NCBI RefSeq assembly: GCF_008806325.1
Contig: NZ_WACR01000003.1
Span: 62,001-126,000, forward strand
Length of the DNA: 64,000 nucleotides
Origin: Salibacter halophilus
Lineage (GTDB): Bacteria; Bacteroidota; Bacteroidia; Flavobacteriales_G; Salibacteraceae
Reading direction: 5' to 3'
Positions within the stretch are counted from its first letter, which is position 1. The number at the start of each line of letters is the position of its first letter. Made by a program: the position numbers and the translations under genes. The notes below the pieces were generated by a model that was not told where the DNA came from, did no database searches, and saw only the letters and a list, made by a program, of their open reading frames with translations. This document shows, in pieces, positions 1 through 64,000 of the stretch.

Positions 1-1136
1 ATACCACAGCTCGATCCTTCCTCAACCGGAATGAGCAATCCGCTTTGCAACATGGTTTGCAACAATCCAACAGTCTTGAGGGAAATACTTTTACCGCCAG
101 CGTTTGGACCGGAGATCACGAGAATGCGTTTTTCCTTGTCGAGCGCGATATTTTGCGGAATAGTCTTTACTTTCTTTTCCTCATTCTTGAGCCACAACAG
201 CGGGTGCAGACACTTTTGAAAGTTGATGTGCAGTTCATCGGGGCGCAGCTCGGGCAAAATGCCGTTGATGCGTTTTGAGAAATGCGCTTTTGCCTGCACA
301 AAGTCCATGTCGACCAGTACGTGCTGATAGGCTTCCAAAACAGGGACATGGACTTTGATGTCATTCGTTAGCTGACGCAATATGCGGTAGATTTCGTCCT
401 GTTCTTCCTGCTTGAGCATTGCCAGCTCATTGTTGTGCGGAATAGCACTCTGAGGCTCTATAAAGGCAATTTTACCCGAGTTTGAACTGCCCAGAATCAT
501 GCCTTTGATCTTGCGTTTGTGCTCGGCCGGTACTGCCAATGCACGTTTTCCGTTGATGTACGTTTCTTTGGTGTCGTCAAGAAATCCTGCATCGCGGTAG
601 CGGGACAGAGCTATTTGAAATTCGCGCTCGGCACTTTTCCGCACCGATTGCAGTGATTTCCGGATCTGACTGAGAGTTTGTGATGCTGAGGACTTTACCG
701 TTCCGTGACGGTCGAGTACTTTTTCTACCAGCGCCACAATTTCATTCGACTGTTCGAGGTGAGCGATTCGCTTAGCCAGAGTGGGATAGAGCTCTTCGTT
801 CTTTTGGAAAAACACGATGAGCCTGTTGATTCCGCGCGACAATGACGCGATGTTCATGAATTGCTCGGCTTCGAGAACAACATCGTCTATCTGAAGACGC
901 TTGAGTTCAGTTTTGATTTCTCCGCTCTGAATACCCGGAATCGTAATTTCCTCAAATGACTCAACGTATTCTTTGACACACGTGAGTTCGAACTCCAGTG
1001 ATTTCACGTTGGTCATAGGAGAGAGGTGGCGCACGATATCAGCAGCGGTGTTGGTTTCGCAATAATCCGCTACCAAATCGCGCAGTTTGTCAAACTCTAA
1101 ATCCCTTTGATTTTGATTGGAAATTATGGTACTCAT
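1..1136 (-). CDS. mutS2: Endonuclease MutS2, N-terminal 378 codons (cut by window edge)
   Basis: MutS2 proteins bind branched DNA or collided ribosomes and suppress recombination. Reading the minus strand from ATG at 1134-1136 gives an open frame to the window edge that begins MSTIISNQNQRDLEFDKL. The MutS-like core and clamp helices fill the first ~330 residues, followed by the P-loop ISGPNAGGKS encoded near 85-120. The rest of the ATPase and the Smr domain lie off the left edge. Start choice: first ATG after an in-frame gap, with only short non-coding sequence before the next gene. One GTCAGANCC motif (662-670) lies inside it. Family assignment is secure; the C-terminus cannot be checked. 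Confidence 0.9.
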   Translation of the reverse strand, partial: MSTIISNQNQRDLEFDKLRDLVADYCETNTAADIVRHLSPMTNVKSLEFELTCVKEYVESFEEITIPGIQSGEIKTELKRLQIDDVVLEAEQFMNIASLSRGINRLIVFFQKNEELYPTLAKRIAHLEQSNEIVALVEKVLDRHGTVKSSASQTLSQIRKSLQSVRKSAEREFQIALSRYRDAGFLDDTKETYINGKRALAVPAEHKRKIKGMILGSSNSGKIAFIEPQSAIPHNNELAMLKQEEQDEIYRILRQLTNDIKVHVPVLEAYQHVLVDMDFVQAKAHFSKRINGILPELRPDELHINFQKCLHPLLWLKNEEKKVKTIPQNIALDKEKRILVISGPNAGGKSISLKTVGLLQTMLQSGLLIPVEEGSSCG

Positions 1137-1222
1137 GCGGTCATCGTAAATCTATTGCAAAGAAAGTGCATTCGTGAATAGACGCAAGAAACAGCGTTTT
1201 GTTTTGAGTGATTGCCCGCAAT

Positions 1223-1702
1223 TTATGAAATGAGTTCTTTCAGTTGGTTGTAGAGATCGTCATTAGCCATGTAAGCACCTGATTCCATGATCTCAAACAT
1301 TTCCTGTTCGCGCAGCTTGTTGTACTTTTTAGTGGCCTCGTAAATCTCGACAGAATCAGTTTTGTCATTCAGCAAGTCTTTGAGCGTATCGCCCAGTTTG
1401 CCTTTTGTGAGGTTTACGGTCAGATCACGGGAAACTCGCACAGCGATCATTTTTACTTCTTCATCGAAAAAACGGTACGTGCGGAACTCGTGCGAGCCAA
1501 CCTGTTCGAGGCACTTGCAGTTCAAAAAAGCCTTTTCAAACACAACATCACTGAACAGTTCGATGAGTGCATCGGCCTTTTCCTGTTCATTGTTCTTGAG
1601 CTTTTCCCAGTCTGCAGCCGTAATGCTGTTAGCCGCCAGGAATGTGATAAAATCTTTTTCGAGCGCTTCCAGCTCGCGATTTGTCAGTCTTCTGAATTTC
1701 AA
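1223..1702 (-). CDS. Conserved Bacteroidota protein, DUF6495-like
   Basis: A 159-residue soluble, acidic protein without signal peptide or membrane segment. It begins MKFRRLTNRELEALEKDFI and is predicted mostly helical. The opening (K-F/Y-R-x-LT) and the 'F-x-x-FLAANSITA-x-DW' stretch match my memory of the DUF6495 family, which is restricted to Bacteroidota and has no known function. It stands next to mutS2 in the same orientation with an 86-bp gap, so co-transcription is possible. The family name is from recall; function unknown. Confidence 0.6.
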   Translation of the reverse strand: MKFRRLTNRELEALEKDFITFLAANSITAADWEKLKNNEQEKADALIELFSDVVFEKAFLNCKCLEQVGSHEFRTYRFFDEEVKMIAVRVSRDLTVNLTKGKLGDTLKDLLNDKTDSVEIYEATKKYNKLREQEMFEIMESGAYMANDDLYNQLKELIS

Positions 1703-1742
1703 AGTTGTCGATTTTGTGCAAAGGTGGGGAAAGGAATGGTAC

Positions 1743-2459
1743 CTAATTGAATTCTAACCTATTAATTCTTGAGCTTGGAATTACAACTATAGAATTTGAA
1801 TTATTGTTTTTTACAAAAATATATTTGTTTGTCTTTCCAATAAAGATATTGCCATTTTTCTTATTACAATAAATTATGTCTTCAGTTGTATGTATTGTAT
1901 ACTCTGATTTATTTCTAATTGTTTCTTGAATATCTTTTTGTGCAAATAGATAAATAGAAAATGTTATGGTTACGATAAAAATAATTATTGCATCAAAATT
2001 TGAAATATTTATTTCGTTATTTTCATTTTTTGAAAGAAAAAAATAAGTAGTAATTTGAATCACAGAAAATAATAACAAATAAATGATGGGGTAGTTGTAA
2101 TCACTAATGTCTAATATTATAAGGCTCAGTAGAATAACGAAAAGAATTGAGAAAAATATAATATAGCCTATTTTATATTTATATGTAAATAACATTATTT
2201 CTTGTAAAGCATCTTTTGATTTGCCATCGTATTTTTTGCTAATAAAGTTAATTGATGATTTTGTTATGAAAAATAGAACTATGAAATACATAATTATTAA
2301 ATGAATGTCCTCTAGAAATAGTGTTATAATTTCTTGAAATTCTAAATAATTTATTATTTGAATATTAAAAAATGAGTAGTAAAATATTAATTTTAGAATT
2401 CCAAAAAAAACTAGGATTGCACCAGCTAATGGTGAAGCTTTTACCAGTTTTTCAATCAT
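1743..2459 (-). CDS. Hypothetical multi-pass membrane protein, very AT-rich
   Basis: 238 residues with about five hydrophobic segments: near residues 12-30, 48-66, 92-115, 120-140 and 155-172. A hydrophilic C-terminal tail of ~65 residues follows, rich in Asn, Lys and Ile. I recognise no family. Base composition is strikingly AT-rich compared with mutS2 or priA, and codons are dominated by ATT, AAA and AAT, which suggests recent acquisition or relaxed selection. None of the GTCAGANCC motifs occurs from 671 to 4320, consistent with this being foreign. It is the first of a run of six small minus-strand genes of unknown role. Confidence 0.6.
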   Translation of the reverse strand: MIEKLVKASPLAGAILVFFGILKLIFYYSFFNIQIINYLEFQEIITLFLEDIHLIIMYFIVLFFITKSSINFISKKYDGKSKDALQEIMLFTYKYKIGYIIFFSILFVILLSLIILDISDYNYPIIYLLLFSVIQITTYFFLSKNENNEINISNFDAIIIFIVTITFSIYLFAQKDIQETIRNKSEYTIHTTEDIIYCNKKNGNIFIGKTNKYIFVKNNNSNSIVVIPSSRINRLEFN

Positions 2460-2540
2460 AATTAGTATTTTTAATAAGTTGTAGTACCGTTTGATCTTAA
2501 TTTACAATAAGTGGCTTTCTAATAAATAATCACCAAAACT

Positions 2541-3269
2541 TTACTCTATCTCAAATTTCACGTAGATCGTAGTTTCCAGTTTTATTTTCTTGAATTGAAC
2601 AGGTTTCACATTCTCCATATCAGGTTTTGAATATTGAGGATTTGGAAGGCTACTGGAACCCCGGACTTTAATTCCGTCAATGAAGTAGTGATTTGAGTTT
2701 CGCTCTTTGATCACTAGAGCATTACCGGTTTTTTGGCCAATCGCATTTAAAAGGTACTCAGCTTTTGTTTTTGCCGATTTAATAGCTTTTATTTCATTTT
2801 CTTTTTTGAGTTCCTTGATTTTTGAGTGATTAACTCGTGCGATAAATGCATTGTTAATTTTCAACTCATCTAGTTTTTCAAAGACATCCGCAACTTGTTT
2901 TGCGGTAGATAGTTTGAGTTCATATTTACTTTGTGAAATGACATCTTTCTTCATCAATGTTACTTTCACATAGTCGGCTTGAGCGTCAGCAACTGTCAAC
3001 GATTCAATTGGGATGTTCAGTTTTGAAAGAGCGTTCTTTAAATCCTTTTCCTGTTGTTCAACTGATATTTTGTCTCTGCCGGATTCTCTTTCTTTTACTG
3101 TAATTGAAAGGTAAATCTCATCAGGAACGATTTTCTTTTCAGCATGACCAGTGACTTCGATATATGGTTTTTTTTCAATGTCTTCTTTTTCCTGTCCGAA
3201 GCAGAGTTGAGTAACAAAAAGAAATACAAGGGTGAGTGATAGAATATGTTTCATGGTAAATATTTTCAT
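2541..3269 (-). CDS. SIMPL-domain (DUF541) secreted protein
   Basis: 242 residues. A signal peptide (residues ~7-25, ending CFG-QE) is followed by a SIMPL domain starting at 'PYIEVTGHAEKKIVPDEIYLS', the usual opening of this family (BP26, YggE). SIMPL proteins are periplasmic or surface oligomers, linked in some bacteria to oxidative stress, with no defined enzymatic activity. The length fits the family (~230-250). An in-frame ATG at residue 6 (MKHILSL) gives a more typical signal peptide and may be the true start. No partner gene is evident. Confidence 0.8.
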   Translation of the reverse strand: MKIFTMKHILSLTLVFLFVTQLCFGQEKEDIEKKPYIEVTGHAEKKIVPDEIYLSITVKERESGRDKISVEQQEKDLKNALSKLNIPIESLTVADAQADYVKVTLMKKDVISQSKYELKLSTAKQVADVFEKLDELKINNAFIARVNHSKIKELKKENEIKAIKSAKTKAEYLLNAIGQKTGNALVIKERNSNHYFIDGIKVRGSSSLPNPQYSKPDMENVKPVQFKKIKLETTIYVKFEIE

Positions 3270-3357
3270 TTTGGGATTGTTGCTTTTAAATTTTTAAAAG
3301 TACGAAATCTGCTAACTATTTTGATTGAGAAGTAGTGGAGACTAAATGATAGCATTA

Positions 3358-3873
3358 TCAATTTGATTCATCAGCAATAGGGAGCTTTTTAATATGACCT
3401 GTTATGTAGCGTTGAATTTCATGGTCTTTTTCCTCAAATTCTACACTTACTCCAGAATCATATAAGAACTTTAATGTATCGGCAACTTTAAAGGGATTTC
3501 CAAAGCTGTAAAGGATGTAGCTCCATTTTTTAGTTACTATATTAAGTCCTAAATACTTTGGCTTTTTAATAGCATAGGTATTGTAGTAAAGAACATGGTC
3601 AATATCAGATAATTGAATGTTGCAAGTGGGTTTTGTTCCCGGAAGTGTTTTGCGTTTTAAAGTAATTTCATTTTTATTTAATTCCCAGCCGTAATATTTC
3701 TTATCAAGAAGATGGATAATAGTTAAAAATAGAAATAATAGTAAAGTTGCTGTTAATGAAATTATCCAGCTTTGAGTTAATATGATTAGTATGCTAACAG
3801 GTAAGATAAAGAAGATCATACCCTTGATGAAATCTTTATCAGATGGCGGGTCCTTTTTCCAAATTACATTCAT
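3358..3873 (-). CDS. Small membrane protein with PH-like soluble tail
   Basis: 171 residues with two adjacent hydrophobic helices (about 20-38 and 41-60), then a soluble domain of ~100 residues. That domain begins 'YGWELNKNEITLKRKTLPG' and is followed by alternating beta-strand-like segments. The two-helix plus bacterial-PH arrangement (as in YcxB or bPH proteins) is suggested by this pattern, but I cannot confirm it by eye. No catalytic motif or regulatory signal is visible. Function unknown. Confidence 0.55.
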   Translation of the reverse strand: MNVIWKKDPPSDKDFIKGMIFFILPVSILIILTQSWIISLTATLLLFLFLTIIHLLDKKYYGWELNKNEITLKRKTLPGTKPTCNIQLSDIDHVLYYNTYAIKKPKYLGLNIVTKKWSYILYSFGNPFKVADTLKFLYDSGVSVEFEEKDHEIQRYITGHIKKLPIADESN

Positions 3874-3956
3874 TGGTTTACTTTAGATGATGATTGGTTC
3901 TGATCATTTCATAAAGAACTGGTCATTTAACGCTATTCTTTATTTGTATTTGATAA

Positions 3957-4382
3957 TCAAATCTCTAGCTTATCTGTATCGATTTTGTATCTGATAATTT
4001 GACCATGACCGGAGTCGTGCCAAATAATGCCTTCTTTTAATGAAAGGCCAACTTTAGCACGTTGTTGATTGCTGTTTGACTTAAAAATAAATGTGTCATG
4101 CAATAGTTTATCTAATGAATACGAGGCTCCACTAAAGGTTATTAATTCTTTACTGTTTGTATCGAGATGAAAAGAGAAGGAAGGATCAATCAGGTTCGAG
4201 TCCTTTCTGTACAAGAATTGTGTTGTGTCATTTACGGTCTGTTTAATGTATGTATACTCTAATGTGTCTATTATCGAACCATTTCTGTAATGCCGTTTGA
4301 AAAACACTCGTTCAGAATCAGGCTCTGACCAACAAGATGTCAAAATAAAAACACACAATACAAATGCAGTCAACCTAAACAT
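3957..4382 (-). CDS. Putative lipoprotein, unknown function
   Basis: 141 residues. The N-terminus MFRLTAFVLCVFILTSC is a lipoprotein signal with Cys17 as the likely acylation site. The mature part contains short aromatic strand-like repeats ('HYRNGSIIDTLEYTYIKQ') typical of small beta-rich Bacteroidota lipoproteins. A GTCAGANCC motif copy (4321-4329) falls inside the signal region, encoding Trp-Ser-Glu-Pro. The gene starts 4 bp from the end of the neighbour at 4387, so the two are probably co-transcribed. No family recognised. Confidence 0.6.
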   Translation of the reverse strand: MFRLTAFVLCVFILTSCWSEPDSERVFFKRHYRNGSIIDTLEYTYIKQTVNDTTQFLYRKDSNLIDPSFSFHLDTNSKELITFSGASYSLDKLLHDTFIFKSNSNQQRAKVGLSLKEGIIWHDSGHGQIIRYKIDTDKLEI

Positions 4383-4386
4383 AAAT

Positions 4387-4926
4387 CTATTTATTGATTA
4401 TATCCACCTGATCTTTTGTACAGTACCATCTGGGTTGGCACGTCTGTATTACACAACCGCCTAATTTAAGTTTTTCTTGTTTTGCTAACTCCAGTGTCTT
4501 TTTTGTAGGTAAACCGTATGCATACTTGATGATGTGTTTTCTCGATTTACACACGTGACACTTTGGCTTTTTATCACTTACAACGAAATCACAGGATCTC
4601 TCAGTTTCTACAGGTTTTATTTTGACAGTGATAAAAGTAATTTTACCAGCTCTCACTATTATTCCTTTTACAATTTCTTTCGATTCTCCTTTCGTTACTT
4701 TTACACTGTATATTCCACTTGCTAAGCTATCAATTAAAAGTTCGTTTCTATCGATAGATTTCCAGCTTTGAACAGTTACATTACTTGAATCTGATAGATA
4801 TAGATCATAGTTGAAAGTAGCAGAATCATTACTATCAACTACAGAAATATTTAAATTACCAAAATCCTGGCTTAATGAAACTTGAAAGAATACTATGAAA
4901 AAATAGAGTAAAAGACTCCTCATCAT
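4387..4926 (-). CDS. Secreted Cys-rich protein, unknown
   Basis: The frame is open from 4983, but the convincing start is the double ATG at 4921-4926, which begins a good signal peptide (MMRSLLLYFFIVFFQVSLSQ). The mature protein has an Ig-like or carboxypeptidase-regulatory-like strand region. A C-terminal Cys-rich segment follows with a CHVC pair, a second Cys pair (GGCVIQTC) and a WYC, likely a metal-binding or disulfide-bonded knot. About 179 residues from this start. It lies 4 bp upstream of the lipoprotein gene at 3957. No named family recognised. Confidence 0.6.
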   Translation of the reverse strand: MMRSLLLYFFIVFFQVSLSQDFGNLNISVVDSNDSATFNYDLYLSDSSNVTVQSWKSIDRNELLIDSLASGIYSVKVTKGESKEIVKGIIVRAGKITFITVKIKPVETERSCDFVVSDKKPKCHVCKSRKHIIKYAYGLPTKKTLELAKQEKLKLGGCVIQTCQPRWYCTKDQVDIINK

Positions 4927-5078
4927 TAGATTAATATTACTATCAAAATTGATCATACAGCCCTTAAAACTAAGCAAAAGCAATTAGATCATATCTATGA
5001 ACAACTTTTTCAAAATCTCCATTTGGTTGAAGTAGAGAGAGGGAGAAGAGGGAGATTGGAATTGAGCCAAATAAAAAA

Positions 5079-5148
5079 GCGTGAATACCTCTTTCTGTTC
5101 AATAAAACCCCTCACGGCAACGAACAGAATCTAACAAAGTATTCACGC
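5079..5148 (-). terminator. Large nested hairpin, terminator-like, after the 5170 lipoprotein gene
   Basis: An outer perfect 10-bp inverted repeat (GCGTGAATAC at 5079-5088 with GTATTCACGC at 5139-5148) encloses an inner 8-bp one (TTCTGTTC at 5093-5100 with GAACAGAA at 5122-5129). The apical loop is 21 nt. On the minus strand the structure is followed by a run of T (TTTTTTATTT), so it can act as an intrinsic terminator for the gene at 5170-5541. It is larger than a normal terminator and could be a structured RNA or a small mobile repeat. Confidence 0.55.
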
Positions 5149-5169
5149 GTGATAAAAAAACTGTTAGAG

Positions 5170-5541
5170 TTAATCAGTAAACTCTACAACATAACCACTA
5201 ACAGTGATGGTTTTTTGGTAGAAAAATGGATAAACCAAAGTAGAGTGTGATTCTGTAGTCATGTTTATGATAGCTTTTGAACTACCAATTATATCTGCAT
5301 TTGACATCATGTTCGATCTGGCATTTTCAATTAGAGACTTATTTGTGATTCCTCCAATTCCAAGAACGTAAGTTGCAGTTGACTGACCACTTACTTTCCT
5401 GACTACCTCAAAGTTTTTTTCACTAAGTTCAACTTGCGTTGTATTGTTGTTGTTGTTTATAAATGCACCTCTGTGCGAACCACAGCTCGATGCTATTATC
5501 ATGACAAACAATGTAATTGCTAAAAATTTAAGTTTTCTCAT
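5170..5541 (-). CDS. Small lipoprotein, DUF6567-like
   Basis: 123 residues. The lipoprotein signal MRKLKFLAITLFVMIIASSC has its lipobox Cys at 20. The mature part carries 'VSGQSTATYVLGIGGITNKSLIENARSNMM', strongly reminiscent of small Bacteroidota lipoproteins (DUF6567 by recall) with the 'A-TY-LGIGG' signature. The fold is probably a small alpha/beta domain anchored in the periplasm or outer membrane; the function is unknown. A large hairpin follows its stop codon. Confidence 0.6.
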   Translation of the reverse strand: MRKLKFLAITLFVMIIASSCGSHRGAFINNNNNTTQVELSEKNFEVVRKVSGQSTATYVLGIGGITNKSLIENARSNMMSNADIIGSSKAIINMTTESHSTLVYPFFYQKTITVSGYVVEFTD

Positions 5542-5750
5542 AAAAAGGATTTTTTGAGTTTAGATTATCAGATTAATTGCCTTCAAATGAGCTGAGAACG
5601 GGTTATAATAGGAGACAAGATAGCTACATACTTTTGTTTTATTAATGTTAGTTAATACAAAATAACATTCTGAAAATTAAATAGAATTAACTACACTGCA
5701 AAATATTGGGCTTTTAGATTTGGTTGTACTTTGTAAGTAATAAAGAATAG

Positions 5751-8213
5751 TTAAACCGGATCAACGTCAACAATAACCCGCACACTCTTGAAATTATCCA
5801 TCAGGTTGAAATCAGTTATAAGGGAAGCAACTTGTTCCTTGGTTTTACCCAGGTGTAATTGCTTTTCTAACTTGATGAGGATCTGACGGTGATATTTGTT
5901 CTTGATTCTGGCAACTGCAGGGTATTCCGGACCTAAAATGCGATCGCCCAGGATACGTCTCAACATTCCGGCTAATTCATTGGAACCGTTGAGGACAAGG
6001 TCTTTGTCGTGGTGGACGACTGTCAGCTTGATGAGTCGGTAGTAGGGCGGGTAGTGAAAGTTTAAGCGTTCGTGGTCCTGCACGTTGTACATCGCATCGT
6101 AGTTATGCTTTTTCACTTGTTTAATCACCGGATGGTCAGGGTCAAAGGTTTGGATAAACACTTTACCACGTCTGTCTTTTCGGCCGGCCCTGCCTGCAAC
6201 CTGTGTCATGAGTTGAAAAGCACGTTCGTGCGCTCTGAAATCCTGAAAGTTGAGCATGAGATCAGCATTGAGGATTCCCACGACACTTACTTTTTCAAAA
6301 TCGAGTCCTTTTGTGATCATTTGTGTTCCCACCAGAATATCGATTTCACCGGTTTCAAGCTCGTTGATAATTTGCTGATGGGCGTTTTTACCACGGGTAG
6401 AGTCGAGATCCATTCGTTTGATGCGCGCTTCAGGGAAGTAGATCTCAATATCTGACTCGATCTTTTCTGTCCCGAATCCTTTCAGTTGAACTTCTGGTGA
6501 TCCGCAAGCAGGGCAGGTCTTTGGATGGGGAATATTGTAGCCGCAATAATGACATTTCAGCTTTTGCAAAAACTTGTGATAGGTGAGCGTGACATCGCAG
6601 TTTTTACACTCCGGAGTCCAGCCACACGTGTTGCACTGAACGAAAGGCGAAAAGCCTCTACGGTTCTGAAAGAGAATCACTTGCTCCTTGTTACTTAAAG
6701 CTTTTTTTACCGCTTCGTAGAGCGGTTCGCCAAAGTGCGTTTTCATCTTTTTCTTGCGGTACTGTTCACGGAGATCAACGACTTCCATATCGGGCATTTG
6801 GGCGCTTCCATGTCGCGACCCCATAAAAGCATAACCGTATTTACCGCTGTGGGCATTGAACCTGCTCTCAATACTGGGAGTAGCGGAACCGAGGAGCATA
6901 TTTGCTTTGTGCATTGCAGATAGTACAACAGCCGTATCACGAGCGTTGTAGCGAGGTGCGGGGTCGTATTGTTTGAATGACTGCTCGTGTTCTTCATCTA
7001 CAATGGTCAGACCCAAATTGTTCATCGGTAAGAAAATAGCCGATCTGGCTCCCAGTATGAGTTTGGGCTGTTCAGTTTTCAAAAGTTTTTGCCAGATTTC
7101 TACACGTTCCTGGGCATTGAATTTCGAGTGGTAAACAAGGATCTGATCACCAAAGTGTTTTTCAAGTCGGGAGATGATTTGCGTGGTGAGCGCAATTTCG
7201 GGTAAGAGGTAGAGAGCCTGTCGGCCAGAGTCGAGCGTTTTTTGAATGAGCTTGATGTAGAGTTCCGTTTTTCCCGATCCTGTAACGCCCTGTAATAAAA
7301 CAGGTTTTCTGCTTTCTTCAAATTGAGCTTCGATCGATTCCAGAGCAGCCTGCTGTTCCTCGTTGAGCTGTTTTTCGCCCGGTTCTGACTGATAACTGGG
7401 AAGCCTGCCAACTTCCAGAGACTCAATCTCAATAATTCCTTTCTCAGCCAGGGCTTTGACCTGAGCCGATGAAGCCTGTGCTTCTTTTTGCAATGTAGTC
7501 TTTTTGACTGCCTCAACTTTTTCGGGAGGTGTTTTACCCAGTTGGAGCAATTTCATGAGTACATGCATCTGCTTTGGAGCATTGCTCAGCTCATCGAATG
7601 CCTGTTTGAGTTGCTCTTCGCTTTGGTAGTTGGGAGAGAGAGTCACAAAATCGTTCATCTTGGGCTTGTAGCGCTCCTTTACAACTTCCTCAATCAGAAT
7701 GATTTGTTTGGCGATAAGTCCCTGAACTATTGGGTAAACAGTTTTGAGCTGTAGGATATCAGAAACCTCTTGCATGGTGAGTTTTTCATTGCTCTCCAGC
7801 GCTTCAGCAATCAGGTATTCGCGATCTGTTAGTTGATCGAAATCGATTTCCATGTGGTGATTGAGCATGATGATCGTTTCACTACTCACTTTGAGTCCGG
7901 CCGGCAGTGCAGCAGCCATCACTTCTCCCAAACTGCACATATAATAATCGGCAATCCAGCGCCACAACTCAATTTGATTGGGCTGAACAATAGGAAATTC
8001 ATCAACCAGTTCGCTAAGATATTTTGCGCGGTAATGTTGTGGAGGAGTGTGGTGAATTTTATAGATGATAGCCGTGTAGATCTTTTTCTTGCCAAACTGG
8101 ACCAAAACCCGCGCTCCTTCGCAAATCTTTTCGTTCCAGTCCTTAGGCACGCGATACGTGTAAGGACGCGGTACGGGCAACGGCAAAATGACATCTACAA
8201 ACTTCGTCTCCAT
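5751..8213 (-). CDS. priA: Primosomal protein N' (replication restart helicase PriA)
   Basis: PriA recognises stalled or repaired forks and reloads the replicative helicase. The 820 residues show the N-terminal 3'-DNA-binding domain (opening 'FVDVILPLPVPRPYTYRVP') and Walker A GVTGSGKT at 309-316. The DEAH-type box is DEEH, followed by the aromatic-rich loop 'QYDPAPRYNARD'. The zinc region has paired cysteines (CNTCGW, CKNC, CHYCGY, CPACG), followed by helicase motif 'TQMITKGLDFEKV' and the C-terminal domain. Length is near the Bacteroidota norm (~815). Three GTCAGANCC motifs lie within it (5879, 7006, 7381). It appears monocistronic. Confidence 0.97.
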   Translation of the reverse strand: METKFVDVILPLPVPRPYTYRVPKDWNEKICEGARVLVQFGKKKIYTAIIYKIHHTPPQHYRAKYLSELVDEFPIVQPNQIELWRWIADYYMCSLGEVMAAALPAGLKVSSETIIMLNHHMEIDFDQLTDREYLIAEALESNEKLTMQEVSDILQLKTVYPIVQGLIAKQIILIEEVVKERYKPKMNDFVTLSPNYQSEEQLKQAFDELSNAPKQMHVLMKLLQLGKTPPEKVEAVKKTTLQKEAQASSAQVKALAEKGIIEIESLEVGRLPSYQSEPGEKQLNEEQQAALESIEAQFEESRKPVLLQGVTGSGKTELYIKLIQKTLDSGRQALYLLPEIALTTQIISRLEKHFGDQILVYHSKFNAQERVEIWQKLLKTEQPKLILGARSAIFLPMNNLGLTIVDEEHEQSFKQYDPAPRYNARDTAVVLSAMHKANMLLGSATPSIESRFNAHSGKYGYAFMGSRHGSAQMPDMEVVDLREQYRKKKMKTHFGEPLYEAVKKALSNKEQVILFQNRRGFSPFVQCNTCGWTPECKNCDVTLTYHKFLQKLKCHYCGYNIPHPKTCPACGSPEVQLKGFGTEKIESDIEIYFPEARIKRMDLDSTRGKNAHQQIINELETGEIDILVGTQMITKGLDFEKVSVVGILNADLMLNFQDFRAHERAFQLMTQVAGRAGRKDRRGKVFIQTFDPDHPVIKQVKKHNYDAMYNVQDHERLNFHYPPYYRLIKLTVVHHDKDLVLNGSNELAGMLRRILGDRILGPEYPAVARIKNKYHRQILIKLEKQLHLGKTKEQVASLITDFNLMDNFKSVRVIVDVDPV

Positions 8214-8247
8214 GGAGGCTCAAAGCTATTACAAATGCTCAAGATGG

Positions 8248-8390
8248 TAACGGTCAGAGCCAGATTTTGCAGGTTATCCATTACTATTGGATAAAGTTGT
8301 TCATTAGTAATGAATGAAATTCAAATAAAACAAAGGTTTATGACGGTTAAAGAATCTAATAACGATTAGAGCCACATTTTGCAGCTTATC
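8248..8390. repeat. Two 31-bp imperfect direct repeats containing the GTCAGANCC-type motif
   Basis: Segments 8248-8278 and 8360-8390 agree at 27 of 31 positions. Both read TAACG, then a (full or degenerate) GGTCAGAGCC, then CATTTTGCAG or GATTTTGCAG and TTATC. The first copy is intergenic; the second runs into the last codons of the glycosyltransferase gene. Only the first keeps the intact motif (8252-8261). The pair may be remains of a duplicated regulatory or uptake-signal segment. Confidence 0.6.
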
Positions 8391-9444
8391 GTTTCTCAAC
8401 CGGGTCCCAGTGTAAATCCGGAAATTTGCGAACCTTTTTGATGAAGAATTGATACACAAGGCTTTTGGGGCAGATACCAAAATGATTAGGAGTTTTGGAT
8501 TTAAGTGAATTGACGATTTTACGCTTTTTGAGCCATTTGCCCAGCATCATCGTGTATTGCCAGTGTGCTTTGAGAATAGCTCCGCTCGATTTAGGGTTAC
8601 CGTCTAGAATCATCTTGATCATAGCAGCGTAGTCGAGGAGGAGTCTGAATGGAATTTTATAGAACAACTGATAAGCAGGTAGGTTTTTGGTAAGCATGAT
8701 CAGGTTGTTGCGGTGATTGCGGAAAACTTTACCCGGACTGCCGTATTGAATCACAAAACCGCCCATGTGGAAAATCTTGCTTTTGGGCTGAAACATGATT
8801 TTGTAACCCATCAGTTTGAGTCTCCAGGCGAGGTCGATCTCTTCCATGTGAGCAAAGAAGTCGTTGTCTAATCCGCCAGATTTGTGGTAAGCATCAGCAT
8901 TGATGAATAAACAGGCTCCTGATGCCCAAAATATTTCACGTACATCATCGTACTGACTTTCATCTTTTTCCACCTCGTTTACGAGTCGGCCGCGGCAAAA
9001 CGGAAATCCGAGGTGATCGATGTAACCTCCGGCAGCACCTGCATACTCGAAATATTCACGTTTGTCAAAAGACATGACTTTTGGCTGGACAGCCGCAATT
9101 TTCGGATCTGACTCGAGTAATTCGAGTCCGGGTTCTAACCAACCTTCAGTTACTTCGATGTCAGAACTGATGAGCACGTAATTCTCTGCTTCAATTTGTG
9201 GGAGGGAAGCGCAGTAGCCATTGGTAAAACCTTTGTTGACTTCAAGCTTGATCACGCGAATATCGGGGTGATTTTCAGCCATCCAGGGCGAGAGATCATC
9301 AGTTGAAGCGTTGTCGACCACAACAATCTCAACACCTTCAACATGATTAGTTGTCGCGATAATTTTTGGTAAAAACTCGCGGACTAATTTGAGACTGTTA
9401 TAACTGAGCAATACTATTGCAACGCGTGGCTTTGATTTATTCAC
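8386..9444 (-). CDS. Family 2 glycosyltransferase
   Basis: 352 residues with a GT-A fold. The donor site is marked by 'VVVDNASTDD' (residues ~40-50) and the DxD-like motif 'ISSDIEV'. The acceptor/catalytic region is 'HMEEIDLAWRL', followed by 'FHMGG', the layout of rhamnosyl-type GT2 enzymes. A C-terminal hydrophobic-amphipathic tail may hold it at the membrane. Likely role: adding a sugar to surface polysaccharide or a lipid-linked glycan; donor and acceptor cannot be predicted. It stands alone, without other glycan genes nearby. Confidence 0.88.
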   Translation of the reverse strand: MNKSKPRVAIVLLSYNSLKLVREFLPKIIATTNHVEGVEIVVVDNASTDDLSPWMAENHPDIRVIKLEVNKGFTNGYCASLPQIEAENYVLISSDIEVTEGWLEPGLELLESDPKIAAVQPKVMSFDKREYFEYAGAAGGYIDHLGFPFCRGRLVNEVEKDESQYDDVREIFWASGACLFINADAYHKSGGLDNDFFAHMEEIDLAWRLKLMGYKIMFQPKSKIFHMGGFVIQYGSPGKVFRNHRNNLIMLTKNLPAYQLFYKIPFRLLLDYAAMIKMILDGNPKSSGAILKAHWQYTMMLGKWLKKRKIVNSLKSKTPNHFGICPKSLVYQFFIKKVRKFPDLHWDPVEKR

Positions 9445-9555
9445 GTGACTCGATAAGAGGGTTTGCTAAAGCATGCAATTATAATGATTACAGGGGAAAT
9501 AATTTCATTTGAATAAAATTAAACGCTCAAACCTTCAACATTAAACCTTTCAAGC

Positions 9556-11229
9556 TTATTTCACTTCACCTGTTACAGAACCACAGGTCAACATACTCGA
9601 TCCAAAATACGGGTTCCTTATCTTTTTCTCTTTGCTCAGCCAGTCACCACCATCGTAATCGTTAGCCATAGGGCAGTGCTGGATGTAAAGTTTATCGGTC
9701 AGAGCCGTACTCTTAGAGAGTTTGATCATCGAATTTGAAATATCGAGAAAGGTGTTTCTCAAAGGTTCTAGATCCTCTGCGTTTACAGCTTTTTCGAGGT
9801 TAGATTTCAGTGCTTTATTGACTTTCATATAAGCCATATGTGCCTTGTGACTCATAGCTTTCATGTCGATGTTCTCTGTCAGTTTCAACGTTTGTTCAGC
9901 TGCTTTTTTAGCTCCCTCAAAATTGTCGTTGACTAGAGAGTCTTTGAGTGCGAGATAGCTGACAATAAGTTGAGATATTTGTTTATCAGATTCTCCGTTT
10001 GATTTCGGTTCTGACTGTGAACTGTTCATCATGCTGGATTTATTCGCCAGTTGAGCTGCTGCATCCACGTAAAAAGCTCCGTTTGTAACAACTTCTTCGC
10101 CAACTTTTAATCCGCTAGCGATAATCTGCTTTTCGCCAAGGCTGTTTCCCAATTTAACTTCACGCATTTCAAATTCATCACTTTCTGAAGATACATAAAC
10201 GACACTTCTTTTGCCTGTCCACAATACAGCAGATTTTGGTATTGTAATTTGTGAATTGCCGCTCAATCTTGCTTTTACTGTTGCATTGGCAAACATGCCG
10301 GGTTTGAGATTTCTCTTTTGGTTTTGAACAATAACCCTGGCTTCGGCTGTTCGTGTTTTGGAGTCAATTATAGGATCGATGTAATCGATAACGCCATTGA
10401 AAGATTGACCAGGTAGAGCTTCAATTTCAAACTGAACAGAATCACCGGTTTCAACCCACTGAAGGTCTTTTTCGAAAAGATCGAGCATAAGCCAAACGCT
10501 CGATAAATCGGTCAATGTGTAGAGTGCATCTCCTTTGTGTACGTGATCTCCTTCGCTGACATTAATTTTAGTAATGATTCCACTTTTATGAGCATAGATG
10601 GGGAGTGTTTCATAAATTTTATCGGAGTTTATGATCTTATCGATTGATTTTTGCGAGATCTTATAATTGCGGAGCTTTGCTACAGCAGCATCTTTGAGTG
10701 ATTCATTTCCGCTTTTAACTGCCTGCAATAGCTCTCGCTGTGCGACCATTACTTCTCGTGAATAAACCTTCCCGATTTCATCCCCGGGCGAGATGTATTT
10801 TCCCTCATAATCTGCATAGAGTTCTTCAATTCTTCCTTCAAAATGCACAGCCTGGCTAACGTCTGCTGTTTCATCCGGCACGATTTCGCCATCGAGGCGG
10901 AGAGTCTTAACCGGCTCTGACCGTTTTACAACTGATGTTTGAATGTTTGCCAGCTTTTTAGCAGTTGCTGACATTTTAACTGCGCTAGCAGATTCTTCAT
11001 TGTTGGTCTCTTCAACCGGAATCAACTCCATGCCGCAAATGGGGCAGTTGCCCGGCTCATTTTGACGAACCTGAGGATGCATGGAGCAGGTGTAAATTGT
11101 ACCATCCTGCGTTTCGTGATGGTGTGTTTTCTCAACTTGTTGATCTGGTGCAAACCACAATCCTGCAGAGATACCAATCAGCAGGCAAATAATGGCGATT
11201 ACGTATTTATTCTGAATGATATTTTTCAT
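9556..11229 (-). CDS. Heavy-metal RND efflux periplasmic adaptor (CusB/CzcB type) with metal-binding and DUF3347 domains
   Basis: 557 residues. An N-terminal anchor (residues ~10-28) is followed by a heavy-metal-binding domain with 'YTCSMHPQVRQNEPG' and 'CPICGM'. Next come the adaptor barrel-sandwich and beta-barrel regions ('IYAHKSGIITKINVSEGDHV', 'RTAEARVIVQN'). The last ~130 residues form a DUF3347-like helical domain ending in a Cys near the C-terminus. Adaptors bridge the inner-membrane pump and the TolC channel, and often capture Cu(I)/Ag(I) or Zn/Co. It is the last gene of the operon CusA - TolC - adaptor (2-bp gap to the TolC gene). The metal is probably copper or silver, given the CSMHP/CPICGM domain; this is inference. 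Confidence 0.9.
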   Translation of the reverse strand: MKNIIQNKYVIAIICLLIGISAGLWFAPDQQVEKTHHHETQDGTIYTCSMHPQVRQNEPGNCPICGMELIPVEETNNEESASAVKMSATAKKLANIQTSVVKRSEPVKTLRLDGEIVPDETADVSQAVHFEGRIEELYADYEGKYISPGDEIGKVYSREVMVAQRELLQAVKSGNESLKDAAVAKLRNYKISQKSIDKIINSDKIYETLPIYAHKSGIITKINVSEGDHVHKGDALYTLTDLSSVWLMLDLFEKDLQWVETGDSVQFEIEALPGQSFNGVIDYIDPIIDSKTRTAEARVIVQNQKRNLKPGMFANATVKARLSGNSQITIPKSAVLWTGKRSVVYVSSESDEFEMREVKLGNSLGEKQIIASGLKVGEEVVTNGAFYVDAAAQLANKSSMMNSSQSEPKSNGESDKQISQLIVSYLALKDSLVNDNFEGAKKAAEQTLKLTENIDMKAMSHKAHMAYMKVNKALKSNLEKAVNAEDLEPLRNTFLDISNSMIKLSKSTALTDKLYIQHCPMANDYDGGDWLSKEKKIRNPYFGSSMLTCGSVTGEVK

Positions 11230-11231
11230 GA

Positions 11232-12470
11232 CTACTTTGTTAAATCGTTAGTTAAGTAAATGAGTTCTGATTGTTTGATATTTAGCTTTTTAGCCGATTC
11301 TAATTCTTTTAGTTTGAAGTCGAACAGTTTCGATTGTAATCGCAGTACTTCTTCGTAATCTGTTTGTCCGTTCTGGTATTGATCGAGCAGCAATTCAACT
11401 GCCATTTCAGCTTTGCCGATCTTTGTTTTGTAGAGGGCAATAAGCTTCATTTCCCGGTCGATAGCAAACAGTACATTATCCAGTTCGCTTTGGAGTTGGT
11501 TGACTTCATCCTGAGCTTGAAACTCGGCTGCTTTTTGAAGATGAATTGCTTCTTCCCGGGCAGCTCTATACTGCTTTCGGTAAATCGGCAGGGAAATAGA
11601 GAGCTGTGGTAATAATGCATCCTGTCCGTTTTTTGGCAACTGAGCATCAGAACGTTCCGTAACCACAAAATAATTGATTCCCACACCAATTTGCGGTAAT
11701 CCAGCCTTTAATGCTGCATTTTCCTGTTCAGCAAAGGCTTTTTGTTCCTGTTCATAACGTTTTACTGCAGGATGATTTTTCATTGATTCACGGTCAGAGC
11801 CGGAAAGCGAAAATGCTCTTTTGAGGCTGTCTGTAGGTTCTATTTTGAACGCTTCCTTTTTGTTCAGTAACTCATTTAACTGAGACTGAAGAGCTGAACG
11901 TTCAGCTTTTAGGATTTCAATTTCAGTATTGATATCGTCAATCAGTAAATCTGCCCGAATCACATCCACACTGCTGGCATTACCTGATTCTTGTTGGAAG
12001 ATAGCTTGCTGTCTCAGCTCTTTTAGTAAAGCCTTCTCAGATTCGAGTATTTCGAGTTTTTCACTCCACTCAACCAGAGGGTAGTAAGCCCTGGCGAGAT
12101 CAGCATAGAGTTTGAGTTTTGCTGCCTCAAACTTTTGAAACTGCGCTTCTGCCTGGTAGGCAACAGCACTTTCTTTGGCTCTCAAAGTTCCGAACCACGG
12201 AAAACGTTGCGATAATCCAATCTGTGCTCTTTGTGGACCTACACGCGTTTCAATTGGATTGATAAAATAACCAAATGACAACTGCGGACTCGGCATTCCG
12301 CTCACAGCAGCTGATTTTTGCATCAGTGCTTCAAACTTTTGGTATTGAGCCTGAACGCTCGGATTTGTTTGGAGAGCATCTTTGTAGAGAGAGTCTAATG
12401 ACTGTGAATTAACCAATTGTCCTACCAATACAAATCCAATGATCCAATATATTTTTAAAACTTGTTTCAT
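11232..12470 (-). CDS. TolC-family outer-membrane efflux channel (CusC/CzcC type)
   Basis: 412 residues with a signal peptide ending 'LVNSQ' and two OEP repeats of long coiled helices. The family hallmark of ~200-residue internal duplication is visible: 'LDSLYKDALQTNPSVQA' near the start and 'GVGINYFVVTERSDAQLP' in the second half. Forms the trimeric exit duct. Its start codon overlaps the end of the pump gene by 4 bp and its stop is 2 bp from the adaptor gene, so the three are one operon and one machine. Confidence 0.9.
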   Translation of the reverse strand: MKQVLKIYWIIGFVLVGQLVNSQSLDSLYKDALQTNPSVQAQYQKFEALMQKSAAVSGMPSPQLSFGYFINPIETRVGPQRAQIGLSQRFPWFGTLRAKESAVAYQAEAQFQKFEAAKLKLYADLARAYYPLVEWSEKLEILESEKALLKELRQQAIFQQESGNASSVDVIRADLLIDDINTEIEILKAERSALQSQLNELLNKKEAFKIEPTDSLKRAFSLSGSDRESMKNHPAVKRYEQEQKAFAEQENAALKAGLPQIGVGINYFVVTERSDAQLPKNGQDALLPQLSISLPIYRKQYRAAREEAIHLQKAAEFQAQDEVNQLQSELDNVLFAIDREMKLIALYKTKIGKAEMAVELLLDQYQNGQTDYEEVLRLQSKLFDFKLKELESAKKLNIKQSELIYLTNDLTK

Positions 12471-15400
12471 GAGTTCATGCTTTTAAATTCCTTTTTCTTC
12501 TTCAAATAATACAGTACCGGTACCACGAAATAGCTAACAGCAGCTACGATCATTCCGCCAAATGCCGGAATCGCCATTGGAACCATTATATCTGATCCCT
12601 TTCCGGTTGAGGAAAGGATCGGGAGTAGTGCTATCAGCGTAGTAGCCGAAGTCATGACTGCTGGCCTGATACGTTTTTTGCCGGCTTCAACCACCGCTTT
12701 TTTGACCTCACCTAAACTCTCAGGACTTCTTTTCCTGAAACTCTGATCAAGATAGGTTCCCATCAGTACTCCATCATCAGTTGCAATACCGAAAAGTGCA
12801 ATGAAACCAACCCAAACGGCAACACTGAGGTTGATGGTTTTGATCTGGAAAATGTCGCGGAAGTTCATTTCGAGAATACTGAAGTTCATGAACCACTCCT
12901 GACCGTAAAGCCAGATCAACATGAAACCACCGCTGAAAGCCATAGCAATTCCGGTGAAAACCATAAAGGATGTGCTGGCAGAATTGAATTGAAAGTAGAG
13001 GATGAGGAATACTACCACGAGAACAATCGGGATGATAACGGAGAGTCGTTTCTCAGCTCTTACCTGGTTTTCATAGTCACCGGAGAACTCGTAGCTAATT
13101 CCGCTCGGAATGGTTAGTTCACCACTTTCCAGCTTTTCATCGATCAATCGTTGAGCATTCTGAACTGCTTCAACCTCGGCTGTTTCATCAGTTTTGTCGA
13201 ACAGCACGTAGCCAACCTTGAAAGTGTTTTCACTTTTAATGGCCTGGGGTCCGCGTTCATATTGAATTTCGACCACATTTGAAAGTGGAATTTGCGCTCC
13301 GCTTGCTGATTCGATGTAGATGTTGTCAATCATTTCAGGGGTATTTCGCAACTCCCGGGGATAACGGATTCTCACATCAAATCGCTCGCGGCCTTCAACG
13401 GTGGATGTAACTTTCATGCCGCCAATTGCAGTTTGGATGGTGTTCTGAACATCGTCTACTGTCAATCCGTAACGAGCCATTTTTTCTCTCTTCAGATCCA
13501 AATTGAGGTAGGGCTTGCCTACAATTCGCTCAGCAAAGACCGCTTCATCTTTCACACCAGGAGCTTCTTTGAGAACCTTTTCCAGCTCAGAGCCGAATTC
13601 TTCAATCGTTTTCAGATCCGGACCAAAAACTTTGATTCCCATTGGTGCTCTCATGCCGGTTTGCAGCATGACTAGTCGTGTTTCAATAGGCTGGAGCTTT
13701 GGAGCACTTGTAACTCCAGGTAGCTTTGTCGCTCTCACAATTTCATCCCAAATATCATCAGTCGATTGAATTTTAGGTCGCCAATTGCGGAAGTAGCGTC
13801 CGTCAGCATCCTGAATCAATGCTGTGCTAAAATCTTTCCCGATAGCTGAGAAAAGTGAGTCTTGTCGGTTCTGATCGAGAGCTTCACCGTTTTTATTTGT
13901 GAACTCCTGGTTTGAGTAATTGAAAAAGTTATTGCTATCGCTCAGAATAAAATGATTGTTTTCATTGACTGCAAAACGAACTTTTCGACCATCTTCATCG
14001 AGGATATACTCTGGTTTGTAGCGGATGATGTTTTCAAACATCGAGATAGGAGCGGGGTCGAGAGCTGTTTCTGCTCGTCCCATTTTCCCAACGGCTGATT
14101 TGATTTCTGGGATAGCATAAACCCGAGTATCGAGAAGTTGCACAATTTCCTTGTTGTATTCCATTCCGGAGTGTGGCATGGAAGTAGGCATGAGCAAAAA
14201 GCTTCCCTCGTCAAGTGCGGGCATGAACTCTTTGCCGATTCCCGGGAAAGTATGATTCATTGCAGACCATGCGCTGGTTTTGCGAATGTTGACATCCATT
14301 TGATCAAATCCTTTAGCAACAAATCCGAAAACGGTTGAAAATCCAAGCCATATCACGACACCAAACAGCATGAGCACAGCCGGAATCACTAAAAATGTTT
14401 TAGCGCGATTGAGAATTCTGTTCAGAATTTGCTCATAATAGTATTCGAGCAGTTTGAAACATGAGAGGATAATTCCAATCAGAATGATGACGAAGAAGAA
14501 GTTTGCCCAGTTTGAGTTTTGCGCTCCCAGCGGCAACCAGTTGATCGCTAATAACCAGGAGGCTGAAACAACTGTTATGAGCAGTGCACTGTACTGCAGT
14601 TTCCAGCGGTAAATTTGCCACAGTTTTTGCCAAAACCCGCTCGTATTTTCGATTGTGTTATCAACCTTATTTTTAATCCAATCGGTATTGCGCATGAGTC
14701 CGGTTAATCCGAAACCAAACAGCGTAAGTCCGGCCCACCAGTTATTGTAAAACAGTGCTAAAACTCCTGTGATCAATAGCAAACTGTTCAGAACCGAGCG
14801 CCACAGCTTACGCCTGATTTTAATTCCGAAAAACCAATGCGCCAGTGCCGGAAGGATTAGCAATGAAACGATGAGTGCAGCAACAAGCGCAAATGTTTTG
14901 GTGAAGGCAAGCGGTGTGAAGAGTTTTCCTTCAGCTCCCTGCAGTGCAAAAACAGGGATGAAACTCACGATGGTTGTCATGACAGCCGTTACGATTGCCG
15001 TGCTCACCTCGGCAGCGCCATTGTAAACTGAGTCTGCCAGTTGACGGAAAGCGGGCTTACGGCTCTGACCGTTATCTCGTACTTCATCAATTTTCTTGAG
15101 CACATTTTCTGAGAGTATGACACCCAAATCAACCATTGTTCCGATAGCGATAGCAATTCCCGAAAGCGCTACGATGTTGGCAGTGATCCCGAAATAGCGC
15201 ATGGCGATGAAAACCATGAGAACAGCAATGGGCAAGAGACTTGAAATGAGAAGCGAGGCACGCAGATTGAAAACCATAACGATGACCACGATAATAGTAA
15301 TCAGGATCTCGAGCGTGAGCGCTTCTTCTAGTGTTCCCAGCGTTTCCTGGATGAGTCCGGAGCGATCGTAAAACGGCACGATTTCCAGTTTACTCACAGT

Positions 15401-16417
15401 CCCGTTATCGAGCTTCTTTGAAGGTAAGCCGGCCGATATTTCAGCGATTTTCGCTTTAACGTTTTCGATCACTTTCATCGGGTTGGCTCCGTGACGGGCA
15501 ATTACAACTCCACCAACAGCTTCAGCACCTTCTTTGTCGAGTAAGCCTCTTCGTTGAGCAGGACCTGTTTTAACACGTGCTACATCTTTGATTTTAATCG
15601 GTTTGTGGTTGTTCACTTTCAGAACCGATTGTTCGATATCTTCAACGCGTTCTATGTAGCCCAGTCCGCGTACGAGGTATTCTGCTTTGTTGATCTCAAG
15701 TGTTTTGGCTCCTGCATCGCGATTTGATTTGCGAACAGCATTGACAACCTCGCTCAGTGAAATGTCATAGGCTTTGAGTGCCGCGGGATCGACATCAATC
15801 TGATATTCCTTAACATGCCCGCCAATTGAAGCCACTTCAGAAACTCCTGAAGTTGCATTGAGACCGTATTTTACGTAGTAATCCTGTATGGTTCTCAGCT
15901 CGTGTAAATCCCAGCCTCCTGTTGGGTTGCCCTGTTCATCACGCCCTTCAATGGTATACCAGTAAACTTGTCCCAGTGCTGTAGCATCCGGACCCAGAGA
16001 AGGTGAAGCGTTTTCCGGTAACAGATTGGGCGGAATGGAATTCAGCTTTTCAAGTATTCGTGAGCGTGACCAGTAAAATTCTATGTCTTCTTCAAAAATC
16101 AGGTAGATACTCGAAAATCCGAACATCGATGAACTGCGCACGGATTTAACTCCCGGGATTCCCAGTAAATAAGAGGTGAGCGGATACGTAATTTGATCCT
16201 CTACATCTCGTGGAGACTGCCCGGCCCACTCGGTAAAGACAATTTGTTGGTTTTCGCCTATATCAGGGATGGCATCTACAGCCACCGGATCTGACGGTAA
16301 AAACCCTGTTTCCCAGTTGAAGGGAGACGTGACGATTCCCCATCCAATAAAGGCGAGGAGTAGGATAGAGGTCACGAGTTTATTCTGTAAAAAATAACGA
16401 ACTATTCTGTTGAGCAT
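12467..16417 (-). CDS. CusA/CzcA heavy-metal RND pump, enlarged (1316 aa)
   Basis: Proton-driven inner-membrane pump expelling monovalent or divalent metal ions through the TolC duct. Visible features are the first helix, periplasmic 'VDPAALKAYDISLSEV', the TM4 signature 'IAIGTMVDLGVILSEN' with its Asp, and a C-terminal helix block ending in a Lys-rich tail. The usual length is ~1040. Here ~270 residues are added, mostly extra hydrophobic helices after 'LPALAHWFFGIKIRR' and an Asn-rich periplasmic insert before 'NFFNYSNQEF'. Such long forms are known in Bacteroidota. Contains motif copies at 15061 and 16287. Confidence 0.93.
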   Translation of the reverse strand: MLNRIVRYFLQNKLVTSILLLAFIGWGIVTSPFNWETGFLPSDPVAVDAIPDIGENQQIVFTEWAGQSPRDVEDQITYPLTSYLLGIPGVKSVRSSSMFGFSSIYLIFEEDIEFYWSRSRILEKLNSIPPNLLPENASPSLGPDATALGQVYWYTIEGRDEQGNPTGGWDLHELRTIQDYYVKYGLNATSGVSEVASIGGHVKEYQIDVDPAALKAYDISLSEVVNAVRKSNRDAGAKTLEINKAEYLVRGLGYIERVEDIEQSVLKVNNHKPIKIKDVARVKTGPAQRRGLLDKEGAEAVGGVVIARHGANPMKVIENVKAKIAEISAGLPSKKLDNGTVSKLEIVPFYDRSGLIQETLGTLEEALTLEILITIIVVIVMVFNLRASLLISSLLPIAVLMVFIAMRYFGITANIVALSGIAIAIGTMVDLGVILSENVLKKIDEVRDNGQSRKPAFRQLADSVYNGAAEVSTAIVTAVMTTIVSFIPVFALQGAEGKLFTPLAFTKTFALVAALIVSLLILPALAHWFFGIKIRRKLWRSVLNSLLLITGVLALFYNNWWAGLTLFGFGLTGLMRNTDWIKNKVDNTIENTSGFWQKLWQIYRWKLQYSALLITVVSASWLLAINWLPLGAQNSNWANFFFVIILIGIILSCFKLLEYYYEQILNRILNRAKTFLVIPAVLMLFGVVIWLGFSTVFGFVAKGFDQMDVNIRKTSAWSAMNHTFPGIGKEFMPALDEGSFLLMPTSMPHSGMEYNKEIVQLLDTRVYAIPEIKSAVGKMGRAETALDPAPISMFENIIRYKPEYILDEDGRKVRFAVNENNHFILSDSNNFFNYSNQEFTNKNGEALDQNRQDSLFSAIGKDFSTALIQDADGRYFRNWRPKIQSTDDIWDEIVRATKLPGVTSAPKLQPIETRLVMLQTGMRAPMGIKVFGPDLKTIEEFGSELEKVLKEAPGVKDEAVFAERIVGKPYLNLDLKREKMARYGLTVDDVQNTIQTAIGGMKVTSTVEGRERFDVRIRYPRELRNTPEMIDNIYIESASGAQIPLSNVVEIQYERGPQAIKSENTFKVGYVLFDKTDETAEVEAVQNAQRLIDEKLESGELTIPSGISYEFSGDYENQVRAEKRLSVIIPIVLVVVFLILYFQFNSASTSFMVFTGIAMAFSGGFMLIWLYGQEWFMNFSILEMNFRDIFQIKTINLSVAVWVGFIALFGIATDDGVLMGTYLDQSFRKRSPESLGEVKKAVVEAGKKRIRPAVMTSATTLIALLPILSSTGKGSDIMVPMAIPAFGGMIVAAVSYFVVPVLYYLKKKKEFKSMNS

Positions 16418-16487
16418 GATGAAAAATTTGATACAACACGATTAGGATGAATGCGCTGTGCGCTTCAGCAAAGTGATGCACCAAATT

Positions 16488-16916
16488 CTACAGTCTGAAA
16501 ATCTGGAAAAGAGCCTGAAATGAGGATGATTCAGGGGGAGGAGCCTCGTAATTTGCGAGATTAGAAAGCGATTGAGGCTGAACGAGGTCAGGGATATAAG
16601 TAGAGATAAATGCAACCGCAAATTTTACGAGCGGAAGGTTTTGAATATCAGAAATTTGATAATCAGTATCGAGTACGAAACTGTGGTAAACATCTTCGCA
16701 ACACGATTTCTTTTTCATCTGGTCAGATCCATCGTCATGATGATGGTGGTGACACGACTGTTCAGCTTTGCGTTCCATACCACAGTCCAGCTCAGATTGC
16801 CCGGCAGCAATATTTACGTCAGCGATTTCGCCACCGCAAAAGTGAATGCCCTGTGTGAGCCACAAATTCCCGATCAACACGATGATCGATAGTGATATGG
16901 AAATGAGTTTTTTCAT
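16488..16916 (-). CDS. HYC_CC_PP family small secreted metal-binding protein
   Basis: 142 residues. A signal peptide (residues 1-~23) is followed by 'GIHFCGGEIADV', a His-rich stretch CHHHHHDD and a 'KKSCCED' pair, then a Pro-Pro-containing tail ('APPPESS'). This H-Y-C / CC / PP order defines the family, which in Bacteroidota sits directly upstream of metal-efflux operons. It probably buffers or senses copper-like ions in the periplasm. The RND operon starts 71 bp downstream in the same direction. A possible -7 box (TAAATTTG on the minus strand, 16927-16934) lies just before its start. A motif copy (16721) lies inside. Confidence 0.8.
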   Translation of the reverse strand: MKKLISISLSIIVLIGNLWLTQGIHFCGGEIADVNIAAGQSELDCGMERKAEQSCHHHHHDDGSDQMKKKSCCEDVYHSFVLDTDYQISDIQNLPLVKFAVAFISTYIPDLVQPQSLSNLANYEAPPPESSSFQALFQIFRL

Positions 16917-16963
16917 TTTCGACTCACAAATTTAAGGAAAAATTGGGAGTAACGTATTTGATG

Positions 16964-18286
16964 CTAAATCATCCCCCTCGATTTAAGCTCCAAATATTTG
17001 TTGATGGTGTTTGTCGAGAGATCCTCCGGTTTAGTGCGGATGGTTTGAATACCAGCATTTCTCAGTTCGTAAGTAGCCTGTACGAGTTCGTGGCTCAGCT
17101 TTTCGGCCATTGTTTTAGATGCGATGTCGAGTGTTGTGCTTACTTCCTCATTTTTAAACGCTTCCAGTTCAGTGTTTTCGAAGAAAATAACCACGAGGAG
17201 GTGTCTGCGGTTGAGGCGTTTTAAGTGAGGTAGTGCGCGTTCAAGTGCATTCAGGTTCATGAAATTGGTGAACAACAGTAGCAACGAACGTCCTTTAACT
17301 TTTTGCTGTATTGTGCGATAGAGCTCAGGGTAGTTTCCTTCAGACTGACTTTCCCACTGATCGTAAAGTGAGTCCATGATGAGCTGTAACTGTTGATTTC
17401 TACTGCGAGCCGGAATGAAAGACTCCACATCTTTTGAAAAGCTTATCAATCCTGCATGGTCCTGATTGCGTAATACGATATTCAACGTGCTCAATGTGGC
17501 GTTAATCGCATAATCCATCAGGCTCAAACCTTCAAATGGCATGCGCATAACCCGGCTGGTGTTGATAATAGCATAAATCTGTTGTGATTTTTCATCTTGG
17601 TAATTGTTGACCATAAGCTGGCCACTTCTGCTGGTAGCTTTCCAGTTTACTGTTCGGGGGTCGTCACCTGGTACATATTGCCTGATATCACTGAACTCAT
17701 AGCCGTGCCCAATCCGTCTTATTTTCTTGATTCCGGGATGTGTTTTGTCGGCAGAGAAGACCATCAAATCGTACATCTGCATTTGGATGAATGAAGGATA
17801 TACTTTTACGATTTGCTCAAGATCTAAAGATTTGCGCAGTTCTATCATCCGTGCGTGGCTGGTAATAAACAAATGGAGTTTTTCAAATTTGTAAGCTCCG
17901 CGTTCAAGAGGTTTTAAATCATAGGTGAATTTGTATTCGTCATTAGCGGGAAGGGGAAACCGGATCTGAAAATCGCGCTTTTGAAATTGTACCGGAATTT
18001 CATCGATCAGCCTGATGTCAATGTTGTGAGAACTCTCATTATCAATTGTAATGAACACCTCATTTTCATCAAACATCGAAAAGTGTTTGGGTAGTTCACG
18101 CTGTGCTTTAATCGAGCTCAAACTCTTATTCAAGATGACTCCGTTGTGAATGACAACAATGGTCAGAGCCAGGAGTAATCCAAACCCAACAGGCACGAGC
18201 CAACTGTAAGCAAAACCCATAGCGAAGATGAATACGATACCACCCAACGCGTAAAAGAAACGGTTTGTCAGGAAAACATTGCGCAT
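16964..18286 (-). CDS. DUF58 domain protein
   Basis: 440 residues with two N-terminal helices (residues ~8-44). The DUF58 core is 'GYEFSDIRQYVPGDDPR', then VNW and 'KATSRSGQLMVNNY', followed by a VWA-like Rossmann region. DUF58 proteins work with MoxR AAA+ ATPases as a chaperone-like pair, probably inserting metal or assembling complexes at the membrane. It is the last gene of SpoIIM - DUF4129 - DUF4350 - MoxR - DUF58 and abuts the moxR stop codon with no gap. Confidence 0.9.
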   Translation of the reverse strand: MRNVFLTNRFFYALGGIVFIFAMGFAYSWLVPVGFGLLLALTIVVIHNGVILNKSLSSIKAQRELPKHFSMFDENEVFITIDNESSHNIDIRLIDEIPVQFQKRDFQIRFPLPANDEYKFTYDLKPLERGAYKFEKLHLFITSHARMIELRKSLDLEQIVKVYPSFIQMQMYDLMVFSADKTHPGIKKIRRIGHGYEFSDIRQYVPGDDPRTVNWKATSRSGQLMVNNYQDEKSQQIYAIINTSRVMRMPFEGLSLMDYAINATLSTLNIVLRNQDHAGLISFSKDVESFIPARSRNQQLQLIMDSLYDQWESQSEGNYPELYRTIQQKVKGRSLLLLFTNFMNLNALERALPHLKRLNRRHLLVVIFFENTELEAFKNEEVSTTLDIASKTMAEKLSHELVQATYELRNAGIQTIRTKPEDLSTNTINKYLELKSRGMI

Positions 18287-19354
18287 TTAGCGTGGTACTT
18301 CAATTTCGTCAATAATGGATTTGATGATGTCTTCACTCGAATAACCTTCCATCTCAGCTGAAGCACTCAAAATGAGTCGGTGGTTGAGTACCGGCATGCA
18401 AGCTCGCTGGATGTCATCAGGTTTTACGAATGAGCGTCCAGCTATAGCTGCAAAGGCTTTTGATGTTTTGAGAATAGCGAGAGATGCACGGGGAGAGCCA
18501 CCCAAATAAATGGATTCGTGATCGCGTGTGGCGTGAATGAGACTCGTGAGGTACTTGATGATTTCGTCAGATATGTGGATTTGTTCGATAAAAGACTCGC
18601 ACTTTTTGAGGTTTTCGGTGTTCATCACAGCTTTTACATTGTCCTCAACTTCTCTGCGGTTAAAATCACTTTTGAATCGATCGAGAATCGCTTGTTCCTC
18701 ATCTATACTGGGATAGGGGATCTTTATCTTGAAGACAAATCTATCGAGCTGACCTTCAGGTAAACGGTACGTCCCTTCCTGGTCAATCGGGTTTTGCGTT
18801 CCGATTACGAGAAAAGGATATTCGAGCGGATATGTTTCGCCTTCCATCGTCACCTGTCGTTCTTCCATTACTTCAAAAAGAGCGGCCTGCGTTTTAGCTG
18901 GGGCGCGGTTGATTTCATCGATCAGAACCAGATTGGAGAAAATAGGCCCTTTGTGAAAACTGAAATTTCCGCTTTTTTGATCGAAAACCATTGTTCCCAA
19001 AACATCAGAAGGCATGAGATCTGGAGTAAACTGAATCCGTTTGAAATCGACTGAAAGTGTTTGCGAAACCAATTTCACTAAAAGAGTCTTGGCTACTCCC
19101 GGGAAACCTTCAAAAAGGACATGGCTGTTAGTGAAGAGAGCAACCATGGTTTCGTCAATCGCATTATCCATCCCGATGATGACCTGGTGCAGCTCCTTTT
19201 TGATCTTTTCAACACTTTCCTGAACTATATTCGTCTCAGGCCTGGGAGTAGGAACTTCATGTGCCGGCTTTTGATCCTCGGGTATTTGCTGGTCACGGTT
19301 CTGACCATTAGTGTCTTTCTCTTCTTCGTTTTTAGGATTTTCTTCGTTCATCAT
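18287..19354 (-). CDS. MoxR-family AAA+ ATPase
   Basis: 355 residues. A hydrophilic N-terminal extension of ~50 residues rich in Glu, Asn and Pro precedes the AAA+ core. Walker A is GFPGVAKT, Walker B and following are 'LIDEINRAPAKTQAALFEVM', sensor 1 is 'GTQNP', and 'GSPRAS' is the C-lid motif. MoxR ATPases remodel partner proteins bearing VWA/DUF58 domains, and the partner is encoded next door. The stop of the upstream DUF4350 gene overlaps its start by 4 bp (19351-19354), indicating translational coupling. Confidence 0.94.
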   Translation of the reverse strand: MMNEENPKNEEEKDTNGQNRDQQIPEDQKPAHEVPTPRPETNIVQESVEKIKKELHQVIIGMDNAIDETMVALFTNSHVLFEGFPGVAKTLLVKLVSQTLSVDFKRIQFTPDLMPSDVLGTMVFDQKSGNFSFHKGPIFSNLVLIDEINRAPAKTQAALFEVMEERQVTMEGETYPLEYPFLVIGTQNPIDQEGTYRLPEGQLDRFVFKIKIPYPSIDEEQAILDRFKSDFNRREVEDNVKAVMNTENLKKCESFIEQIHISDEIIKYLTSLIHATRDHESIYLGGSPRASLAILKTSKAFAAIAGRSFVKPDDIQRACMPVLNHRLILSASAEMEGYSSEDIIKSIIDEIEVPR

Positions 19355-20601
19355 TTCGCATTTTTATAAAAGTCCTGTAGGGCGTAATACAAATTACTCA
19401 AATCTTTTTTGGTGGCATTTGGGTTGTAAACCACTTTTCTTTCAAGCGTATAAAGTTGTTGAATTTCTGTCAGATCCAATCCAGACAGCCTGGCGAGTTT
19501 TTCCTGAAAGTCATCTTTGGCAGGATTGCCGGTTAATCGGTATTTTTTGCGGATGTGATCGGCAAAGAGTTTCATCATTTCCACAGCAATGTATTTTGGT
19601 GATCCCGATTGCATGTAGAGCACACCGAGTGAACGGGCGAGTTCTATCGAAGTGTTTTCAACTTTTGGAGAAATGGGAATTATCCGTTGCTCTCTGCGAC
19701 TGCGGAAAATGAGGAATAATAAAACTCCGGCTAATAAAGTGTACCAGGCGTATTTTAATGACGGTTGTTTTAAAATATATTTGAGTGGCGATGTGTTGTA
19801 TGGCGAGGGTTCTGAATCAATTCTATAATGAAATTGATCGTGATAATTATCCCACACAATTTGTTTGTTGGGTAGTTGAGACAAAACATCTGACACATAT
19901 TCGAAGCCCTTTTTCTCTTTCAAAAAGTAGTTGGTAAAGAGAAGTGGTTCGTAGTGGAAAAAGATTTTTCCATCTCCAACGCGAACAGAGTAGTAGTTGA
20001 TGTATTCAGTGTCAGAGTAGAGGTTGTTTGAGATGACACCCAATACTGGTTGATCGCCTTCTTTCCTCAGTGAGTCTGAAGCGTAAGACCAGTTTCTTGA
20101 ATTAGTTTCATCGCCAAAACGGTAAGTGAATGTGTAAGATGAGTCATAAGGCTCAGCACGAACTCTTACAGTTTCACTGTGTAAATTAGAGTAGTAGTTT
20201 AGGTTATAGCCGTATTCTTTTAACCTTTCAAAAAGTGAATTTGAAGGAGTTGACGCGCAAATGAAAGCTGAATTTCCGCGTTTCACAAAACTGATAAGGG
20301 CTTCAGCATTTGCAGAGTCTAAAAAATGCCTCGATCCGAGGAAAAAGTAATTGACATTATCCAGTGAATCGGCACATTTTGTCAATGGTCTTTTAATACC
20401 TCCCGGCTCTGTTGGACTTGATGTGTTGACTAGCTCATAGAATAGCTTAAAATCATAAGGGTTTTGGCCGTTTTTCCTGAATGTATATCTCCAGTTTTCG
20501 AAATTGCTCGTGAGAGCTATCAATACAAAAACACCTACAACAGCCAGTAGAACCAGTGTAATGATCACTTTGAGGCCTGTATCGCGACTATCCCTCTTCA
20601 T
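19351..20601 (-). CDS. DUF4350 domain membrane protein
   Basis: 416 residues. One N-terminal helix (~12-32) and one central helix (~278-297) bracket a periplasmic domain that begins 'NPYDFKLFYELV' and resembles a glutamine-amidotransferase-like fold. The cytoplasmic tail of ~110 residues is helical. This is the standard DUF4350 arrangement in MoxR operons; the biochemical role is unknown. It overlaps both neighbours by a few bases (4 bp with moxR; 14 bp with DUF4129), so it is part of one operon. Confidence 0.85.
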   Translation of the reverse strand: MKRDSRDTGLKVIITLVLLAVVGVFVLIALTSNFENWRYTFRKNGQNPYDFKLFYELVNTSSPTEPGGIKRPLTKCADSLDNVNYFFLGSRHFLDSANAEALISFVKRGNSAFICASTPSNSLFERLKEYGYNLNYYSNLHSETVRVRAEPYDSSYTFTYRFGDETNSRNWSYASDSLRKEGDQPVLGVISNNLYSDTEYINYYSVRVGDGKIFFHYEPLLFTNYFLKEKKGFEYVSDVLSQLPNKQIVWDNYHDQFHYRIDSEPSPYNTSPLKYILKQPSLKYAWYTLLAGVLLFLIFRSRREQRIIPISPKVENTSIELARSLGVLYMQSGSPKYIAVEMMKLFADHIRKKYRLTGNPAKDDFQEKLARLSGLDLTEIQQLYTLERKVVYNPNATKKDLSNLYYALQDFYKNAK

Positions 20602-21250
20602 GGCTGTTGATTTTAGTATTCAACTTATCGATACGGTTGATCGCGAGTTCAAAAACATCATTGGTCAGATCCTTTTGGCCGTACCACACTTCATCGTAGA
20701 TCTGTACGAGGTTGGCAAACGTATCCCTGACTTCCCATTCATTAATTTCATTGATATACTGCTCGTTTGTTTTGCGTTTTTTCCATGTGATGTAGTGGTT
20801 ATCAACCATCTGTTGCAGCACCATCAGGAATTTGATGTGCAAAGCACTTCGAAAATCTTTTTCATCGAGCGCTTTTTGATAAATATTGTCAAGTGTGACA
20901 TCGGGCAGGTTTTCCTCGGCATCTTCTATGGATGTTGCCTGAATGCGCTCGTCTTTCACACGATCGCTTTTTGGTGAATTCTTGATGATCACAAGAATAA
21001 GAATGACAATTCCTGTGATGATAACTCCAAAAAGGATGGCTCTCCAAAACTCTGTATCAATGTTCCAGTTGGTTTGCTGATTGGTTTGTGTTTTTTCCTC
21101 TTTAGGTTCTTCGTCTTTCATTTCAGAATAGGAGTAGTCTTTACTCTGTTCTTCCCATTCTTCACGATCAAGTTTGAGCGAATCAGATTGTGACATCCCA
21201 TAAAAAGGAGGTACTAGCAATATCATCAACAGCAGGAGCAGCTTTTTCAT
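20588..21250 (-). CDS. DUF4129 domain membrane protein
   Basis: 220 residues. Signal peptide or first helix at residues 1-20, an acidic spacer, a second helix at ~70-90, and a C-terminal DUF4129 segment (helical, 'HIKFLMVLQQMVDNHYITWKKRKTNEQYINE'). DUF4129 occurs in transglutaminase-like and MoxR-associated operons and has no assigned activity. Start overlaps the SpoIIM gene end by 4 bp. A motif copy lies at 20663. Confidence 0.82.
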   Translation of the reverse strand: MKKLLLLLMILLVPPFYGMSQSDSLKLDREEWEEQSKDYSYSEMKDEEPKEEKTQTNQQTNWNIDTEFWRAILFGVIITGIVILILVIIKNSPKSDRVKDERIQATSIEDAEENLPDVTLDNIYQKALDEKDFRSALHIKFLMVLQQMVDNHYITWKKRKTNEQYINEINEWEVRDTFANLVQIYDEVWYGQKDLTNDVFELAINRIDKLNTKINSHEEG

Positions 21251-23109
21251 GAATTGTGGATGTTAGATGGTTTCACGATGTTGACTCCTTCGTTCGGTTC
21301 TGACTGTAACGGGAAAGCCTCATTGACCTTGTCTTCAAGACTTTTAGCTGACAATATTTCCAAAAGGCTGAAATACGCTAAGCCGAGTGTTGAGAATAAT
21401 GTGCTGTAAATGGTGAAAAGTATAAATACGAGTAAGGCTGTTCGTGCAATGTAGAATGTTGTGGAGTACAAATCCATTCCAAATAAAGTTACCAGTCCCT
21501 GAGTTGTTAGATTTAAAACGAGGTTGTTTACCAGGCCGATGATAAAACCATACATAACCACAAAAACAGCTGTGAGCCCGTAGATCTTGGCAAGCGAGCT
21601 TTTGTTGATTGTGTGGTTGAAACCATCTGCTATAAAGCTCATTCTGCCAGAGGTTGAAACAGTCGCTGTCATCGTTCCCAAAATGGGTAGAAAAAAGAAG
21701 CTCGCTAATACCATCCAGCCATTAGTGAAGCACAAGGCGAGGAGCAGACCAATAATTAAACCTGAAAATATGATAGAAAGTGTATTTCTCTTCCATGTTT
21801 TTCCGTTGTCAACTCCATTTTCATGAATATTGAAGGCCGCTGTTATCCAGGCTAAAGAAATGATCAAAGCATTGAGCAATGTGAAAAAGAGACTGTCGCC
21901 AGTACCGAAGAAGTTCCATACCTGGGTGAGATCGCTGAGATTTGAAATGATCATGATATCAGCGAGTTCCTCGAGTGAAATATATTTAGCAACAGATGAA
22001 ATGACCACGAGTGACCCGCCAGTGATGAGCCATCTTTTTCGTTGCTTTAGAAGTTGACGAATAGCCTCCCAAATAATGGTGAAATTCTTTTCAATTCGGT
22101 CAAATGCGAAGTGTGATGTTTTTATCGGCTGGATGTAAGTCTTAAGTTCATCTTCAATCTTATACTTTTTTGCTACTCTGCGCGGATACCAAACAAAGTA
22201 CGCCAGTACAAAAGCGACAGACAACAGAATTGCAGATAGCCTGATTATCCAGTGCATATCAGTGAGGCGCGTGATAAAAGCTTCAACCAAACCGGAATAG
22301 ACGAGAAGTGGCATTAGCCCCAGCATTAGCATAAGGCTTTTTCTACCGGCTAATCTAAAAGCATCTAGACGTGAGTACGTTCCGGGAAAGAGAACGCCTT
22401 TTGCCAAAACGAGTCCGGCAGCTCCAGCGAGTACAATTGATGAAATCTCAATAACACCGTGCTGCCAAATTGTGAGAAAAGACTCAAAAAACAGACCTCG
22501 CTCAAAGAAAAAGAACTGGAAAACTCCCAGCATAACTCCGTTGTAAAGAAGAATCATCAGCGTACCCACACCAAAAAATAAACCCATTATAAAAGTGCGA
22601 GCAGCAACGAGCAAGTTGTTAAAAGTGATACGGAGAAACATATTTCCCATCTGCTTATCTTTATAAACAGCCATGGGATCACCCTTTTCAATGTTTTCAA
22701 TTGTCATGTCGACATAGTCAGATCCCAATATGTATTTGGCAAATTCAGGATTATAGATTGATGAAAGAACACCAATAGCCATTGAGAGGACCAGAATGAC
22801 AAATGAGAGCAGGAATTGCTTTCGCGATTCAAACATCGCGAGTGGGAGGTCGATTTTCCAGAATTTCTTGATGTCTCTCCACTTTGCGATTTTAGACTTG
22901 TGAATGCGGAGAGATAAAAATTGAGTGATTCCGTTCAAATAGGATCTGACCAACCGGTTAGGGTAATGAGTGCGAGCATGGGAAAGGTCCTCAACCGTTT
23001 CCATGTAATGATTTGTAATGCGGTTAGGTTGACGGATGTTTTTGTCGAGTTCTTCCTCAAACTCTTGCCATTTGCGCTTATTTTGATCAATGAATTCTGT
23101 TTCCTTCAA
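21247..23109 (-). CDS. SpoIIM-family (stage II sporulation protein M-like) membrane protein
   Basis: 620 residues with about 12 hydrophobic helices. The SpoIIM domain lies in the N-terminal half ('NNLLVAARTFIMGLFFGVGTLMILLYNGVMLGVFQ', then 'WQHGVIEISSIVLAGAAGLVLA', the family's H-G-x-x-E signature). In non-sporulating bacteria this family is a fixed member of MoxR/DUF58 operons. The second half adds another membrane block. First gene of the operon; transcribed divergently from the RDD gene at 23163 with a 53-bp gap. Confidence 0.88.
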   Translation of the reverse strand: MKETEFIDQNKRKWQEFEEELDKNIRQPNRITNHYMETVEDLSHARTHYPNRLVRSYLNGITQFLSLRIHKSKIAKWRDIKKFWKIDLPLAMFESRKQFLLSFVILVLSMAIGVLSSIYNPEFAKYILGSDYVDMTIENIEKGDPMAVYKDKQMGNMFLRITFNNLLVAARTFIMGLFFGVGTLMILLYNGVMLGVFQFFFFERGLFFESFLTIWQHGVIEISSIVLAGAAGLVLAKGVLFPGTYSRLDAFRLAGRKSLMLMLGLMPLLVYSGLVEAFITRLTDMHWIIRLSAILLSVAFVLAYFVWYPRRVAKKYKIEDELKTYIQPIKTSHFAFDRIEKNFTIIWEAIRQLLKQRKRWLITGGSLVVISSVAKYISLEELADIMIISNLSDLTQVWNFFGTGDSLFFTLLNALIISLAWITAAFNIHENGVDNGKTWKRNTLSIIFSGLIIGLLLALCFTNGWMVLASFFFLPILGTMTATVSTSGRMSFIADGFNHTINKSSLAKIYGLTAVFVVMYGFIIGLVNNLVLNLTTQGLVTLFGMDLYSTTFYIARTALLVFILFTIYSTLFSTLGLAYFSLLEILSAKSLEDKVNEAFPLQSEPNEGVNIVKPSNIHNS

Positions 23110-23162
23110 ATCTTCATTTTTAAAATTAGGTCACATAGAGTAGCTTTGTTAACTACAAGGAT

Positions 23163-23873
23163 ATGAAAATAATGGAATTTGAAAATACGCAGGGCATCAC
23201 TTTACAGTACCCTGTAGCTAATCTGATGGAACGAATCATCAGCTTTGCGCTCGATTTCATTATTTTGGGAATCATACTGTCAATTCTCTCATTTCTATTC
23301 GGTTGGTTAGGCGGAACAGTTTTGTCAATCGTCATTTTAGCCCCGGTATTCATTTTTTATGCTTTAGCTTTTGAACTTCTCAATGATGGTCGATCACCGG
23401 GCAAAATGATCATGGGACTCAAAGTAATGCGCGTTGATGGAAGATCAGTTACACCATACGATTACCTGATGCGCTGGATGTTTAGGTGGATCGATATCTA
23501 CATGAGTTTTGGATCGTTAGCATCAATTACGGTCGGAGCCACACCCCGCGGACAAAGAGTGGGAGACATGCTAGCCGATACGTCAGTCATCAGGGTTAGA
23601 AGCATGCGAGTTTCCATTGACAGATTGATGTCACTCAGTAAGCTATCAAATTACAAACCTCAATTTCCGCAAGTTGTAGACCTCGAAGAAAAGCAAATCG
23701 TCCTCATCAAAGAATCGCTGGACAGATTTAAAAAATACAGAAATGCGGGACACAGTGACTTGCTTGAAGAACTTGCCAATCGGGTTGCTGTGGCTCTGAA
23801 CGTTGAAAAAACAGATCATCCAAATCAATTCTTGAGAACAGTAATCAAAGATTACGTTTACCTTACCCGTTAA
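23163..23873 (+). CDS. RDD family membrane protein
   Basis: 236 residues. The RDD domain (residues ~20-150) has two helices, then 'NDGRSPGKMIMGLKVMRVDG', the conserved R-S-x-G-K and K-x-x-R-x-D/N-G pattern, and a third helix. A soluble helical tail of ~90 residues follows. RDD proteins are thought to be transporters, for some members Na+(Li+)/H+ exchange. It faces the SpoIIM operon divergently and is often found with it. Its 3' end overlaps the next gene, converging from the other strand, by 11 bp. Confidence 0.85.
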   Translation: MKIMEFENTQGITLQYPVANLMERIISFALDFIILGIILSILSFLFGWLGGTVLSIVILAPVFIFYALAFELLNDGRSPGKMIMGLKVMRVDGRSVTPYDYLMRWMFRWIDIYMSFGSLASITVGATPRGQRVGDMLADTSVIRVRSMRVSIDRLMSLSKLSNYKPQFPQVVDLEEKQIVLIKESLDRFKKYRNAGHSDLLEELANRVAVALNVEKTDHPNQFLRTVIKDYVYLTR

Positions 23874-24342
23874 TTTTTACAACTCTGGTACTGGCAAAAC
23901 CATCGTGCCACATGTGAGCATTTTTAGAAAAGGCAGAAAATTGTTCAAACGGAATAAATCTGGAAACGGAGCGAATGAAATAGTCTTTAAATCGTGGCTT
24001 TTCACCGTTTTCTTTGATTACCCGTGTTCTAGTGATGTACTTTCCAATAGTTCTCCCATTTGAAATTGTTTCAAATATGAGGTAGTAAAAAAAGAACACA
24101 ATTATTCCGGAAAAGCTGAACATTGTTGAGTCGAGAAAGCTATCACTAATAACCCTGGTCGATAGCAACATAATGGTCCCGGCAAAAAATACGAGATAAA
24201 GAACAATAGTATCGATTAAATAATTCAGGAAACGCAAGCCGGCATTAGCACTTGGAAGTTTGCTGGTGTCATTTTGTGTAAATGAATCGTCTAAAACTGT
24301 ATGATTGTCCATAGTTGATTTGATTGAGTTTGATATGGACAA
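23863..24342 (-). CDS. Short RDD family membrane protein
   Basis: 159 residues. A polar N-terminus (~35 residues) is followed by helices at ~38-60 and ~72-92 and the RDD signature 'SNGRTIGKYITRTRVIKENG', then a short third amphipathic region ending in 'RVVKING'. A second RDD gene next to a longer one on the opposite strand; the two coding regions overlap tail to tail (23863-23873). Function unknown beyond family membership. Confidence 0.8.
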   Translation of the reverse strand: MSISNSIKSTMDNHTVLDDSFTQNDTSKLPSANAGLRFLNYLIDTIVLYLVFFAGTIMLLSTRVISDSFLDSTMFSFSGIIVFFFYYLIFETISNGRTIGKYITRTRVIKENGEKPRFKDYFIRSVSRFIPFEQFSAFSKNAHMWHDGFASTRVVKING

Positions 24343-24415
24343 TACTAAAACAAAAAATTGACTGTTTTTGAATACTTGTGTTGATACAAAGTGGTTTAGT
24401 ATTTTGAAAGTAAAG

Positions 24416-24423
24416 TACTTTTG
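24416..24423 (+). promoter_or_regulatory. Possible -7 box TACTTTTG for the gene at 24454
   Basis: TACTTTTG fits the Bacteroidota -7 consensus TAnnTTTG, 31 bp before the GTG start. A TTTG at 24403-24406 is too close to be the -33 element, so only half of the promoter is convincing. Confidence 0.3.
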
Positions 24424-24453
24424 TGCTGATTTATAGATAAATCAATTAATGAA

Positions 24454-25476
24454 GTGATCCTATCTACCAAAAATATATTCTCGTTCATCCTGGCTATTTT
24501 TCCTTTAGCTACTTATGCTCAGCTAAATGATCAAAGCTTATATGAGAAATCGGTTCTGTGGGTTGAAGAGAATTTGAATTATTACGATTCTAATTATGTG
24601 GAAAAGTTTCCGTTCAAATACATGGTCGGAACCAGACTTTCGAGATGGGATAATGCTTACGACCTCGAATTTGGAGATAATGAAGCGCTCAACCTACGAT
24701 CTGAAGCTTTTCACAGCGTGGGAGTTTCACTCGGTTACAAGCTGATTTCATTTAACTACAACATCAATTTTTCCCGTTTTGATTCGCAAAATGATTTGAG
24801 TGATAATCAATTTAACGTGATGCTCAACACGAGCAGATTAGTTGGAGAATTTTCTTACTCGATAAACGAAGGAGGCGTTACTGTTGAAACGTACCGGAAA
24901 GAAGTAGAAGGAGAGGAGCAATCTATCGATATCGATAAATCATTTGACGGATTGCGGAATCAATCATTTAGTCTGGACCTGCATTACTTTTTCAACGGTA
25001 AAAAGTATTCTAATGCTGCAGCTTATTCGGTGAGCTACATCAACAAACAAGTTCAAAATGCAGGTTCATTTATAGCAGGTGTTTCGTTTTCAGGACAGGC
25101 AACGTATATCGACTTTCAAAAACTGGTAGAGGAAACTGGAGTAGAATCTTTTCCAAATCGAGATGAGCTCAATGTCAACTACCGCACTTTAGCAATCAAC
25201 TTTGGTTATGGCTACAGTTTCGTGTTTTTCGAAAACTGGTTACTGAATGCTACTGCTATTCCTACGGCCGGAATTAAGTTCTATGAACAGGAAGAAAACG
25301 AGGCCAACGGGCGTTTTGCTTTGGGAGGTAAATCGCGACTATCAGTGGTTTACAATAGAGAGAATCATTTTATCAGTTTGAACTACAACAACTTTTCAGA
25401 GGTTTACTTTTCAGAAGATTACCGCCTTACAAACACATTGGGGACTTTGAGTTTATCGGGTGGTATTAAGTTTTAG
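24454..25476 (+). CDS. Secreted/outer-membrane beta-rich protein, unknown
   Basis: 340 residues starting at GTG 24454. The only nearby ATG (24449) is out of frame and hits a stop after two codons, and an in-frame stop lies at 24427, so GTG is the best start. A signal peptide (to 'LATYAQ') is followed by a DUF4421-like sequence of alternating aromatic strands ('YKLISFNYNINFSRFDSQN', 'VSYINKQVQNAGSFIAGVSF') ending in 'LGTLSLSGGIKF', the aromatic C-terminal end typical of an outer-membrane barrel. Function unknown. It is the last gene before the foreign region. Confidence 0.7.
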   Translation: MILSTKNIFSFILAIFPLATYAQLNDQSLYEKSVLWVEENLNYYDSNYVEKFPFKYMVGTRLSRWDNAYDLEFGDNEALNLRSEAFHSVGVSLGYKLISFNYNINFSRFDSQNDLSDNQFNVMLNTSRLVGEFSYSINEGGVTVETYRKEVEGEEQSIDIDKSFDGLRNQSFSLDLHYFFNGKKYSNAAAYSVSYINKQVQNAGSFIAGVSFSGQATYIDFQKLVEETGVESFPNRDELNVNYRTLAINFGYGYSFVFFENWLLNATAIPTAGIKFYEQEENEANGRFALGGKSRLSVVYNRENHFISLNYNNFSEVYFSEDYRLTNTLGTLSLSGGIKF

Positions 25477-25670
25477 GTTACTTCCCGATACAAAAAGTAA
25501 CGAGTTTTCTGAACCTACTGCCAGATAAGCAATTCAGGATGTATGTCCTAAATAGGGCAACAACTGGGCAACAAGAAATCATAAGGCTTTAGAAAACAGG
25601 GGATAAAGAAAGGAAAATTAAGGGAGTTCGAGAAATGAATGTTTTCCTAATTCTGGGCTAAAGGTAAGGC

Positions 25671-25703
25671 AAAAAAAGAACCGCCTCCAAGTGGAAGCGG
25701 TTC
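25671..25703 (-). terminator. Intrinsic terminator of the DUF6266 gene
   Basis: Read on the minus strand: GAACCGCTTCC, loop ACTT, GGAGGCGGTTC (11-bp stem with one G-T pair), directly followed by seven T. It sits 25 bp after the stop codon of the gene at 25729-26370. Confidence 0.9.
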
Positions 25704-25728
25704 CCGACATCTGCAACATCAACCAGTA

Positions 25729-26370
25729 TTAAGCAACAGTTACTGATCCTAAATAAGAGCTGTTAGAGACTTTGGTGCCATCTTCAGAGATGAAGCCTAA
25801 GAACACTTCGACATCATCACCGGTGAAGTTAGAAGGCACGGTAAGGGTTTCTGCGGTAGCTGATCGGGCAGCTCCTGCGGTGGTGTATACTGCTTCTCCC
25901 TTAGTTGGGTTCAGGATCACGATAAGTGCCTTATCGGTCGCCTGAGCACCTCCAGAGCCTGAGTTGTCATCCCAGGACACATCTACCTCAGCGGCATTGG
26001 TGGAAGCGGCTGCACCGTTTTCACCTCCGGCAAGGTTTCCACGACTCACCAGCGCATTCGGGTAGTCGATGGAGTAGTTTGGATAAGTCCCGGTAACAGC
26101 ATTGTTCAGGTTGTAGGACATCGCGCTGTTAAACTGGGTCATACCACTCGCATACTTCTTGAAACCAGTCCGGAGGAACTCAGTAATTGGCTGCAAGAAT
26201 CGCAACACTGTCACGAACTTGGTTCGTTGATCGACCTGATCGGGGGTTTTAGGGTTTGCTACACTTGAGGGCTTGATACGTAAGTAGTCAATGCCCTTCC
26301 AGGTTCCACCGATGACGTTTCCAACCTGGCCGGACACACCTCCCAAGATTCCTTGATTAATTTTTCCCAT
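25729..26370 (-). CDS. DUF6266 family protein
   Basis: 213 residues starting MGKINQGILGGVSGQVGNVI, followed by 'GGTWKGIDYLRIKPS' and 'NPKTPDQVDQRTKF', the recognised opening of DUF6266 proteins of Bacteroidota. The second half is an Ala/Gly/Ser-rich beta domain ('VDVSWDDNSGSGGAQATDKALIVILN'). The family has no known function; it resembles phage-structural or secreted fibre-like proteins and often lies at the edges of variable regions. Its own terminator follows, and a triplicated 11-bp repeat lies upstream. Confidence 0.75.
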   Translation of the reverse strand: MGKINQGILGGVSGQVGNVIGGTWKGIDYLRIKPSSVANPKTPDQVDQRTKFVTVLRFLQPITEFLRTGFKKYASGMTQFNSAMSYNLNNAVTGTYPNYSIDYPNALVSRGNLAGGENGAAASTNAAEVDVSWDDNSGSGGAQATDKALIVILNPTKGEAVYTTAGAARSATAETLTVPSNFTGDDVEVFLGFISEDGTKVSNSSYLGSVTVA

Positions 26371-26997
26371 GACTTTTCAATTTTTATGGGGTTAAACAAA
26401 ATATTCGGACTTGACACGGACTTGGTACGGCCTTGTCCTTACTACAAATATGACGTGAAATAGCGGTAAAGAGTGCTGGTTGAGAGTAGGTTGCGCCCGT
26501 CTGCCGAACCTTGCTTTATTTGGCATTAAAGAGCAAACGGAGAACAACCATTAAAGACCTTTTTTTTGCATTTCTGCAAAGTTTGCGGAAGCTTCAAAGG
26601 TGGCTACAGAGATGAGGCCGGGGCACATCACCGCATCAACCCCATCAATATTTTTTTTAGAGAAAAGAAAAACGAAAAAAGAAAAGAGAAGCCATGTCAT
26701 CAGGCGGGCGGGGCTGGACTGACAAGGTTTTTGGATTAAAAATACTTCCGCCAAAGGCGGAGGAGATTTTTCATTCAAAACCCGCAGGGCATGACCTTAG
26801 CAGACCAAAGCGAGGGGTTGTGCGAAGCCCGACTACTTTTGCTTGCCTCTTTTTGTTTTTTTCTTTGAAACAATTCTACGAATATTTAATGCAAGGCTTT
26901 AAGACTTAAAAGGCAGATAAAAGGACGCAAGGCTTGCAAACTTTGCAATCGTTGCAAAGAGGATCACCACAACCAAATGACAATAGGGAAAATCGAT
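26371..26997. other. Non-coding stretch with repeats at the island edge
   Basis: No convincing gene in 627 bp; the open frames at 26551-26778 and 26694-26909 overlap on opposite strands and look random. It holds the three tandem 11-mers at 26406-26438. An inverted repeat CTTCCGCC-AAA-GGCGGAGG lies near 26746-26764. A G/C-rich run around 26700-26850 is similar in character to the block at 36.34-37.2 kb. It may be the remnant of a recombination junction. Confidence 0.6.
26406..26438. repeat. Three tandem 11-bp repeats CGG(A/C)CTTGNNN
   Basis: CGGACTTGACA, CGGACTTGGTA and CGGCCTTGTCC follow each other without gaps, a period of one DNA helical turn, about 35 bp before the DUF6266 start codon. 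The spacing suits cooperative protein binding on one face of the helix. Confidence 0.6.
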
Positions 26998-27741
26998 TTA
27001 ATTCTCTAGCTGACGAGCTAGTTTTTTATGCCAATTTTTCAAAAGATAAAACCAAAGAATAAATGAAAGACCAACTGTTACAAAGGTAACCCAGTGTGTT
27101 GACTGCATTAAGTTATTGGCCCAAATATGAAGCGTTACAGGAACCAATAAAGATTTACTACGCTCTGTTGAGTAACCGAGTAAAAATGATAAGGCTATTG
27201 AACCAGCAAGAAGAGGTAGGGTACGCAGCATACCTTCTGAAATAGTTTCTGAAATCCATAGAAACCTAATGTGCCAAAATTCCCATAGTAAACCAATTGT
27301 AAGCCAGCGCCACAAGGCAGGCACAGGCCGTAAAGTATCTTGAAGAAAACCGCGCCATCCAAGTTCCTCACCTATTGTAAAAACGAAAGAAATAGGAATA
27401 ATTAAAAGGAAATTAACTGGTTTGTATTGCTCAGAGAAAGGAAAAGCAAGGTGTAGAAAAAAGAAAAAAAACCAAGGGCCTAAGAAGAACAGCAAGCTAC
27501 GTAGGATCTGTTTGCCAAACAGGGATACATGCCTGACGATTTTCTTCCTAAAGAAAGTGTAGGAAAGCAATGCTGCTACACCAGGACCCCACATAATAAA
27601 TAAATAGGGGTTAACGGCTGGTATTCCAAGAGGTGATAGCCAAGATTGAAACCATGACATATTCAGAAAAATAGGCCAAGCAATTGCACAGGCTATACTG
27701 TAAAATAGGATGACTGCTGCAATTCTCTTTTTTTCACCCAT
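26998..27741 (-). CDS. CPBP-family intramembrane metalloprotease (CAAX/Abi type)
   Basis: 247 residues with 7-8 hydrophobic helices. The catalytic motifs are present: GEELGWRGFLQ (the EExxxR motif), then 'WEFWHIRF' carrying the His, and 'HIWANNLMQS' with the second His/Asn motif. The family includes eukaryotic CAAX proteases and bacterial bacteriocin self-immunity proteins. Substrate here unknown. Last gene in a minus-strand run (31.9 to 27.0 kb) of small-molecule-handling enzymes, 26 bp after the cupin gene. Confidence 0.85.
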   Translation of the reverse strand: MGEKKRIAAVILFYSIACAIAWPIFLNMSWFQSWLSPLGIPAVNPYLFIMWGPGVAALLSYTFFRKKIVRHVSLFGKQILRSLLFFLGPWFFFFFLHLAFPFSEQYKPVNFLLIIPISFVFTIGEELGWRGFLQDTLRPVPALWRWLTIGLLWEFWHIRFLWISETISEGMLRTLPLLAGSIALSFLLGYSTERSKSLLVPVTLHIWANNLMQSTHWVTFVTVGLSFILWFYLLKNWHKKLARQLEN

Positions 27742-27767
27742 TTTAATAAGATGTTGAAATTATACAA

Positions 27768-28154
27768 TTACTTAAGGATAGCCGTGCCGTATTTCATTCC
27801 TACGTCTTCGATTTCTCCATGAATTTGATCCCACTCTCTAAACATGTCTTCTATACCCGCTGGTGAAAAAAGAAACATGACATGACTAGAGAAATTTTTT
27901 ACAGGAGACCATCTATGCCAAGATGCTTTTGGAATTTTTAAATGATCGCCAGATTTTAAAAGGTATTCTTCATCTGAAACACATACTTTTAAAGCACCTG
28001 AAAAGATTAATACCCACTCATCTTCTTTGGAGTGAAGGTGCCAGGGCGTGCCCGGATCATCTGACGGAATATTAGAAGTTGCTAAAAAGAAACGCCCATT
28101 TGTCGTTTCTGCGGTTTCATGGTAATTGAGCCCAAAATGTGTTTCCATAATCAA
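27768..28154 (-). CDS. Cupin-domain protein
   Basis: 128 residues forming one small beta-barrel. The cupin motif 1 pattern is visible in 'PGTPWHLHSKEDEWVLIFSG' and motif 2 in 'KSGDHLKIPKASWHRW', with His residues placed to bind a metal. These small cupins are often isomerases, dioxygenases or ligand sensors. Start overlaps the preceding hydrolase stop by 4 bp, so the two are co-translated. No substrate can be assigned. Confidence 0.82.
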   Translation of the reverse strand: MIMETHFGLNYHETAETTNGRFFLATSNIPSDDPGTPWHLHSKEDEWVLIFSGALKVCVSDEEYLLKSGDHLKIPKASWHRWSPVKNFSSHVMFLFSPAGIEDMFREWDQIHGEIEDVGMKYGTAILK

Positions 28155-28891
28155 GCGTTTATACCTTTTATTTTGCGTTTGTAATCCAATAGCATTGACA
28201 CTAAAAGCCCTGCTAATTCAACAGGGTGTGATAGCATTGGCAAATGACCTGAACTGAGTTGTTTGATAGAATGAGGACGGAAATTGGCGATTGAATTTTT
28301 CTGGGAGCTTAGTGGATACGCTTTGTCAGAAAGTAGTTTAACATAGCCTTTGTAAATTCCACCGAGATCGTATTGAACCTTGGAGCCGAACAATTGATAT
28401 GATTCAGCCGCATATCCATTGATTATGGTATCCGCAGAAGCTTCGACTAGTCCTTCACAAAGACTTTTGCGTATAACGTTTTCAGGGGGCTTTGTGCCTG
28501 CCAATCGGGTAATCCACGGCATCAAAATCCTTTGTGGTATGGGAAGAGTGGAAAAGAAGTTATTGCCTGGGCATGGTACAGATGCTCCGATACCAATAAT
28601 GCCATTAATCTTCTCTCCGATATTGTCAATGAGCTGAAGACCAACGATTGCTGAAATGGAATGGCAAACAAGAACTACTTTACGATGCGATGAGTGCTGC
28701 AGAATTGCCTCACCCACAGACTGACAATAATCTTCTAAAGTGATTTTTCTTTTGAAGGCCTGATTGGATTCACGAAAAGGAAATGGAGCGCAAGTGCTTC
28801 CGGGAAAGTATTGCTGTGAAAAGTCTTCCCATATGTAGGAAGAAAGACCAGCGCCATGGAGAAAAACTATGTTTTTACCTACTGACACCAT
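28151..28891 (-). CDS. Alpha/beta hydrolase
   Basis: 246 residues. The oxyanion loop is 'VFLHGAGLSSYIWEDF' and the C-terminal His motif is 'LSSGHLPMLSHPVE'. The nucleophile elbow reads V-C-H-S-I-S rather than the usual G-x-S-x-G, so Ser is present but both glycines are replaced. The fold is convincing; esterase or lactonase activity is likely but the unusual elbow may alter it. Downstream of the monooxygenase-like gene (6 bp) and overlapping the cupin gene, suggesting one pathway. Confidence 0.8.
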   Translation of the reverse strand: MVSVGKNIVFLHGAGLSSYIWEDFSQQYFPGSTCAPFPFRESNQAFKRKITLEDYCQSVGEAILQHSSHRKVVLVCHSISAIVGLQLIDNIGEKINGIIGIGASVPCPGNNFFSTLPIPQRILMPWITRLAGTKPPENVIRKSLCEGLVEASADTIINGYAAESYQLFGSKVQYDLGGIYKGYVKLLSDKAYPLSSQKNSIANFRPHSIKQLSSGHLPMLSHPVELAGLLVSMLLDYKRKIKGINA

Positions 28892-28897
28892 CCTTAA

Positions 28898-29230
28898 TTA
28901 CTCCTTACTATCTACAAAAGGATTTTTCGCTACACCACCTATAGGTACGGTTTCGGCACCCAGACCATTGGTTTCTTCAATAATAGGCATTGCTTCTGCG
29001 ATGATGGATTTTATCGCTGGAAGCTGCAGGGATGCATCGTGCGCTTTTTTCGAAGTCCAGATTTCGGTAACCCAAATGATATCCTTGTTGTTGGATTCCT
29101 GAGCAATGATATATTGAATACACTCTTCATGGCCTTCTAGAATCTTTGAGGCCTCAATTAATAACTTAACTAGCTGATCACCTTTTCCTTTTTTGGCGGA
29201 AAGATTACCTATTAGGCCATAAAAATGCAT
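28898..29230 (-). CDS. Antibiotic-biosynthesis-monooxygenase (ABM) domain protein
   Basis: 110 residues in a dimeric ferredoxin-like fold. 'FYGLIGNLSAKKGKGDQLVKLL' and 'WVTEIWTSKKAHDASLQLPAIKSII' are the two halves typical of putative quinol monooxygenases (YgiN type). No cofactor-binding motif is expected for this family. It probably acts on small phenolic or quinol compounds, together with the hydrolase and cupin that follow. Confidence 0.85.
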   Translation of the reverse strand: MHFYGLIGNLSAKKGKGDQLVKLLIEASKILEGHEECIQYIIAQESNNKDIIWVTEIWTSKKAHDASLQLPAIKSIIAEAMPIIEETNGLGAETVPIGGVAKNPFVDSKE

Positions 29231-29344
29231 GGTTTTTTCTTTTTAGTTTCGAAAGACAAAGAAATAGTTAAATCAGCTTTTCTAATTGTATAAAGCCGAC
29301 ATTTTATGCCATTGTGATGCATGTGGATACTGTTTAACATCTGT

Positions 29345-29743
29345 TTAAAATCTCAATCTTTTTAGGCATATTAACTCTATATGAGACTTGTAAAATTCAA
29401 TATCAGCAGAAGTTTTATCGCAGCGAGGGTCTTCCTCTATGCGCTGAAAAGTCACCGCAATTTGTTCCTTTTTGTCCTGCCAGTTTATAATCGGCACTGT
29501 TATATAGTTTCCTGCAGGTATGACATACTCATGAAGTGATTCTTTTGAAATAGAAAAGCTACTAGGATAATCACTACCAGCAAAGTATTGTTGTCCATCA
29601 AAAATTCCATAAAACTTCACCCCCGATTTTACCGGAATATGATGTTCCAATTCTGCCCAGGCCTTTGAAATGCCTTCAGGAAATGAATACTTGGTTATAA
29701 AATGTAAAGTTATAGGTGATGGTATTTCCTTTATGTCGAACAT
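29345..29743 (-). CDS. GyrI-like small-molecule-binding domain protein
   Basis: 132 residues of a stand-alone SOUL/GyrI-like ligand-binding domain: 'SKAWAELEHHIPVKSGVKFYGIFDG', then 'YVIPAGNYITVPIINW' and 'DIEFYKSHIELICL'. Such domains bind amphipathic drugs or sequester them, and are found free or fused to AraC regulators. The adjacent upstream gene is an AraC regulator lacking this domain, so the pair may act as sensor and switch. Confidence 0.75.
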   Translation of the reverse strand: MFDIKEIPSPITLHFITKYSFPEGISKAWAELEHHIPVKSGVKFYGIFDGQQYFAGSDYPSSFSISKESLHEYVIPAGNYITVPIINWQDKKEQIAVTFQRIEEDPRCDKTSADIEFYKSHIELICLKRLRF

Positions 29744-29810
29744 GATATTATTTCATTAATTATACATACTAATTTGCCGCATGGATTTAGACGCTCTTAA
29801 TATCTAAAAT

Positions 29811-30638
29811 TCACTGTTTAGGATAACCCCTATTGCCTTTTGATTTAATCAAGTACTCCTTTGGCGTTATGCCCGCAAAAGCCTTGAAGTCGCGGATAAA
29901 ATGGGACTGATCTGCATACCCTGCTTGGTAACCAATACTAGTAAGTGAGACAAGGTTTTTTTGGTGTAAAAGATTCAATGCATAATTGAAGCGATGAATA
30001 CGTTTGTAGAGCACCGGGCTGACCCCCAGTTCTTCCTTAAAATTTCGTTCTAAAGTTCTCTCAGATACTTTAAGATTGCGCTGAATGTCGTGCAATTGAT
30101 GACCTTGATAATATAGTAAAAGAGCTTCTTTAGTCCTGTTTAATCCTAGTGTTGGTTTGGTTTTTAGATTACAAAGGAACTGGACCAATGCATTTAATTG
30201 GGTGCTAAGACTGCCGGAAGCAAGCTGTAAACACAATTCTTTGCAAGCTACTAATTCTGATAGTGGCAAAGCTGAATTGGTAAGATCTGCTGCGTTAATT
30301 CCAAAGAGCGTTTTCAGTGCATAAGGCTTCAGTACTATTCCGATGTTACTGTAAGGAGGATTGGCAACAGTAGTTGCCCAGCGAGTCTTTTGGCCATAAA
30401 TCATCAAAGCTGGTAGATCGGAAAAACCATTGATACTAATTGAGCCAGGTATTCCTTGGTAAATTATCCCAGGTTCACCATCAGCTATTAAATTATAGAT
30501 CATTGGGCTCATACTTCCAGCTCTGTAGCTATCGAACCAAAAAAGGGAAACATAATCTCTTAAAAATGGGGGAGCCGGAAATTCATAATACTCCAAAGAG
30601 GAATGGTTTACCAAGTATGTTCCTTTTTCCTTTTTCAT
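29811..30638 (-). CDS. AraC-family transcriptional regulator
   Basis: The C-terminal double helix-turn-helix is clear: 'SERTLERNFKEELGVSP' (first HTH) and 'GYQAGYADQSHFIRDFKAF' with 'GITPKEYL' (second). The N-terminal ~170 residues are a DUF6597-type effector domain ('EFPAPPFLRDYVSLFWF'). The frame is open from 30701, but that would overlap the preceding gene by 58 bp. Starting at the internal ATG 30636-30638 (MKKEKGTYLVN) gives a 275-residue protein and a 5-bp gap, which I prefer. Likely regulates the neighbouring cluster. Confidence 0.87.
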   Translation of the reverse strand: MKKEKGTYLVNHSSLEYYEFPAPPFLRDYVSLFWFDSYRAGSMSPMIYNLIADGEPGIIYQGIPGSISINGFSDLPALMIYGQKTRWATTVANPPYSNIGIVLKPYALKTLFGINAADLTNSALPLSELVACKELCLQLASGSLSTQLNALVQFLCNLKTKPTLGLNRTKEALLLYYQGHQLHDIQRNLKVSERTLERNFKEELGVSPVLYKRIHRFNYALNLLHQKNLVSLTSIGYQAGYADQSHFIRDFKAFAGITPKEYLIKSKGNRGYPKQ

Positions 30639-30643
30639 CAGCT

Positions 30644-31114
30644 TTAAGGCTTTATGTCTTCGAATTTGTTTCCATTCAATCCATAATTGAATTTTTTCCA
30701 TGTAACCAAAACCGGTAGCATGATCAATGTAAATGAAGGTATATTGATAAAATAGACGTTGTAATCTGCTCCAAATGAAAAAGACAATGCACTATCCAAA
30801 ATGAACCAACCTGTCATCGCCAGGGCAATAGCGTTGCGAGCCCATTTCTCCTTGCGTGCAAATGGATACTTGGCGATATACACGATCAGGGTGTGAAAGC
30901 CTACAATGGTGGCCCCGATGATACCGAATAACCAACTTTTGAAAGCCATCATCTTTTCGGAAGGGGCATGGCCGTTAAAGAAGGTTTGGTAGGTGCCTTC
31001 GTTATGTATTTGAAACAGAAAGCTATTTCCCGCAAAGGCGATAAGCAGCCCGATGCTTATGGTAACCAGATTAATGGCTATAAGCCAGTTTTTCCAAAAG
31101 GCAAAGTTTTTCAT
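30644..31114 (-). CDS. Small four-helix membrane protein
   Basis: 156 residues with four hydrophobic helices (about 10-30, 58-78, 92-112 and 122-140). No catalytic or ligand motif seen and no family name I can give securely. Start overlaps the end of the DoxX-like gene by 4 bp (ATGA), so it is translationally coupled to it. Position between DoxX-like and AraC genes suggests a membrane stress or respiratory role, as inference only. Confidence 0.65.
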   Translation of the reverse strand: MKNFAFWKNWLIAINLVTISIGLLIAFAGNSFLFQIHNEGTYQTFFNGHAPSEKMMAFKSWLFGIIGATIVGFHTLIVYIAKYPFARKEKWARNAIALAMTGWFILDSALSFSFGADYNVYFINIPSFTLIMLPVLVTWKKFNYGLNGNKFEDIKP

Positions 31115-31875
31115 CCTGCCTGTTTTTTAAGTTTGTAGCGATACCAAACCATACGTAAAAGCCCGATAATCGTACCTATTGGGATGAGGACGAGTGCCTT
31201 ATAGAAGAATCTTGGGTCTATTTCTTTTAACCAGATACCATTAAGAACTGACAGGCCAAATAGGGTGAATAAGACAACAAGAACTTTGTCTATTGTGGCA
31301 AGATGGCTCAAACGTAAAAGCATGAATGTCAATAGGCCGAGTGCAAGGGAAAGCAATATGTTCAGATGAATGGATGGAAATAATACAGTAAACAGGCTTA
31401 AGACTGATAAACCAATTATTATTTGGGTCAGCTTCTTAGAATACTGATTTTTAATTTTTCCGGATAAGTAATAGAGGAATGGGTTAACCCTTTCTTGATT
31501 TGAAAAAGCATAATATTCTCTATAAATTTCAAAGGTTGTGATACCTAGGAGAACAACATTTATTAGAGGGGTGGCTCCAAAGCCAGCCAACAGTGTAAAA
31601 ATGAAAATAACTAACGTTAGTGGCAAAAGGAGCAACAAACCTGCGCCTGCATAGCGAAGCGACAGCACCAATATACCAGCCACAACCTGAAGGAATGCAA
31701 TTGCGTAGAATAGATAAAGTACACATGCCGAAAATAACTCATCAGGAACCCTTGAAGGCCCAATGACATTACCAATGTAGTCAGGAGCAAGCTTACTAAA
31801 ACCTGCTGTGAGATAGACAAAGCCTAGTACCAATCGAAAAAAAAGCGAAATGATATTTTTATTGGAGTAGGTCAA
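31111..31875 (-). CDS. DoxX-like membrane protein
   Basis: 254 residues, about eight helices. The first ~120 residues carry the DoxX/MauE-type opening 'LVLGFVYLTAGFSKLAPDYIGN' and 'FLQVVAGILVLSLRYAGAG'. The second half adds four further helices. DoxX/MauE proteins accompany thiol or quinone redox systems; here it heads a run with a quinol-monooxygenase-like protein, hydrolase and cupin. No promoter was identified in the 144-bp gap upstream. Confidence 0.72.
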   Translation of the reverse strand: MTYSNKNIISLFFRLVLGFVYLTAGFSKLAPDYIGNVIGPSRVPDELFSACVLYLFYAIAFLQVVAGILVLSLRYAGAGLLLLLPLTLVIFIFTLLAGFGATPLINVVLLGITTFEIYREYYAFSNQERVNPFLYYLSGKIKNQYSKKLTQIIIGLSVLSLFTVLFPSIHLNILLSLALGLLTFMLLRLSHLATIDKVLVVLFTLFGLSVLNGIWLKEIDPRFFYKALVLIPIGTIIGLLRMVWYRYKLKKQAG

Positions 31876-32019
31876 CAGGAGCTTACTTTGAAAGGATTTA
31901 TCAATATGATCATGTTTTTGTATTTCAATTAGCTATGGATTTTTTGGGTTTGATTTTTTCGTTTGGTCAAATTTCTGGTTTAAAGGAATCTTTGAATTGT
32001 ACAGAACCGACAAATTGTT

Positions 32020-33210
32020 TCAACAAATGCGGACTTGCAATGCGTCATAGGCATACACCCAATCCATCTTCTTTTTTTCAAACTTTATAAAATGCCGGAG
32101 AAATAGGTCTCTAAAAAAGACGGCAACCGGATTGGGCTTTGATTTGCTGTTGCCCACTTTTCGAGCTTGTTGGATGATTTTCTTTACCCTTGGTTTGCGA
32201 TGATCTTGAAATCTGGCAAAAGCAGCTTGTGGAGATTTTTCTGTTTTAAGACAACGATAAAGAATGGCAACATCTTCCAATGCTAAGGAAGCACCCTGTC
32301 CAATATGTGGAGAGGTCGCGTGCGCTGCATCGCCCACAAGGCAAACATTAGATGTATACCACATCTCCAGTTCCGGCATATCATAAATGGGATAAGCGAA
32401 AATATCTGTGCTTTGCCGGATAAGTTCCTTGATTGGTGGATGATCTTTTTCATGGAGTTTTATCAGGTTGTTTTTTATTTCTTTCTGCAGAGTGGTTTTT
32501 ATTTCCTCCCGTGTCGGTTCTGCTTTGCGATAGTAATTATTAAACCACCACACCTGATGATTACTAGAGGTGGTGTAACCAAAAAAGGCGCGAGTACCGA
32601 ACGTCATAGACACGGGCTTGGCCTCAAAGCACCAACCTGGAATGGATAGTATTGAGCCTGTTGATAATTGATGAGTGTATTTGGGCTTGTGGGCAAATGG
32701 GAAAATAATTCTCCTGCATTCGGAATGAATGCCGTCTGCACCGAACACAAGGTCCACTGGTTCAAGATTTCCATTTGAAGTAATGGGGAGCACCTGGTCA
32801 TCTGTCTCTTTCAAATTCACGATGGAAGTATCATAAAGCACAGTAATGTCCAACTTTCTCATTTCATTGTGCAATAGTCTACTAATAGATGATCTTTTTA
32901 CCTGAATAGACTGCCATCCGTACTTTTCAACTTGATGATCCGTGTCTAGCTCTGCAATTTTCTTTCCTTTTGCATTGAAGAAGTTGATAGCGCCAGGAGA
33001 ATACTCCCTGTATAGCTTACTTAAGTCAATAAGATCTGAAAGTACACATAGGCCATTGGGTGAAATCCCTAGGAAAAGACCTTCATCTAATTCACTTTCA
33101 TTACGGCTTTCTAAAAGTGTGACCTCTGCACCTAAGCGATGGCAGTAGATGGCTAAAGCCGGGCCTGCTATTCCGCCACCTACAATAAGGATTTTTTTAT
33201 TTACCATCAT
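32020..33210 (-). CDS. FAD-dependent monooxygenase (PHBH/UbiH/TetX fold)
   Basis: 396 residues. The FAD-binding GxGxxG motif is 'KKILIVGGGIAGPALAIYC', the middle DG motif is 'LVFGADGIHSECRR', and the second FAD site is 'LVGDAAHATSPHIGQGASL'. All three motifs of flavoprotein aromatic hydroxylases are intact. The size matches TetX-like antibiotic-modifying enzymes (~390), but assignment to tetracycline is not supported by sequence alone. Its ATG overlaps the preceding 31-residue ORF by 14 bp. Probably part of the MarR-controlled unit starting at 35036. Confidence 0.88.
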   Translation of the reverse strand: MMVNKKILIVGGGIAGPALAIYCHRLGAEVTLLESRNESELDEGLFLGISPNGLCVLSDLIDLSKLYREYSPGAINFFNAKGKKIAELDTDHQVEKYGWQSIQVKRSSISRLLHNEMRKLDITVLYDTSIVNLKETDDQVLPITSNGNLEPVDLVFGADGIHSECRRIIFPFAHKPKYTHQLSTGSILSIPGWCFEAKPVSMTFGTRAFFGYTTSSNHQVWWFNNYYRKAEPTREEIKTTLQKEIKNNLIKLHEKDHPPIKELIRQSTDIFAYPIYDMPELEMWYTSNVCLVGDAAHATSPHIGQGASLALEDVAILYRCLKTEKSPQAAFARFQDHRKPRVKKIIQQARKVGNSKSKPNPVAVFFRDLFLRHFIKFEKKKMDWVYAYDALQVRIC

Positions 33211-33292
33211 TCTTCCATTTGTTTTTTGATTTTAATAAACCAAAAGCGATTAAGGCGGCAAATACAGCCGCAAAAATTAGTTCTGTTCTCAT
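33197..33292 (-). CDS. 31-residue single-helix membrane peptide
   Basis: A short ORF from ATG 33290-33292 encoding MRTELIFAAVFAALIAFGLL and then a Lys/Asn-rich tail: one transmembrane helix with a positive cytoplasmic end. Its last codons overlap the start of the FAD monooxygenase gene (ATGATGGTAAATAA), a typical coupling arrangement, and it begins 6 bp after the stop of the cytochrome gene. It may anchor or assist one of these two proteins. Too short for family assignment. Confidence 0.6.
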   Translation of the reverse strand: MRTELIFAAVFAALIAFGLLKSKNKWKNDGK

Positions 33293-33298
33293 GGTTAT

Positions 33299-34282
33299 CT
33301 ACAATTGATTGACGTAGGCTTTAATTAATTCAGTGCCTTCTTTATGTTTTAAGGTAGTTCCAATTTTGGGCATTACCTCATCGTCCCAGTTGCTTTCCAT
33401 TCTTTCCGGTATATGATAGCGAAGGGGCTGAATGCCGGTTTGATTATGAGGGGTTGAGTACCTTAAGTCTAAAGACCATTCTGATGCCACACCTGACGGG
33501 TTATGACAATGAGCGCAATTGACATCCAAATAAGCTCTCGCTCTTTGTGCTAAGGTGTGATTACTATTATCCCATTGAGGTAGCTCGGGTAAATTATTAG
33601 TTGAACTCCCACTGAGATAACCGTTGCTTATCCAGGTTTCTAACTGAGATTTGCTAGACCCTTGCCAATCTGGGATATTAAGGTTAGCCACTTTGGGTCC
33701 AATAGGTCTTACTCTATTATTAGAGTTGTGGCAAGTAGTACACTCAGAATTTGAGGGGATTTCGTATGTAAATTGCTTGCGAGAGCCATTTGGCAGAAGT
33801 TGTTCCATTGATACTGATGCCCCATCTTCAATTAGGTATGCTTCTGTTTGTTGTGTATTCCATTTATAAACTCCTACATTCCATTTCCCTTTATTTTTGA
33901 TTAATAATCTTGTTTCGATAATTTGCTTAACCCCACTATTCGGCAGTTGGGAGGACTCATAATAAAAGGACTTAGCTATAATAGTGCTTTCAGGATAGTC
34001 AATATTTGAGTTGTTTAGAAGATCCAACTTCTGACCTTTTGGTAGCTTAATGATTCTTTGCTTAGATGCATAATCAGTGAATAAAGGAGTATTCAATTCA
34101 TAAATAAATGCACTTGAGTCTGGCACGAGGTCCTTCAAGGGTAATTGGTATATATTGTATTCTGAGAGTCTATACTTAAATGATATGTTGTTCTCAATAG
34201 GCTCAATAAACCATTGATCTTCACATGCATGGAAGACAGCTATAATACTTAGAACAAGTAAGGTGGTTATTATTTTACGCAT
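33299..34282 (-). CDS. Diheme c-type cytochrome lipoprotein (SO2930-like)
   Basis: 327 residues. The N-terminal lipobox ends 'AVFHAC' (Cys20). Two heme-binding CxxCH motifs are present: CTTCH in 'SNSECTTCHNSNNRVRP' and CAHCH in 'DVNCAHCHNPSGVAS'. The surroundings 'YELNTPLFTDYASKQRIIKLP' and 'EVMPKIGT' match the SO2930/HNE_0200 family of periplasmic diheme cytochromes. It would pass electrons in the periplasm, possibly to the membrane protein encoded just upstream (8-bp overlap). Partner and substrate unknown. Confidence 0.85.
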   Translation of the reverse strand: MRKIITTLLVLSIIAVFHACEDQWFIEPIENNISFKYRLSEYNIYQLPLKDLVPDSSAFIYELNTPLFTDYASKQRIIKLPKGQKLDLLNNSNIDYPESTIIAKSFYYESSQLPNSGVKQIIETRLLIKNKGKWNVGVYKWNTQQTEAYLIEDGASVSMEQLLPNGSRKQFTYEIPSNSECTTCHNSNNRVRPIGPKVANLNIPDWQGSSKSQLETWISNGYLSGSSTNNLPELPQWDNSNHTLAQRARAYLDVNCAHCHNPSGVASEWSLDLRYSTPHNQTGIQPLRYHIPERMESNWDDEVMPKIGTTLKHKEGTELIKAYVNQL

Positions 34283-34781
34283 TTGAATTTCGTTTTACAT
34301 TAGACCAGAGGAGACCAGCAAAACCTAAGTTTATTAGGAAGAAAAGGCCCACCCTGAGATAATTTAGATTTCGCCATTCCGCTGCTTTATCAACTAGTGA
34401 CGGGTCGACCACTGATTGTAGTTCCATGTTTTGAAACTCAATTATTGTTGGTGCGAAATACTGAAGTGTCCATACCCTTACCCCCATATGGGCAACTAAC
34501 AGAAGCAGCATTAGATTACGTGTTTTTTTGAATTTCCAGTTGAAAACAAGTGCTATAAGTATTAATACTTCATGTGAGGAGTGAACAATAATCCAGAAGT
34601 TTTTGAAATCAAGACCATATGGTCCTTTAAAGAAAAATAATGATTCCGGAGGGGCAGCAGTCCAGGCCGGAATCATAATGGCTGTCTCCCAAAATTGAGC
34701 ACCATTCATAATAAAATAGGCTGCGGTCGCGATGAAGAGCCATAAGTTGGCTCGATTTTGTTTTTGTAAAGTGTCGATCAT
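34275..34781 (-). CDS. Four-helix membrane protein, unknown
   Basis: 168 residues with helices near 13-32, 62-82, 90-108 and 138-158. Periplasmic loop includes 'GPYGLDFKNFWIIVHSSHEV', with His residues in and beside helix 2 that could hold heme or quinone. No family recognised. Its end overlaps the diheme cytochrome start by 8 bp and its start is 9 bp after the small HMA-like gene, so all are one unit. A membrane redox partner of the cytochrome is the natural guess. Confidence 0.65.
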   Translation of the reverse strand: MIDTLQKQNRANLWLFIATAAYFIMNGAQFWETAIMIPAWTAAPPESLFFFKGPYGLDFKNFWIIVHSSHEVLILIALVFNWKFKKTRNLMLLLLVAHMGVRVWTLQYFAPTIIEFQNMELQSVVDPSLVDKAAEWRNLNYLRVGLFFLINLGFAGLLWSNVKRNSNA

Positions 34782-34790
34782 ATTTTTTTA

Positions 34791-35036
34791 TCAATGGTTC
34801 ATTATTGCAATAGGTAAGTCTTGAGCTTTAAGCATGTTTTGAATTTCTATGGAGCTGAGAGTATTCGATTTAACGCAGAGCACATTCTCCCAGTCATCGA
34901 TGTCTAATGACCACCCGCTTATTAATTCATGAGAATTGAGCAGTTCCTCCAATAATTTTTTCATGAATGGTTGAAAACCATGCAAAGTAAAAACATGCAC
35001 CTGCTGGAAAGTCCTTGGTATGCTGTTGTTTTCCAT
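34791..35036 (-). CDS. 81-residue protein, degenerate HMA-like fold
   Basis: The pattern beta ('HVFTLHGFQP') - helix ('MKKLLEELLNS') - beta ('WSLDIDDWENVLCVKS') - helix ('SIEIQNMLKAQ') - beta ('PIAIM') is that of ferredoxin-like heavy-metal-associated domains. The metal-binding CxxC is absent, however, so it is probably not a metal chaperone. First gene of the operon driven by the promoter at 35095-35125. Confidence 0.55.
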   Translation of the reverse strand: MENNSIPRTFQQVHVFTLHGFQPFMKKLLEELLNSHELISGWSLDIDDWENVLCVKSNTLSSIEIQNMLKAQDLPIAIMNH

Positions 35037-35083
35037 AAGAAAGGCTAAATTTGTCTTAGAATTATAATTGCTTTTTAAGTTAG

Positions 35084-35102
35084 TATCTTAGTTGCAAAGA
35101 TA
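35084..35102. promoter_or_regulatory. MarR-type operator, copy 1
   Basis: TATCTTAGTTGCAAAGATA is a near palindrome (TATCTT with AAGATA at the ends) in the marR/34791 divergent gap. It contains the minus-strand -7 box, so binding would block that promoter. The same 19-mer with one change occurs at 36352-36370. Confidence 0.75.
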
Positions 35103-35125
35103 TATACCTAGTAAGAAATGACAAA
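35095..35125 (-). promoter_or_regulatory. Bacteroidota-type promoter for the 35036 operon
   Basis: On the minus strand: -33 TTTG (35122-35125), 19-nt spacer, -7 box TATCTTTG (35095-35102), the consensus TAnnTTTG. The start codon of the first gene is ~59 bp downstream. The -33 element overlaps the first codons of marR on the other strand. Confidence 0.75.
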
Positions 35126-35597
35126 CAAAAAAGGAAAAAAAGAAGATTCGGTAAGAGAGAGGTTGGATGTACTTGGAAGAGAGATGACTACTCAATCCAT
35201 TCTTTTTCATCAGGCCATCGCGGAAAGTGCTGGACTTAGCGGAACAGATCATAAGTTTATAGACCTGTTCTTTCAGCACGGGTCTATGACTGCAGGTAAA
35301 CTCGCAAATCTTACAGGGTTAACAACGGGTGCGACCACGGGTGTCATAGACAGACTAGAGAAAAAGCAATTGGTTAGGAGAGAGCGGAATCCCAACGATA
35401 GGAGGCAAGTCCTCGTGGTATTGAACGAAAAAGAGGCCCAAGAAAAAATTGGACCTGCTTTTAAACATATGCAAGAAGGATTGGAGAGCTTATATCAGGG
35501 TTTTTCAGAATCGGATTTAGCCATTGTCGAGGAGTTTATGATTAGGACCATCACCTTTTATAAAACTCAGATTGAACAAATTAAGTCTAACCGCTAA
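35118..35597 (+). CDS. MarR-family transcriptional regulator
   Basis: 159 residues. The winged helix is clear: recognition region 'LTGLTTGATTGVIDRLEKKQ' and wing 'VRRERNPNDRRQVLVVLNE' with the family's D-x-R motif. It lies divergent to the cytochrome/monooxygenase operon and shares its regulatory gap. It most likely represses itself, that operon and the pentapeptide gene, whose promoter carries the same operator. MarR proteins usually release DNA upon binding phenolic drugs or on oxidation. Only plus-strand gene in the island apart from spurious frames. Confidence 0.9.
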   Translation: MTNKKGKKEDSVRERLDVLGREMTTQSILFHQAIAESAGLSGTDHKFIDLFFQHGSMTAGKLANLTGLTTGATTGVIDRLEKKQLVRRERNPNDRRQVLVVLNEKEAQEKIGPAFKHMQEGLESLYQGFSESDLAIVEEFMIRTITFYKTQIEQIKSNR

Positions 35598-35673
35598 AAT
35601 AAAGTAGAGTCGTTTCTAGTACTCTACTATTTATCGGCAATTAGATGCATGAAGACTGCCCTTGGATACTGTA

Positions 35674-36327
35674 TTACCGGTCCGATTTTGAAAAATTTGC
35701 ACCTTCAGTGGTTGATTTTTCCAGGGTGGCCCCTCGTAAATCTGCTCTTTCAAAATTCACTTGATTCAACTTAGCCCCTGTAAAATCAACATTGGTAAGA
35801 TCTGCCTTTACAAAGCTGGCACCCGTTAGATCTGCGTTCTTAAATGATGTACCGCTTAGATCACATTTATCAAACTTAACTTCACGCAAGTCCAACCCAT
35901 CAAAATTGCGTATGGCCAGTCTTGATCCCGTGAAGTTTATTCCTGGCTGCAGAATAGCTCTAAGATTAGGGACGCTGCGCAAGTCAATATATGACAGATT
36001 CGCACCTTTAGTGTTTGCATCTGAAAGGCTAGCACTATCTAGATCGGCCTTATACAGATTAGCGTTTTGGAGATTTACCTTATTCAGTGTAGCAGAACTA
36101 AAATCGGTTTTAGATAGATCCGTATTTGAGAAATCCACTCCAGTGAGGTCAAGGCCTGTAAAATCCATATTGGATAAATCAGAATAGGAGTTAGTTCTCA
36201 GGTGTTGCTCTAGTTGTTCTTTAGGCATTTCATTTAAAGCATCTTTTTTAGGGTTTGAGTAATCACAAGAGTTCATAAGAAAAGTTAAGATGGCAACAGC
36301 CAAGGTGATTGTAAAATTGTTTTTCAT
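35674..36327 (-). CDS. Pentapeptide-repeat lipoprotein
   Basis: 217 residues. Lipoprotein-type signal (to 'TFLMNSCDYS', Cys ~21), then from ~50 to the end tandem A(D/N)LxX repeats ('FSNTDLSKTDFSSATLNKVNLQNANL', 'ANLYKADLDSASL', 'ADLTGASFVKADLTNVDFTG') forming a right-handed beta-helix, briefly interrupted near 'NLRAILQPGINFTGS'. Cytoplasmic relatives (Qnr) mimic DNA and protect gyrase, but a lipoprotein would sit in the periplasm or outer membrane, so that role is unlikely. Controlled by the MarR-type operator at 36352. Confidence 0.85.
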   Translation of the reverse strand: MKNNFTITLAVAILTFLMNSCDYSNPKKDALNEMPKEQLEQHLRTNSYSDLSNMDFTGLDLTGVDFSNTDLSKTDFSSATLNKVNLQNANLYKADLDSASLSDANTKGANLSYIDLRSVPNLRAILQPGINFTGSRLAIRNFDGLDLREVKFDKCDLSGTSFKNADLTGASFVKADLTNVDFTGAKLNQVNFERADLRGATLEKSTTEGANFSKSDR

Positions 36328-36351
36328 GAGTATAATAGCTTTGTTTCTAAA

Positions 36352-36370
36352 TATCTTAGCTGCAAAGATA
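36352..36370. promoter_or_regulatory. MarR-type operator, copy 2
   Basis: TATCTTAGCTGCAAAGATA, 18 of 19 identical to the site at 35084-35102, again covering the -7 box of a minus-strand promoter. Confidence 0.75.
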
Positions 36371-36392
36371 ATGTGGAAATTGGATTTTCAAA
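36363..36392 (-). promoter_or_regulatory. Bacteroidota-type promoter for the pentapeptide gene
   Basis: On the minus strand: -33 TTTG (36389-36392), 18-nt spacer, -7 box TATCTTTG (36363-36370), 36 bp before the ATG at 36327. Confidence 0.72.
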
Positions 36393-37208
36393 GAAATATG
36401 AGCAGGAAAAAGCGCCTGCGGCCAAACGGCTGGCTGGCGGCTGCAATGAGTGAGGAACGAACGGATTGCGGACCGCCAGACAAGCTTTAGCGAGCCGACC
36501 TGCGAGTGGAGCAAGGGTGGAGAACAGAGAAAGCCTGAGGAACGAAGGCGGCTGGGCGACATATGTGGACTGACGAAAACGGAGGCGATTGGAGGGCGTA
36601 GCTTTAGCGGAGACCGAAAAGAGCCGAGGCTTGAGGAAGGACTTACACAAGGGCTGGCGTGTTTTTTTGTTGCTTTTCAGGGCTACCTTTAAAAATCAAT
36701 TGCTTCGCCCTGAATACAAAAAACATGACAGCCCGCAGCCCGCAGCGACCCGCAGGCGAGCAAAATTATGGGCAGCCGGTGGACTGCTGACCGGCTGAAT
36801 GGAATGAAGTGAGGGCTCGCAACGAAATGTAATGAAGCGGGACAGCAGGACAGAGAAGGCTGCCGTGAGGATGACGACTGAGCTGCAAGTAGCATGACAG
36901 GCTGCCTGAAAGGCACCCGTAGGGCGTGATATTGCCTGGAACACCTTATAAATTTAACGCTTAGTGGAAGGCTGTAGAAACGGCCTGGCATGGTACTTTG
37001 CCGAAGGAGGAAGACGAACACCGCTTTTCCTGCGTTTTGTGCGGCTGGTTAAGCAAGTGTGGCAACTGAACGGAATGGAGCTTTAGCGGAATGAAGAGAA
37101 GGCGCTACTCTTGCTGCGCGGTGACGGAAGCTGGTGACTGCAAGAAGGGAGGAACGACCGACTGGAAGGAACCTGCTGGAGGCACATTGCTTTATTAAAT
37201 GTGTATTT
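36393..37208. other. ~0.8-kb non-coding, G/C- and purine-rich block
   Basis: No frame here looks coding: those that exist overlap each other on both strands and are rich in Arg/Ser/Pro. The plus strand is biased to G and A, with recurring words: AGCTTTAGCG three times (near 36483, 36600 and 37079), and variants of 'gaacgaa' and 'aatgaagcg'. Composition differs sharply from both neighbours. No group II intron domain V or tRNA is visible. Possibly a transfer-origin or structured-RNA region of the island. Confidence 0.6.
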
Positions 37209-37433
37209 TCAATTGCAACAAGATTTGTCCTGCTGAATCGGTGGACAATTTACCGTACCATAACTGCAATAGACGCAGCAGTCACCTTTTTTGGGTTTTA
37301 ATACTTTGGAGCAGTTCTCGCATTCATAGAAGTATTGACAGGCATCCGTAGGCATGGTTTCTTCTTTCTGAAAACCGCATTTTGGACAAGTAATGATTGA
37401 CGTTGATATAATTTTCATATTCACTCTTTTCAA
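37209..37433 (-). CDS. GDCCVxC-domain protein of mercury clusters
   Basis: 74 residues with a zinc-ribbon-like first half (CPKC near residue 17, and 'CQYFYECENCSKVL') and the defining motif 'GDCCVYCSYGTVNCPP'. The last residues are 'DKSCCN'. These small (seleno)proteins accompany mercury-resistance genes in Bacteroidota and Proteobacteria and probably bind thiophilic metals. The second ATG (MKIIST, residue 6) may be the true start. It follows the MerA-like gene by 5 bp. Confidence 0.82.
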   Translation of the reverse strand: MKRVNMKIISTSIITCPKCGFQKEETMPTDACQYFYECENCSKVLKPKKGDCCVYCSYGTVNCPPIQQDKSCCN

Positions 37434-37438
37434 AATTC

Positions 37439-38785
37439 TTAAAGCATGTATGAGAGATCTGAACCGAAGGTTGGATAGGCATAAATCATCTTTTTTAAAT
37501 CCTTTGATTTCAATCCGGCTGTAATGGCTATCGCAAAAAGATTAATGGTTTCGGCTGCCTCTGGGCCAATTAGATGTGTTCCCAGCAACTGGCCACTATT
37601 TTTATCGGTTATGGTTTTAAAAGCGTATTGATCTTCATTCAAGCGTTTTGCATTGAACCACGAACTTGCTTCCTCATAATTTACTGACACCTCAATATTC
37701 TTTGCCTTAGCAGTCTGCTCCGTTAAACCTACACTGGCAATGGAAGGAATGGTGAAAACCACCGAAGGAATAGCACCATAATCAACAGATTTTTTATTTC
37801 CATTGATGATATTAGTAGCTACCACATGACCTTCCATGACGGCAACAGGAGTCAGAGGCAGGCCAGAAGAGTTAGCCGTATCGCCAGCGGCATAAACGTG
37901 CGAATTCGAAACACTTTGCAGGTGCCGGTTTACTTCAACACCATTAATGCCATGGGAAACTCCGGCTTTATCTAGGGCTAAATCTGCAATGGCCGGCACC
38001 CGACCGGAGGAATTAAAAACAGCTTCGGCCTGAAAATGAACTTCCTTTTCTTCTTGTCGGCCTTTAACGATTAGCATGTTTTTTTCTTTGTGAATTTCCA
38101 ATGCTTCAGTTTCCAGATGGATTTTAACGCCTAATTTTTCTGTAGCCGATTGTAGATGCTTCACGATGTCTGAGTCAAAATTCTCAAGGGGATGAGTGCC
38201 ACGGTGAATAATGGTAACCTCTGCACCTGCCCGGGCCGCAATGTGGGCAAACTCAAAGGCAATATAACCGCCTCCTATGAATAAGATGGAGTCAGGTAAT
38301 ACATCAAGATTCAGAAAGTCTGTACTCGTCAATGCATAATTTGCCCCCGGTATTCTCAGCGGACGTGGTTGAGCACCGGTAGCTATGAGGATCTTTTCAG
38401 CCTCTATCTGCTCATTTCCTAATTGAAGTTTGTTCTTTCCAATAAACTCAGCCTTTTCATGAAAAGTCTTTACTCCATTTTTACGGAAGCCATTTTCTAC
38501 TTTAGCAGGCATTGGCTCCGTAAAGGTGTTTTTAAAGCGCATGAGGTCGCTCCAATTTATTTTCGGTTTTCCGGTAATTCCTTTTCCCTGGAGATTTTCT
38601 GCCATATTTATTGCTTCAGTGGCACTGATCAATACCTTCTTTGGATCACAACCCCTAAGCGCACAGGTGCCTCCGTAAGGTAATTCATCGGTAATGCCTA
38701 CGGATAAACCAGAAGCAGCACATTTATTGGCGACTGTGATACCTGCCATGCCAGCGCCAATTATAAATACATCAAAATGCTGCAT
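37439..38785 (-). CDS. MerA-like FAD disulfide oxidoreductase
   Basis: 448 residues. FAD motif 'FIIGAGMAGITVANKCA', redox-active pair 'GGTCALRGCDPKK' (Cys-x4-Cys), NAD(P) motif 'LFIGGGYIAFEFAHIAARAGAEV' and second FAD motif 'VYAAGDTANSSGLPLTPVAVMEG'. Gene context (MerTP, ArsR, GDCCVxC) points to Hg(II) reduction. However, it has no N-terminal metal domain and no C-terminal Cys-Cys pair, which classical MerA needs to load Hg(II); it ends 'YPTFGSDLSYML'. It could instead be a thiol or glutathione-type reductase serving the cluster. Confidence 0.85.
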   Translation of the reverse strand: MQHFDVFIIGAGMAGITVANKCAASGLSVGITDELPYGGTCALRGCDPKKVLISATEAINMAENLQGKGITGKPKINWSDLMRFKNTFTEPMPAKVENGFRKNGVKTFHEKAEFIGKNKLQLGNEQIEAEKILIATGAQPRPLRIPGANYALTSTDFLNLDVLPDSILFIGGGYIAFEFAHIAARAGAEVTIIHRGTHPLENFDSDIVKHLQSATEKLGVKIHLETEALEIHKEKNMLIVKGRQEEKEVHFQAEAVFNSSGRVPAIADLALDKAGVSHGINGVEVNRHLQSVSNSHVYAAGDTANSSGLPLTPVAVMEGHVVATNIINGNKKSVDYGAIPSVVFTIPSIASVGLTEQTAKAKNIEVSVNYEEASSWFNAKRLNEDQYAFKTITDKNSGQLLGTHLIGPEAAETINLFAIAITAGLKSKDLKKMIYAYPTFGSDLSYML

Positions 38786-38788
38786 GGG

Positions 38789-39403
38789 TTATTGATTTTT
38801 TATGTCAGTCACTTTATAACCTGTGCTATTGATTGCTTTTTCAATTTCACCCACTGAAGTTTTAGAGGAATCAAACTGTACGATGGCATTTTCATTTTCA
38901 TAAGAAGCTTTCACGTCCACGATACCATCAAGTTTATTTACTTCATGGCTGACGTGTTCTTCGCACCCAGTGCAGGTCATGCCGTTTACGAAAAAGGTTG
39001 CTGTTTGCACGTTTTGCTGATCAACAACAATCACTTGCCGATCTTGCGAGGGGTAAAAAACATTTGCATAGAGCGGAAAGGCCAGCATCAACCCAGCAAA
39101 AACCGTTACTATGGCCAGGAATTTTTTGGAATGCCAGAAAGACGGCTTTTCATCATCCTCACAAGCACAATCAATTTCTTCTTTAGAACGTGGCTTTAAT
39201 TTTTGATACCAGGCAAAGCCCAAAACAAGTATAGTAATACCTATTAAGTAGGGACGTGCGGGTTCGAGCCAGGAAAAAGTGGAAGCTGCACCACTGGCGC
39301 CTGCGATCAAAGCCAACACTGGTGTTATGCAACATAGTGACGCTGCTATCGCAGCAACTATCCCTGTTCCTAAAAGTCCTTTAGATGATTTACTTTCACT
39401 CAT
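38789..39403 (-). CDS. MerT-MerP fusion mercury transporter
   Basis: 204 residues. The MerT part has helix 1 with the vicinal pair 'ASLCCITPVLALIAG' and two further helices, with a cytoplasmic 'EIDCACEDDEK' pair. The MerP-like HMA domain follows from ~130 with 'FFVNGMTCTGCEEHVSHEV' (GMTCxxC). It would take up Hg(II) and hand it to the reductase. The stop lies 3 bp from the MerA-like start, and the start overlaps the ArsR gene by 4 bp, so the cluster is one operon. Confidence 0.9.
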   Translation of the reverse strand: MSESKSSKGLLGTGIVAAIAASLCCITPVLALIAGASGAASTFSWLEPARPYLIGITILVLGFAWYQKLKPRSKEEIDCACEDDEKPSFWHSKKFLAIVTVFAGLMLAFPLYANVFYPSQDRQVIVVDQQNVQTATFFVNGMTCTGCEEHVSHEVNKLDGIVDVKASYENENAIVQFDSSKTSVGEIEKAINSTGYKVTDIKNQ

Positions 39404-39786
39404 AATGTGGCTTCTTTTAGGGATGGAACCCGAAGATTTTCCAGCATTGGTTTCAAATCTTTTAATGCTTCATTTTCCAGTGAATAGAAAATGGTCTTGC
39501 CTTCTTTTCTTGAAATAATAATCCGTCCGTCTCGCATTTTCCGCAGGTGCTGCGAAACAGCCGGAACGCTCATTTGTAGGATGTCGGCTAAGTCGCAGGG
39601 ACAAAGTTCTCGTTCTAAAAAGAGGAGGTAAAGCATCTTCAGGCGCACTTCATTTCCTGCCAAAGCAAGCACAGAGGCTAACTGATTTACCTGAGGCTGG
39701 AGATTTTCCAATTCGGACCTTCCTCTTACAATTTGCGCCTGGTCTGCCTCGGCACGTATGCAATTTATGGGATCTGCTTTTGACAT
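39400..39786 (-). CDS. ArsR/SmtB-family metal-sensing repressor
   Basis: 128 residues. The winged helix is 'ELCPCDLADILQMSVPAVSQHLRKMRDGRIIISRKEGKTIFYSL'; the Cys pair in 'LCPCDL' at the start of the recognition segment is the usual alpha-3 metal site of ArsR-type sensors. First gene of the mercury operon, replacing the MerR activator of Proteobacteria. It should repress its own promoter at 39804-39835 and release on metal binding. Confidence 0.9.
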   Translation of the reverse strand: MSKADPINCIRAEADQAQIVRGRSELENLQPQVNQLASVLALAGNEVRLKMLYLLFLERELCPCDLADILQMSVPAVSQHLRKMRDGRIIISRKEGKTIFYSLENEALKDLKPMLENLRVPSLKEATL

Positions 39787-39803
39787 TCTGCTTCACTTTA
39801 TCA

Positions 39804-39835
39804 CAAAGGTACATTACTGTTGTCATTTAAGCAAA
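39804..39835 (-). promoter_or_regulatory. Promoter of the mercury operon
   Basis: On the minus strand: -33 TTTG (39832-39835), 20-nt spacer, -7 box TACCTTTG (39804-39811). The arsR start codon is 18 bp downstream. Confidence 0.75.
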
Positions 39836-39838
39836 TGA
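39823..39838. promoter_or_regulatory. Candidate ArsR operator
   Basis: Perfect inverted repeat TCATTT-AAGC-AAATGA overlapping the -33 element of the mercury promoter; position and symmetry suit ArsR binding. Confidence 0.5.
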
Positions 39839-39916
39839 TTAAATGTAGTAGAAAACATTTTTCGCCAAAATCTTAATTGCGCTCTTGTACATTACACGGA
39901 ATGAGACAAGGATGAA

Positions 39917-40252
39917 CTACGTTGATCTTGGAGCATACATGATAATCAGCACACCCAGCAATGCAACAGCGCCTCCGATAAGATCATATTTGTCGGGTAT
40001 AATTCCATCCACTTTCCAGCCCCAGATAATAGCCATCACAATGAAAATGCCGCCATAGGCTGCATACACACGGCCAAAATTTGCCGGTTGCAAGGTGGCC
40101 ACCACTCCATATCCTATTAATATAAGACCACCCAAAATACCAATCCACCAAGGCTTACCTTCCCTTAAGCTGAGCCAAACCATGTAACCGCCTCCGATTT
40201 CGAATAAGCCGGCTAATACAAAAAGAAACATTGATTTTATAATTGTAATCAT
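39917..40252 (-). CDS. YnfA-family (UPF0060) membrane protein
   Basis: 111 residues, four helices, with the conserved '[22 protein letters not shown]', then '[12 protein letters not shown]' and '[20 protein letters not shown]'. The family resembles small multidrug-resistance transporters in size and helix number. It closes the metal-efflux operon that begins with the RND pump. The start overlaps the DUF3703 gene by 4 bp. Confidence 0.9.
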
Positions 40253-40614
40253 TTTACTCTGCTAATTATTTGTTGTATATCCTGAGGTATTTCCATTGGT
40301 CTAAGAGACGGTACATTGGCCCCGCCTGTATTGCCTACAGGAATTTTTCCAACAAAAGATTTTACGCCTCCCACCAGTAATCGTGGTATTTGTCCTATCA
40401 CCTCTTTGGTACTTTTAATTCTGGTACCAAAGAAAAGCATCTTCCAATGCACATAGCTGTGTTCCCAGGGATAAGCCTGGCCTATTATATGTGCCCGTTC
40501 AAGGTGTCTCCAGGCAATGCTGAATTGGTTCTTTTCCAGGGCAGCCCGATATGCTCTAAGCTCCTGTTCGAAGTAGGGCTGTAACCTGGCAGGCATAATG
40601 GTGTTGAGTTTCAT
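40249..40614 (-). CDS. DUF3703 protein
   Basis: 121 residues, soluble, mostly helical in the first 60. '[27 protein letters not shown]' is the family core, with several His and Trp residues that could bind a metal. DUF3703 genes are regular companions of metal-efflux operons in Bacteroidota and Proteobacteria; the function is unknown. Lies between the CDF transporter and YnfA genes. Confidence 0.82.
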
Positions 40615-40635
40615 ATTATTTGCTTAATTCTCTTA

Positions 40636-41430
40636 TTATTTAGAAAGTTTTAAAATGCGAATAGCGCCCCGCATCACAAAGGCGAACACGATTCCACCAA
40701 TTAACAGGTCCGGCCATTTGCTGTTTAGAAAATAAACCATTACACCGGCCAGGATCACTCCACCATTCACAATAATATCGTTGGAAGTAAATATGGCACT
40801 GGCCTGCATGTGAGCTTCATCGCTCTTAGCTTTATTGATCAGCCAAAGCGAAACCAGATTGCCTATGAGTGCCAGTACTGATATGATGATCATCCACTGA
40901 AACAGGGGCGTTCCGCTTTCGCTGAAAAACCTGCGCAATACTTCTGAAAAGCCTAATAGTGCCAGTCCCATCTGAAAATAGCCACTGATTTTAGCTACTT
41001 TTTTCTTACGAGACATGGCAGCACCTACAGCAAATAGGCTCAGACCGTAAACGATGGAATCTGCCAGCATATCCAGAGAATCGGCTATTAAGCCCATAGA
41101 ACTGGAAATCCATCCGGTAGTCATTTCTATTACAAATAAGCTGAAATTGATAGCCAGCACCCACCAAAGTATTTTTCGCTGTTGGGAGTCGTCAGTAGCC
41201 AACGGCAACTCAGCTTCATCTTCCGTACTTTCCAAGTGGTCACTGAGCTTAAGTTCACTAATGGCCTGATGGATCTTATCCACTTCGTTTGTGTGATATA
41301 CTTCCAGTTTGCGATTGGGGATATCAAATGAAAGCTGCTTTACTTCATTATAAGGTTCCAGCTTCATACGGATCATCTGTTCTTCTGAGGGACAGTCCAT
41401 TTTTGAAATTATGAAAGTGGATTTTTTCAT
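40636..41430 (-). CDS. Cation diffusion facilitator with N-terminal HMA-like domain
   Basis: 264 residues. The N-terminal ~75 residues form an HMA-like fold ('STFIISKMDCPSEEQMIRMKL') with a single Cys instead of CxxC. Six helices follow, including the CDF signature 'MGLIADSLDMLADSIVYGLSL' with its paired Asp residues, and 'SNDIIVNGG' as the second metal site. There is no C-terminal cytoplasmic domain. It exports Zn, Co or similar ions into the periplasm, where the RND pump can take over. Confidence 0.88.
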   Translation of the reverse strand: MKKSTFIISKMDCPSEEQMIRMKLEPYNEVKQLSFDIPNRKLEVYHTNEVDKIHQAISELKLSDHLESTEDEAELPLATDDSQQRKILWWVLAINFSLFVIEMTTGWISSSMGLIADSLDMLADSIVYGLSLFAVGAAMSRKKKVAKISGYFQMGLALLGFSEVLRRFFSESGTPLFQWMIIISVLALIGNLVSLWLINKAKSDEAHMQASAIFTSNDIIVNGGVILAGVMVYFLNSKWPDLLIGGIVFAFVMRGAIRILKLSK

Positions 41431-41431
41431 T

Positions 41432-42703
41432 TTAATGACTATGCGATGTCTGACTTTTCTTCATCTCTGAGATAAGGTAGTAGGCATTGTTCCAGGCTAC
41501 TTTAGTTCCTTTGGGAAGTGGTTCCAGCAGGTTTATTTCCACCCAACCTTCATCAATAACACCAGTTCGTATTTCCACGGGTTTAAATGCCCACTCCGTC
41601 TCACCATCCTCATTGTGCTGTTCAGCTATGAAGATATAGGGTTTACCTTCTTCCTCGATAATGGCACTTTCCGGCAGGGCGTTTACAGCTTTATTCTCCG
41701 TGTGGATTTTTCCGTTGATGTACATCCCTGGTATCAGGAATTCCTTCTTTTGCTCAATTTCTGCGTGGACGTGAACCGCTTTGGGGTTTTGTTCAAATTG
41801 TTTCCCTACCGAATAAATTTCGGCTGTAAGGCGTGAACCGGGCACGGACTCCACAGTAAAAGAAACTTTCTGCCCTTCTTTCACTTTGTATACATCTTTT
41901 TCGAATACCATTAAATCTGCGTGGATGTGCTGGGTATTGACAATTTTGAACATTCCCGTTTGCGGCTGAATGTACTGACCTAACTGGATCAACACTTTTT
42001 CAATGTAGCCATCTATGGGGCTTACCACCGGCACCTGCTCATATACATCACCATTCCTGATTTTCTCTACCTTCAGGTTCAACTGGCGCAGTTGGGCTTC
42101 GTAGCCCTTTACTTCTCCTTTCATGGATTGATAGTCAGACTTGGTCTCCTGAAAGGTTTTGCCGGAACCTACTTCTTCTTCGTACAGCTTCTTTTGCCGG
42201 TTGTATTCCTGCTCAAGGTATTCACTGCGGTTGTAGGCCGTGATGTACTTGGTTTGAATCTCGGTTAGATCAGGGTGAGACAGGTATGCCAGCACCTGGC
42301 CTTTACTGACCTTATCCCCTTCTATCACTTTGATGGAAGTGATATTGCCTCCAACTATCGCTGTAACGGTGGCCTCGTGTTGTGGTGGCACTTCCAACTG
42401 GCCATTGGCTTCTACCACGCCCGATATGGGGCGAGTGGGCATAGTGTCCACTTTCATCCCCAGGCTCTTAAATTTTAAGTTGGACAAATGAACTTCGCCC
42501 ATGCCTTCTTCCCCGTGGCCTTCGTGCCCGCCTTCTTCATCGCCATGCCCCTCATGGCCGTCTTCTTCACCGTGGCCTTCGTGCGATTCGTGCTGCTCAC
42601 CTTCCTCGTGATTATGCCCATCGCCATCGGTTTCGTTGCCACAGGCCGAAACAAAACCTGCTATAAATAGCAGTGCAAATAATTTTATGATCTGATTTTT
42701 CAT
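41432..42703 (-). CDS. Heavy-metal RND efflux adaptor (CzcB type), His-rich
   Basis: 423 residues. Lipoprotein signal ('LLFIAGFVSAC'), then a His/Glu/Gly-rich tract of ~40 residues (repeats of GHEGHGDEEG-like units) able to bind divalent ions. The adaptor core follows ('VPPQHEATVTAIVGGNITSIKVIEGD', 'VVSPIDGYIEKVLIQLGQYIQ') with coiled-coil hairpin and barrel, ending 'SQTSHSH'. The His tract points to Zn/Co/Ni rather than copper. Directly downstream of the pump gene (27-bp gap) and upstream of the CDF gene (1 bp). Confidence 0.9.
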   Translation of the reverse strand: MKNQIIKLFALLFIAGFVSACGNETDGDGHNHEEGEQHESHEGHGEEDGHEGHGDEEGGHEGHGEEGMGEVHLSNLKFKSLGMKVDTMPTRPISGVVEANGQLEVPPQHEATVTAIVGGNITSIKVIEGDKVSKGQVLAYLSHPDLTEIQTKYITAYNRSEYLEQEYNRQKKLYEEEVGSGKTFQETKSDYQSMKGEVKGYEAQLRQLNLKVEKIRNGDVYEQVPVVSPIDGYIEKVLIQLGQYIQPQTGMFKIVNTQHIHADLMVFEKDVYKVKEGQKVSFTVESVPGSRLTAEIYSVGKQFEQNPKAVHVHAEIEQKKEFLIPGMYINGKIHTENKAVNALPESAIIEEEGKPYIFIAEQHNEDGETEWAFKPVEIRTGVIDEGWVEINLLEPLPKGTKVAWNNAYYLISEMKKSQTSHSH

Positions 42704-42730
42704 GTCGTTTATTTTTATCCGTTACCGGTT

Positions 42731-45700
42731 TTAGTTTGTTGTTTGTAAATAGTATTCGAGTTCATAGCGGCTGTCCAGGTAATTGCCCAGGGCATTCCAT
42801 GAATCCACTTCTATGCGGATAGCGTCCCTTATGTTTTGCAAAAAACTTACATAGTCTATTGCGCCTTCTCGGTAAGCCGTTATCGAACCTTGTCTTTGCT
42901 CGCGTGCCAGCGGCAATGCCTGGTCTCGATAGTAAATCCATGAGTTACGCCATTTCAGGTATTCTTCCCGCATGGATTGGTACTCGGCATTGAGTTGTAG
43001 CTGATTTTGCCTGAGATTTTCCGTGGCAATTTCGCGCTGGATTTTAGCCTCTTGCGTACGGCCCAGCTCGGGCCCAAAAAACAAGGGGATTTGTATGCCT
43101 ATTTGGTAGGTGTAAAACCCGGTTTGCCCCCCAACTTCTTGCCAGCCATACTGTCCTTGTAACTTGGGCAAAAACTCCGATCTTCTTTCCTTTATTCGAG
43201 CATCGGCCACTTTTATTTGCTGTTGATACACATTAAGCAAAGGGTGAGTACTTAGGGAATCCAAGTCATAATTAAGGATTCCGGTCAATTGCTCACTGGG
43301 CACATCCGGTACTGTATAAAGGGTATCGCTGACCAGCCATAAGTTGAGCCGCTGCAAAGCGCCCAGGTAATCGCGATAGGCCTGTTCCTTTTGGATGCGC
43401 ACTTCATTGGCCTGGTTTTTAGTGGCCAAATAGGCCAGTTTAGAAGTTTCTTCTACTTCCAATCTCACATCTGCCGCTCGTTCTATATCGGTAAAGAGCG
43501 AATCCAAACGGTTGTACACCTGGTAGGTGTTTTTAGCGGTGTAAACCTGGCCCCAGGCCAACTTCACTTCTCGTTTAAGCTCTGTTAATGACAGGTCGAG
43601 AGCGCTTTCGGCAAGGGCTACCCGTTCCTTTTGCAAGCGCAGTCGTGGAGCAATTCCAAAAACATCAATATTTTGTTGTTGAACCCCTATCCGCGTATAA
43701 ACTCCATCAGTATTGCTGCTTGCTTCTTCCGCTCCCGTGAAAATTTGGGTGTTCCCAAAGTCCCAGGCTGTTTTCTTCAGCGCTGCTTCGCTTTCTATTT
43801 GAAGCCTTTTGGCCTTGATCTGAGGGAAATACTCAACAGCCCGATTTTGGGCATCTTTAAGGGAAATGCTTTGCAAGGTATCCGGGTTTATTCCTTGCGC
43901 CTTTGCAGATTGGGAAAACCCGAGAAAACTACCTAAACCAATAAGTAGAACGATGGTGTTCAGAGCTGTTTTATGCCCCTGGTTTCCGATTTTCTTTTCC
44001 CTGCGTTTCTCAACGAAGGTATAGAGTACAGGCAGTACAACCAGCGTAAGAAGTGTAGCCGACAGCATACCGCCAATTACTACGGTGGCCAATGGCCGCT
44101 GCACTTCCGCTCCGGCAGATGCCGAGAAAGCCATAGGCAGGAAACCGAATATATCCGTGGTTGCCGTAAGCATGATGGGGCGAATCCTTTCTTTGGTACC
44201 GGTCAAAATTCGATCCTTTAAGCTGGTCACCCCTTCTTCTTTGAGGGAATTGAAGCGGTTGATCAGAACCAAACCATTCAATACAGCTACACCAAACAGC
44301 ACGATAAATCCAACACCGGCTGAAATACTAAATGGCATATCTCTCATCCACAAGGCAAAAACGCCCCCTATGGCTGCCAGGGGAATGGCCATGTAGATCA
44401 TAATGGATTGCGAAAATGACTTTAGTGCAAAATAGAGCAGCACGAATATCAAAAAGAGTGCAATGGGCACTACAATAGTGAGCCGTTTTTTGGCACTCTG
44501 TAAATTCTCAAATTCGCCACCATACGTAATATAATAGCCAGATGGCAGATTCAGCTGTTCATCTAATTTGACTTGTATATCATTCACTACCGACTCCACA
44601 TCCCGGCCTCGCACATTTACACCTACGTAAGTCCTACGGTAGGTATTGTCGCGGCTAATCTGCATCGGGCCTGGTTGGTAGCTTATGTCAGCTATTTCTT
44701 TGATGGGAATTTGTGTTCCGTTCTCAAGGTCGATATACAGGGTGCGCAGGTCGTCTATACCCTGGCGGTGGGCCTCATCAAAACGGATGACCAGATCAAA
44801 GCGTTTTTCGCCTTCAAAAATCACCCCTGCCTTTCCACCTGCAAAAGCAGAACTGATATACTCGTTCACCTTTTCAATGTCCAAGCCGTATTGCGCCATT
44901 TTCTTACGGTTATAGCGCACGGTCATTTGAGGCAAACCCGAAGTCCGTTCGGGATTTACATCACCAGCACCCGGCACGGTCTCAATAATATCGGCCATTT
45001 CCTGAACTTTGGTAGCCAATACATCCAGGTCTTCACCATAGAGCTTGACAGCAATGTCCTCACGCACACCTTCCAGTAGTTCATTGAATCGAAGTTCCAC
45101 AGGTTGTGTGAACACAAGGTTGACACCAGTCAACCGCTCTTCAAGCAGTTCCTTGATTTCGTCAATAAGCCCTTCCTTCGTTTCTGCCGTAGTCCACTTA
45201 TCCCGGTCTTTTTCCAGAATGAGGTACATATCGGCAATATCCATTGGCATAGGGTCGGTAGGAATGTCGGCCACACCAATGCGGGCTGTTACCGTTTTGA
45301 TTTCAGGAAAATTCTCCAGTAAAAGGTTCTCAATTTTATAGGAAACATCTGTTGCCTCACTCAGCGAACTTCCCGGCCTTATCAATGCCTGCATGGCGAT
45401 ATCACCTTCATCCAGTTGGGGTACAAATTCTCCTCCCATTCGGGAAAAGGTATAGCCCGCTATGCCGAGCAGAACAACAGCAACGATAATTACCATTGTT
45501 TTAAACCGGAGTGCACTTTTGAGTAAGGGCAGATAGGCCCAATGAATGCCACCAATGACTTTATCACTGATTTTTTCCAGCCAGCGTTCAAATCGCCCAA
45601 ACCAGTTCTTTCTGTTTTGGATGGGTTTCATGAAAAGGGCAGACATCATGGGAACGTAAGTGAGGCACAAGACTATAGCACCTATCATGGCAAATCCAAA

Positions 45701-47143
45701 GGTATAGGCCATGGGCTGGAACATTTTACCTTCCACACCTGTGAGGAAAAGAATAGGGGCAAATACAATCAGGATGATAATCTGTCCGAAAAAGGCTGAA
45801 CCCATCATTGTGCTGCCGGACTCATAAGCCACCTCATCCATTACACTCTGGTTGAACTTGATTTTCCCTGACCGAATACGTTTCTGAATTTCGTAAACTG
45901 TTCCTTCAATAATGATCACTGCCCCGTCAATGATGATCCCGAAGTCAATAGCGCCCAGGCTCATCAGGTTGGCCCAAACGTTAAACTGCTTCATCAGAAT
46001 GAAGGCAAAGAGCAGAGAAAGCGGAATGGTAGTGGCCGTAATGAGACCCCCGCGCAAACTTCCCAGGAGGATTACCAGTGCAAATATTACGATCAGTGCG
46101 CCTTCAATCAGGTTGTTCTTTACCGTATCAGTGGTTCTCCCTATAAGTGCGCTACGGTCGATAAAAGCATCAATCGTGAGCCCTTCGGGAAGCGATTTTT
46201 CTACTTCCTCCATGCGCTCTTTCACGTTTTGGATAACGGCATTAGGGTTGGATCCCCTCAGCATCATTATTATGCCTCCTACGGCTTCTTTACCATCACG
46301 GGTGAAAGCCCCGTAGCGCACCTGGTGACCAAAATGAACTTTCTCGGCCACGTCATCAATGGTGATGGGAATGCCATTTTCGTTTCGGATTACAATACTC
46401 CGTATGTCGTCCAGAGAGCGCACCAGTCCTTCCCCGCGAATGAAATTGGACATCCGGTTTTTTTCGATGTAAGCACCGCCAGTATTTACGTTATTTCGGG
46501 CAAGGGCACCGTAAACCTCTGAAATGCTCACATCCATGGCGTTGAGCTTTTCAGGATTAATAGCCACTTCGTATTGTTTGATGTAACCACCAAATGAGTT
46601 GACCTCCACCACACCATTAAGCAAGGTGAGTTGTCTTTTTACGATCCAATCCTGAATGGTTCGCAGTTCCATTGGACTGTAGACAGTGTCATAACCCGGT
46701 TTCGGTTGGATGGTATATTCATAGATCTGGCCCAAGCCTGTAGAAATAGGACCCATAGTTGGGTCGCCAAACTTTTCGGGGATGGTCTCCTGTAATTCAT
46801 TCAGTTTTTCCTGTACCAGTTGGCGGGGCAGATAAGTACCCATATCGTCTTCAAAAACGATGGTGACGACCGACAGGCCAAACCTTGAAACGGAACGGAT
46901 TTCTTCCACTCCGGGAAGATTTCCCATGGCCAGTTCCACCGGATAAGTGACAAACTGCTCGATATCTTCGGTAGCCAGGTTTTCGGATACGGTCATTACC
47001 TGTACCTGGTTGTTGGTGATATCCGGCACCGAACCTAGGTTAACCGTGGACATGGAGTAGATACCCACTCCTATGAGGGCCAACGTGAGCAGGCCCACAA
47101 TAAATTTATTCCTTATGGAAAATGAAATGATTTTGTCTATCAT
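42731..47143 (-). CDS. CzcA-type RND pump fused to a TolC-type channel (1470 aa)
   Basis: Residues 1 to ~1045 are a complete HME-RND pump: helix 1, 'VAINPEKLNAMDVSISEVYGAL', the TM4 proton-relay signature 'LGAIDFGIIIDGAVII', and the C-terminal helix block ending 'YTFVEKRREKK'. Residues ~1085-1470 are a TolC-like outer-membrane channel with two coiled OEP repeats. Between them, at ~1059-1084, is a typical signal peptide ending in S-A-K-A-Q. Such fusions occur in Bacteroidota. The retained signal suggests cleavage after translation into two proteins. Start ATG at 47143. Confidence 0.92.
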   Translation of the reverse strand: MIDKIISFSIRNKFIVGLLTLALIGVGIYSMSTVNLGSVPDITNNQVQVMTVSENLATEDIEQFVTYPVELAMGNLPGVEEIRSVSRFGLSVVTIVFEDDMGTYLPRQLVQEKLNELQETIPEKFGDPTMGPISTGLGQIYEYTIQPKPGYDTVYSPMELRTIQDWIVKRQLTLLNGVVEVNSFGGYIKQYEVAINPEKLNAMDVSISEVYGALARNNVNTGGAYIEKNRMSNFIRGEGLVRSLDDIRSIVIRNENGIPITIDDVAEKVHFGHQVRYGAFTRDGKEAVGGIIMMLRGSNPNAVIQNVKERMEEVEKSLPEGLTIDAFIDRSALIGRTTDTVKNNLIEGALIVIFALVILLGSLRGGLITATTIPLSLLFAFILMKQFNVWANLMSLGAIDFGIIIDGAVIIIEGTVYEIQKRIRSGKIKFNQSVMDEVAYESGSTMMGSAFFGQIIILIVFAPILFLTGVEGKMFQPMAYTFGFAMIGAIVLCLTYVPMMSALFMKPIQNRKNWFGRFERWLEKISDKVIGGIHWAYLPLLKSALRFKTMVIIVAVVLLGIAGYTFSRMGGEFVPQLDEGDIAMQALIRPGSSLSEATDVSYKIENLLLENFPEIKTVTARIGVADIPTDPMPMDIADMYLILEKDRDKWTTAETKEGLIDEIKELLEERLTGVNLVFTQPVELRFNELLEGVREDIAVKLYGEDLDVLATKVQEMADIIETVPGAGDVNPERTSGLPQMTVRYNRKKMAQYGLDIEKVNEYISSAFAGGKAGVIFEGEKRFDLVIRFDEAHRQGIDDLRTLYIDLENGTQIPIKEIADISYQPGPMQISRDNTYRRTYVGVNVRGRDVESVVNDIQVKLDEQLNLPSGYYITYGGEFENLQSAKKRLTIVVPIALFLIFVLLYFALKSFSQSIMIYMAIPLAAIGGVFALWMRDMPFSISAGVGFIVLFGVAVLNGLVLINRFNSLKEEGVTSLKDRILTGTKERIRPIMLTATTDIFGFLPMAFSASAGAEVQRPLATVVIGGMLSATLLTLVVLPVLYTFVEKRREKKIGNQGHKTALNTIVLLIGLGSFLGFSQSAKAQGINPDTLQSISLKDAQNRAVEYFPQIKAKRLQIESEAALKKTAWDFGNTQIFTGAEEASSNTDGVYTRIGVQQQNIDVFGIAPRLRLQKERVALAESALDLSLTELKREVKLAWGQVYTAKNTYQVYNRLDSLFTDIERAADVRLEVEETSKLAYLATKNQANEVRIQKEQAYRDYLGALQRLNLWLVSDTLYTVPDVPSEQLTGILNYDLDSLSTHPLLNVYQQQIKVADARIKERRSEFLPKLQGQYGWQEVGGQTGFYTYQIGIQIPLFFGPELGRTQEAKIQREIATENLRQNQLQLNAEYQSMREEYLKWRNSWIYYRDQALPLAREQRQGSITAYREGAIDYVSFLQNIRDAIRIEVDSWNALGNYLDSRYELEYYLQTTN

Positions 47144-47155
47144 AATGCTTTGATG

Positions 47156-47296
47156 TTATTTTAAATGGACAGTGAAGTAATGATGTATCCGTTCGATAGT
47201 GGCTAAGAGCAGGATTATACAAGCAATGGCAATTAAGAACCACTTTAGCACTTTTTGCCAGGTAACTTTCTCGCTGCCTTTTTTCTTTTTACTCAA
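47156..47296 (-). CDS. Possible 46-residue membrane peptide with TTG start
   Basis: An open frame upstream of the pump gene encodes, from TTG 47294-47296, a Lys-rich start, 'VLKWFLIAIACIILLLATIE' (one helix) and a tail 'RIHHYFTVHLK' with three His. No ATG is available in the frame. It ends 13 bp before the pump start. Real small membrane proteins do occur at this position in such operons, but the non-ATG start makes it uncertain. Confidence 0.35.
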   Translation of the reverse strand: MSKKKKGSEKVTWQKVLKWFLIAIACIILLLATIERIHHYFTVHLK

Positions 47297-47451
47297 CTGC
47301 CCTTTTCTTGAATTAAAAATTCTTGCTACAGATAATGCCGTTTTCCGGCCTGATACAAAAAAGGCTTATGAAATCAGGATTATTGAAATAGCTGCTCTAT
47401 CAGCTCCTCTGAGGAGATGAAAAGGCATAACTATCCTGAAATTGCCCGGGT

Positions 47452-47775
47452 TTAGGCCCTTGGAGGAATAAAAAGCTCGAAGAGGTCGAGGCTTTTGAAA
47501 TTTTGATGATAAAAAGGGTAATGCGATGGATTGCCAAGTGGATTGGCTTCGCTCATTGCATTGGGGAAGATAACATGGATATGGCAACAATGGCAGGAGC
47601 ATATTGGATTACATAAGTCATTGGAAGATGACCCGTTATCGTGCCCGGAATGGGAATCACTGCTCATCACAACCTGCTGATTTTCAGTAGAGGAATTATT
47701 GCTAAGATCATCCGCGCAGGTTATGAACGAAAGACCCAGAAAATAAACTGCCAATATGTAGCATAGCCATTTCAC
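47452..47775 (-). CDS. DUF6660-like small metal-binding lipoprotein
   Basis: The frame is open from a TTG at 47811, but GTG 47773-47775 gives the family-like start VKWLCYILAVYFLGLSFITC, a lipoprotein signal with lipobox Cys20. The mature part has a His-rich patch ('SDSHSGHDNGSS') and a Cys/His cluster 'LCNPICSCHCCHIHV', then Pro-Pro-Arg near the end. DUF6660 proteins precede RND metal-efflux operons in Bacteroidota. About 107 residues from this start; probably a periplasmic metal buffer or sensor for the downstream pump. Confidence 0.7.
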   Translation of the reverse strand: MKWLCYILAVYFLGLSFITCADDLSNNSSTENQQVVMSSDSHSGHDNGSSSNDLCNPICSCHCCHIHVIFPNAMSEANPLGNPSHYPFYHQNFKSLDLFELFIPPRA

Positions 47776-47838
47776 AGTCGGCAAAAATAAGGAAAGGTCT
47801 TGAGATTTCAAAAAGTAGCTGCTGGAGGCCCGAAGGTC

Positions 47839-49290
47839 TCAGAATGAGGTTTCTTCAACTTTTAGAGACGCTTTTATTTCTTCGCGAATATCCTTTCTCA
47901 AGTGATACCAAAATCCTTTCTTGACCGGGTTGCCTAAGGTGGCTAAGCGTTTGTGACAATAGGAAGCCTCTGTATCGGACAATTCCAACCTTCTTTCAAT
48001 GAGGTATTCCCGGTATTTGTAAACGGCTGAGATCAACTTATGATCCTTGCTCTTGGCAAAGCTGATAAAGCTTTCAAAAATAAGGAGCCGCTCTAATTCT
48101 TCTGTTAACTCCATCAATTCTAAGCCTTCGGCTTCATGAGGGGCCTTTACTTTGCGGACTATCCCCTCTTCATCCTCTACTATAATTTCTTTGGAAGCAG
48201 CTGTGCCTTTCCGTTTTTTAACTCCTTCCAATGTCCATTCGCGGTCTACGTAGCTTAATCCATGTTCAAGCCATAAGCCAGCATTATCCAGAACAAGTCC
48301 GAATTCCTTTCCTGGGGCAGGGCGCATACACCGTCCTACTTGCTGAAGGTAGAGAACTAACGATTTTGTTGGCCGGGCAAGCTGCACGGCTTCACAATCA
48401 GGAACATCAAACCCTTCAGACACGATATCGACATTGGAAAGGATGAGGATTTCCCCTTTTTTGAATTTCTCGAGAATAGACTTTCGTTCTTCTTTTGGTG
48501 TATTAGCATCCACATGGGCAGCGGCAATACCCTCGCCATTGTAACGCTGTACAATGGATTTGCTATGTTCGACATCAACAGCAAAGACGATAGTCTTTTT
48601 TCCGTTTGCTTTGTTCTTGTAAGTCTTCACCAAGTCAGCCATTAAGTGATTGGCTAACATTACGTTTCTCAGCATCTGAAGGTCGTAATCCCTCATCTTC
48701 TTTTTCACTTTACTGAGATCAGGAATAGCTCCCACGAGATGTTTGATTCTGGCTAAATATCCTTTTTCAAAAAAGTAACTGAGTTTGCCCAGAGGAATAA
48801 GAATTTGGTACTGATCATCGAAGCCTTCACCGTTTAATCGGACAGGATTAGCAGTCACTCCAAGAAATCGTGCATCAGGGTAAATTTCCCAGAGCTTCTT
48901 GTAGGTGGCGGCTTTTGAGTGGTGGCATTCGTCAATAATGACAATATCCGCAGGAGGAAATTTGCGTCTCGAAAGGGTTTGAATACTGGCAACCTGTATG
49001 TTCTTATCAGGGTCAGGCTTTGTTCCGGCCAGAATTACCCCAACTTCCACTTCAAACTTATCCTGGAGCCTTTCAACAATCTGCTCTACCAATTCTTTCC
49101 TATGGACTACAAGAAGTACTTTCTTCTTTTTTAGATGGGCTTTCCTGACTATTTCAGAAAACACATGAGTCTTTCCAGTGCCGGTAGGCATCTGGAATAG
49201 AACGTTCATGAGGTTCTTGCGCTTCGGGTCCCAAGCCTCAAAAATTTGGGTAATGCCGTTTTTCTGATATGGTCTGAGCTGGTCAGGCAT
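47839..49290 (-). CDS. DEAH-type superfamily 2 helicase (RadD-like)
   Basis: 483 residues. Q-motif-like 'LRPYQKNGI', Walker A MPTGTGKT (34-41), motif II DECH (120-123), motif III region 'GVTANP', and motif VI 'QQVGRCMRP' in the second RecA domain. The C-terminal ~110 residues are helical, as in RadD/YejH-type helicases. Expected to unwind or translocate on DNA using ATP. Its start codon touches the stop of the Argonaute gene with no gap, so the two are coupled and very probably work together. Confidence 0.9.
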   Translation of the reverse strand: MPDQLRPYQKNGITQIFEAWDPKRKNLMNVLFQMPTGTGKTHVFSEIVRKAHLKKKKVLLVVHRKELVEQIVERLQDKFEVEVGVILAGTKPDPDKNIQVASIQTLSRRKFPPADIVIIDECHHSKAATYKKLWEIYPDARFLGVTANPVRLNGEGFDDQYQILIPLGKLSYFFEKGYLARIKHLVGAIPDLSKVKKKMRDYDLQMLRNVMLANHLMADLVKTYKNKANGKKTIVFAVDVEHSKSIVQRYNGEGIAAAHVDANTPKEERKSILEKFKKGEILILSNVDIVSEGFDVPDCEAVQLARPTKSLVLYLQQVGRCMRPAPGKEFGLVLDNAGLWLEHGLSYVDREWTLEGVKKRKGTAASKEIIVEDEEGIVRKVKAPHEAEGLELMELTEELERLLIFESFISFAKSKDHKLISAVYKYREYLIERRLELSDTEASYCHKRLATLGNPVKKGFWYHLRKDIREEIKASLKVEETSF

Positions 49291-51348
49291 TTACAAAAAC
49301 CACAAATTATTCTCCCCGAACTCAGGCACCTTATCACTTTTGAAATAAGGAAATACCTCGGCTACCATTTCGGGGTACTTGATGGTGACCGGTAGGTTCT
49401 GTTGCTTCACAGACTTCCAGTACATACGGCTAAATTGATAAACCTGGTCGATCAATTCCTTTATCGTTTCATCATCATTGAGCAAATTGCTCTCCGAAGC
49501 GGAGAAGGTAAGTTTGATGGGGAAAGGCCAATCGCTTATCCGGGAATTGATCTGGTAGCGGGTATTGTTAAAGAGCAGGTACTGATCTCTTCCGATAGGA
49601 AGGATCGTACCGCTCAAGGGCAACATGCTTTCATGTTGCATATTGAAGGCCACCAGGTCTTTTTCCTCCGTCTTATTGATGGTTATCACGTAAACAGGGA
49701 TATTTACATTCAGCTTCTCAAGCATTTCCACTATTGGCTCCAGCTCCCTTTCGCTCATCTTCTTGTAGAAATGAATGATCAGCCGCTTGGTGTTTTCATG
49801 CTCCACCATGTATTTGAGGACGGCTTCCCGAATGGAGCCAGCTAACATCTTGGTCTGGTTGGCTGAAAAGCATTTGAAGCCCTGAAAATCGCCTTCGTTG
49901 TTGAAGCAGAAGGCACTCCCAACATAGCGGCATTTATCAGTGTATGAGTAGAAAGCTCCGACACCTACAACCAGTTCGTCTTTCGGCTCACGCTTCAAGC
50001 GCCAGGGAATGCCATCGAGCTTTGCGAGAAGGGCAGAGGAAATATTGGTCAGGTGAAAGTTATATTTCGGTTTGCCAATATTGCCTTTATAAATTACCTG
50101 TGAAGTAATTCCTGGCTCGTTCTTGAGCAGCATTTCCTTCAAGCGGGCATAGACCAATCGTTTCTCAGGGTCTGGGTTGTCCTTTGAAATGGGGCTTACA
50201 TAAATGGCCAAATACCTTGTGTTAGGCACGGCCTCAAAATCTTTCAAGAACTCTCGGGTCTGATCTAAAACGGTATCGATGCTATCAAAGGCCACGCTCT
50301 TATTCTCAAGCATTTCAAAGTTCTGCCTTAGCACTTCATCCATAGCTGGAAAGGTGTAGCCATTGTAGGTGTAGCCTTCAGTGAGATATTGGTATAGACT
50401 CTTGACCTTGCCCAACCTTTCGGATTTGGGATAGATGAAGAAGAACTTACAATGGCCCCCGTGAGGTGGGCTGTATGGGCCTTTGTCAATGAATGCTTTG
50501 GGGTCAATTCCAACTTCTTCGTTACCAAATTCGAGGTTGTTAGAATCATATTTGGTGCGAAGGATGCGTTTGGGGGGCATGTCAATAAATCCTTCCTGGA
50601 ATGGAATGATGGACTTGAAGCCGCTTGTGTTTAGGTATTTATTGTAAAAGCCTCTGATCTTTTGAAAGTAGTCTTTGTACTTGGTGCCGAACTTGGGCTT
50701 ATCCCAAGGAATTTCCAGAAAGGTTTTTAACTCATTGCTGAGCTTGGGGAAAATCTGATCGTGATTTTGCTTTATCTCTGGAGACAGGTATTCGTACTTG
50801 TAAACTGCTTTGTTGTACACCACCTTGTTGAGCTTTTCGGTGGGGAAGTTCTTTAGCTCCTTGAGGCTCTTATTGAGGACTTTGGTTGTTCCATCATAAG
50901 AAACCAGCAATTCAGGGCTGTCGGAAACCCTTTTGAATTGAACGCGAAGGGAAAAAATCTGAAAAGTGTCGTATTTGGAAGTACTCAACTTGCTATCCCT
51001 AAACCAGACCTCCACATCTCCAACGAAATCATACTGGGCCACATCTGCAATAGTTAGGAAATGCTTGCGGATCTGATGTTTGTAGTAATGAGCCGAAAAC
51101 TTGGCCGATGAAGCAAGTTGTACCGTTGCTTTATAGTCACAATCTTTAGTTGTTTCAAAGTTGGTGTAGAGGTAGGAGATATCCTTTAGCTCATCCTCGT
51201 GCTCTTCCCAAAGTATCTTGGGGTATTCGGCTTTATGAAGAGGGGCGTAGCTCTCTATTTTCTCCTTATAGAAGCCGCACTCTATTTCATCAACGGGGTT
51301 TTCAAAGTTTAATATGTTGAGCTTTAGTTTCTGGTCTGGCATAGGCAA
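49291..51348 (-). CDS. Long prokaryotic Argonaute, PIWI active site apparently lost
   Basis: 685 residues. The MID domain (~370-445) shows 'IYVSPISKDNPD' and 'TSQVIYKGNI' (Gln/Lys of the guide 5'-end pocket), followed by 'ALLAKLDGIPWRL', the hallmark of the MID-PIWI border. PIWI (~455-685) ends 'YQFSRMYWKSVK', then 'LPVTIKYPEMVAEVFPYF'. Active long Argonautes carry a DEDD/H tetrad; here the first Asp region reads GVGAF (462-466), the second reads IIHFYKK (524-530) where HRDG-like is expected, and the last reads YPEMV (658-662). Slicing is therefore unlikely. N and PAZ-like regions fill residues 1-~290. Lies 6 bp after hsdR. Confidence 0.88.
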   Translation of the reverse strand: MPMPDQKLKLNILNFENPVDEIECGFYKEKIESYAPLHKAEYPKILWEEHEDELKDISYLYTNFETTKDCDYKATVQLASSAKFSAHYYKHQIRKHFLTIADVAQYDFVGDVEVWFRDSKLSTSKYDTFQIFSLRVQFKRVSDSPELLVSYDGTTKVLNKSLKELKNFPTEKLNKVVYNKAVYKYEYLSPEIKQNHDQIFPKLSNELKTFLEIPWDKPKFGTKYKDYFQKIRGFYNKYLNTSGFKSIIPFQEGFIDMPPKRILRTKYDSNNLEFGNEEVGIDPKAFIDKGPYSPPHGGHCKFFFIYPKSERLGKVKSLYQYLTEGYTYNGYTFPAMDEVLRQNFEMLENKSVAFDSIDTVLDQTREFLKDFEAVPNTRYLAIYVSPISKDNPDPEKRLVYARLKEMLLKNEPGITSQVIYKGNIGKPKYNFHLTNISSALLAKLDGIPWRLKREPKDELVVGVGAFYSYTDKCRYVGSAFCFNNEGDFQGFKCFSANQTKMLAGSIREAVLKYMVEHENTKRLIIHFYKKMSERELEPIVEMLEKLNVNIPVYVITINKTEEKDLVAFNMQHESMLPLSGTILPIGRDQYLLFNNTRYQINSRISDWPFPIKLTFSASESNLLNDDETIKELIDQVYQFSRMYWKSVKQQNLPVTIKYPEMVAEVFPYFKSDKVPEFGENNLWFL

Positions 51349-51354
51349 TCATTT

Positions 51355-54300
51355 TTATTTGTGCGTAAAATGGTCGGCCAATAGCTCCGCCTGTTTAAGC
51401 ACAGTTTCAATAGCTTGCGGCTGCTTATCAGGGGGATAGCCGTATTTATTGAGCGTCCTGCGTACCAATACCATAAGTTTAGCGCGAACGCTTTCTTTTA
51501 TCGTCCAATCAATTGTTGCGTTGTTCCTGACCTTCTCTGTGATTTCCCGTGCAATCATCCTCAATGTATCATCCCCTAATACCTGCACCGCACTGTCATT
51601 AATTTCGAGTGCATCATAAAAAGCCAACTCGTCTTCATTTAAGCCCATTTTCTCACCGCGCTTGTCGGCAGCTCTTATCTCCTTGGCCAGGTCAATCAAT
51701 TCCTGAATGATTTCTGCTGTAGTCAGAAGACCATTCTGATACTTCTTAATGGCTGATTCGAGCATTTCAAGAAGCTTCTTGCTCTTGACCATATTGTGCT
51801 TTGTCCGCACCCGGATTTCATCATTCAGGAGCTTCTTCAGGAGTTCAAGCGCAAGGTTCTTGTGTTTCATTCCCTTGATCTCCATTAAGAAGTCTTCACT
51901 GAGAATAGATATTTCGGGCTTCTGAAGTCCTGCTGCATCAAAAATGTCTACCACCCCATCAGAGCTAAGGGCTTGGTCTACCACTTGCTTTATAGCGGAT
52001 TCCATTTCAGCATCCGAACGACCACCGGAGGTGGGAGCATCAAACTTCACCAAACGAGCTTTTACTGCCTGAAAGAAAGCCACATCGTCTTTCACTTCCA
52101 GTGCCCTTTCATTTGGAACAGACAGAGCAAAGGCTTTACTCAGAAGTGTAACCTCCCTAATAAACCGTTCTTTTCCCTTGTCCAATCCAAGTATGTGTTC
52201 TTCAGCTTGGAGGATAATCCCTAATTTTTCCTTCGGTGAAACTTTGAAAAAGCGCTTATAATTAAAGGTGGTGGCATTTTCATAGTAAGCCTGTGGCTCC
52301 TCTACAGTTATTTCGTTTTGAGAGCGGCTTTGCTCCGCGAACATTTGCCGCACCACCTCCAGCTTTTCCATGAGCATCTCTACGGCCTTTTCTTGTGTTT
52401 CAGTAGGATCACCTTTTCCTCCTGAATCGGAGTAGAATGCCAATGCTTTTTTCAAGTCTGTAGCAATGCCCAGATAATCCACTATCAAGCCGCCAGGCTT
52501 GTCTTTAAATACCCGGTTCACCCTTGCAATGGCTTGCATGAGGTTGTGACCCCGCATGGGTTTGTCCACGTACATCGTGTGTAGGCTTGGTGCATCAAAA
52601 CCTGTGAGCCACATATCGCAAACAATAACCAACTTGAGTGGATCATCAGGATCTTTCATTCGGTTAGCAAATGCCTGACGTTCCTTTTTAGTGGTGTGGT
52701 GCTGCTCCATTTCAGGGCCATCAGCACTGGATGCCGTCATTACTACTTTTATGGCTCCTTTAGTAAGGTCTTTTTCATGCCAATTGGGGCGACATTTTAT
52801 TATTTCAGTATAGAGAGCAGCAGCAATTCTTCGGCTCATGCTGACGATCATTCCTTTACCCTCAAAGACCTCCTGCCTTTTCTCAAAATGCGTGACGATA
52901 TCGCTGGCAAGGTTCTTTAACCTGCTAGGGTGACCAACAATGGCCTCCAGCTTCGTCCAGCGGCCTTTTGTCTTTTGCTTTTCTGTGAGGTCGTCTTTTT
53001 CAAGCTCCTGATCAAGTTCCTCAATGATTCGTTTCCCTTCTTCATCAAGGTTGACCTTGGCCAATCTGCTTTCATAAAATATCCGCACGGTGGCACCATC
53101 TTCTACTGCATCCGAAATGTCATAGATGTCAATGTAGTGGCCGAAAACTGCGGGAGTGTTGCGGTCTTCTGCTTCTACAGGAGTGCCTGTAAAGCCCACA
53201 TAAGTAGCATGGGGTAAGGCATCACGCATATATTTCGCAAAGCCGTAGGCTATGCGCTGGCCTATAACCTCTTTAGTTTCCTTGTCTTTTTCTTCAATTA
53301 CTTTAGCCTCAAAGCCGTATTGAGTTCTGTGGGCTTCATCAGCTATAACTACAATATTCCTGCGGGTGGAAAGCTGGTCAAACTCCTCTTTCTTTCGTCC
53401 TGTTTTGTTTCCGTCATCATCGAGAATATCATCAGGAAGGAATTTCTGAATGGTAGTAAAGACGATACCACCGGAAGCAACTTTGAGCAGTGATTTCAGA
53501 TGCTCGCGATCTGAGGCTTGCACCGGTTCCTGCCTGAGTAATTGCTTTGAAGCGGCAAAAGTGTCAAAGAGCTGATCGTCCAAATCATTGCGGTCTGTTA
53601 TCACTACAATGGTTGGATTGTCCAATTCCTGAACCAACTTACCTGAAAAGAAGACCATCGAAAGCGATTTCCCCGAACCTTGCGTGTGCCATACTACTCC
53701 ACCTTTCTGATCACCTTCGGGCTGAGAAGCGGCTTTAGCGCTGGTAAGAGCCTTGTTTACCGCAAAGTATTGATGGTAGGCGGCAAGCTTCTTAATCGTT
53801 TCAATTTGAATGATCCCTGTTTTGGGATCTTCCTTTCGATCTTTTTCAAAAACAATAAAGTTCCTGACAAGGTCTAAGAGCGTGCTCCGGGTGAGCATCC
53901 CTTTTATGGTGGTTTCAAGCTGTGGCTTGAATTTGGAAGCATCTTTGGTTCCGTCCACAGACTTCCAGGACATAAACCGACTAAGGCCAGAGGATAAGGT
54001 GCCCGTGCGGCACTCGTGCCCATCTGAAATTATGCAGAAGGCATTGTAGTTAAATAGAGAAGGAATGGTGGCTTTGTAGGTTTCAATCTGGTTGAATGCC
54101 TTCTTTATGGTGGCATTTTCATCGGCTGCACTCTTTAATTCCATGACCACCAGGGGCAGGCCATTTACAAACAGGATGATGTCAGGCCGCTTGGTGTTGT
54201 TGTTTTCAATTATGGTGAATTGATTGACTGCAGAGAAAGTATTGTTTTCAGGGTTGTGGAAGTCTATCAACCAGCAATAGTCATTCTTTTCCTCCCCATT

Positions 54301-54609
54301 TTCGCGGTACGTAACCGGAACGCCATCGGTAAGGAGGCGGTGAAAATCTTCGTTGTTTTTGAGGAGGTCTGGAGACTGAATGCGCTCCACCTGCTTTACC
54401 GAATCAACAATAGCATCATGGGGGAGGTGGGGGTTAATCCTGATCAGTGCTTCTTCTAATTTGGAAGAAAGCACTACATCACTGTAATCCTTGCGCAGCG
54501 GTGTTTCACCGTCTGCAGCAATGGATGGCCCATGATAGTATTCGTAGCCCTGATCCTCGAGTTCTTCCAGGGCGTAAAGCTCTATGTCTGATTCGGTAAT
54601 TTTTCCCAT
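51355..54609 (-). CDS. hsdR: Type I restriction enzyme, R (motor/nuclease) subunit
   Basis: 1084 residues. PD-(D/E)xK nuclease is visible as 'RPDIILFVNGLPLVVMELKS' (142-159 core). SF2 translocase motifs: Walker A HTQGSGKS (308-315), DEAH (422-425), 'VGFTGTPVE', and 'QAIARVNR' in the second RecA domain. A long helical C-terminal part (for HsdM contact) follows. All catalytic motifs look intact. It is separated from hsdM/hsdS by an HNH endonuclease and a toxin-antitoxin pair, and heads its own unit with Argonaute and helicase. The annotation is firm; which HsdM-HsdS it works with is inference. Confidence 0.95.
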   Translation of the reverse strand: MGKITESDIELYALEELEDQGYEYYHGPSIAADGETPLRKDYSDVVLSSKLEEALIRINPHLPHDAIVDSVKQVERIQSPDLLKNNEDFHRLLTDGVPVTYRENGEEKNDYCWLIDFHNPENNTFSAVNQFTIIENNNTKRPDIILFVNGLPLVVMELKSAADENATIKKAFNQIETYKATIPSLFNYNAFCIISDGHECRTGTLSSGLSRFMSWKSVDGTKDASKFKPQLETTIKGMLTRSTLLDLVRNFIVFEKDRKEDPKTGIIQIETIKKLAAYHQYFAVNKALTSAKAASQPEGDQKGGVVWHTQGSGKSLSMVFFSGKLVQELDNPTIVVITDRNDLDDQLFDTFAASKQLLRQEPVQASDREHLKSLLKVASGGIVFTTIQKFLPDDILDDDGNKTGRKKEEFDQLSTRRNIVVIADEAHRTQYGFEAKVIEEKDKETKEVIGQRIAYGFAKYMRDALPHATYVGFTGTPVEAEDRNTPAVFGHYIDIYDISDAVEDGATVRIFYESRLAKVNLDEEGKRIIEELDQELEKDDLTEKQKTKGRWTKLEAIVGHPSRLKNLASDIVTHFEKRQEVFEGKGMIVSMSRRIAAALYTEIIKCRPNWHEKDLTKGAIKVVMTASSADGPEMEQHHTTKKERQAFANRMKDPDDPLKLVIVCDMWLTGFDAPSLHTMYVDKPMRGHNLMQAIARVNRVFKDKPGGLIVDYLGIATDLKKALAFYSDSGGKGDPTETQEKAVEMLMEKLEVVRQMFAEQSRSQNEITVEEPQAYYENATTFNYKRFFKVSPKEKLGIILQAEEHILGLDKGKERFIREVTLLSKAFALSVPNERALEVKDDVAFFQAVKARLVKFDAPTSGGRSDAEMESAIKQVVDQALSSDGVVDIFDAAGLQKPEISILSEDFLMEIKGMKHKNLALELLKKLLNDEIRVRTKHNMVKSKKLLEMLESAIKKYQNGLLTTAEIIQELIDLAKEIRAADKRGEKMGLNEDELAFYDALEINDSAVQVLGDDTLRMIAREITEKVRNNATIDWTIKESVRAKLMVLVRRTLNKYGYPPDKQPQAIETVLKQAELLADHFTHK

Positions 54610-54698
54610 CTCTGTTTTAAATCTTCTGTCAGCGTGAAGATTTCAGGATGGAACCTTATCTTTGAGCTATCTTACCAACCAGGTGTTGGCAAAGAATA

Positions 54699-54727
54699 AA
54701 AACCGTTCAGCAAACCTGAGCGGTTTT
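54699..54727. terminator. Hairpin terminator between higA and hsdR
   Basis: AAAACCGTTCAG, loop CAAAC, CTGAGCGGTTTT: 12-bp stem with one G-T pair, T-rich on both sides, in the gap between the antitoxin stop and the hsdR start. It should separate the HigBA unit from the hsdR-Argonaute-helicase unit. Confidence 0.75.
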
Positions 54728-54766
54728 GGCGTTTTTAGAAGTCCATGACTGAAACCTTCAGTTCAT

Positions 54767-55855
54767 TTAATCAAATTCCACTTTCTCAAAGAATTGTCTT
54801 CCCTGAGAGTGGCGTACTAATCCTTTATGTTGCAACCTGCCAACAATAATGGCAGGGTGTGTATTAAATTTCTCCGCAAACTCATGGATCATCTCTTCAT
54901 CCAGTGGAGCAGCGTCAATGATGGTTTGCTCTTCCTCTTCGGTCAAAAGCCACTTGGCCGCAAAGTCATCAGCTTCCTGTTCCTTCTCCATATCCTTATC
55001 TGAATATTCCACATCTTCAAGAAAAATGTCCTTTTTGCGGTGGAGGACAATGTGCCCGGCTTCGTGAAAGAAAGTAAACCAAAATATATCATTTCTCTTG
55101 TGACGGCCTGTAAGCTGAATTAAAGGGTTGTCATTAATCCAGCGGGTTGAGCCATTGAGAGGGGCTTTAGGCAAACATGGCGTTTGCACCACTTTTACTC
55201 CAGCCTCAGCGCACAAGGATTGAAGCTGATCAAAGAAGTCATCCGGGTGTTTGGCCATCAGTGTCTTGATCTTTTCCAACTGCGCTTTAAATACCTTTTC
55301 ATTGTATTCCGCTACTTCTAATTGACCCGCTTGAAGTTGGCCCATACGTAGCCATGCTGAAATTGCATAAGGCTGGCTGGTGCTGGCCAGGGATATACGG
55401 AAAGCAATTTTCAATTGTTGCTTAAAATAGTATTGCTCCCATGCTCCATGATTGGCAAAACCAAAGAACTCTAAGAGTTCTGCAGCTTTGTCTTTCCAGG
55501 TGGTTCGCTTAGTAATCCAGCCACAACGAGCCATTGCAGCCACGGGGAATGATTTCGCCCATTCCACTGCCGCTTCAATGGCTTCTTCATGCTTCACCCG
55601 TGCTTTGTACTCATCATAGCTTTTTTGATGGTCCATCCAGAAGTGTGCGGGAATCTTGGTTACATTTTCAAACTGGATAGCCATATCAGGCGTAATGGAG
55701 CTTTCGCCTTTCAATACAGCGATAATGGTTTTCTCAGGCTTACCAACGCGAATGGCAAATTCCTTCGGGCCCATGCCCATTTCTTCCAGTTTCTCTTCAA
55801 GGGTTTCTCCGGGATGGGGTCTGGATTGCGGGAAGTATTGATTTTGCTGTGCCAT
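54767..55855 (-). CDS. higA: HigA-type antitoxin fused to an ImmA/IrrE metallopeptidase domain
   Basis: 362 residues. HTH of the HigA/XRE type at ~15-70 ('HPGETLEEKLEEMGMGPKEF', 'GKPEKTIIAVLKG'), a helical middle, then a zinc peptidase site 'FHEAGHIVLH' (HEAGH 264-268) with a downstream acidic 'EQEADDFAAKWLL', the ImmA/IrrE pattern. Such fusions can both repress and be regulated by proteolysis. The start is 2 bp after the toxin stop, matching the HigB-HigA order. Confidence 0.88.
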   Translation of the reverse strand: MAQQNQYFPQSRPHPGETLEEKLEEMGMGPKEFAIRVGKPEKTIIAVLKGESSITPDMAIQFENVTKIPAHFWMDHQKSYDEYKARVKHEEAIEAAVEWAKSFPVAAMARCGWITKRTTWKDKAAELLEFFGFANHGAWEQYYFKQQLKIAFRISLASTSQPYAISAWLRMGQLQAGQLEVAEYNEKVFKAQLEKIKTLMAKHPDDFFDQLQSLCAEAGVKVVQTPCLPKAPLNGSTRWINDNPLIQLTGRHKRNDIFWFTFFHEAGHIVLHRKKDIFLEDVEYSDKDMEKEQEADDFAAKWLLTEEEEQTIIDAAPLDEEMIHEFAEKFNTHPAIIVGRLQHKGLVRHSQGRQFFEKVEFD

Positions 55856-55857
55856 GT

Positions 55858-56199
55858 TTACTTCTCTTTGTGATAGTTGATAATCTCTATTACTTCAACT
55901 CCAACAATTTCGAGCCACACATACTGACCGTCTTCATTGGTAGGGATGGGGTCTTCATGTGGTTCAAAGATCAACCGGTAAGGTTGGTCGAGATCACATG
56001 CCCATTGCCCTTTCCGATCATTTCTCAGTTCGTGATAATTGCCCGGCAAGTCACGAACGTCCTCCAATGTAGTTGCATCATCTAACTGGGCTAATCTTCT
56101 CCTGAGCACTTTAGCTCGTACTTGCCCCAGCTCTTTCTGCATCTTACGGTCATTGTTGGCGAGCATCTCTAATTTCTTGTTGGCAAAAGTAATGTTCAC
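55858..56199 (-). CDS. higB: HigB-type RelE/ParE-superfamily toxin
   Basis: 113 residues, first gene of the pair. 'LGQVRAKVLRRRLAQLDDATTLEDVRDLPGNYHELRNDRKGQWACDL' and 'QPYRLIFEPHEDP' fit the RelE fold: two helices, then the strand block with the basic 'R-L-I-F' catalytic face. HigB toxins cut mRNA on ribosomes. Lies in the same direction as hsdS and the HNH endonuclease gene, 67 bp downstream of the latter; may stabilise the restriction locus as an addiction module. Confidence 0.85.
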   Translation of the reverse strand: MNITFANKKLEMLANNDRKMQKELGQVRAKVLRRRLAQLDDATTLEDVRDLPGNYHELRNDRKGQWACDLDQPYRLIFEPHEDPIPTNEDGQYVWLEIVGVEVIEIINYHKEK

Positions 56200-56266
56200 T
56201 GCAAAAGTAAGGATTTTTTAATTAACAGAAAGTGTAAGTTGTAGAAAACAAGTTAACCAGAGCGCT

Positions 56267-57421
56267 TTAACCATCAGGAAAATTCAGTTCATAATCTGAC
56301 ATGTCATCGGATATGCGGATCCATACAGCTCCATTGGGTGACCTGATAAATTTTTTGTCAGTACTTATCCAGCCAAACGTCTCATAGCGATCTTCAAGAA
56401 GTATGGCAACCTTCATTTCCATTTCCTGTAACTCATATAGCGAAAGGCATTCCCTTTGCCCTAAATATGTGTTGCAGACAGCATGGCCCCAGCCTACGTT
56501 TACGGGTATGTGAGTAAGTGAGTGATGGAGAAGCGGTTTCAAGTGAAAGAGATTTACAACTGTAGAACGAGTGGAGTCTATTAGCTGCATCGAAGCATTA
56601 GAAAGTGCATCTGCTTCCTCAAATGAAATTGTATCGTGAAGCTCTGAATATCTAAGAATTTTTTGACATAAAGGGCAGCAGGTTAAGCCTCTTCGCATTG
56701 TGCCGTTTTTCTCAAATATGGAAGTATCTATAAGATTTTCATCTGATAAAATTGCAATAAGATGTTCTGCTTGACTAGTAGTATAAGGACTGTTGTATGT
56801 ATTTATGATGAAATAGGCTAGAAGACACTTACATAAGTAATTGGTCTCCTTGTCAGCATACTCTGCAGCAAAAATTCCCTGTGGAGGTCCTTCGTCCTTC
56901 TTTTTATCACTTCCCGATGTAGATAGTCTCAGAAGATAGTGACCTACATCTTGGACATGCTTACCTCGCTTTTGAACTTTACTTCCATCATGTTCTAAAT
57001 GCCTAATAGACCATGATGAAAGTGGAGGAAATGATTTAAAACTTTCCCATGTCCTGTAAAGGACATAGGCATTATCGCCAACTACAACCTTACTTTCTGG
57101 GTCCGTAAATTGAGCCTTAGGTGTATGTTTGGACTCAAAGTACTGTTCGGGGTATAGGCGAATAACATACCCGTCTTTGTAAAGCGACAAGCTTTCATGT
57201 GAAAGTTGTTCGTACGGGATTACAACCTGGTTGTTACGATTGACATGATTCTGATAACCTCCTTTCTTTCCACCACGAGGAGTAGCAAAACCAGCCTTAG
57301 AAATTTTATTTTTGTCAACCTTTTTAAAAAATCCCCAAACATTGGGATGATTTTTATGGCTTCCTTTATGCCCTTTTAATAGTCGACAGCTTTCTTCTTC
57401 ACAAATTTCTTTGGTTAGCAA
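56267..57421 (-). CDS. BstXI-type HNH restriction endonuclease
   Basis: 384 residues. N-terminal zinc-finger-like C7, C12, H18, H22; then 'KISKAGFATPRGGKKGGYQN' and 'HVNRNNQVVIPYEQL', which I recall from BstXI-like enzymes. In the C-terminal half, 'TCCPLC' (247-252) supplies a metal pair, and 'FHLKPL' (His293), 'PVNVGWGHAVCN' (Asn308, His313, Cys316) form the H-N-H core. The gene starts 5 bp after hsdS. BstXI uses a methylase plus a separate S subunit, the same three-gene order as here. Family naming is from recall; the HNH core is seen directly. Confidence 0.75.
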   Translation of the reverse strand: MLTKEICEEESCRLLKGHKGSHKNHPNVWGFFKKVDKNKISKAGFATPRGGKKGGYQNHVNRNNQVVIPYEQLSHESLSLYKDGYVIRLYPEQYFESKHTPKAQFTDPESKVVVGDNAYVLYRTWESFKSFPPLSSWSIRHLEHDGSKVQKRGKHVQDVGHYLLRLSTSGSDKKKDEGPPQGIFAAEYADKETNYLCKCLLAYFIINTYNSPYTTSQAEHLIAILSDENLIDTSIFEKNGTMRRGLTCCPLCQKILRYSELHDTISFEEADALSNASMQLIDSTRSTVVNLFHLKPLLHHSLTHIPVNVGWGHAVCNTYLGQRECLSLYELQEMEMKVAILLEDRYETFGWISTDKKFIRSPNGAVWIRISDDMSDYELNFPDG

Positions 57422-57426
57422 AATGA

Positions 57427-58128
57427 TTAGACTTTTAGGGGTTCGATAGGTTGGTTTACGTTGATAGCACCAGAAAGGAGTAACAATGTGATCTTATCAA
57501 GTAACTGCTCCAGTTTCCGGTTCTGATCTCTTAGTTCGTTTAATTCTTCAGGAGATGAGTGAAACATCTCCAATGGAACTGCTAGCTTAACCTGGAATTG
57601 AAGAGCTTTTAGAATGTTGATAATGTGATCTTGTGTAGATAGGCTTGGAACGGCAACCTGAAACTCAAATAGATCACCTTTATACAGCTCATCATAGGTA
57701 GACCCATTTGCAATTGCATGAAGATATTTTGTGTTTGCCTTGAGCCAATAAGCCAAATACAAGGGACGAATCTTGCTATTTACTTGAAAGTTAAGGAAGC
57801 CTTGATTAGTTGCCATTGGTGTCGTGTTAACGGCTACCAAGCCAACTGGAGCCCTCTTTGTTAACAAAACTGAGCCAGCAGGCATGAGTTTAGCTGCGGA
57901 TTTTGATAAGCCTAACTCACTAATCTTTCTCTCGGTTGTTGATACGTATAACTGAGCATTGTCAGACAACTCCTTTGGCGTTAACCATGGAATATCACCT
58001 TCCCAGTAATCCTTATTCCGTGTGCTAGGGGTTCCACCACTATCCACTGAGGCGATAATTCCTTTCGTGGATGGCGATAAATCATATACTGGCCAGTTTT
58101 GCTTGTTTGGTAAATATGGTTCAGCCAT
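57427..58128 (-). CDS. hsdS: Half-length type I-like specificity subunit (single TRD)
   Basis: 233 residues, about half a normal HsdS (~400-450). One target-recognition domain ('[19 protein letters not shown]', '[11 protein letters not shown]', '[17 protein letters not shown]', 'NQGFLNF') is followed by one conserved coiled-coil (ending '[23 protein letters not shown]'). Such halves dimerise and read a palindromic split site, in line with a BstXI-like (CCA-N6-TGG type) system. Start overlaps hsdM by 8 bp. It could serve both the HNH enzyme and HsdR. Confidence 0.9.
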
Positions 58129-59716
58129 TATAAAGTTCTTTAAAGAGATTTACTGAATTTTCTGTGATTTTCACGATCTGCTCGGAGCGACTGTTAATCT
58201 CACCGATTTCCTGACTTATCCAATCCCATGAAATGTCCTCAACTTCCATTTTATTGAATCCTACGTAACGACCTGGGACTAAGGCGTTATTGTGGCTTTT
58301 AATTTCATTAAGTGTGGCTATACGGCAGAATCCAGATTCATTTTTGGGAGACTTCGATTTTGTTCTGAATGAATGGTAGGCATCTGTTATTCGTGAAATG
58401 TCCTGTTCAGTGAGAATGCGTTGAGTTCTATCTACTAGAGTGCCTAATGATCGTGCATCTATGAATAGTACTTCGCCAGCTCTATTGCGATATTTTGAAT
58501 CGCTTTTGTTTTTAGCGATAATCCAGATTGAAACAGATATTTGAGTATTGTAGAAAAGTTGAGTGGGTAATTTAACAATACAGTCGACTAAATCATTTTC
58601 GATCATATTTGCACGAATCTTGCCTTCTCCTGATGCATTCGAAGAAAGTGCTCCATTGCTTAACAAAAAGGCAGCATATCCAGAAGGTGCTAAATGATAA
58701 ATAAAATGCTGAATCCAGGCGTAGTTAGCGTTAGATGATGAGGGAACACCGTATAACCATCTGCCATCTGTCCTTAACAAATCTCCACTCCAGTCACTAT
58801 CATTGAACGGAGGATTAGCAAGAATGTAGTCTGCTTTGAGATCTTTGTGCGCGTCATTCAAAAATGATCCTTCGGTATTCCATTTGACATTTGAACTATC
58901 GATTCCTCGGATGGCAAGATTCATCTTACATAGACGCCATGTCGTCTGATTGCTCTCTTGCCCATATATCGAAATACGATCTTTGGGGTCAATTTTTAAG
59001 TTATTTTTTCCAGATGCGGAGTAGTGATCCGCATGAGAGGCTACGAACTTTTCACTCTGAACAAACATTCCACCAGAACCACAACAAGGATCAAATACCC
59101 TTCCTTCATAAGGTTCAATTAGTTCGACTAAGAGTTGCACAATGCTCTGTGGAGTGTAAAATTGCCCACCTTTTTTACCCTCAGCTATAGCAAATTGGCC
59201 TAAGAAATATTCATACACCTGACCCAATAAATCTTTTCCAGAGCTTTGAGTAGTATTTTTATCGGCCATAAATTCAATTGTGCCGATTATATCAATTAGT
59301 TGACCAAGGCTCTGTTTATCAAGGTTTTCGCGAGCATATACTTTGGGAAGAACACCTTTGAGTGAGTTATTGTCCTTCTCAATAGCCTCCATAGCTTCAT
59401 CAACTTCTTTACCTATTGAAGGCTGTTTGGCTTTTGACATTAAGTATGGCCAACGGGCTTGGGGAGGCACATAAAAAACTTTTTCAGCTAAATACTCATT
59501 TTTATCTTCTGGGTCGGCTCCCTCGTACTCGCCAGCTCCTTCTTGAAGCTTCTCATGGAGTTCTTTAAAGGCATCTGAAATGTATTTTAAGAAGATAAGC
59601 CCCAGCACCACGTGCTTATACTCCGCAGCATCCATATTCTTACGGAGTTTATCAGCAGTTCTCCAAAGTTTATTCTCTATGGAGTCAAAATGATCCTTAC
59701 TTTCTGTTTCAATCAT
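58121..59716 (-). CDS. hsdM: N6-adenine DNA methylase, HsdM type
   Basis: 531 residues. N-terminal helical HsdM domain ('[20 protein letters not shown]'), SAM motif FDPCCGSGG (208-216) preceded by '[20 protein letters not shown]', and catalytic NPPF (301-304), the gamma-class N6-adenine layout. All motifs intact, so the host target should be methylated. Start overlaps the controller gene by 8 bp, so controller, M and S are translated as one unit. Confidence 0.96.
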
Positions 59717-60005
59717 TAGATGTTTCTTTTAATCGTTGTTCCACATAGCGCATGGCCTCCATAGCCAGCGGTTCATGGGAAATGTCATCTGCAATTTTAT
59801 CTGCCAGCCAAAGGAGCAGTAATTCCTTTTCAGGTACTTTCAAAATAGAGGAAAGGCGGTTCACCTGATCGCGGTTGGCCTTGCGCTCACCTCTTTCCAG
59901 TTTGCTTACGAGGGCTGTGTCCACTTCCATAGCCGCTGCTACTTGCCTAAGCAATAAGCCTCTTGATTCACGGAGTTCTCGCAGCCTGGCACCCAAATAG
60001 TTCAT
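59709..60005 (-). CDS. XRE-family HTH controller of the restriction operon
   Basis: 98 residues. The HTH is '[20 protein letters not shown]', then '[20 protein letters not shown]', followed by a short helical tail. Size and place (directly before the methylase) match C-proteins that time expression of restriction genes. A 17-bp near-palindrome precedes it and probably is its own operator. Confidence 0.88.
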
Positions 60006-60020
60006 TACCGTAAGATTGAC

Positions 60021-60037
60021 TTGTCAGATTCTGTCAA
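60021..60037. promoter_or_regulatory. Controller operator upstream of the restriction operon
   Basis: TTGTCAGATTCTGTCAA is a 17-bp palindrome with one mismatched pair, flanked by a second inverted pair (GATTGAC and GTCAAATC). A minus-strand -7 box TAGATTTG (60035-60042) overlaps its edge, so binding would block transcription of the XRE gene and hsdM. Confidence 0.65.
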
Positions 60038-60094
60038 ATCTAAGTAAAACATTAGAAATAATCGACTAAAGAAGAACAAACGTTATCAACAGGA

Positions 60095-60130
60095 AATGAA
60101 CCTGAGCGCAGCGAAGCACTCCGGTTCATT
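60095..60130. terminator. Hairpin after the DUF3987 gene
   Basis: AATGAACC at 60095-60102 pairs with GGTTCATT at 60123-60130; with the adjacent GAG/CTC the stem reaches 12 bp with one mismatch. No T-run follows, so termination is possible but not certain. Confidence 0.4.
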
Positions 60131-60154
60131 GACAGCAGGAAGTTCGGTTAAACA

Positions 60155-62392
60155 TCATTGTACTTTTTGGTAATGGCCCGTCTTCGGGCACTCCACATAA
60201 TCAGGCTGCAGTTTCTTTAGAAAGTAATCTACTGACCTTGCACTGAGGTTTAATTGCTTGCCTAACTCCACAGCCTCAGCCCGTTTGAAAGTGGGAGGGA
60301 GCATTTCAAAAAGCTTCCGTTTGTTATCACCTCCACGGAAAGGCTCTGCGTCTTCCTGCTTGGGCAAGTTGTGAAACATCAATAGACTGTGCTTCAGGTA
60401 GATGTTTGAAAGCTGCAACGCAGCTTGAAAATCATCGTCCAGGCATTCCTGCTTTACGGTCAGCTCCCCGTTTTCAAATTTTCGTAGAGCGGTAAAGATC
60501 ATGGCGATGCGGTAGCAAATGAGGCCAAGCCTTTTTACTACGCTGGTTGCTTCATCACTGATGAAGCGGTCCACTTCTTTCAGCCAAAGACCGAAGGTCT
60601 TGTTGAGCTGATCCCATTGCTCGCGAGTTAGCTGCACTTCGGTGTCAGAGCCTTGCAGGAATTGGTGCATATCATGCACCCGTTTAGCAAGCCTTTCAAA
60701 CAGTTCTGTCAGGTTTACCTGGCTACCAAATGGCGAAACATCACGCCAAATCTGCTGCGTTTTGAAGGCATAGAAGATAAAGCGGCTAAAAAGGCCATCT
60801 TCAGCAGAATTGATAAGGTTAGGCACTTGGCTGGGCGTACCGGATAGCGCAACTGAAAGTTGTGGGGCTTTTACTTCCACATATTCATTATTGGTTTTGC
60901 GGCTACATGAGATTTTCTCATGGTGGAAAGCTTTGCGCAGCATATCAGAATAAGAACCCCATTCCTGTTTAAAGATATTGCCCATGGTGTCAGCCTCCGT
61001 TTCGCAAATGATGCCAGACCCGCCATTTTCTTCCAGGTGCCAAAGAATTTTGGCGTTGCTGGTATTGGCGGGAATGTAGAGCACTTCATATTGAGGCTTC
61101 TCCGGTGGTTCGGTAGCGGGTTCGCCTTTTTTTCGGCTTTTCTGCTCCATTTTGTGATCTTCCAGTTCCAGCTCATAATCTTTCATGCGCTGTTCGCTGG
61201 CCGTTCTCATGTGCTCATGAATGCGGTCGCCCAGGTTCTTTGCGGACAGCAAAGAGCCTTTGCCGCTTGCGGCTGGGGCGATAATGAAAGAGAAAAGGTT
61301 CGGATGAACTGTTCTCTGAGCATAGATGCCTGTTACATTCGGTAAGCATCCACTGAGGATGCAGAGGGCACCGGTCAGAAAGACATCCCGCTCGCGGGAG
61401 TCGGAAAAGCCAGAGGCACCTTCCTGAAGGATTTCAGGCAAAGCCTGATAGACTTCATCGGGAATGGTAGGGGACTGCAGTAGGTAATCTTCTTCCTCTT
61501 GTTGCCGGGCATGGTTTACACCATTTGAAGCGTTTGCAAACTTTGCAAACTCGTGGGAATGGTGGTTGTAGGCACTTTTTACAGCCGCTTCAATTTCCTT
61601 AAAGCTTAGGTCATAGCGGTTTCCGATCAGTTCCCGTGCTTCCATTTCTTCAATACCGGCACGGTTGCAGTTGGAGGCCAACAGGTAAACGAAGTTGTTC
61701 CTGTTGCCTTCTGCATAGCTCATCTTTTGCTCGGTGAACTGGATGCAATTCTCAAAGGAAGTACTGACCTCTTCGGGTTGTTCATGATGGTTTACCGGAG
61801 TGGGCTGAGGGGGAATCGTAGGTTCTTCAACCTCAGCTCCCGGAAGTTCAACATGAAACTTTTTGTGCTTCAGATTGCGGTAGCATTCAGGATCAGAAGA
61901 AAAGAAGCAAAGGCGCGGGATGTCTTTCCCGGAACGATCCAGCTTTAGCTGGAGAGCATTTTCATAATAGGTGGCTACCTGCTCAAAGGCTTCTGCATGG
62001 TGTTCCTGTTCGCTGTCCACTTCAATGAGAATTTTCAAGCCCTGTCCACTTGGGCTGCGAAAGCAGCAGAAAGTGTAAGGCTCGGAAGAAGCTTTGTCAA
62101 AAGCTTCTGAGAGTTGCTGGTCTGAAAGCTTATCGAGGTCGAGAATGATGAACTGGCTATAGCGAAGCAGCTTGTCTGCTGCGCGGCCTCCTTCAAAGGT
62201 TCCCGATGGAGTGAATGCAGGCAGCTTCTTTTTGAGAAGATCTGCGTTTTCCCGGTCGCCACTGTAAAGGAGCTTGCGGATTTCGTGAATCTGCTCTTCA
62301 TAGACACCTCCCTTGATGTCTTTAGTGATTAGTACAAGTGATTTATCCTCCACCTTTTGGGTGAAGTGCTTGAATATTGTTGATGTTGCCAT
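60155..62392 (-). CDS. BT4734/DUF3987 replication-type protein of mobile islands
   Basis: 745 residues. N-terminal BT4734-like domain (~20-190, 'YSQFIILDLDKL', 'CFRSPSGQGLKILIEVDSEQ'), related to VirE/primase-polymerase N-termini. A linker follows, then the DUF3987 ATPase-like part with P-loop 'IIAPAASGKGSLLSAKNLG' and a helicase-loader-like C-terminal half. These proteins belong to Bacteroidota integrative elements and are probably involved in replicating the excised circle. Follows two excisionase-like genes in the same direction. Holds the island's only GTCAGANCC copy. Confidence 0.85.
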   Translation of the reverse strand: MATSTIFKHFTQKVEDKSLVLITKDIKGGVYEEQIHEIRKLLYSGDRENADLLKKKLPAFTPSGTFEGGRAADKLLRYSQFIILDLDKLSDQQLSEAFDKASSEPYTFCCFRSPSGQGLKILIEVDSEQEHHAEAFEQVATYYENALQLKLDRSGKDIPRLCFFSSDPECYRNLKHKKFHVELPGAEVEEPTIPPQPTPVNHHEQPEEVSTSFENCIQFTEQKMSYAEGNRNNFVYLLASNCNRAGIEEMEARELIGNRYDLSFKEIEAAVKSAYNHHSHEFAKFANASNGVNHARQQEEEDYLLQSPTIPDEVYQALPEILQEGASGFSDSRERDVFLTGALCILSGCLPNVTGIYAQRTVHPNLFSFIIAPAASGKGSLLSAKNLGDRIHEHMRTASEQRMKDYELELEDHKMEQKSRKKGEPATEPPEKPQYEVLYIPANTSNAKILWHLEENGGSGIICETEADTMGNIFKQEWGSYSDMLRKAFHHEKISCSRKTNNEYVEVKAPQLSVALSGTPSQVPNLINSAEDGLFSRFIFYAFKTQQIWRDVSPFGSQVNLTELFERLAKRVHDMHQFLQGSDTEVQLTREQWDQLNKTFGLWLKEVDRFISDEATSVVKRLGLICYRIAMIFTALRKFENGELTVKQECLDDDFQAALQLSNIYLKHSLLMFHNLPKQEDAEPFRGGDNKRKLFEMLPPTFKRAEAVELGKQLNLSARSVDYFLKKLQPDYVECPKTGHYQKVQ

Positions 62393-62395
62393 GTC

Positions 62396-62695
62396 TCAAG
62401 ATTTTGAAGTTGCGTTAATACCTGACCTGGAAGGTTGTCGGTGTTCTTCCAGCATTTTCACGATGTCGCTCATGCGGTAATAGATCTTGTTGCCGATCTG
62501 TGAGTAAGCAATTACACCTTCATTCCGCCAGGACTGAGCGGTGCGCTTACTGATGTACATGAGTTGCAGAAATTCCTGATTGTCGAGAAAGACATCATCA
62601 AGGTTGGTCTGCTTGGTGTGAAGGGCCGCCTCAATGTTTTTGAGGCGGTCCATGATTGCTTTGAAAGCTCTGTCGCTTAATTCGATCTTCTCCAT
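62396..62695 (-). CDS. HTH excisionase-like protein
   Basis: 99 residues with a helical N-terminus, then 'LDNQEFLQLMYISKRTAQSW', 'RNEGVIAYSQIGNKIYYRMS', 'DIVKMLEEH', the DNA-binding arrangement of AlpA/Xis-type (helix_turn_helix_17) proteins, ending basic. Such factors control excision or replication in islands of this kind. The stop is 3 bp before the DUF3987 gene. Confidence 0.85.
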   Translation of the reverse strand: MEKIELSDRAFKAIMDRLKNIEAALHTKQTNLDDVFLDNQEFLQLMYISKRTAQSWRNEGVIAYSQIGNKIYYRMSDIVKMLEEHRQPSRSGINATSKS

Positions 62696-62697
62696 GG

Positions 62698-63003
62698 CTA
62701 GCCCCTCCGTCCTTTGGTTACCAAATAGTCAGCGGCTCGCTTCTCGATGTCATCCGCTGAGGTCTGGCGGTTGCGCTGCAACCATTCATCCAGTTCCTTG
62801 CGATTGAAATAGAGGCGTTTACCTTGCGGACAGAAATGCGGGATAGCCTTGGTGCTCGTAAGCTTATAAAGGTGGCTCTGACTGAGCCCCAGGTATTGGC
62901 TTGCTTCGTTGAATGAGAGAACTTCTTTTTGAAGGATTCCCTGCTCTACAATCAATTGCTCGATCTTGTCGAGCCTTTCGATGATACTATCTTGAGTGTT
63001 CAT
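62698..63003 (-). CDS. Second HTH excisionase-like protein
   Basis: 101 residues. Core 'SFNEASQYLGLSQSHLYKLT' and 'STKAIPHFCPQGKRLYFNRK', 'ELDEWLQRNR', the same excisionase fold as the neighbour but a distinct copy. It begins right after a ~170-nt structured leader and is followed 2 bp later by the other HTH gene, so the pair probably acts jointly at the attachment sites. Confidence 0.87.
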   Translation of the reverse strand: MNTQDSIIERLDKIEQLIVEQGILQKEVLSFNEASQYLGLSQSHLYKLTSTKAIPHFCPQGKRLYFNRKELDEWLQRNRQTSADDIEKRAADYLVTKGRRG

Positions 63004-63026
63004 TTTACTCTTGATTTTAAAAGTTT

Positions 63027-63148
63027 ACAAAAGGGTTTCTTTTGTGCCTTTCACTCGCCCGAAACAAGGCACTGGTTTCAGGCGAATGATCAAGAGCAAA
63101 TTGAGCGCATAGTGAGCCCGTAAACAGTGAGATATTTACATCTCACTG
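63027..63148 (-). promoter_or_regulatory. Structured leader upstream of the excisionase operon
   Basis: Four stems can be drawn: ACAAAAG/CTTTTGT (63027-63045), TCGCCCGAAAC/GTTTCAGGCGA (63055-63085, 11 bp with one mismatch or U-G pair), CAGTGAGAT/ATCTCACTG (63125-63148), and GTGCCTT (63044-63050) with AAGGCAC (63066-63072). The last pair joins the loop of the second stem to sequence nearer the start codon, a potential pseudoknot. It occupies most of the gap to the gene at 63003. Confidence 0.6.
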
Positions 63149-63174
63149 AGTTAGCTCCCTGAACTCACTGTTTT

Positions 63175-64000
63175 TTATTGCAGTTCTTTCAGAATGTCGT
63201 CTATGATGGGTTGATTTTTGGGGTTGGCAATCTTGTTGGAGTAGAGATTTTGCTTGTTGATCCGCGTGTTTTTCTTGGAGTAAAAGATTGCTGCCTTATC
63301 GATGGTGGAAGGTTTCAGATTGGTAAAGTAAGGCTCCAGGCGGTCAATGATGTATCTGAATTGGGTGGTTTCGCAGTCCAGGTGAATTTCCGGTGCTGTA
63401 GAGGTCAGTGATTTTGCAGTTAGTACATGCAAAAGATCTTCCGGAGTGGACTGGTCATCCTTCAGCAGTTCAACCTTCAGGTTGAGAAGCTTAATAACAT
63501 TCTCAAGCTTCTTGGGGTCTCCGGTGAAACCAAAGCTAAAATCCTGGTTAGCTGTCAGGATAGGTTTTGGCTTTTTGGGTTTGTCCTCATGGTTTAGCAC
63601 TTCCTGCAGTTGTTCACGAAGCTGGTCCAACTTTACAGTTGAATTTATGTAGTCAGACTCAGGGACTGGCTCACTGAGGTATTCGGCAAAGATTTCTGAA
63701 TCTGTGGCCGGTATTGGATCAACGTATTGCGGGTAGAGTTTGTCGGTTTCAAGGAGTAAGCGAATGAGCGACCATTTCAAAACGTCCAGCACGTATGCGG
63801 AAAGTTGATCGTTCTGTAAGTCAGATTTTATTTCTGCTAAGTCCCGGAGCTTGTCAATCACTCCGGCACGGAGTGAGTTGATCAAATAATGGCGGTCGGT
63901 ATCATCCAGGTCGCGAGTAATGGCATTAAACAGATTGGCGGTGGTCCGGGTGGCTTCGTTCTTTATTAAGTAGTGATAAAAGCGCGAGGTGATGTCGAAT
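63175..64000 (-). CDS. Hypothetical island protein, C-terminal 274 residues (cut by window edge)
   Basis: The frame stays open past the TTG at 63885 to the window edge (residues upstream include 'FDITSRFYHYLIKNE' and 'TTANLFNAITRDLDDTDRHY'), so the start lies outside. It is soluble and helical, with a Lys/Pro hinge ('KPKKPKPIL') and a C-terminal segment 'TQFRYIIDRLEPYFTNLKPS' common to RteC-like/DUF6617-like proteins of Bacteroidota mobile elements. Function unknown; family naming is tentative. A hairpin-rich gap separates it from the excisionase genes. Confidence 0.7.
   Translation of the reverse strand, partial: FDITSRFYHYLIKNEATRTTANLFNAITRDLDDTDRHYLINSLRAGVIDKLRDLAEIKSDLQNDQLSAYVLDVLKWSLIRLLLETDKLYPQYVDPIPATDSEIFAEYLSEPVPESDYINSTVKLDQLREQLQEVLNHEDKPKKPKPILTANQDFSFGFTGDPKKLENVIKLLNLKVELLKDDQSTPEDLLHVLTAKSLTSTAPEIHLDCETTQFRYIIDRLEPYFTNLKPSTIDKAAIFYSKKNTRINKQNLYSNKIANPKNQPIIDDILKELQ

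Follow-up and report, generated by a model that had tools for sequence, protein, structure and literature searches.

The 64,000-nucleotide stretch of Salibacter halophilus DNA analysed here (the window) carries one 19-bp word twice, near a gene for a MarR-family regulator, which raises the question of whether this regulator reads the word, which genes it would control through it, and which compound would relieve the control. The original prediction had the word at two places, and its coordinates hold exactly: O1 (TATCTTAGTTGCAAAGATA, positions 35084–35102) lies between marR and a divergent operon, and O2 (TATCTTAGCTGCAAAGATA, positions 36352–36370) lies over the promoter of a pentapeptide lipoprotein gene. 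Beyond what had been described, the word has the structure of an inverted repeat, TATCTTWG-N3-CWAAGATA. Each copy forms a palindrome that is not quite perfect (TATCTTAG-N3-CAAAGATA); read on the minus strand, it begins with the –7 box TATCTTTG. Matches to the 19-mer with ≤3 mismatches number 0.03 in the dinucleotide-shuffled window. A search for further copies, proposed with the prediction, was run over the whole 3,122,189-bp genome and returned O1 and O2 only, both for exact (0-mismatch) TATCTTWGNNNCWAAGATA and for the wider pattern TATCTTWRNNNYWAAGATA (expected matches under a first-order Markov model 0.005 and 0.023, respectively). Moreover, 34 genomes of the window's own family, all without this MarR, contain 3 stray palindromes, fewer than a reversed control pattern. 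With two exact copies against the expectation and family genomes near-empty, we reject the view that the site is a common genomic word. The similarity of the two promoters runs on in register downstream of O1 and O2 (AAAGCnATTATAnT, shuffle p 0.0013), and the pentapeptide promoter may therefore be a copy of the marR promoter; a shared function of the downstream stretch would look the same. No Rfam elements were found within the window.

The regulator gene (marR, 35118–35597, plus strand) encodes a 159-aa protein with a MarR winged-helix domain (PF01047, 55.4 bits, cut-off 24.6). No named NCBIfam equivalog was found for it, all scores being far under cut-off. Relatives were sought by the MarR protein alone, first in GTDB genome contigs (9 loci) and further in two samples of 395 genomes each, one from the phylum and one, searched with a MarR profile, from the class. 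Homologues 50–56% identical occur in Chitinophaga, Chryseobacterium, Pedobacter and Cyclobacteriaceae. The clade counts 22 loci with the window's own, and in all but one of them the palindrome starts 24–39 bp ahead of the marR start codon (34 bp in the window); 16 of these 21 sites have no mismatch, 4 have one and 1 has two. Upstream of marR in a Cyclobacteriaceae MAG (L007) and in genome G283 the 19-mer is identical to O1, and FMO-type relatives often have a second, weaker copy 36–37 bp further upstream. No upstream site was found in clade member L051, and the more distant homologues L049 and L050, also without the site, mark the edge of the clade. Among 18 genomes with MarR homologues the exact pattern is mostly single and adjoins marR; the exceptions are sites elsewhere in G293, G299 and one of two sites in G429, and no exact site was found in G139 and G435. 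Because nearly all homologues in the clade have this palindrome ahead of marR, over a target-facing –7 box, the originally proposed repression by MarR from this site is well supported by comparison, as is binding of the window MarR to it, and repressor and operator appear to form a matched pair across Bacteroidota. No publication on this MarR or its operator came up in the literature searches, and tblastn gave no match to the MarR at E 1e-15 in 72,556 plasmids.

Both words coincide with promoters, again as first described. Relative to the Bacteroidota promoter consensus as cited in PMC7366714 (TTTG / TAnnTTTG), TATCTTTG is a perfect match to the –7 box at both sites. The divergent operon promoter (35095–35125, minus strand) has its –7 box at 35095–35102 and its –33 TTTG at 35122–35125, with a spacer of 19; the pentapeptide gene promoter (36363–36392, minus strand) has them at 36363–36370 and 36389–36392, with a spacer of 18. 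We then scored both palindrome halves of each clade locus against TAnnTTTG. The better half aims at the target gene in 17 loci and away from it in 0, with 5 ties, a count in which the loci share descent and are not independent trials. The rule holds both for FMO-type loci, where the target is divergent from marR, and for the other types, where it is downstream of marR. Since the better half aims at the target whatever the gene layout, the operator is, as judged from these scores, built around the –7 box of the target promoter, as expected for repression by occlusion. A –33 TTTG or TTG is often present 18–21 nt upstream on the target-facing strand; no clear –33 was found in FMO-type relatives L005 and L010.

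The genes named in the original prediction are real ORFs. The divergent operon (35036–32020, minus strand) starts with an 81-aa ORF (34791–35036), followed by genes for a 168-aa predicted helical membrane protein (34275–34781), a diheme c-type cytochrome lipoprotein (33299–34282), a one-helix microprotein of 31 aa (MRTELIFAAVFAALIAFGLLKSKNKWKNDGK, 33197–33292) and a 396-aa class A FAD monooxygenase (32020–33210), the main conserved target. The second predicted target (35674–36327, minus strand) is a 217-aa pentapeptide-repeat protein (PF00805, 111.9 bits) with a lipoprotein-like signal, its N-terminal hydrophobic stretch ending FLMNSC. The membrane protein is found, at 38–62% identity, beside marR in 11 other loci, and in a class sample of 227 genomes it occurs only in its own genome, G051 and G059, each time adjoining marR. 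Its model is a helical bundle (pLDDT 77), for which the PDB gave no match at E ≤ 0.001. The three genes for MarR, the membrane protein and the monooxygenase occur together in Chryseobacterium indologenes, Pedobacter, another Sphingobacteriaceae MAG and a Cyclobacteriaceae MAG; marR and monooxygenase occur without the membrane protein in two Chitinophaga; and the membrane protein alone follows marR in six loci (L042, L044, L045, L047, L051, L125). On comparative grounds, the conserved core of the window's clade is marR, the 168-aa membrane protein and the FAD monooxygenase.

The regulon first proposed is thus reshaped: the monooxygenase and the membrane protein are kept in it by conservation with marR, whereas the cytochrome and the pentapeptide site are additions of this genome only, and the membrane protein, which had been read as a partner of the cytochrome, belongs to the conserved module instead. 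The cytochrome, of SO2930 type with CxxCH twice, scores below the cut-off of the SO2930-family model (TIGR03806, 266.9 against 313.3 bits). Its gene sits between those of the membrane protein and the monooxygenase in this genome only; the other seven FMO-type loci lack both it and the 81-aa ORF, for which relatives have no counterpart. A pentapeptide gene under the operator was found in no other tested genome, and the microprotein is particular to this genome among those examined. The microprotein gene and the start of the monooxygenase gene share 14 nt, which suggests translational coupling of the two. On the same strand after the operon (29811–31875) there follow an AraC-type regulator and two membrane proteins, one of 156 aa and one, DoxX-like, of 254 aa. 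Three loci of different types (L045:6201-7285, L008:8481-9556, L009:8481-9556) have a Crp-like regulator and a ~150-aa membrane protein behind marR or the marR–membrane protein pair. For a role in anti-phage defence, PADLOC gave no meaningful match.

Leaving the ligand aside, we put the probability of a MarR–operator switch with these targets at about 0.8; the site-less clade member L051, the lack of a clear –33 in L005 and L010, and the link of O2 to the pentapeptide gene, seen in one genome only, count against it. The locus would be an autoregulated repressor switch in which MarR, as a dimer, occupies the 19-bp palindrome (TATCTTWR-N3-YWAAGATA in its general form), covers the –7 box and the start region of the target, and blocks RNA polymerase. 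From its place between marR and the divergent operon, O1 would control both, and O2 would put the pentapeptide lipoprotein gene under the same repressor. An aromatic toxicant, most likely an antibiotic, would bind MarR and release it from DNA; the derepressed cell would then make the class A flavin monooxygenase, which would hydroxylate the compound, along with the small membrane protein. In this genome the diheme cytochrome c, the microprotein and the pentapeptide lipoprotein would have joined the regulon. By analogy, this is the mechanism of an ordinary MarR switch. MarR, OhrR, HpaR and SlyA likewise pair a small winged-helix regulator with a palindrome over its own and a divergent promoter, and have an aromatic-compound or antibiotic gene as target; the window differs from them in that a Bacteroidota –7 box forms one half of the palindrome and in belonging to no named NCBIfam equivalog.

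Which compound the switch would answer to depends first on its enzyme. The monooxygenase has an FAD_binding_3 domain (PF01494, 66.9 bits) and the GxGxxG, DG and GD motifs of class A flavin monooxygenases, kept in 8 orthologues. Orthologues 51–57% identical lie beside marR in 7 loci, and none was found away from MarR loci in a 228-genome sample at E 1e-45. In sequence and fold the enzyme is nearest to Tet(50-56), 6-hydroxynicotinate monooxygenase (NicC-type) and similar aromatic hydroxylases. Its model (mean pLDDT 67.5) aligns to Tet(55) with a VIA-align Z of 31.1 and rmsd 3.4 over 356 residues (24% identity), a Z tied with those of non-tetracycline enzymes. The class A fold is common to this enzyme, Tet(50-56) and Tet(X), but the tetracycline-destructase model places it far outside the family (NF033476, 84.1 bits, cut-off 550). 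Rox is likewise a class A flavin monooxygenase, with a rifamycin as its substrate (PMC7283461). Its model NF033145 (cut-off 800 bits) is not among the 25 families listed for the window enzyme, and the L012 relative scores 61.9 bits on it; no Rox chains appeared in the PDB and structure lists, a result with which kinship to Rox is still compatible.

The second line of evidence comes from sister regulators. Within this MarR clade, loci that share the operator, none of them picked for its neighbours, carry the gene for the rifampin ADP-ribosyltransferase Arr after marR in five cases (L012, L054, L126, L127, L128) and that for the rifamycin phosphotransferase Rph in two (L043, L046). All exceed curated or gathering cut-offs: the Rph proteins score 1449 and 1417 bits on NF041857 (cut-off 999), Arr of L012 and L054 scores 225 and 154.5 bits on NF033144 (cut-off 130), and Arr of L126–L128 scores 159–163 bits on PF12120. 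The operator of L054 has two mismatches, and in L127 a RibD_C-domain gene stands between marR and arr. Downstream of marR-arr in L126 (2314-3805) is a protein joining a helix-turn-helix domain and pentapeptide repeats, a loose echo of the window's pentapeptide target. Arr or Rph is present in 6 of 7 MarR-clade genomes versus 29 of 326 in the whole sample (hypergeometric p 2e-6, kinship ignored). Genomes of the membrane-protein type have arr in 5 of 6 cases, mostly elsewhere in the genome, and arr is absent from 7 of 8 FMO-type genomes, the window's included. The operator itself accompanies just 1 of the 26 arr loci sampled in Bacteroidota and 2 of the 3 rph loci over the cut-off. We therefore reject the idea that it marks Arr or Rph genes in general; it characterises the MarR clade.

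These findings sharpen, by suggestion, the originally proposed response to a phenolic or redox-active compound: the sister Arr and Rph operons point to rifamycins, and the enzyme resembles tetracycline destructases and aromatic hydroxylases. Because sister copies of the switch control known rifamycin-destroying enzymes, the window switch probably controls an antibiotic- or phenol-oxidising enzyme. In the MarR tree the window MarR groups with its FMO-type relatives, and the other group holds the membrane-protein, arr and rph types together with a second FMO-linked regulator. The branch between the two is long and well supported (0.72, support 99/99), so the ligand of the window MarR may differ from that of the arr/rph clade. 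This branch, the arr-poor FMO-type genomes and the Tet/NicC-like enzyme leave the ligand to inference, with real alternatives.

MarR proteins commonly bind phenolics. The compound could accordingly be tetracycline-like or a small phenolic, in line with the original suggestion, in which case the arr and rph operons would show the repressor family put to another, separate use. The nearest solved structures, Tet(55), Tet(50), 6-hydroxynicotinate 3-monooxygenase and 3-hydroxybenzoate 6-hydroxylase, speak for this reading; the low tetracycline-destructase score speaks against it, as does the lack of a recognisable degradation pathway beside the module in FMO-type loci (neighbour names partly checked). 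On balance we rate it a serious contender at somewhat under even odds. Rifamycin-type compounds are nevertheless the leading single candidate ligand, because same-operator sister regulators control Arr and Rph. In the narrower version of the switch that follows, a rifamycin-sensing MarR would govern a flavoenzyme that inactivates rifamycins as Rox does but has a separate origin; Rox itself demonstrates that class A flavin monooxygenases can inactivate rifamycins (PMC7283461). In Chitinophaga ginsengisegetis (L012:5799-8874) two MarR genes of this family stand in tandem, side by side; a flavin monooxygenase gene follows one and arr the other, and both have an operator of their own. However, that monooxygenase is only 30% identical to the window's, and the long branch, the rarity of the operator at arr loci and the likeness of the window enzyme to tetracycline destructases and NicC-type enzymes all weigh against rifamycin. 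We hold this version tentatively. Its extension to the whole phylum is doubtful: here MarR rifamycin sensors across Bacteroidota would share the 19-bp operator and swap Arr, Rph or a non-Rox flavin monooxygenase as targets, the membrane protein would be a rifamycin-response factor, and the window would be the monooxygenase version with a cytochrome and a pentapeptide lipoprotein added.

Two further readings dispense with the repressor. In Bacillus subtilis helD/pps, convergent promoters form a rifampicin alarm that controls a rifampicin-modifying enzyme, Pps (PMC12802891), and both strands of the palindrome resemble TAnnTTTG, so that O1 and O2 might be read as two face-to-face –7 boxes of a similar polymerase-based alarm. 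We consider this very unlikely: at both O1 and O2 the marR strand has no –33 element, the half facing the other way tends to make a poor –7 box (TATCTTAG), preserving the symmetry and not the strength of a promoter, and the site tracks the presence of this MarR. The B. subtilis alarm has no dedicated repressor. The least credible reading takes the word for a strong promoter core with similarity by chance. In its favour, TATCTTTG is the consensus –7 box, so that half of the word is expected at promoters; against it, the other half is nearly as conserved (positions 1–6, 14, 15 and 17 are invariant in 21 sites) and the genome's only two sites lie 1.27 kb apart.

The repressor switch, by comparison, resembles a known element of another phylum. 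The actinobacterial rifampicin-associated element (RAE) is a 19-bp palindrome overlapping promoters of rifamycin-protection genes, with its factor unidentified (PMC12802891). The operator described here is likewise a 19-bp palindrome over promoters, which in sister loci stands upstream of Arr (5) and Rph (2); unlike the RAE, it travels with its regulator gene, and its target in the window is a monooxygenase rather than a proven rifamycin gene. The MarR family looks like a comparable switch for antibiotic inactivation in Bacteroidota. What appears to be new is that operator and regulator are paired across this phylum and that the pair is linked to Arr and Rph, together with the prediction that the monooxygenase and the membrane protein associated with it serve the same kind of response. 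As the operator is tied to its regulator, members of the regulon can be found by DNA search alone, and a regulator linked to two known rifamycin-inactivating enzymes offers a direct and cheap test of dedicated rifamycin sensing outside the phylum of the RAE.

The surroundings of the locus also deserve mention. A GC-rich, apparently non-coding stretch of ~780 bp (36400–37190) differs from its surroundings by its repeat-like wording; when 257 bp of it were searched, nothing beyond a 75-nt piece (88% identical) turned up elsewhere in the genome. Next door (37209–39786) is a mercury-type resistance cluster encoding a GDCCVxC protein, a MerA-like oxidoreductase, a fusion of MerT with a heavy-metal-associated domain and an ArsR-like regulator, and the neighbourhood may be a resistance island.

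Follow-up and report, generated by a model that had tools for sequence, protein, structure and literature searches.

The window, as we call the whole 64,000-nucleotide stretch of Salibacter halophilus DNA analysed here, carries on its minus strand, in reading order, an HTH gene (59709-60005), hsdM (58121-59716; PF02384, PF12161), hsdS (57427-58128; a half specificity subunit of 233 aa with a single TRD and one PF01420 match), a gene for a BstXI-family endonuclease (56267-57421; PF09552 at 2.2e-10 and PADLOC REase_II, PDLC03441, at 7.1e-136), higB (55858-56199), higA (54767-55855), hsdR for the type I restriction subunit (51355-54609; PF04313/PF18766/PF11867, TIGR00348), a gene for a prokaryotic Argonaute with a PIWI domain (pAgo; 49291-51348; PDLC02385 at 4.8e-254, PF02171) and a RadD-like helicase gene (47839-49290). 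The higBA pair thus lies between hsdS and hsdR, on the same strand as both, and its two ORFs are separated by 2 bp. The higB gene starts with GTG and encodes a HigB/RelE-fold toxin of 113 aa, and higA encodes an HTH antitoxin of 362 aa fused to an ImmA/IrrE (M78) peptidase domain. The first-pass annotation had placed such a pair upstream of hsdR and co-directional with it, with which the ORF calls and the matches to PF05015, TIGR02607 and PF06114 agree. It had also described two halves of a restriction locus with an HNH endonuclease upstream of the pair. The halves turned out to be hsdM-hsdS on one side and hsdR on the other, all of one type I family, with hsdR as the 3′ neighbour of a slot that the BstXI-like gene and higBA share; the endonuclease belongs to the BstXI family, and its HNH-like motif was seen by eye only. 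The hsdM of the window is 59-65% identical to those of the ten pair-linked hsdR loci (see below) that hold one.

One hsdM and a single-TRD hsdS thus adjoin two nucleases (56267-59716), the BstXI-family enzyme and the type I HsdR, and it is possible that one methylase serves both cutters. The BstXI-like gene was present in 1 of 395 genomes of the phylum, the window's own. Further along, an ORF of 1470 aa (42731-47143) resembles, by eye, a CusA/CzcA-type RND pump fused to an outer-membrane TolC-type domain.

HigB matched the HigB-like toxin family PF05015 at 9.1e-7 (29.7 bits, cut-off 27), and its residues H56, Y109 and H110 were invariant in an alignment of 27 rows. The best PDB matches of its AF2 model (pLDDT 85.6) were structures of P. 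vulgaris HigB (E 2.1e-5), ribosome complexes among them, and the titles of the matched entries name Y91A and delta-H92 variants; from the conserved C-terminal YH we read Y109/H110 as the counterparts of Y91/H92. In HigA, residues 12-85 form the HTH domain (55601-55822; TIGR02607 HigA antidote, 53.4 bits, cut-off 47.7) and residues 216-335 the peptidase domain (54851-55210; PF06114 Peptidase_M78, 6e-9), with the zinc motif HEXXH, here HEAGH, at residues 264-268 (55052-55066). H264, E265 and H268 were invariant in three alignments of 12, 35 and 29 rows, which overlap in membership. The best PADLOC match of HigA was PD-Lambda-2_B (PDLC03982) at 4.6e-39, over residues 5-344, and the RmrA profiles matched weakly, at 1.8e-9 at best. 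A Foldseek search with its AF2 model (pLDDT 85.2) returned HigA antitoxins with a best E of 1.2e-3 and, weakly, the CapP peptidase (5.5e-3). Since the HigB model finds P. vulgaris HigB as its best structural match and HigA keeps an intact HEXXH motif, the pair is more than a chance match, and both proteins look functional. Features of a HigBA-type II toxin-antitoxin (TA) system are present: a toxin-first operon, a RelE-fold HigB with conserved catalytic-type residues and the HTH of HigA. The HigA protein had one match in its own genome at E <= 0.001. ImmA and RmrA are precedents that would fit the suggested sensing of damage or phage by its M78 domain.

Which of the two proteins is the toxin could be approached from their occurrence. 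In the phylum sample all 46 HigB places had HigA no more than 500 bp away, but HigB was missing from 3 of the 26 close HigA places, all three under one genus code and possibly the result of one event; this favours HigB as the toxin. At the cut-off used, 27 of all 73 HigA places had no HigB match, and these were mostly distant ones. Three Chlorobiaceae copies of HigA-M78 (L225, L232 and L240) stand without a recognisable HigB, and a relaxed search of their contigs did not find one. The polarity might be reversed, HigA-M78 being a toxic protease and HigB its neutraliser, as overexpressed B, the peptidase protein of PD-lambda-2, is reported to be toxic and to be rescued by A (PMC9519451), and HigA matches the profile of that very protein. 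HigB, however, has kept its fold and catalytic-type residues, and the skewed occurrence just described also speaks against such a reversal, which we consider quite improbable.

Upstream of higB we found candidate elements of a self-regulated promoter. The Bacteroidota -7 box, TACTTTTG (56202-56209, minus strand; pattern TAHHTTTG), lies at -10 from the higB start codon, and just upstream of it is a palindrome, TTACA-N5-TGTTA (56223-56237, minus strand), a probable HigA operator. Among the 12 window genes checked, higB alone had the palindrome or a box at -10. Of 81 loci compared (the window included), 74 have higB by tblastn and 65 had enough sequence for the control region to be read. The box was at -10/-9 from the higB start codon in 55 of these 65, against 2 of 777 control ORFs, which were called mechanically, each being taken to begin at the earliest start codon downstream of a stop. 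The palindrome, T[T/G]ACA-N5-TGTWA, lay at this promoter position in 48 of the 65, against 0.51 per mononucleotide-shuffled set. A longer form of the operator pattern occurred in the genome once exactly and once more with a mismatch. The more distant HigBA clade has other palindromes, many of them, by eye, of the TTAACC/GGTTAA type, as would be expected if the HTH of HigA reads them. The higB start codon was GTG in 47, ATG in 17 and TTG in 3 of 67 genes. In Flavobacterium johnsoniae transcripts are reported to start 4-5 nt past the box (PMC6847099), and by this spacing the higB transcript is predicted to start at or just past the third base of its own start codon, so that the mRNA might be leaderless or might lack the start of the toxin gene; leaders shorter than 10 nt are reported for about 3.7% of cases in Bacteroides thetaiotaomicron (PMC7366714).

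At the other end of the pair, higA and hsdR are separated by 157 bp containing a terminator-like hairpin (54699-54727, placed on the minus strand). Folding of the 157-nt gap gave z = -2.72, and 3 of 200 shuffles folded equally well. The first-pass annotation had proposed a terminator after higA, and a hairpin is there; its 12-pair stem, however, was listed for the plus strand only, and read along higBA the hairpin contains a single C.A mismatch and is followed by UUUUUAUUCUUU. A terminator at this position is plausible. Because of the separation and the hairpin, read-through into hsdR may be weak in the window.

Comparison of related loci showed where the pair begins and ends. Between L201 and L200 the similarity covers the pair, starting 47 bp ahead of higB and ending 28 bp beyond higA, and one unrelated piece of 283 bp. 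L210 and L213 share the pair stretch only; as the L213 sequence begins near higB, this comparison shows the 3′ edge alone. A third comparison, of L176 with L142, found hsdM, hsdR and part of hsdS in common at 80-94% DNA identity, with the pair in L176 at the place of a Shedu gene in L142. The pair thus resembles a mobile cassette, about 1.5 kb long, that comprises operator, promoter, higB and higA. We also fetched hsdR loci without a known pair (40 of 77 places, two known pair carriers being left out). None of the 40 had higBA between hsdS and hsdR (L133 shows no upstream gene); the slot held varied genes instead. Six of the 10 slot genes scanned matched named defence families, namely Hachiman HamB, TIR/ThsB-like, SIR2-pAgo, HEC-09, Shedu SduA and NsnA/GmrSD-like; the other four were an SLFN-AlbA gene (with a weak pAgo-profile match), a PDDEXK_3 gene, an IS200-type transposase and one without a match. 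Among the slots of L122-L161 at least one gene, that of 677 aa at L160:2851-4884, had no family match. The hsdS/hsdR slot of this hsdR subfamily therefore merits attention in the search for new defence genes.

The surroundings of the locus suggest a larger mobile unit. Just beyond the window end, a tyrosine recombinase gene adjoins the 3′ end of an mnmE-like gene (both recognised by eye; L275:773-2480), and a 19-mer from this mnmE-like 3′ end recurs with one mismatch at 25478-25496 (minus strand) of the window, where 0.01 such matches were expected. These observations point to a putative island, some 40 kb long, that used mnmE as its integration site and carries all the genes discussed as well as metal-efflux genes. 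No exact 12-mer att repeat was found near 47-48 kb; a 13-mer at 35.1 kb, from a search of the whole window, was taken as chance, the candidate at 25.5 kb being better, and no tRNA that could serve as the integration site was found in the window or L275.

HigA relatives (E <= 1e-20) occurred in 60 of the 395 genomes of the phylum sample, which includes the window's own genome, yet in none of 34 other genomes from its genus and family; the pair therefore probably moves horizontally. Copies were found in 54 of 72,556 plasmid and 4 of 50,697 phage records, all of these below 60% identity, and in 13 viral contigs (58% at best); one 201-bp plasmid query had no match. For the comparison of loci we used the best 80 of 308 HigA relatives from the genome scan. 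They come mostly from Bacteroidota, with a few from Ignavibacteriota, Chlorobiota, Spirochaetota and Pseudomonadota and one from an Atribacterota MAG.

In 14 of these best 80 relatives the pair stands upstream of the window's hsdR subfamily (51-70% identity) on the same strand. The gap between higA and hsdR is -8 to +35 bp in 11 of the 14; it is 451 bp in L211, and two ORFs (L174) or one ORF (L181) intervene in the others (these gaps, like those to pAgo, depend on mechanical ORF calling, in which each ORF begins at the earliest start codon that follows a stop). In the phylum sample, 3 of the 73 HigA places (the window included) were less than 2 kb from one of the 77 hsdR places, and 23 genomes had both genes; from about 0.2 hsdR per genome of about 3 Mb we estimate that chance would give well under 0.1. 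A pAgo gene directly follows the pair in 4 of the best 80 relatives (L170, L183, L189 and L209). The pAgos of these four are 29-48% identical to that of the window, with which the one of L189 shares its PADLOC profile; in the window itself pAgo comes after hsdR, and the RadD-like helicase after pAgo. Other neighbours include DarT and DarG genes adjoining the pair's place in L225, genes in L232 that cluster with these two, and HEC-09 and PDC-S42 genes in L175 and L173; the scan of neighbours for defence families covered 10 genes, 5 of which had no match. Neither this hsdR subfamily nor pAgo was linked in 62 of the best 80 relatives, a few of which have other R-M genes nearby and at least two of which (L182 and L208) have a contig end right after higA, so that any linked gene would lie out of view. 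No third gene shared downstream of the pair was found among the best 80 of the 308 relatives.

We then asked of two trees, both quick builds with SH-aLRT support and no bootstrap, how often the linkage has changed. On the HigA tree (79 ingroup rows, namely the window and 78 of the 80 loci, the short rows L220 and L227 being dropped) the hsdR-linkage label needs 11 changes, of which at least 6 are forced by strongly supported branches; shuffled labels needed 13.9 on average, and 9 of 500 shuffles as few as observed. The sister of the window on this tree, L162, is unlinked to hsdR. The HsdR tree has 15 rows with the pair and 39 counted as without it, L133 among the latter although its slot is out of view; it includes L207, a fragment covering 18% of columns, leaves out L126 as too short, and drew a program warning of long branches joined among unlinked rows. 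Here the pair label needs 9 changes, at least 7 of them forced, against 13.4 in shuffles, 2 of 500 of which needed as few. HigA and HsdR distances of linked loci were weakly correlated (r = 0.48, P = 0.018, n = 12). Because the label partly clusters on both trees and the distances correlate, if weakly, part of the linkage is inherited, yet it has been gained or lost at the slot many times, each change being readable as a gain or as a loss, with no direction distinguishable. A single ancestral insertion is supported by neither tree, given the changes that are forced.

The first-pass annotation had proposed that the pair either stabilises the locus or acts as a backup that fires on an attack on the restriction genes, and had named as refuting evidence related loci in which the pair never adjoins such genes. 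That outcome did not occur: comparison of homologous loci bears out the linkage as real and recurrent (14 of the best 80 relatives besides the window, 11 of the 14 adjacent, and at least 6-7 label changes on well supported branches). Either role, stabiliser or backup, would fit. It does not make the pair a dedicated part of the R-M system: as 62 of the best 80 relatives show no linkage to this hsdR subfamily or to pAgo, and the slot also takes unrelated genes, coupling to R-M is optional. We rejected the idea of an obligate R-M part on the same count and on the absence of the pair from the 40 fetched hsdR loci.

Could the pair then be plain selfish addiction, the loss of the cassette or island freeing the toxin and the slot being a recombination-tolerant landing site with no link to restriction? 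The patchy occurrence in the phylum, the position of most copies among the best 80 outside the R-M slot, the putative mnmE-integrated island around the window copy and the cassette's own promoter box would all suit this explanation. However, defence genes occupy the slot and several other neighbourhoods of the pair, and a conserved peptidase motif answers no obvious need of plain addiction; we regard this as possible, though on the unlikely side. Less probable still, indeed very improbable in our view, is a guard in the manner of PrrC, where HsdR/HsdMS complexes would silence the pair and phage anti-restriction proteins would release HigB. For PrrC it is reported that the linked type I enzyme keeps it silent and that an anti-restriction peptide of the phage activates it (PMC2610378), DarTG2 is reported from the same hsdS/hsdR slot (PMC12255303), and hsdR is directly adjacent to the pair in the 11 relatives above. 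But most of the best 80 relatives carry the cassette without this hsdR, so silencing there cannot depend on hsdR, whereas PrrC orthologues are described as always linked to type Ic R-M (PMC2610378).

The explanation that we favour, with moderate confidence, is that higBA is a mobile, self-regulated HigB/HigA-M78 defence TA cassette, residing in a defence-cargo slot between hsdS and hsdR and backing up restriction. The sequence basis for this consists of the intact genes, the conserved palindrome and box, the discrete edges, the repeated linkage to hsdR and the diverse defence genes of the slot; the linkage by itself could also come from a recombination hotspot, with no functional coupling involved. 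The best reading of the pair itself, judged from its sequence, is a two-gene abortive-infection TA resembling RosmerTA and PD-lambda-2B. HigB would, by family, be a ribosome-dependent mRNase. HigA would bind HigB and would also use its HTH to occupy the palindrome at the promoter, so that toxin and promoter are both kept down. A phage- or damage-made signal would act on the M78 domain and HigA would be inactivated by proteolysis; freed HigB would then cleave mRNA on the ribosome and abort the infection, while derepression would increase the transcription running on into hsdR, which the autoregulated promoter of the cassette may also drive. The cassette would thus back up the restriction of its own operon, acting like RosmerTA and PD-lambda-2 from a position like that of DarTG2.

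A further elaboration, which we consider unlikely, is that the HigA-repressed promoter serves the next defence gene, hsdR in the 11 adjacent relatives and pAgo in 4. Loss of HigA, triggered through M78, would then let HigB fire and switch on the effector at the same time, which would make the cassette a phage-inducible counterpart of the C proteins known from type II R-M systems. As the -7 box places the predicted transcript start inside the higB start codon, transcripts from this promoter would yield antitoxin and effector with little or no toxin, the toxin coming mainly from read-through of the upstream operon. If true, this would explain antitoxin excess in a toxin-first operon.

Under the favoured explanation of a defence TA cassette, what matters more generally is that such a cassette, with its own operator and promoter, has entered or left one type I R-M slot repeatedly in Bacteroidota and Ignavibacteriota. 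Two questions thereby become directly accessible to experiment: does a TA pair lodged in an R-M operon regulate the restriction subunit, and by what means is the toxin kept in check where its gene comes first in the operon?

Several known systems share traits with the window pair. RosmerTA (RmrT/RmrA) likewise combines a toxin with an antitoxin carrying an ImmA-type peptidase, often with an N-terminal HTH (PMC10440598), whereas the window pair lies inside a type I R-M operon and its HigA fits the RmrA profiles (1.8e-9 at best) far less well than PD-Lambda-2_B (4.6e-39). PD-lambda-2 (Vassallo et al. 2022, PMC9519451) has the same gene order, a HigB-like A followed by the HigA-peptidase protein B, to which the window HigA is a near full-length match. 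We nevertheless rejected PD-lambda-2 proper: the window HigB, HigB-like by Pfam only, had no match to the A profile at E <= 10, nor had any protein of the genome at E <= 1, and no PD-Lambda-2_C, which is required for defence in that system, was found in the whole genome at E <= 1. In the RRDM island of EPEC, DarTG2 sits between hsdS and hsdR, the slot taken by the window pair, and the authors regard the site as a potential recombination hotspot; its toxin and antitoxin are, however, unrelated to HigB/HigA-M78, and the promoter of that island is described as repressed by RptR, the product of its first gene, whereas the predicted promoter of the window lies inside the cassette (PMC12255303). The anticodon nucleases PrrC and RloC are also translation-blocking toxins encoded in or linked to type I R-M loci, but theirs is a different toxin, the silencer of PrrC is the R-M enzyme rather than the product of an antitoxin gene (PMC2610378), and an invariable type I linkage such as that of PrrC is absent here, with 62 of the best 80 relatives lacking this hsdR or pAgo nearby. 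Fusions of COG2856 and Xre paired with RelE toxins, the gene-pair type of the window, have been predicted to be TA systems (Makarova 2009, PMC2701414), and the available sections of that work describe neither a link to an R-M slot nor a shared operator. Our search of the open-access literature found no description of HigB/HigA-M78 within the slot of a type I R-M operon; TA systems and toxins in type I R-M loci, and ImmA-type antitoxins in phage-defence TAs, are already known (PMC12255303, PMC2610378, PMC10440598).

Follow-up and report, generated by a model that had tools for sequence, protein, structure and literature searches.

To our knowledge, the exit decision of mobile islands of the Bacteroidota is known mainly from CTnDOT of Bacteroides. 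In RteC-type control a regulator binds sites upstream of a promoter. Directly behind its gene lies a leader, then small HTH genes, and element-specific repeats occupy the space between the regulator gene and the HTH genes. RteC activates genes of the CTnDOT excision operon (PMC10865816). Leaders that act at the RNA level are described in three further papers. Longer transcripts of the T4 genes e, soc, 49 and I-TevI are locked and a late promoter lies at the structure (PMC3014915); the tetQ leader of Bacteroides, which works by translational attenuation, provides translation-level control in a Bacteroidota element (PMC5418344); and stem-loops in the 5′ UTR of ICEKp1 int form a structured leader that limits a recombination gene of an integrative element, with a potential terminator after a tRNA promoter (PMC13023037).

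The locus described here lies in the window, by which we mean the whole stretch of 64,000 nucleotides of Salibacter halophilus DNA that was analysed, within an integrase-linked island. Its leader fills the 171 bp that separate a DUF6617 gene from the first member of an HTH gene pair, and all of these genes are on the minus strand. The DUF6617 gene (365 aa; Pfam PF20322, E 1.4e-36) is directly upstream of the leader; its 3′ part occupies 63175-64000 and it runs on to L002:2273. Downstream, HTH1 (62698-63003, 101 aa, ATG at 63001-63003) is an excisionase-family HTH protein that matches HTH_17 and scores above the cut-off of the excisionase domain model TIGR01764. A second HTH_17 protein, HTH2 (62396-62695, 99 aa), and a BT4734_N/DUF3987 primase-like protein (60155-62392, 745 aa) complete an apparent operon with gaps of 2-3 bp. 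Upstream of DUF6617 are a tyrosine integrase, a third HTH gene and the 3′ end of mnmE, so that the region resembles the int end of an integrated island with the leader placed before an excisionase-type operon. In a search for the island's other end, direct repeats of at least 14 bases of the mnmE-proximal stretch were not found within 81 kb.

As in the RteC region, two small HTH genes follow the upstream gene, but that gene does not belong to the RteC family (PF09357). Homology between DUF6617 and RteC, which the gene order had led us to expect, was rejected: hhalign, given alignments of 15 of the 59 DUF6617-linked proteins and 14 of the 28 RteC matches, returned a probability of 0.1, and no RteC match appeared at E≤1. 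The AlphaFold2 model of DUF6617 is confident (pLDDT 86.8), and Foldseek gave no match to it in the PDB at E≤0.001, so that no known DNA-binding fold was detected. Our literature search found no paper on DUF6617 and none that joins sequestration of a ribosome binding site with the excisionase of conjugative elements. We propose, with a probability of roughly 0.6, that the HTH1-HTH2-primase operon of this DUF6617-type integrative element is under two-layer control, by a DNA array and by an RNA lock on the start codon. Such control is analogous to that by RteC, not homologous to it.

The array begins directly after the DUF6617 stop codon and consists of four 7-bp half-sites at offsets 0, +9, +22 and +37, the last one inverted. 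Comparison of offsets across 15 loci assigns them in the window to AGTGAGT (63163-63169, minus strand), AGGGAGC, which is degenerate in this element (63154-63160, minus), AGTGAGA (63141-63147, minus) and AGTGAGA in inverted orientation (63126-63132, plus). These offsets are fixed in the window, in ten loci of family B and in four of family D, and since they were first read from these same 15 loci the fixed spacing is not an independent prediction. From element to element the half-site reads AGTGAGA, AGTAAGA, ATTGAGA, GTTGAGG or ATTAAGA, and all copies shift together. This coordinated variation amounts to 364 matches against 295.6 ± 7.1 on permutation, a value reached in 0 of 20,000 permutations; with one locus per type the figures are 258 and 207.7, again 0 of 20,000. 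When the other leaders were scanned, L028 proved to have three of the four sites at the same offsets, and L032 and L090 gave similar scores with a different pattern. Because direct and inverted copies co-vary at fixed spacing, the array looks like protein-binding DNA with a drifting specificity, and it adds to known excision control a DNA code that has changed in step across all of its copies. Judging from gene order, its binder would most simply be the DUF6617 protein, and the leader offers a direct handle on the role of this uncharacterised protein. The original prediction had pointed to a third copy of CTCACTG, present at 63164-63170 and followed by six T on the plus strand (63171-63176), as a strand that competes for a nearby stem; with the spacing fixed in 15 loci, it is better read as the first half-site than as such a strand or as a terminator.

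Integrase arm sites are a less likely identity for the array, because the TTGTTGCCC-like repeats at the attachment end differ from it. Those repeats, together with a TATATTTG-like box, lie past the end of the window (L002:3700-3965) between mnmE and the first HTH gene, and they recur ahead of the integrase at nine further loci; they are the likely arm sites. At RteC loci (L097, L099, L104, L106, L110, L116, L122 and others) element-specific inverted repeats stand at two places, behind the stop codon of rteC and immediately before the HTH gene; they co-vary between elements and are possibly RteC operators.

The structure in the leader is beyond chance, as had been claimed. The RNA of the minus, coding strand folds with -69.0 kcal/mol (z -7.91) and that of the plus strand with -50.3 kcal/mol (z -3.75), and in neither case was any of 200 shuffles as strong. 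A repeat search recovered every pairing that had been reported. Hairpin P3 (63027-63045, minus strand) is formed by ACAAAAG/CTTTTGT, 63027-63033 with 63039-63045. The stem at 63055-63085 is contained in a longer hairpin of 15 pairs, P2 (63051-63089, minus strand; TCATTCGCCTGAAAC/GTTTCGGGCGAGTGA), of which 13 are Watson-Crick and two G.T. A further stem, CAGTGAGAT/ATCTCACTG, joins 63125-63133 with 63140-63148. The 7-bp loop complement (GTGCCTT/AAGGCAC, 63044-63050 with 63066-63072) is a potential pseudoknot, whose minus-strand partners are GTGCCTT in the P2 loop (63066-63072) and AAGGCAC (63044-63050). Full-length P2 leaves a single nucleotide before the second of these strands, and the pseudoknot therefore requires the base of P2 to open. 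Absent from the original prediction was an outer stem, here called the lock, in which 63089-63104 (5′ arm) pairs with 63000-63015 (3′ arm) on the minus strand; it has one G.T and two A.C oppositions, runs into the HTH1 start codon, abutting and partly covering it, and encloses P2 and P3. A pseudoknot of equal size arose in 17 of 5,000 shuffles of the window leader and in 26 of 5,000 shuffles of its closest relative, L049; in a scan over 75 loci L034 and L053 also scored, as did the reverse strand of L049.

For comparison, relatives of HTH1 were collected from genome contigs (26 loci) and from further genomes. Where a genome was matched repeatedly (as with L004 and L008) it was counted once, and L063, with no usable ATG, was left out; 79 leaders were folded, including that of the window. 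The upstream ORF fits the DUF6617 profile in 59 of 78 cases. At 75% identity the leaders fall into 46 clusters, 31 of them DUF6617-linked. Lack of stem conservation in homologous islands had been named in advance as the observation that would speak against a structured leader, and the stems and the pseudoknot turned out to be conserved. In L049, which comes from the same order, the pseudoknot strands GTGCCTTGTT and GAAAGGCAC are unchanged, P2 becomes ACCGAGA/TCTCGGT and P3 changes from ACAAAAG/CTTTTGT to ACACAAT/ATTGTGT, each altered in both arms and still paired. The four-site array is absent from L049. Its outer stem, which occupies other alignment columns than the lock of the window, is predicted to bury the ATG (opening z 3.60). 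Conservation of stems and pseudoknot supports the earlier view of a regulatory leader before excisionase-type genes.

Occlusion of the start codon was assessed as the energetic cost of opening HTH1 from position -8 to +6, relative to shuffled upstream sequence, with either 80 or 110 nt upstream; the longer stretch reaches the remote 5′ arms found in the window and L049. With 80 nt the 31 non-redundant DUF6617-linked leaders had a median z of 1.78 (p≤0.05 in 15) and the 15 representatives without DUF6617 a median of 0.95 (p≤0.05 in four). Other starts in the same loci served as controls, with median z values of -0.38 for DUF6617 (n=12), -0.28 for Int (n=11), -0.15 for HTH2 (n=20, five with p≤0.05) and -1.14 for the primase (n=11); the 31 leaders differ from these 54 control starts with p 1.3e-9 (Mann-Whitney). 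With 110 nt the median opening energy of the 31 leaders was 9.58 kcal/mol and the median z 2.05, with p≤0.05 in 16, so that about half of the leaders are individually non-significant; for the HTH1 start of the window z was 3.66. A suitable next ORF was present at 13 of the 24 RteC loci read, and these RteC-linked HTH starts had a median z of 0.25, with one of the 13 significant (110 nt; p 7.8e-5 against the DUF6617-linked leaders). Since the RteC-linked starts are unlocked, the lock is a trait of DUF6617 elements and not general to excisionase operons. The lock arms differ wholly between families, being TTACGAT/ATCGTAA in family B, GTCCAT/ATGGAC in family C and TTTGCTCTTGAT/ATCAAGAGTAAA in the window, and the lock, as modelled, thus appears to be conserved in the relatives though its letters have been completely replaced. 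What this adds to the RteC paradigm is an excision control that apparently acts on RNA, absent from the 13 RteC-linked starts, in an element family found across several Bacteroidota families.

The alternative that survives best, though we regard it as unlikely, is that the region functions throughout as a double-stranded DNA operator for DUF6617, HTH1/HTH2 or Int, and that the RNA fold is incidental. The array does behave like protein sites, RteC-linked loci carry co-varying inverted repeats at the same place (judged by eye), and the centre of the P2 palindrome in family C is self-complementary in all 22 distinct blocks, as in the site of a dimer. If the arms functioned as duplex DNA, however, neither type of mismatch should be favoured, because G.T between the arms on one strand is A.C on the other. 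In family C (33 loci with 22 distinct blocks, picked by eye for a common palindrome) the P1 and P2 arms contain 249 Watson-Crick, 28 G.T and one A.C cells; for the family B inner stem (nine distinct of ten) the counts are 97, 16 and one. The 44 G.T against two A.C mismatches of the two families, in cells that are not independent events, have no reason in duplex DNA and, as far as sequence goes, point to RNA in these families. Counted over all stems of the 31 representatives, G.T and A.C stand at 40 and 30, a difference that is not significant. The coding strand has the more negative fold z in 26 of 31 leaders and the opposite strand in five (p 7e-4), which also argues against a DNA operator, as does the loop closed by the lock, which ranges from about 25 nt in family C to about 75 nt in the window. 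The family C stems co-vary, with a score of 0.521 against 0.038-0.113 for slid partners and nine pairs altered on both sides (23 rows). Covariation leaves the family C lock unsupported, because none of its six pairs changes on both sides and three never vary.

A riboswitch, in which a metabolite would stabilise the pseudoknotted fold and so switch HTH1 translation, would account for the retention of the pseudoknot strands and their neighbours between the window and L049 despite the changes in the stems around them, and for a start codon in or beside the outer stem. We consider this quite improbable. No Rfam family matched at the gathering score, no sequence core common to the leader families was found, and the pseudoknot motif occurred in one of 59 relatives of G038, which is G038 itself, and nowhere in a pattern scan of viral contigs. 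An origin from which the excised element would replicate or transfer, with the array as iterons and the hairpins as initiation structures, is very improbable. It would suit four direct and inverted half-sites slightly upstream of a BT4734/DUF3987 primase gene, but the G.T bias of the hairpins is strand-specific and the HTH1 start codon is where the stems are anchored; given that bias, such an origin finds no support in the hairpins, and it is a slim possibility for the array. Transcription attenuation or termination between DUF6617 and HTH1, suggested originally as a control of excision and by the strong hairpin after the DUF6617 stop, is the least credible reading, because the terminator scan of the minus strand found no site in the leader and a sole match inside HTH1, the transcribed strand has no GC stem followed by a U run, and the plus-strand T run has no evident plus-strand gene downstream and, the genes being on the minus strand, does not lie behind a stem in the transcript.

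In the two-layer control that we favour, the four half-sites would bind a sequence-specific regulator that controls transcription towards HTH1. In the RNA of the coding strand, the outer stem would enclose P3 and the pseudoknotted P2 and cover the sequence as far as the HTH1 start codon; this lock would repress HTH1 translation and so hold excision low until it is opened or avoided. One economical scheme for this family would be that read-through transcription from int-DUF6617 yields RNAs with both arms, which are locked, and that a promoter whose -7-like box falls within the 5′ arm or further downstream would produce an mRNA lacking that arm, as in T4 gene e. The consensus of the -7 promoter box is TAnnTTTG. 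A tentative promoter of the leader is marked by TCAATTTG (63097-63104, minus strand), which has one mismatch to the consensus, lies within the 5′ arm of the lock and aligns with TTACTTTG in L049. On the coding strand, boxes with at most one mismatch number 49 against 35.8 expected (2 of 300 shuffles), and the other strand has no excess. For the window, L049 and the representatives of family B, the nearest box either overlaps the 5′ arm or follows it; most leaders of family C have a box upstream of P1. With two arrangements, of which only the first recalls T4 gene e, no single trigger can be claimed, and the T4 scheme is inapplicable to family C, where the likely promoter is upstream of the lock.

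The likeness to T4 gene e is that the start codon or its flank lies in an RNA helix, which here is a predicted one; unlike T4, this is a bacterial mobile element with a pseudoknotted leader and a promoter box predicted from sequence. In contrast to tetQ, no leader peptide is common to the window (MRSICS) and L049 (none), nor is one conserved outside family C, in which the short ORF retains ATG or GTG as its start. ICEKp1 differs in that its leader acts on int (PMC13023037), whereas here the start of the excisionase gene is concerned. The principles are ordinary; their combination and the element family are new.

A bolder generalisation, which we offer as a long shot, is that DUF6617 elements have their own class of excision-control RNA, in which a start-codon lock persists despite repeated replacement of its sequence. 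In family C a hairpin with an invariably self-complementary loop would compete with this lock, so that loop-loop pairing between two transcripts could release the start codon. If so, excisionase synthesis would sense the transcript or the copy number of the element. The palindrome in question, such as GACTTTTGGCCAGAAGTC, lies at about -47 to -25 from the HTH1 ATG in the family C leaders (L023-L094). The hexamer at its centre is self-complementary in every one of the 22 distinct blocks (66 of 66 cells), and the palindrome opens with ATG (21) or GTG (1) in a MTFGQKSI-like frame that in some loci continues in-frame into HTH1.

Several minor observations concern the spread of these elements and their surroundings. 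The leaders of L007-L009 are near-identical and that of L010 is close, in records named Aquimarina, Crocinitomicaceae, Algibacter and Psychroserpens, and L009 and G004 share an HTH1 with 100% identity; these likenesses suggest recent transfer. Elsewhere in the window a Piwi-domain protein adjoins a ResIII-type helicase (47839-51348), with restriction genes nearby in the same stretch. A protein matching the BstXI restriction enzyme is encoded at 56267-57421, in surroundings that we take to resemble a type I restriction locus. A MerT-type transporter (38789-39403) is also present, as is a 1470-aa ORF that joins an AcrB-type efflux pump to an outer-membrane efflux domain (40636-47143).
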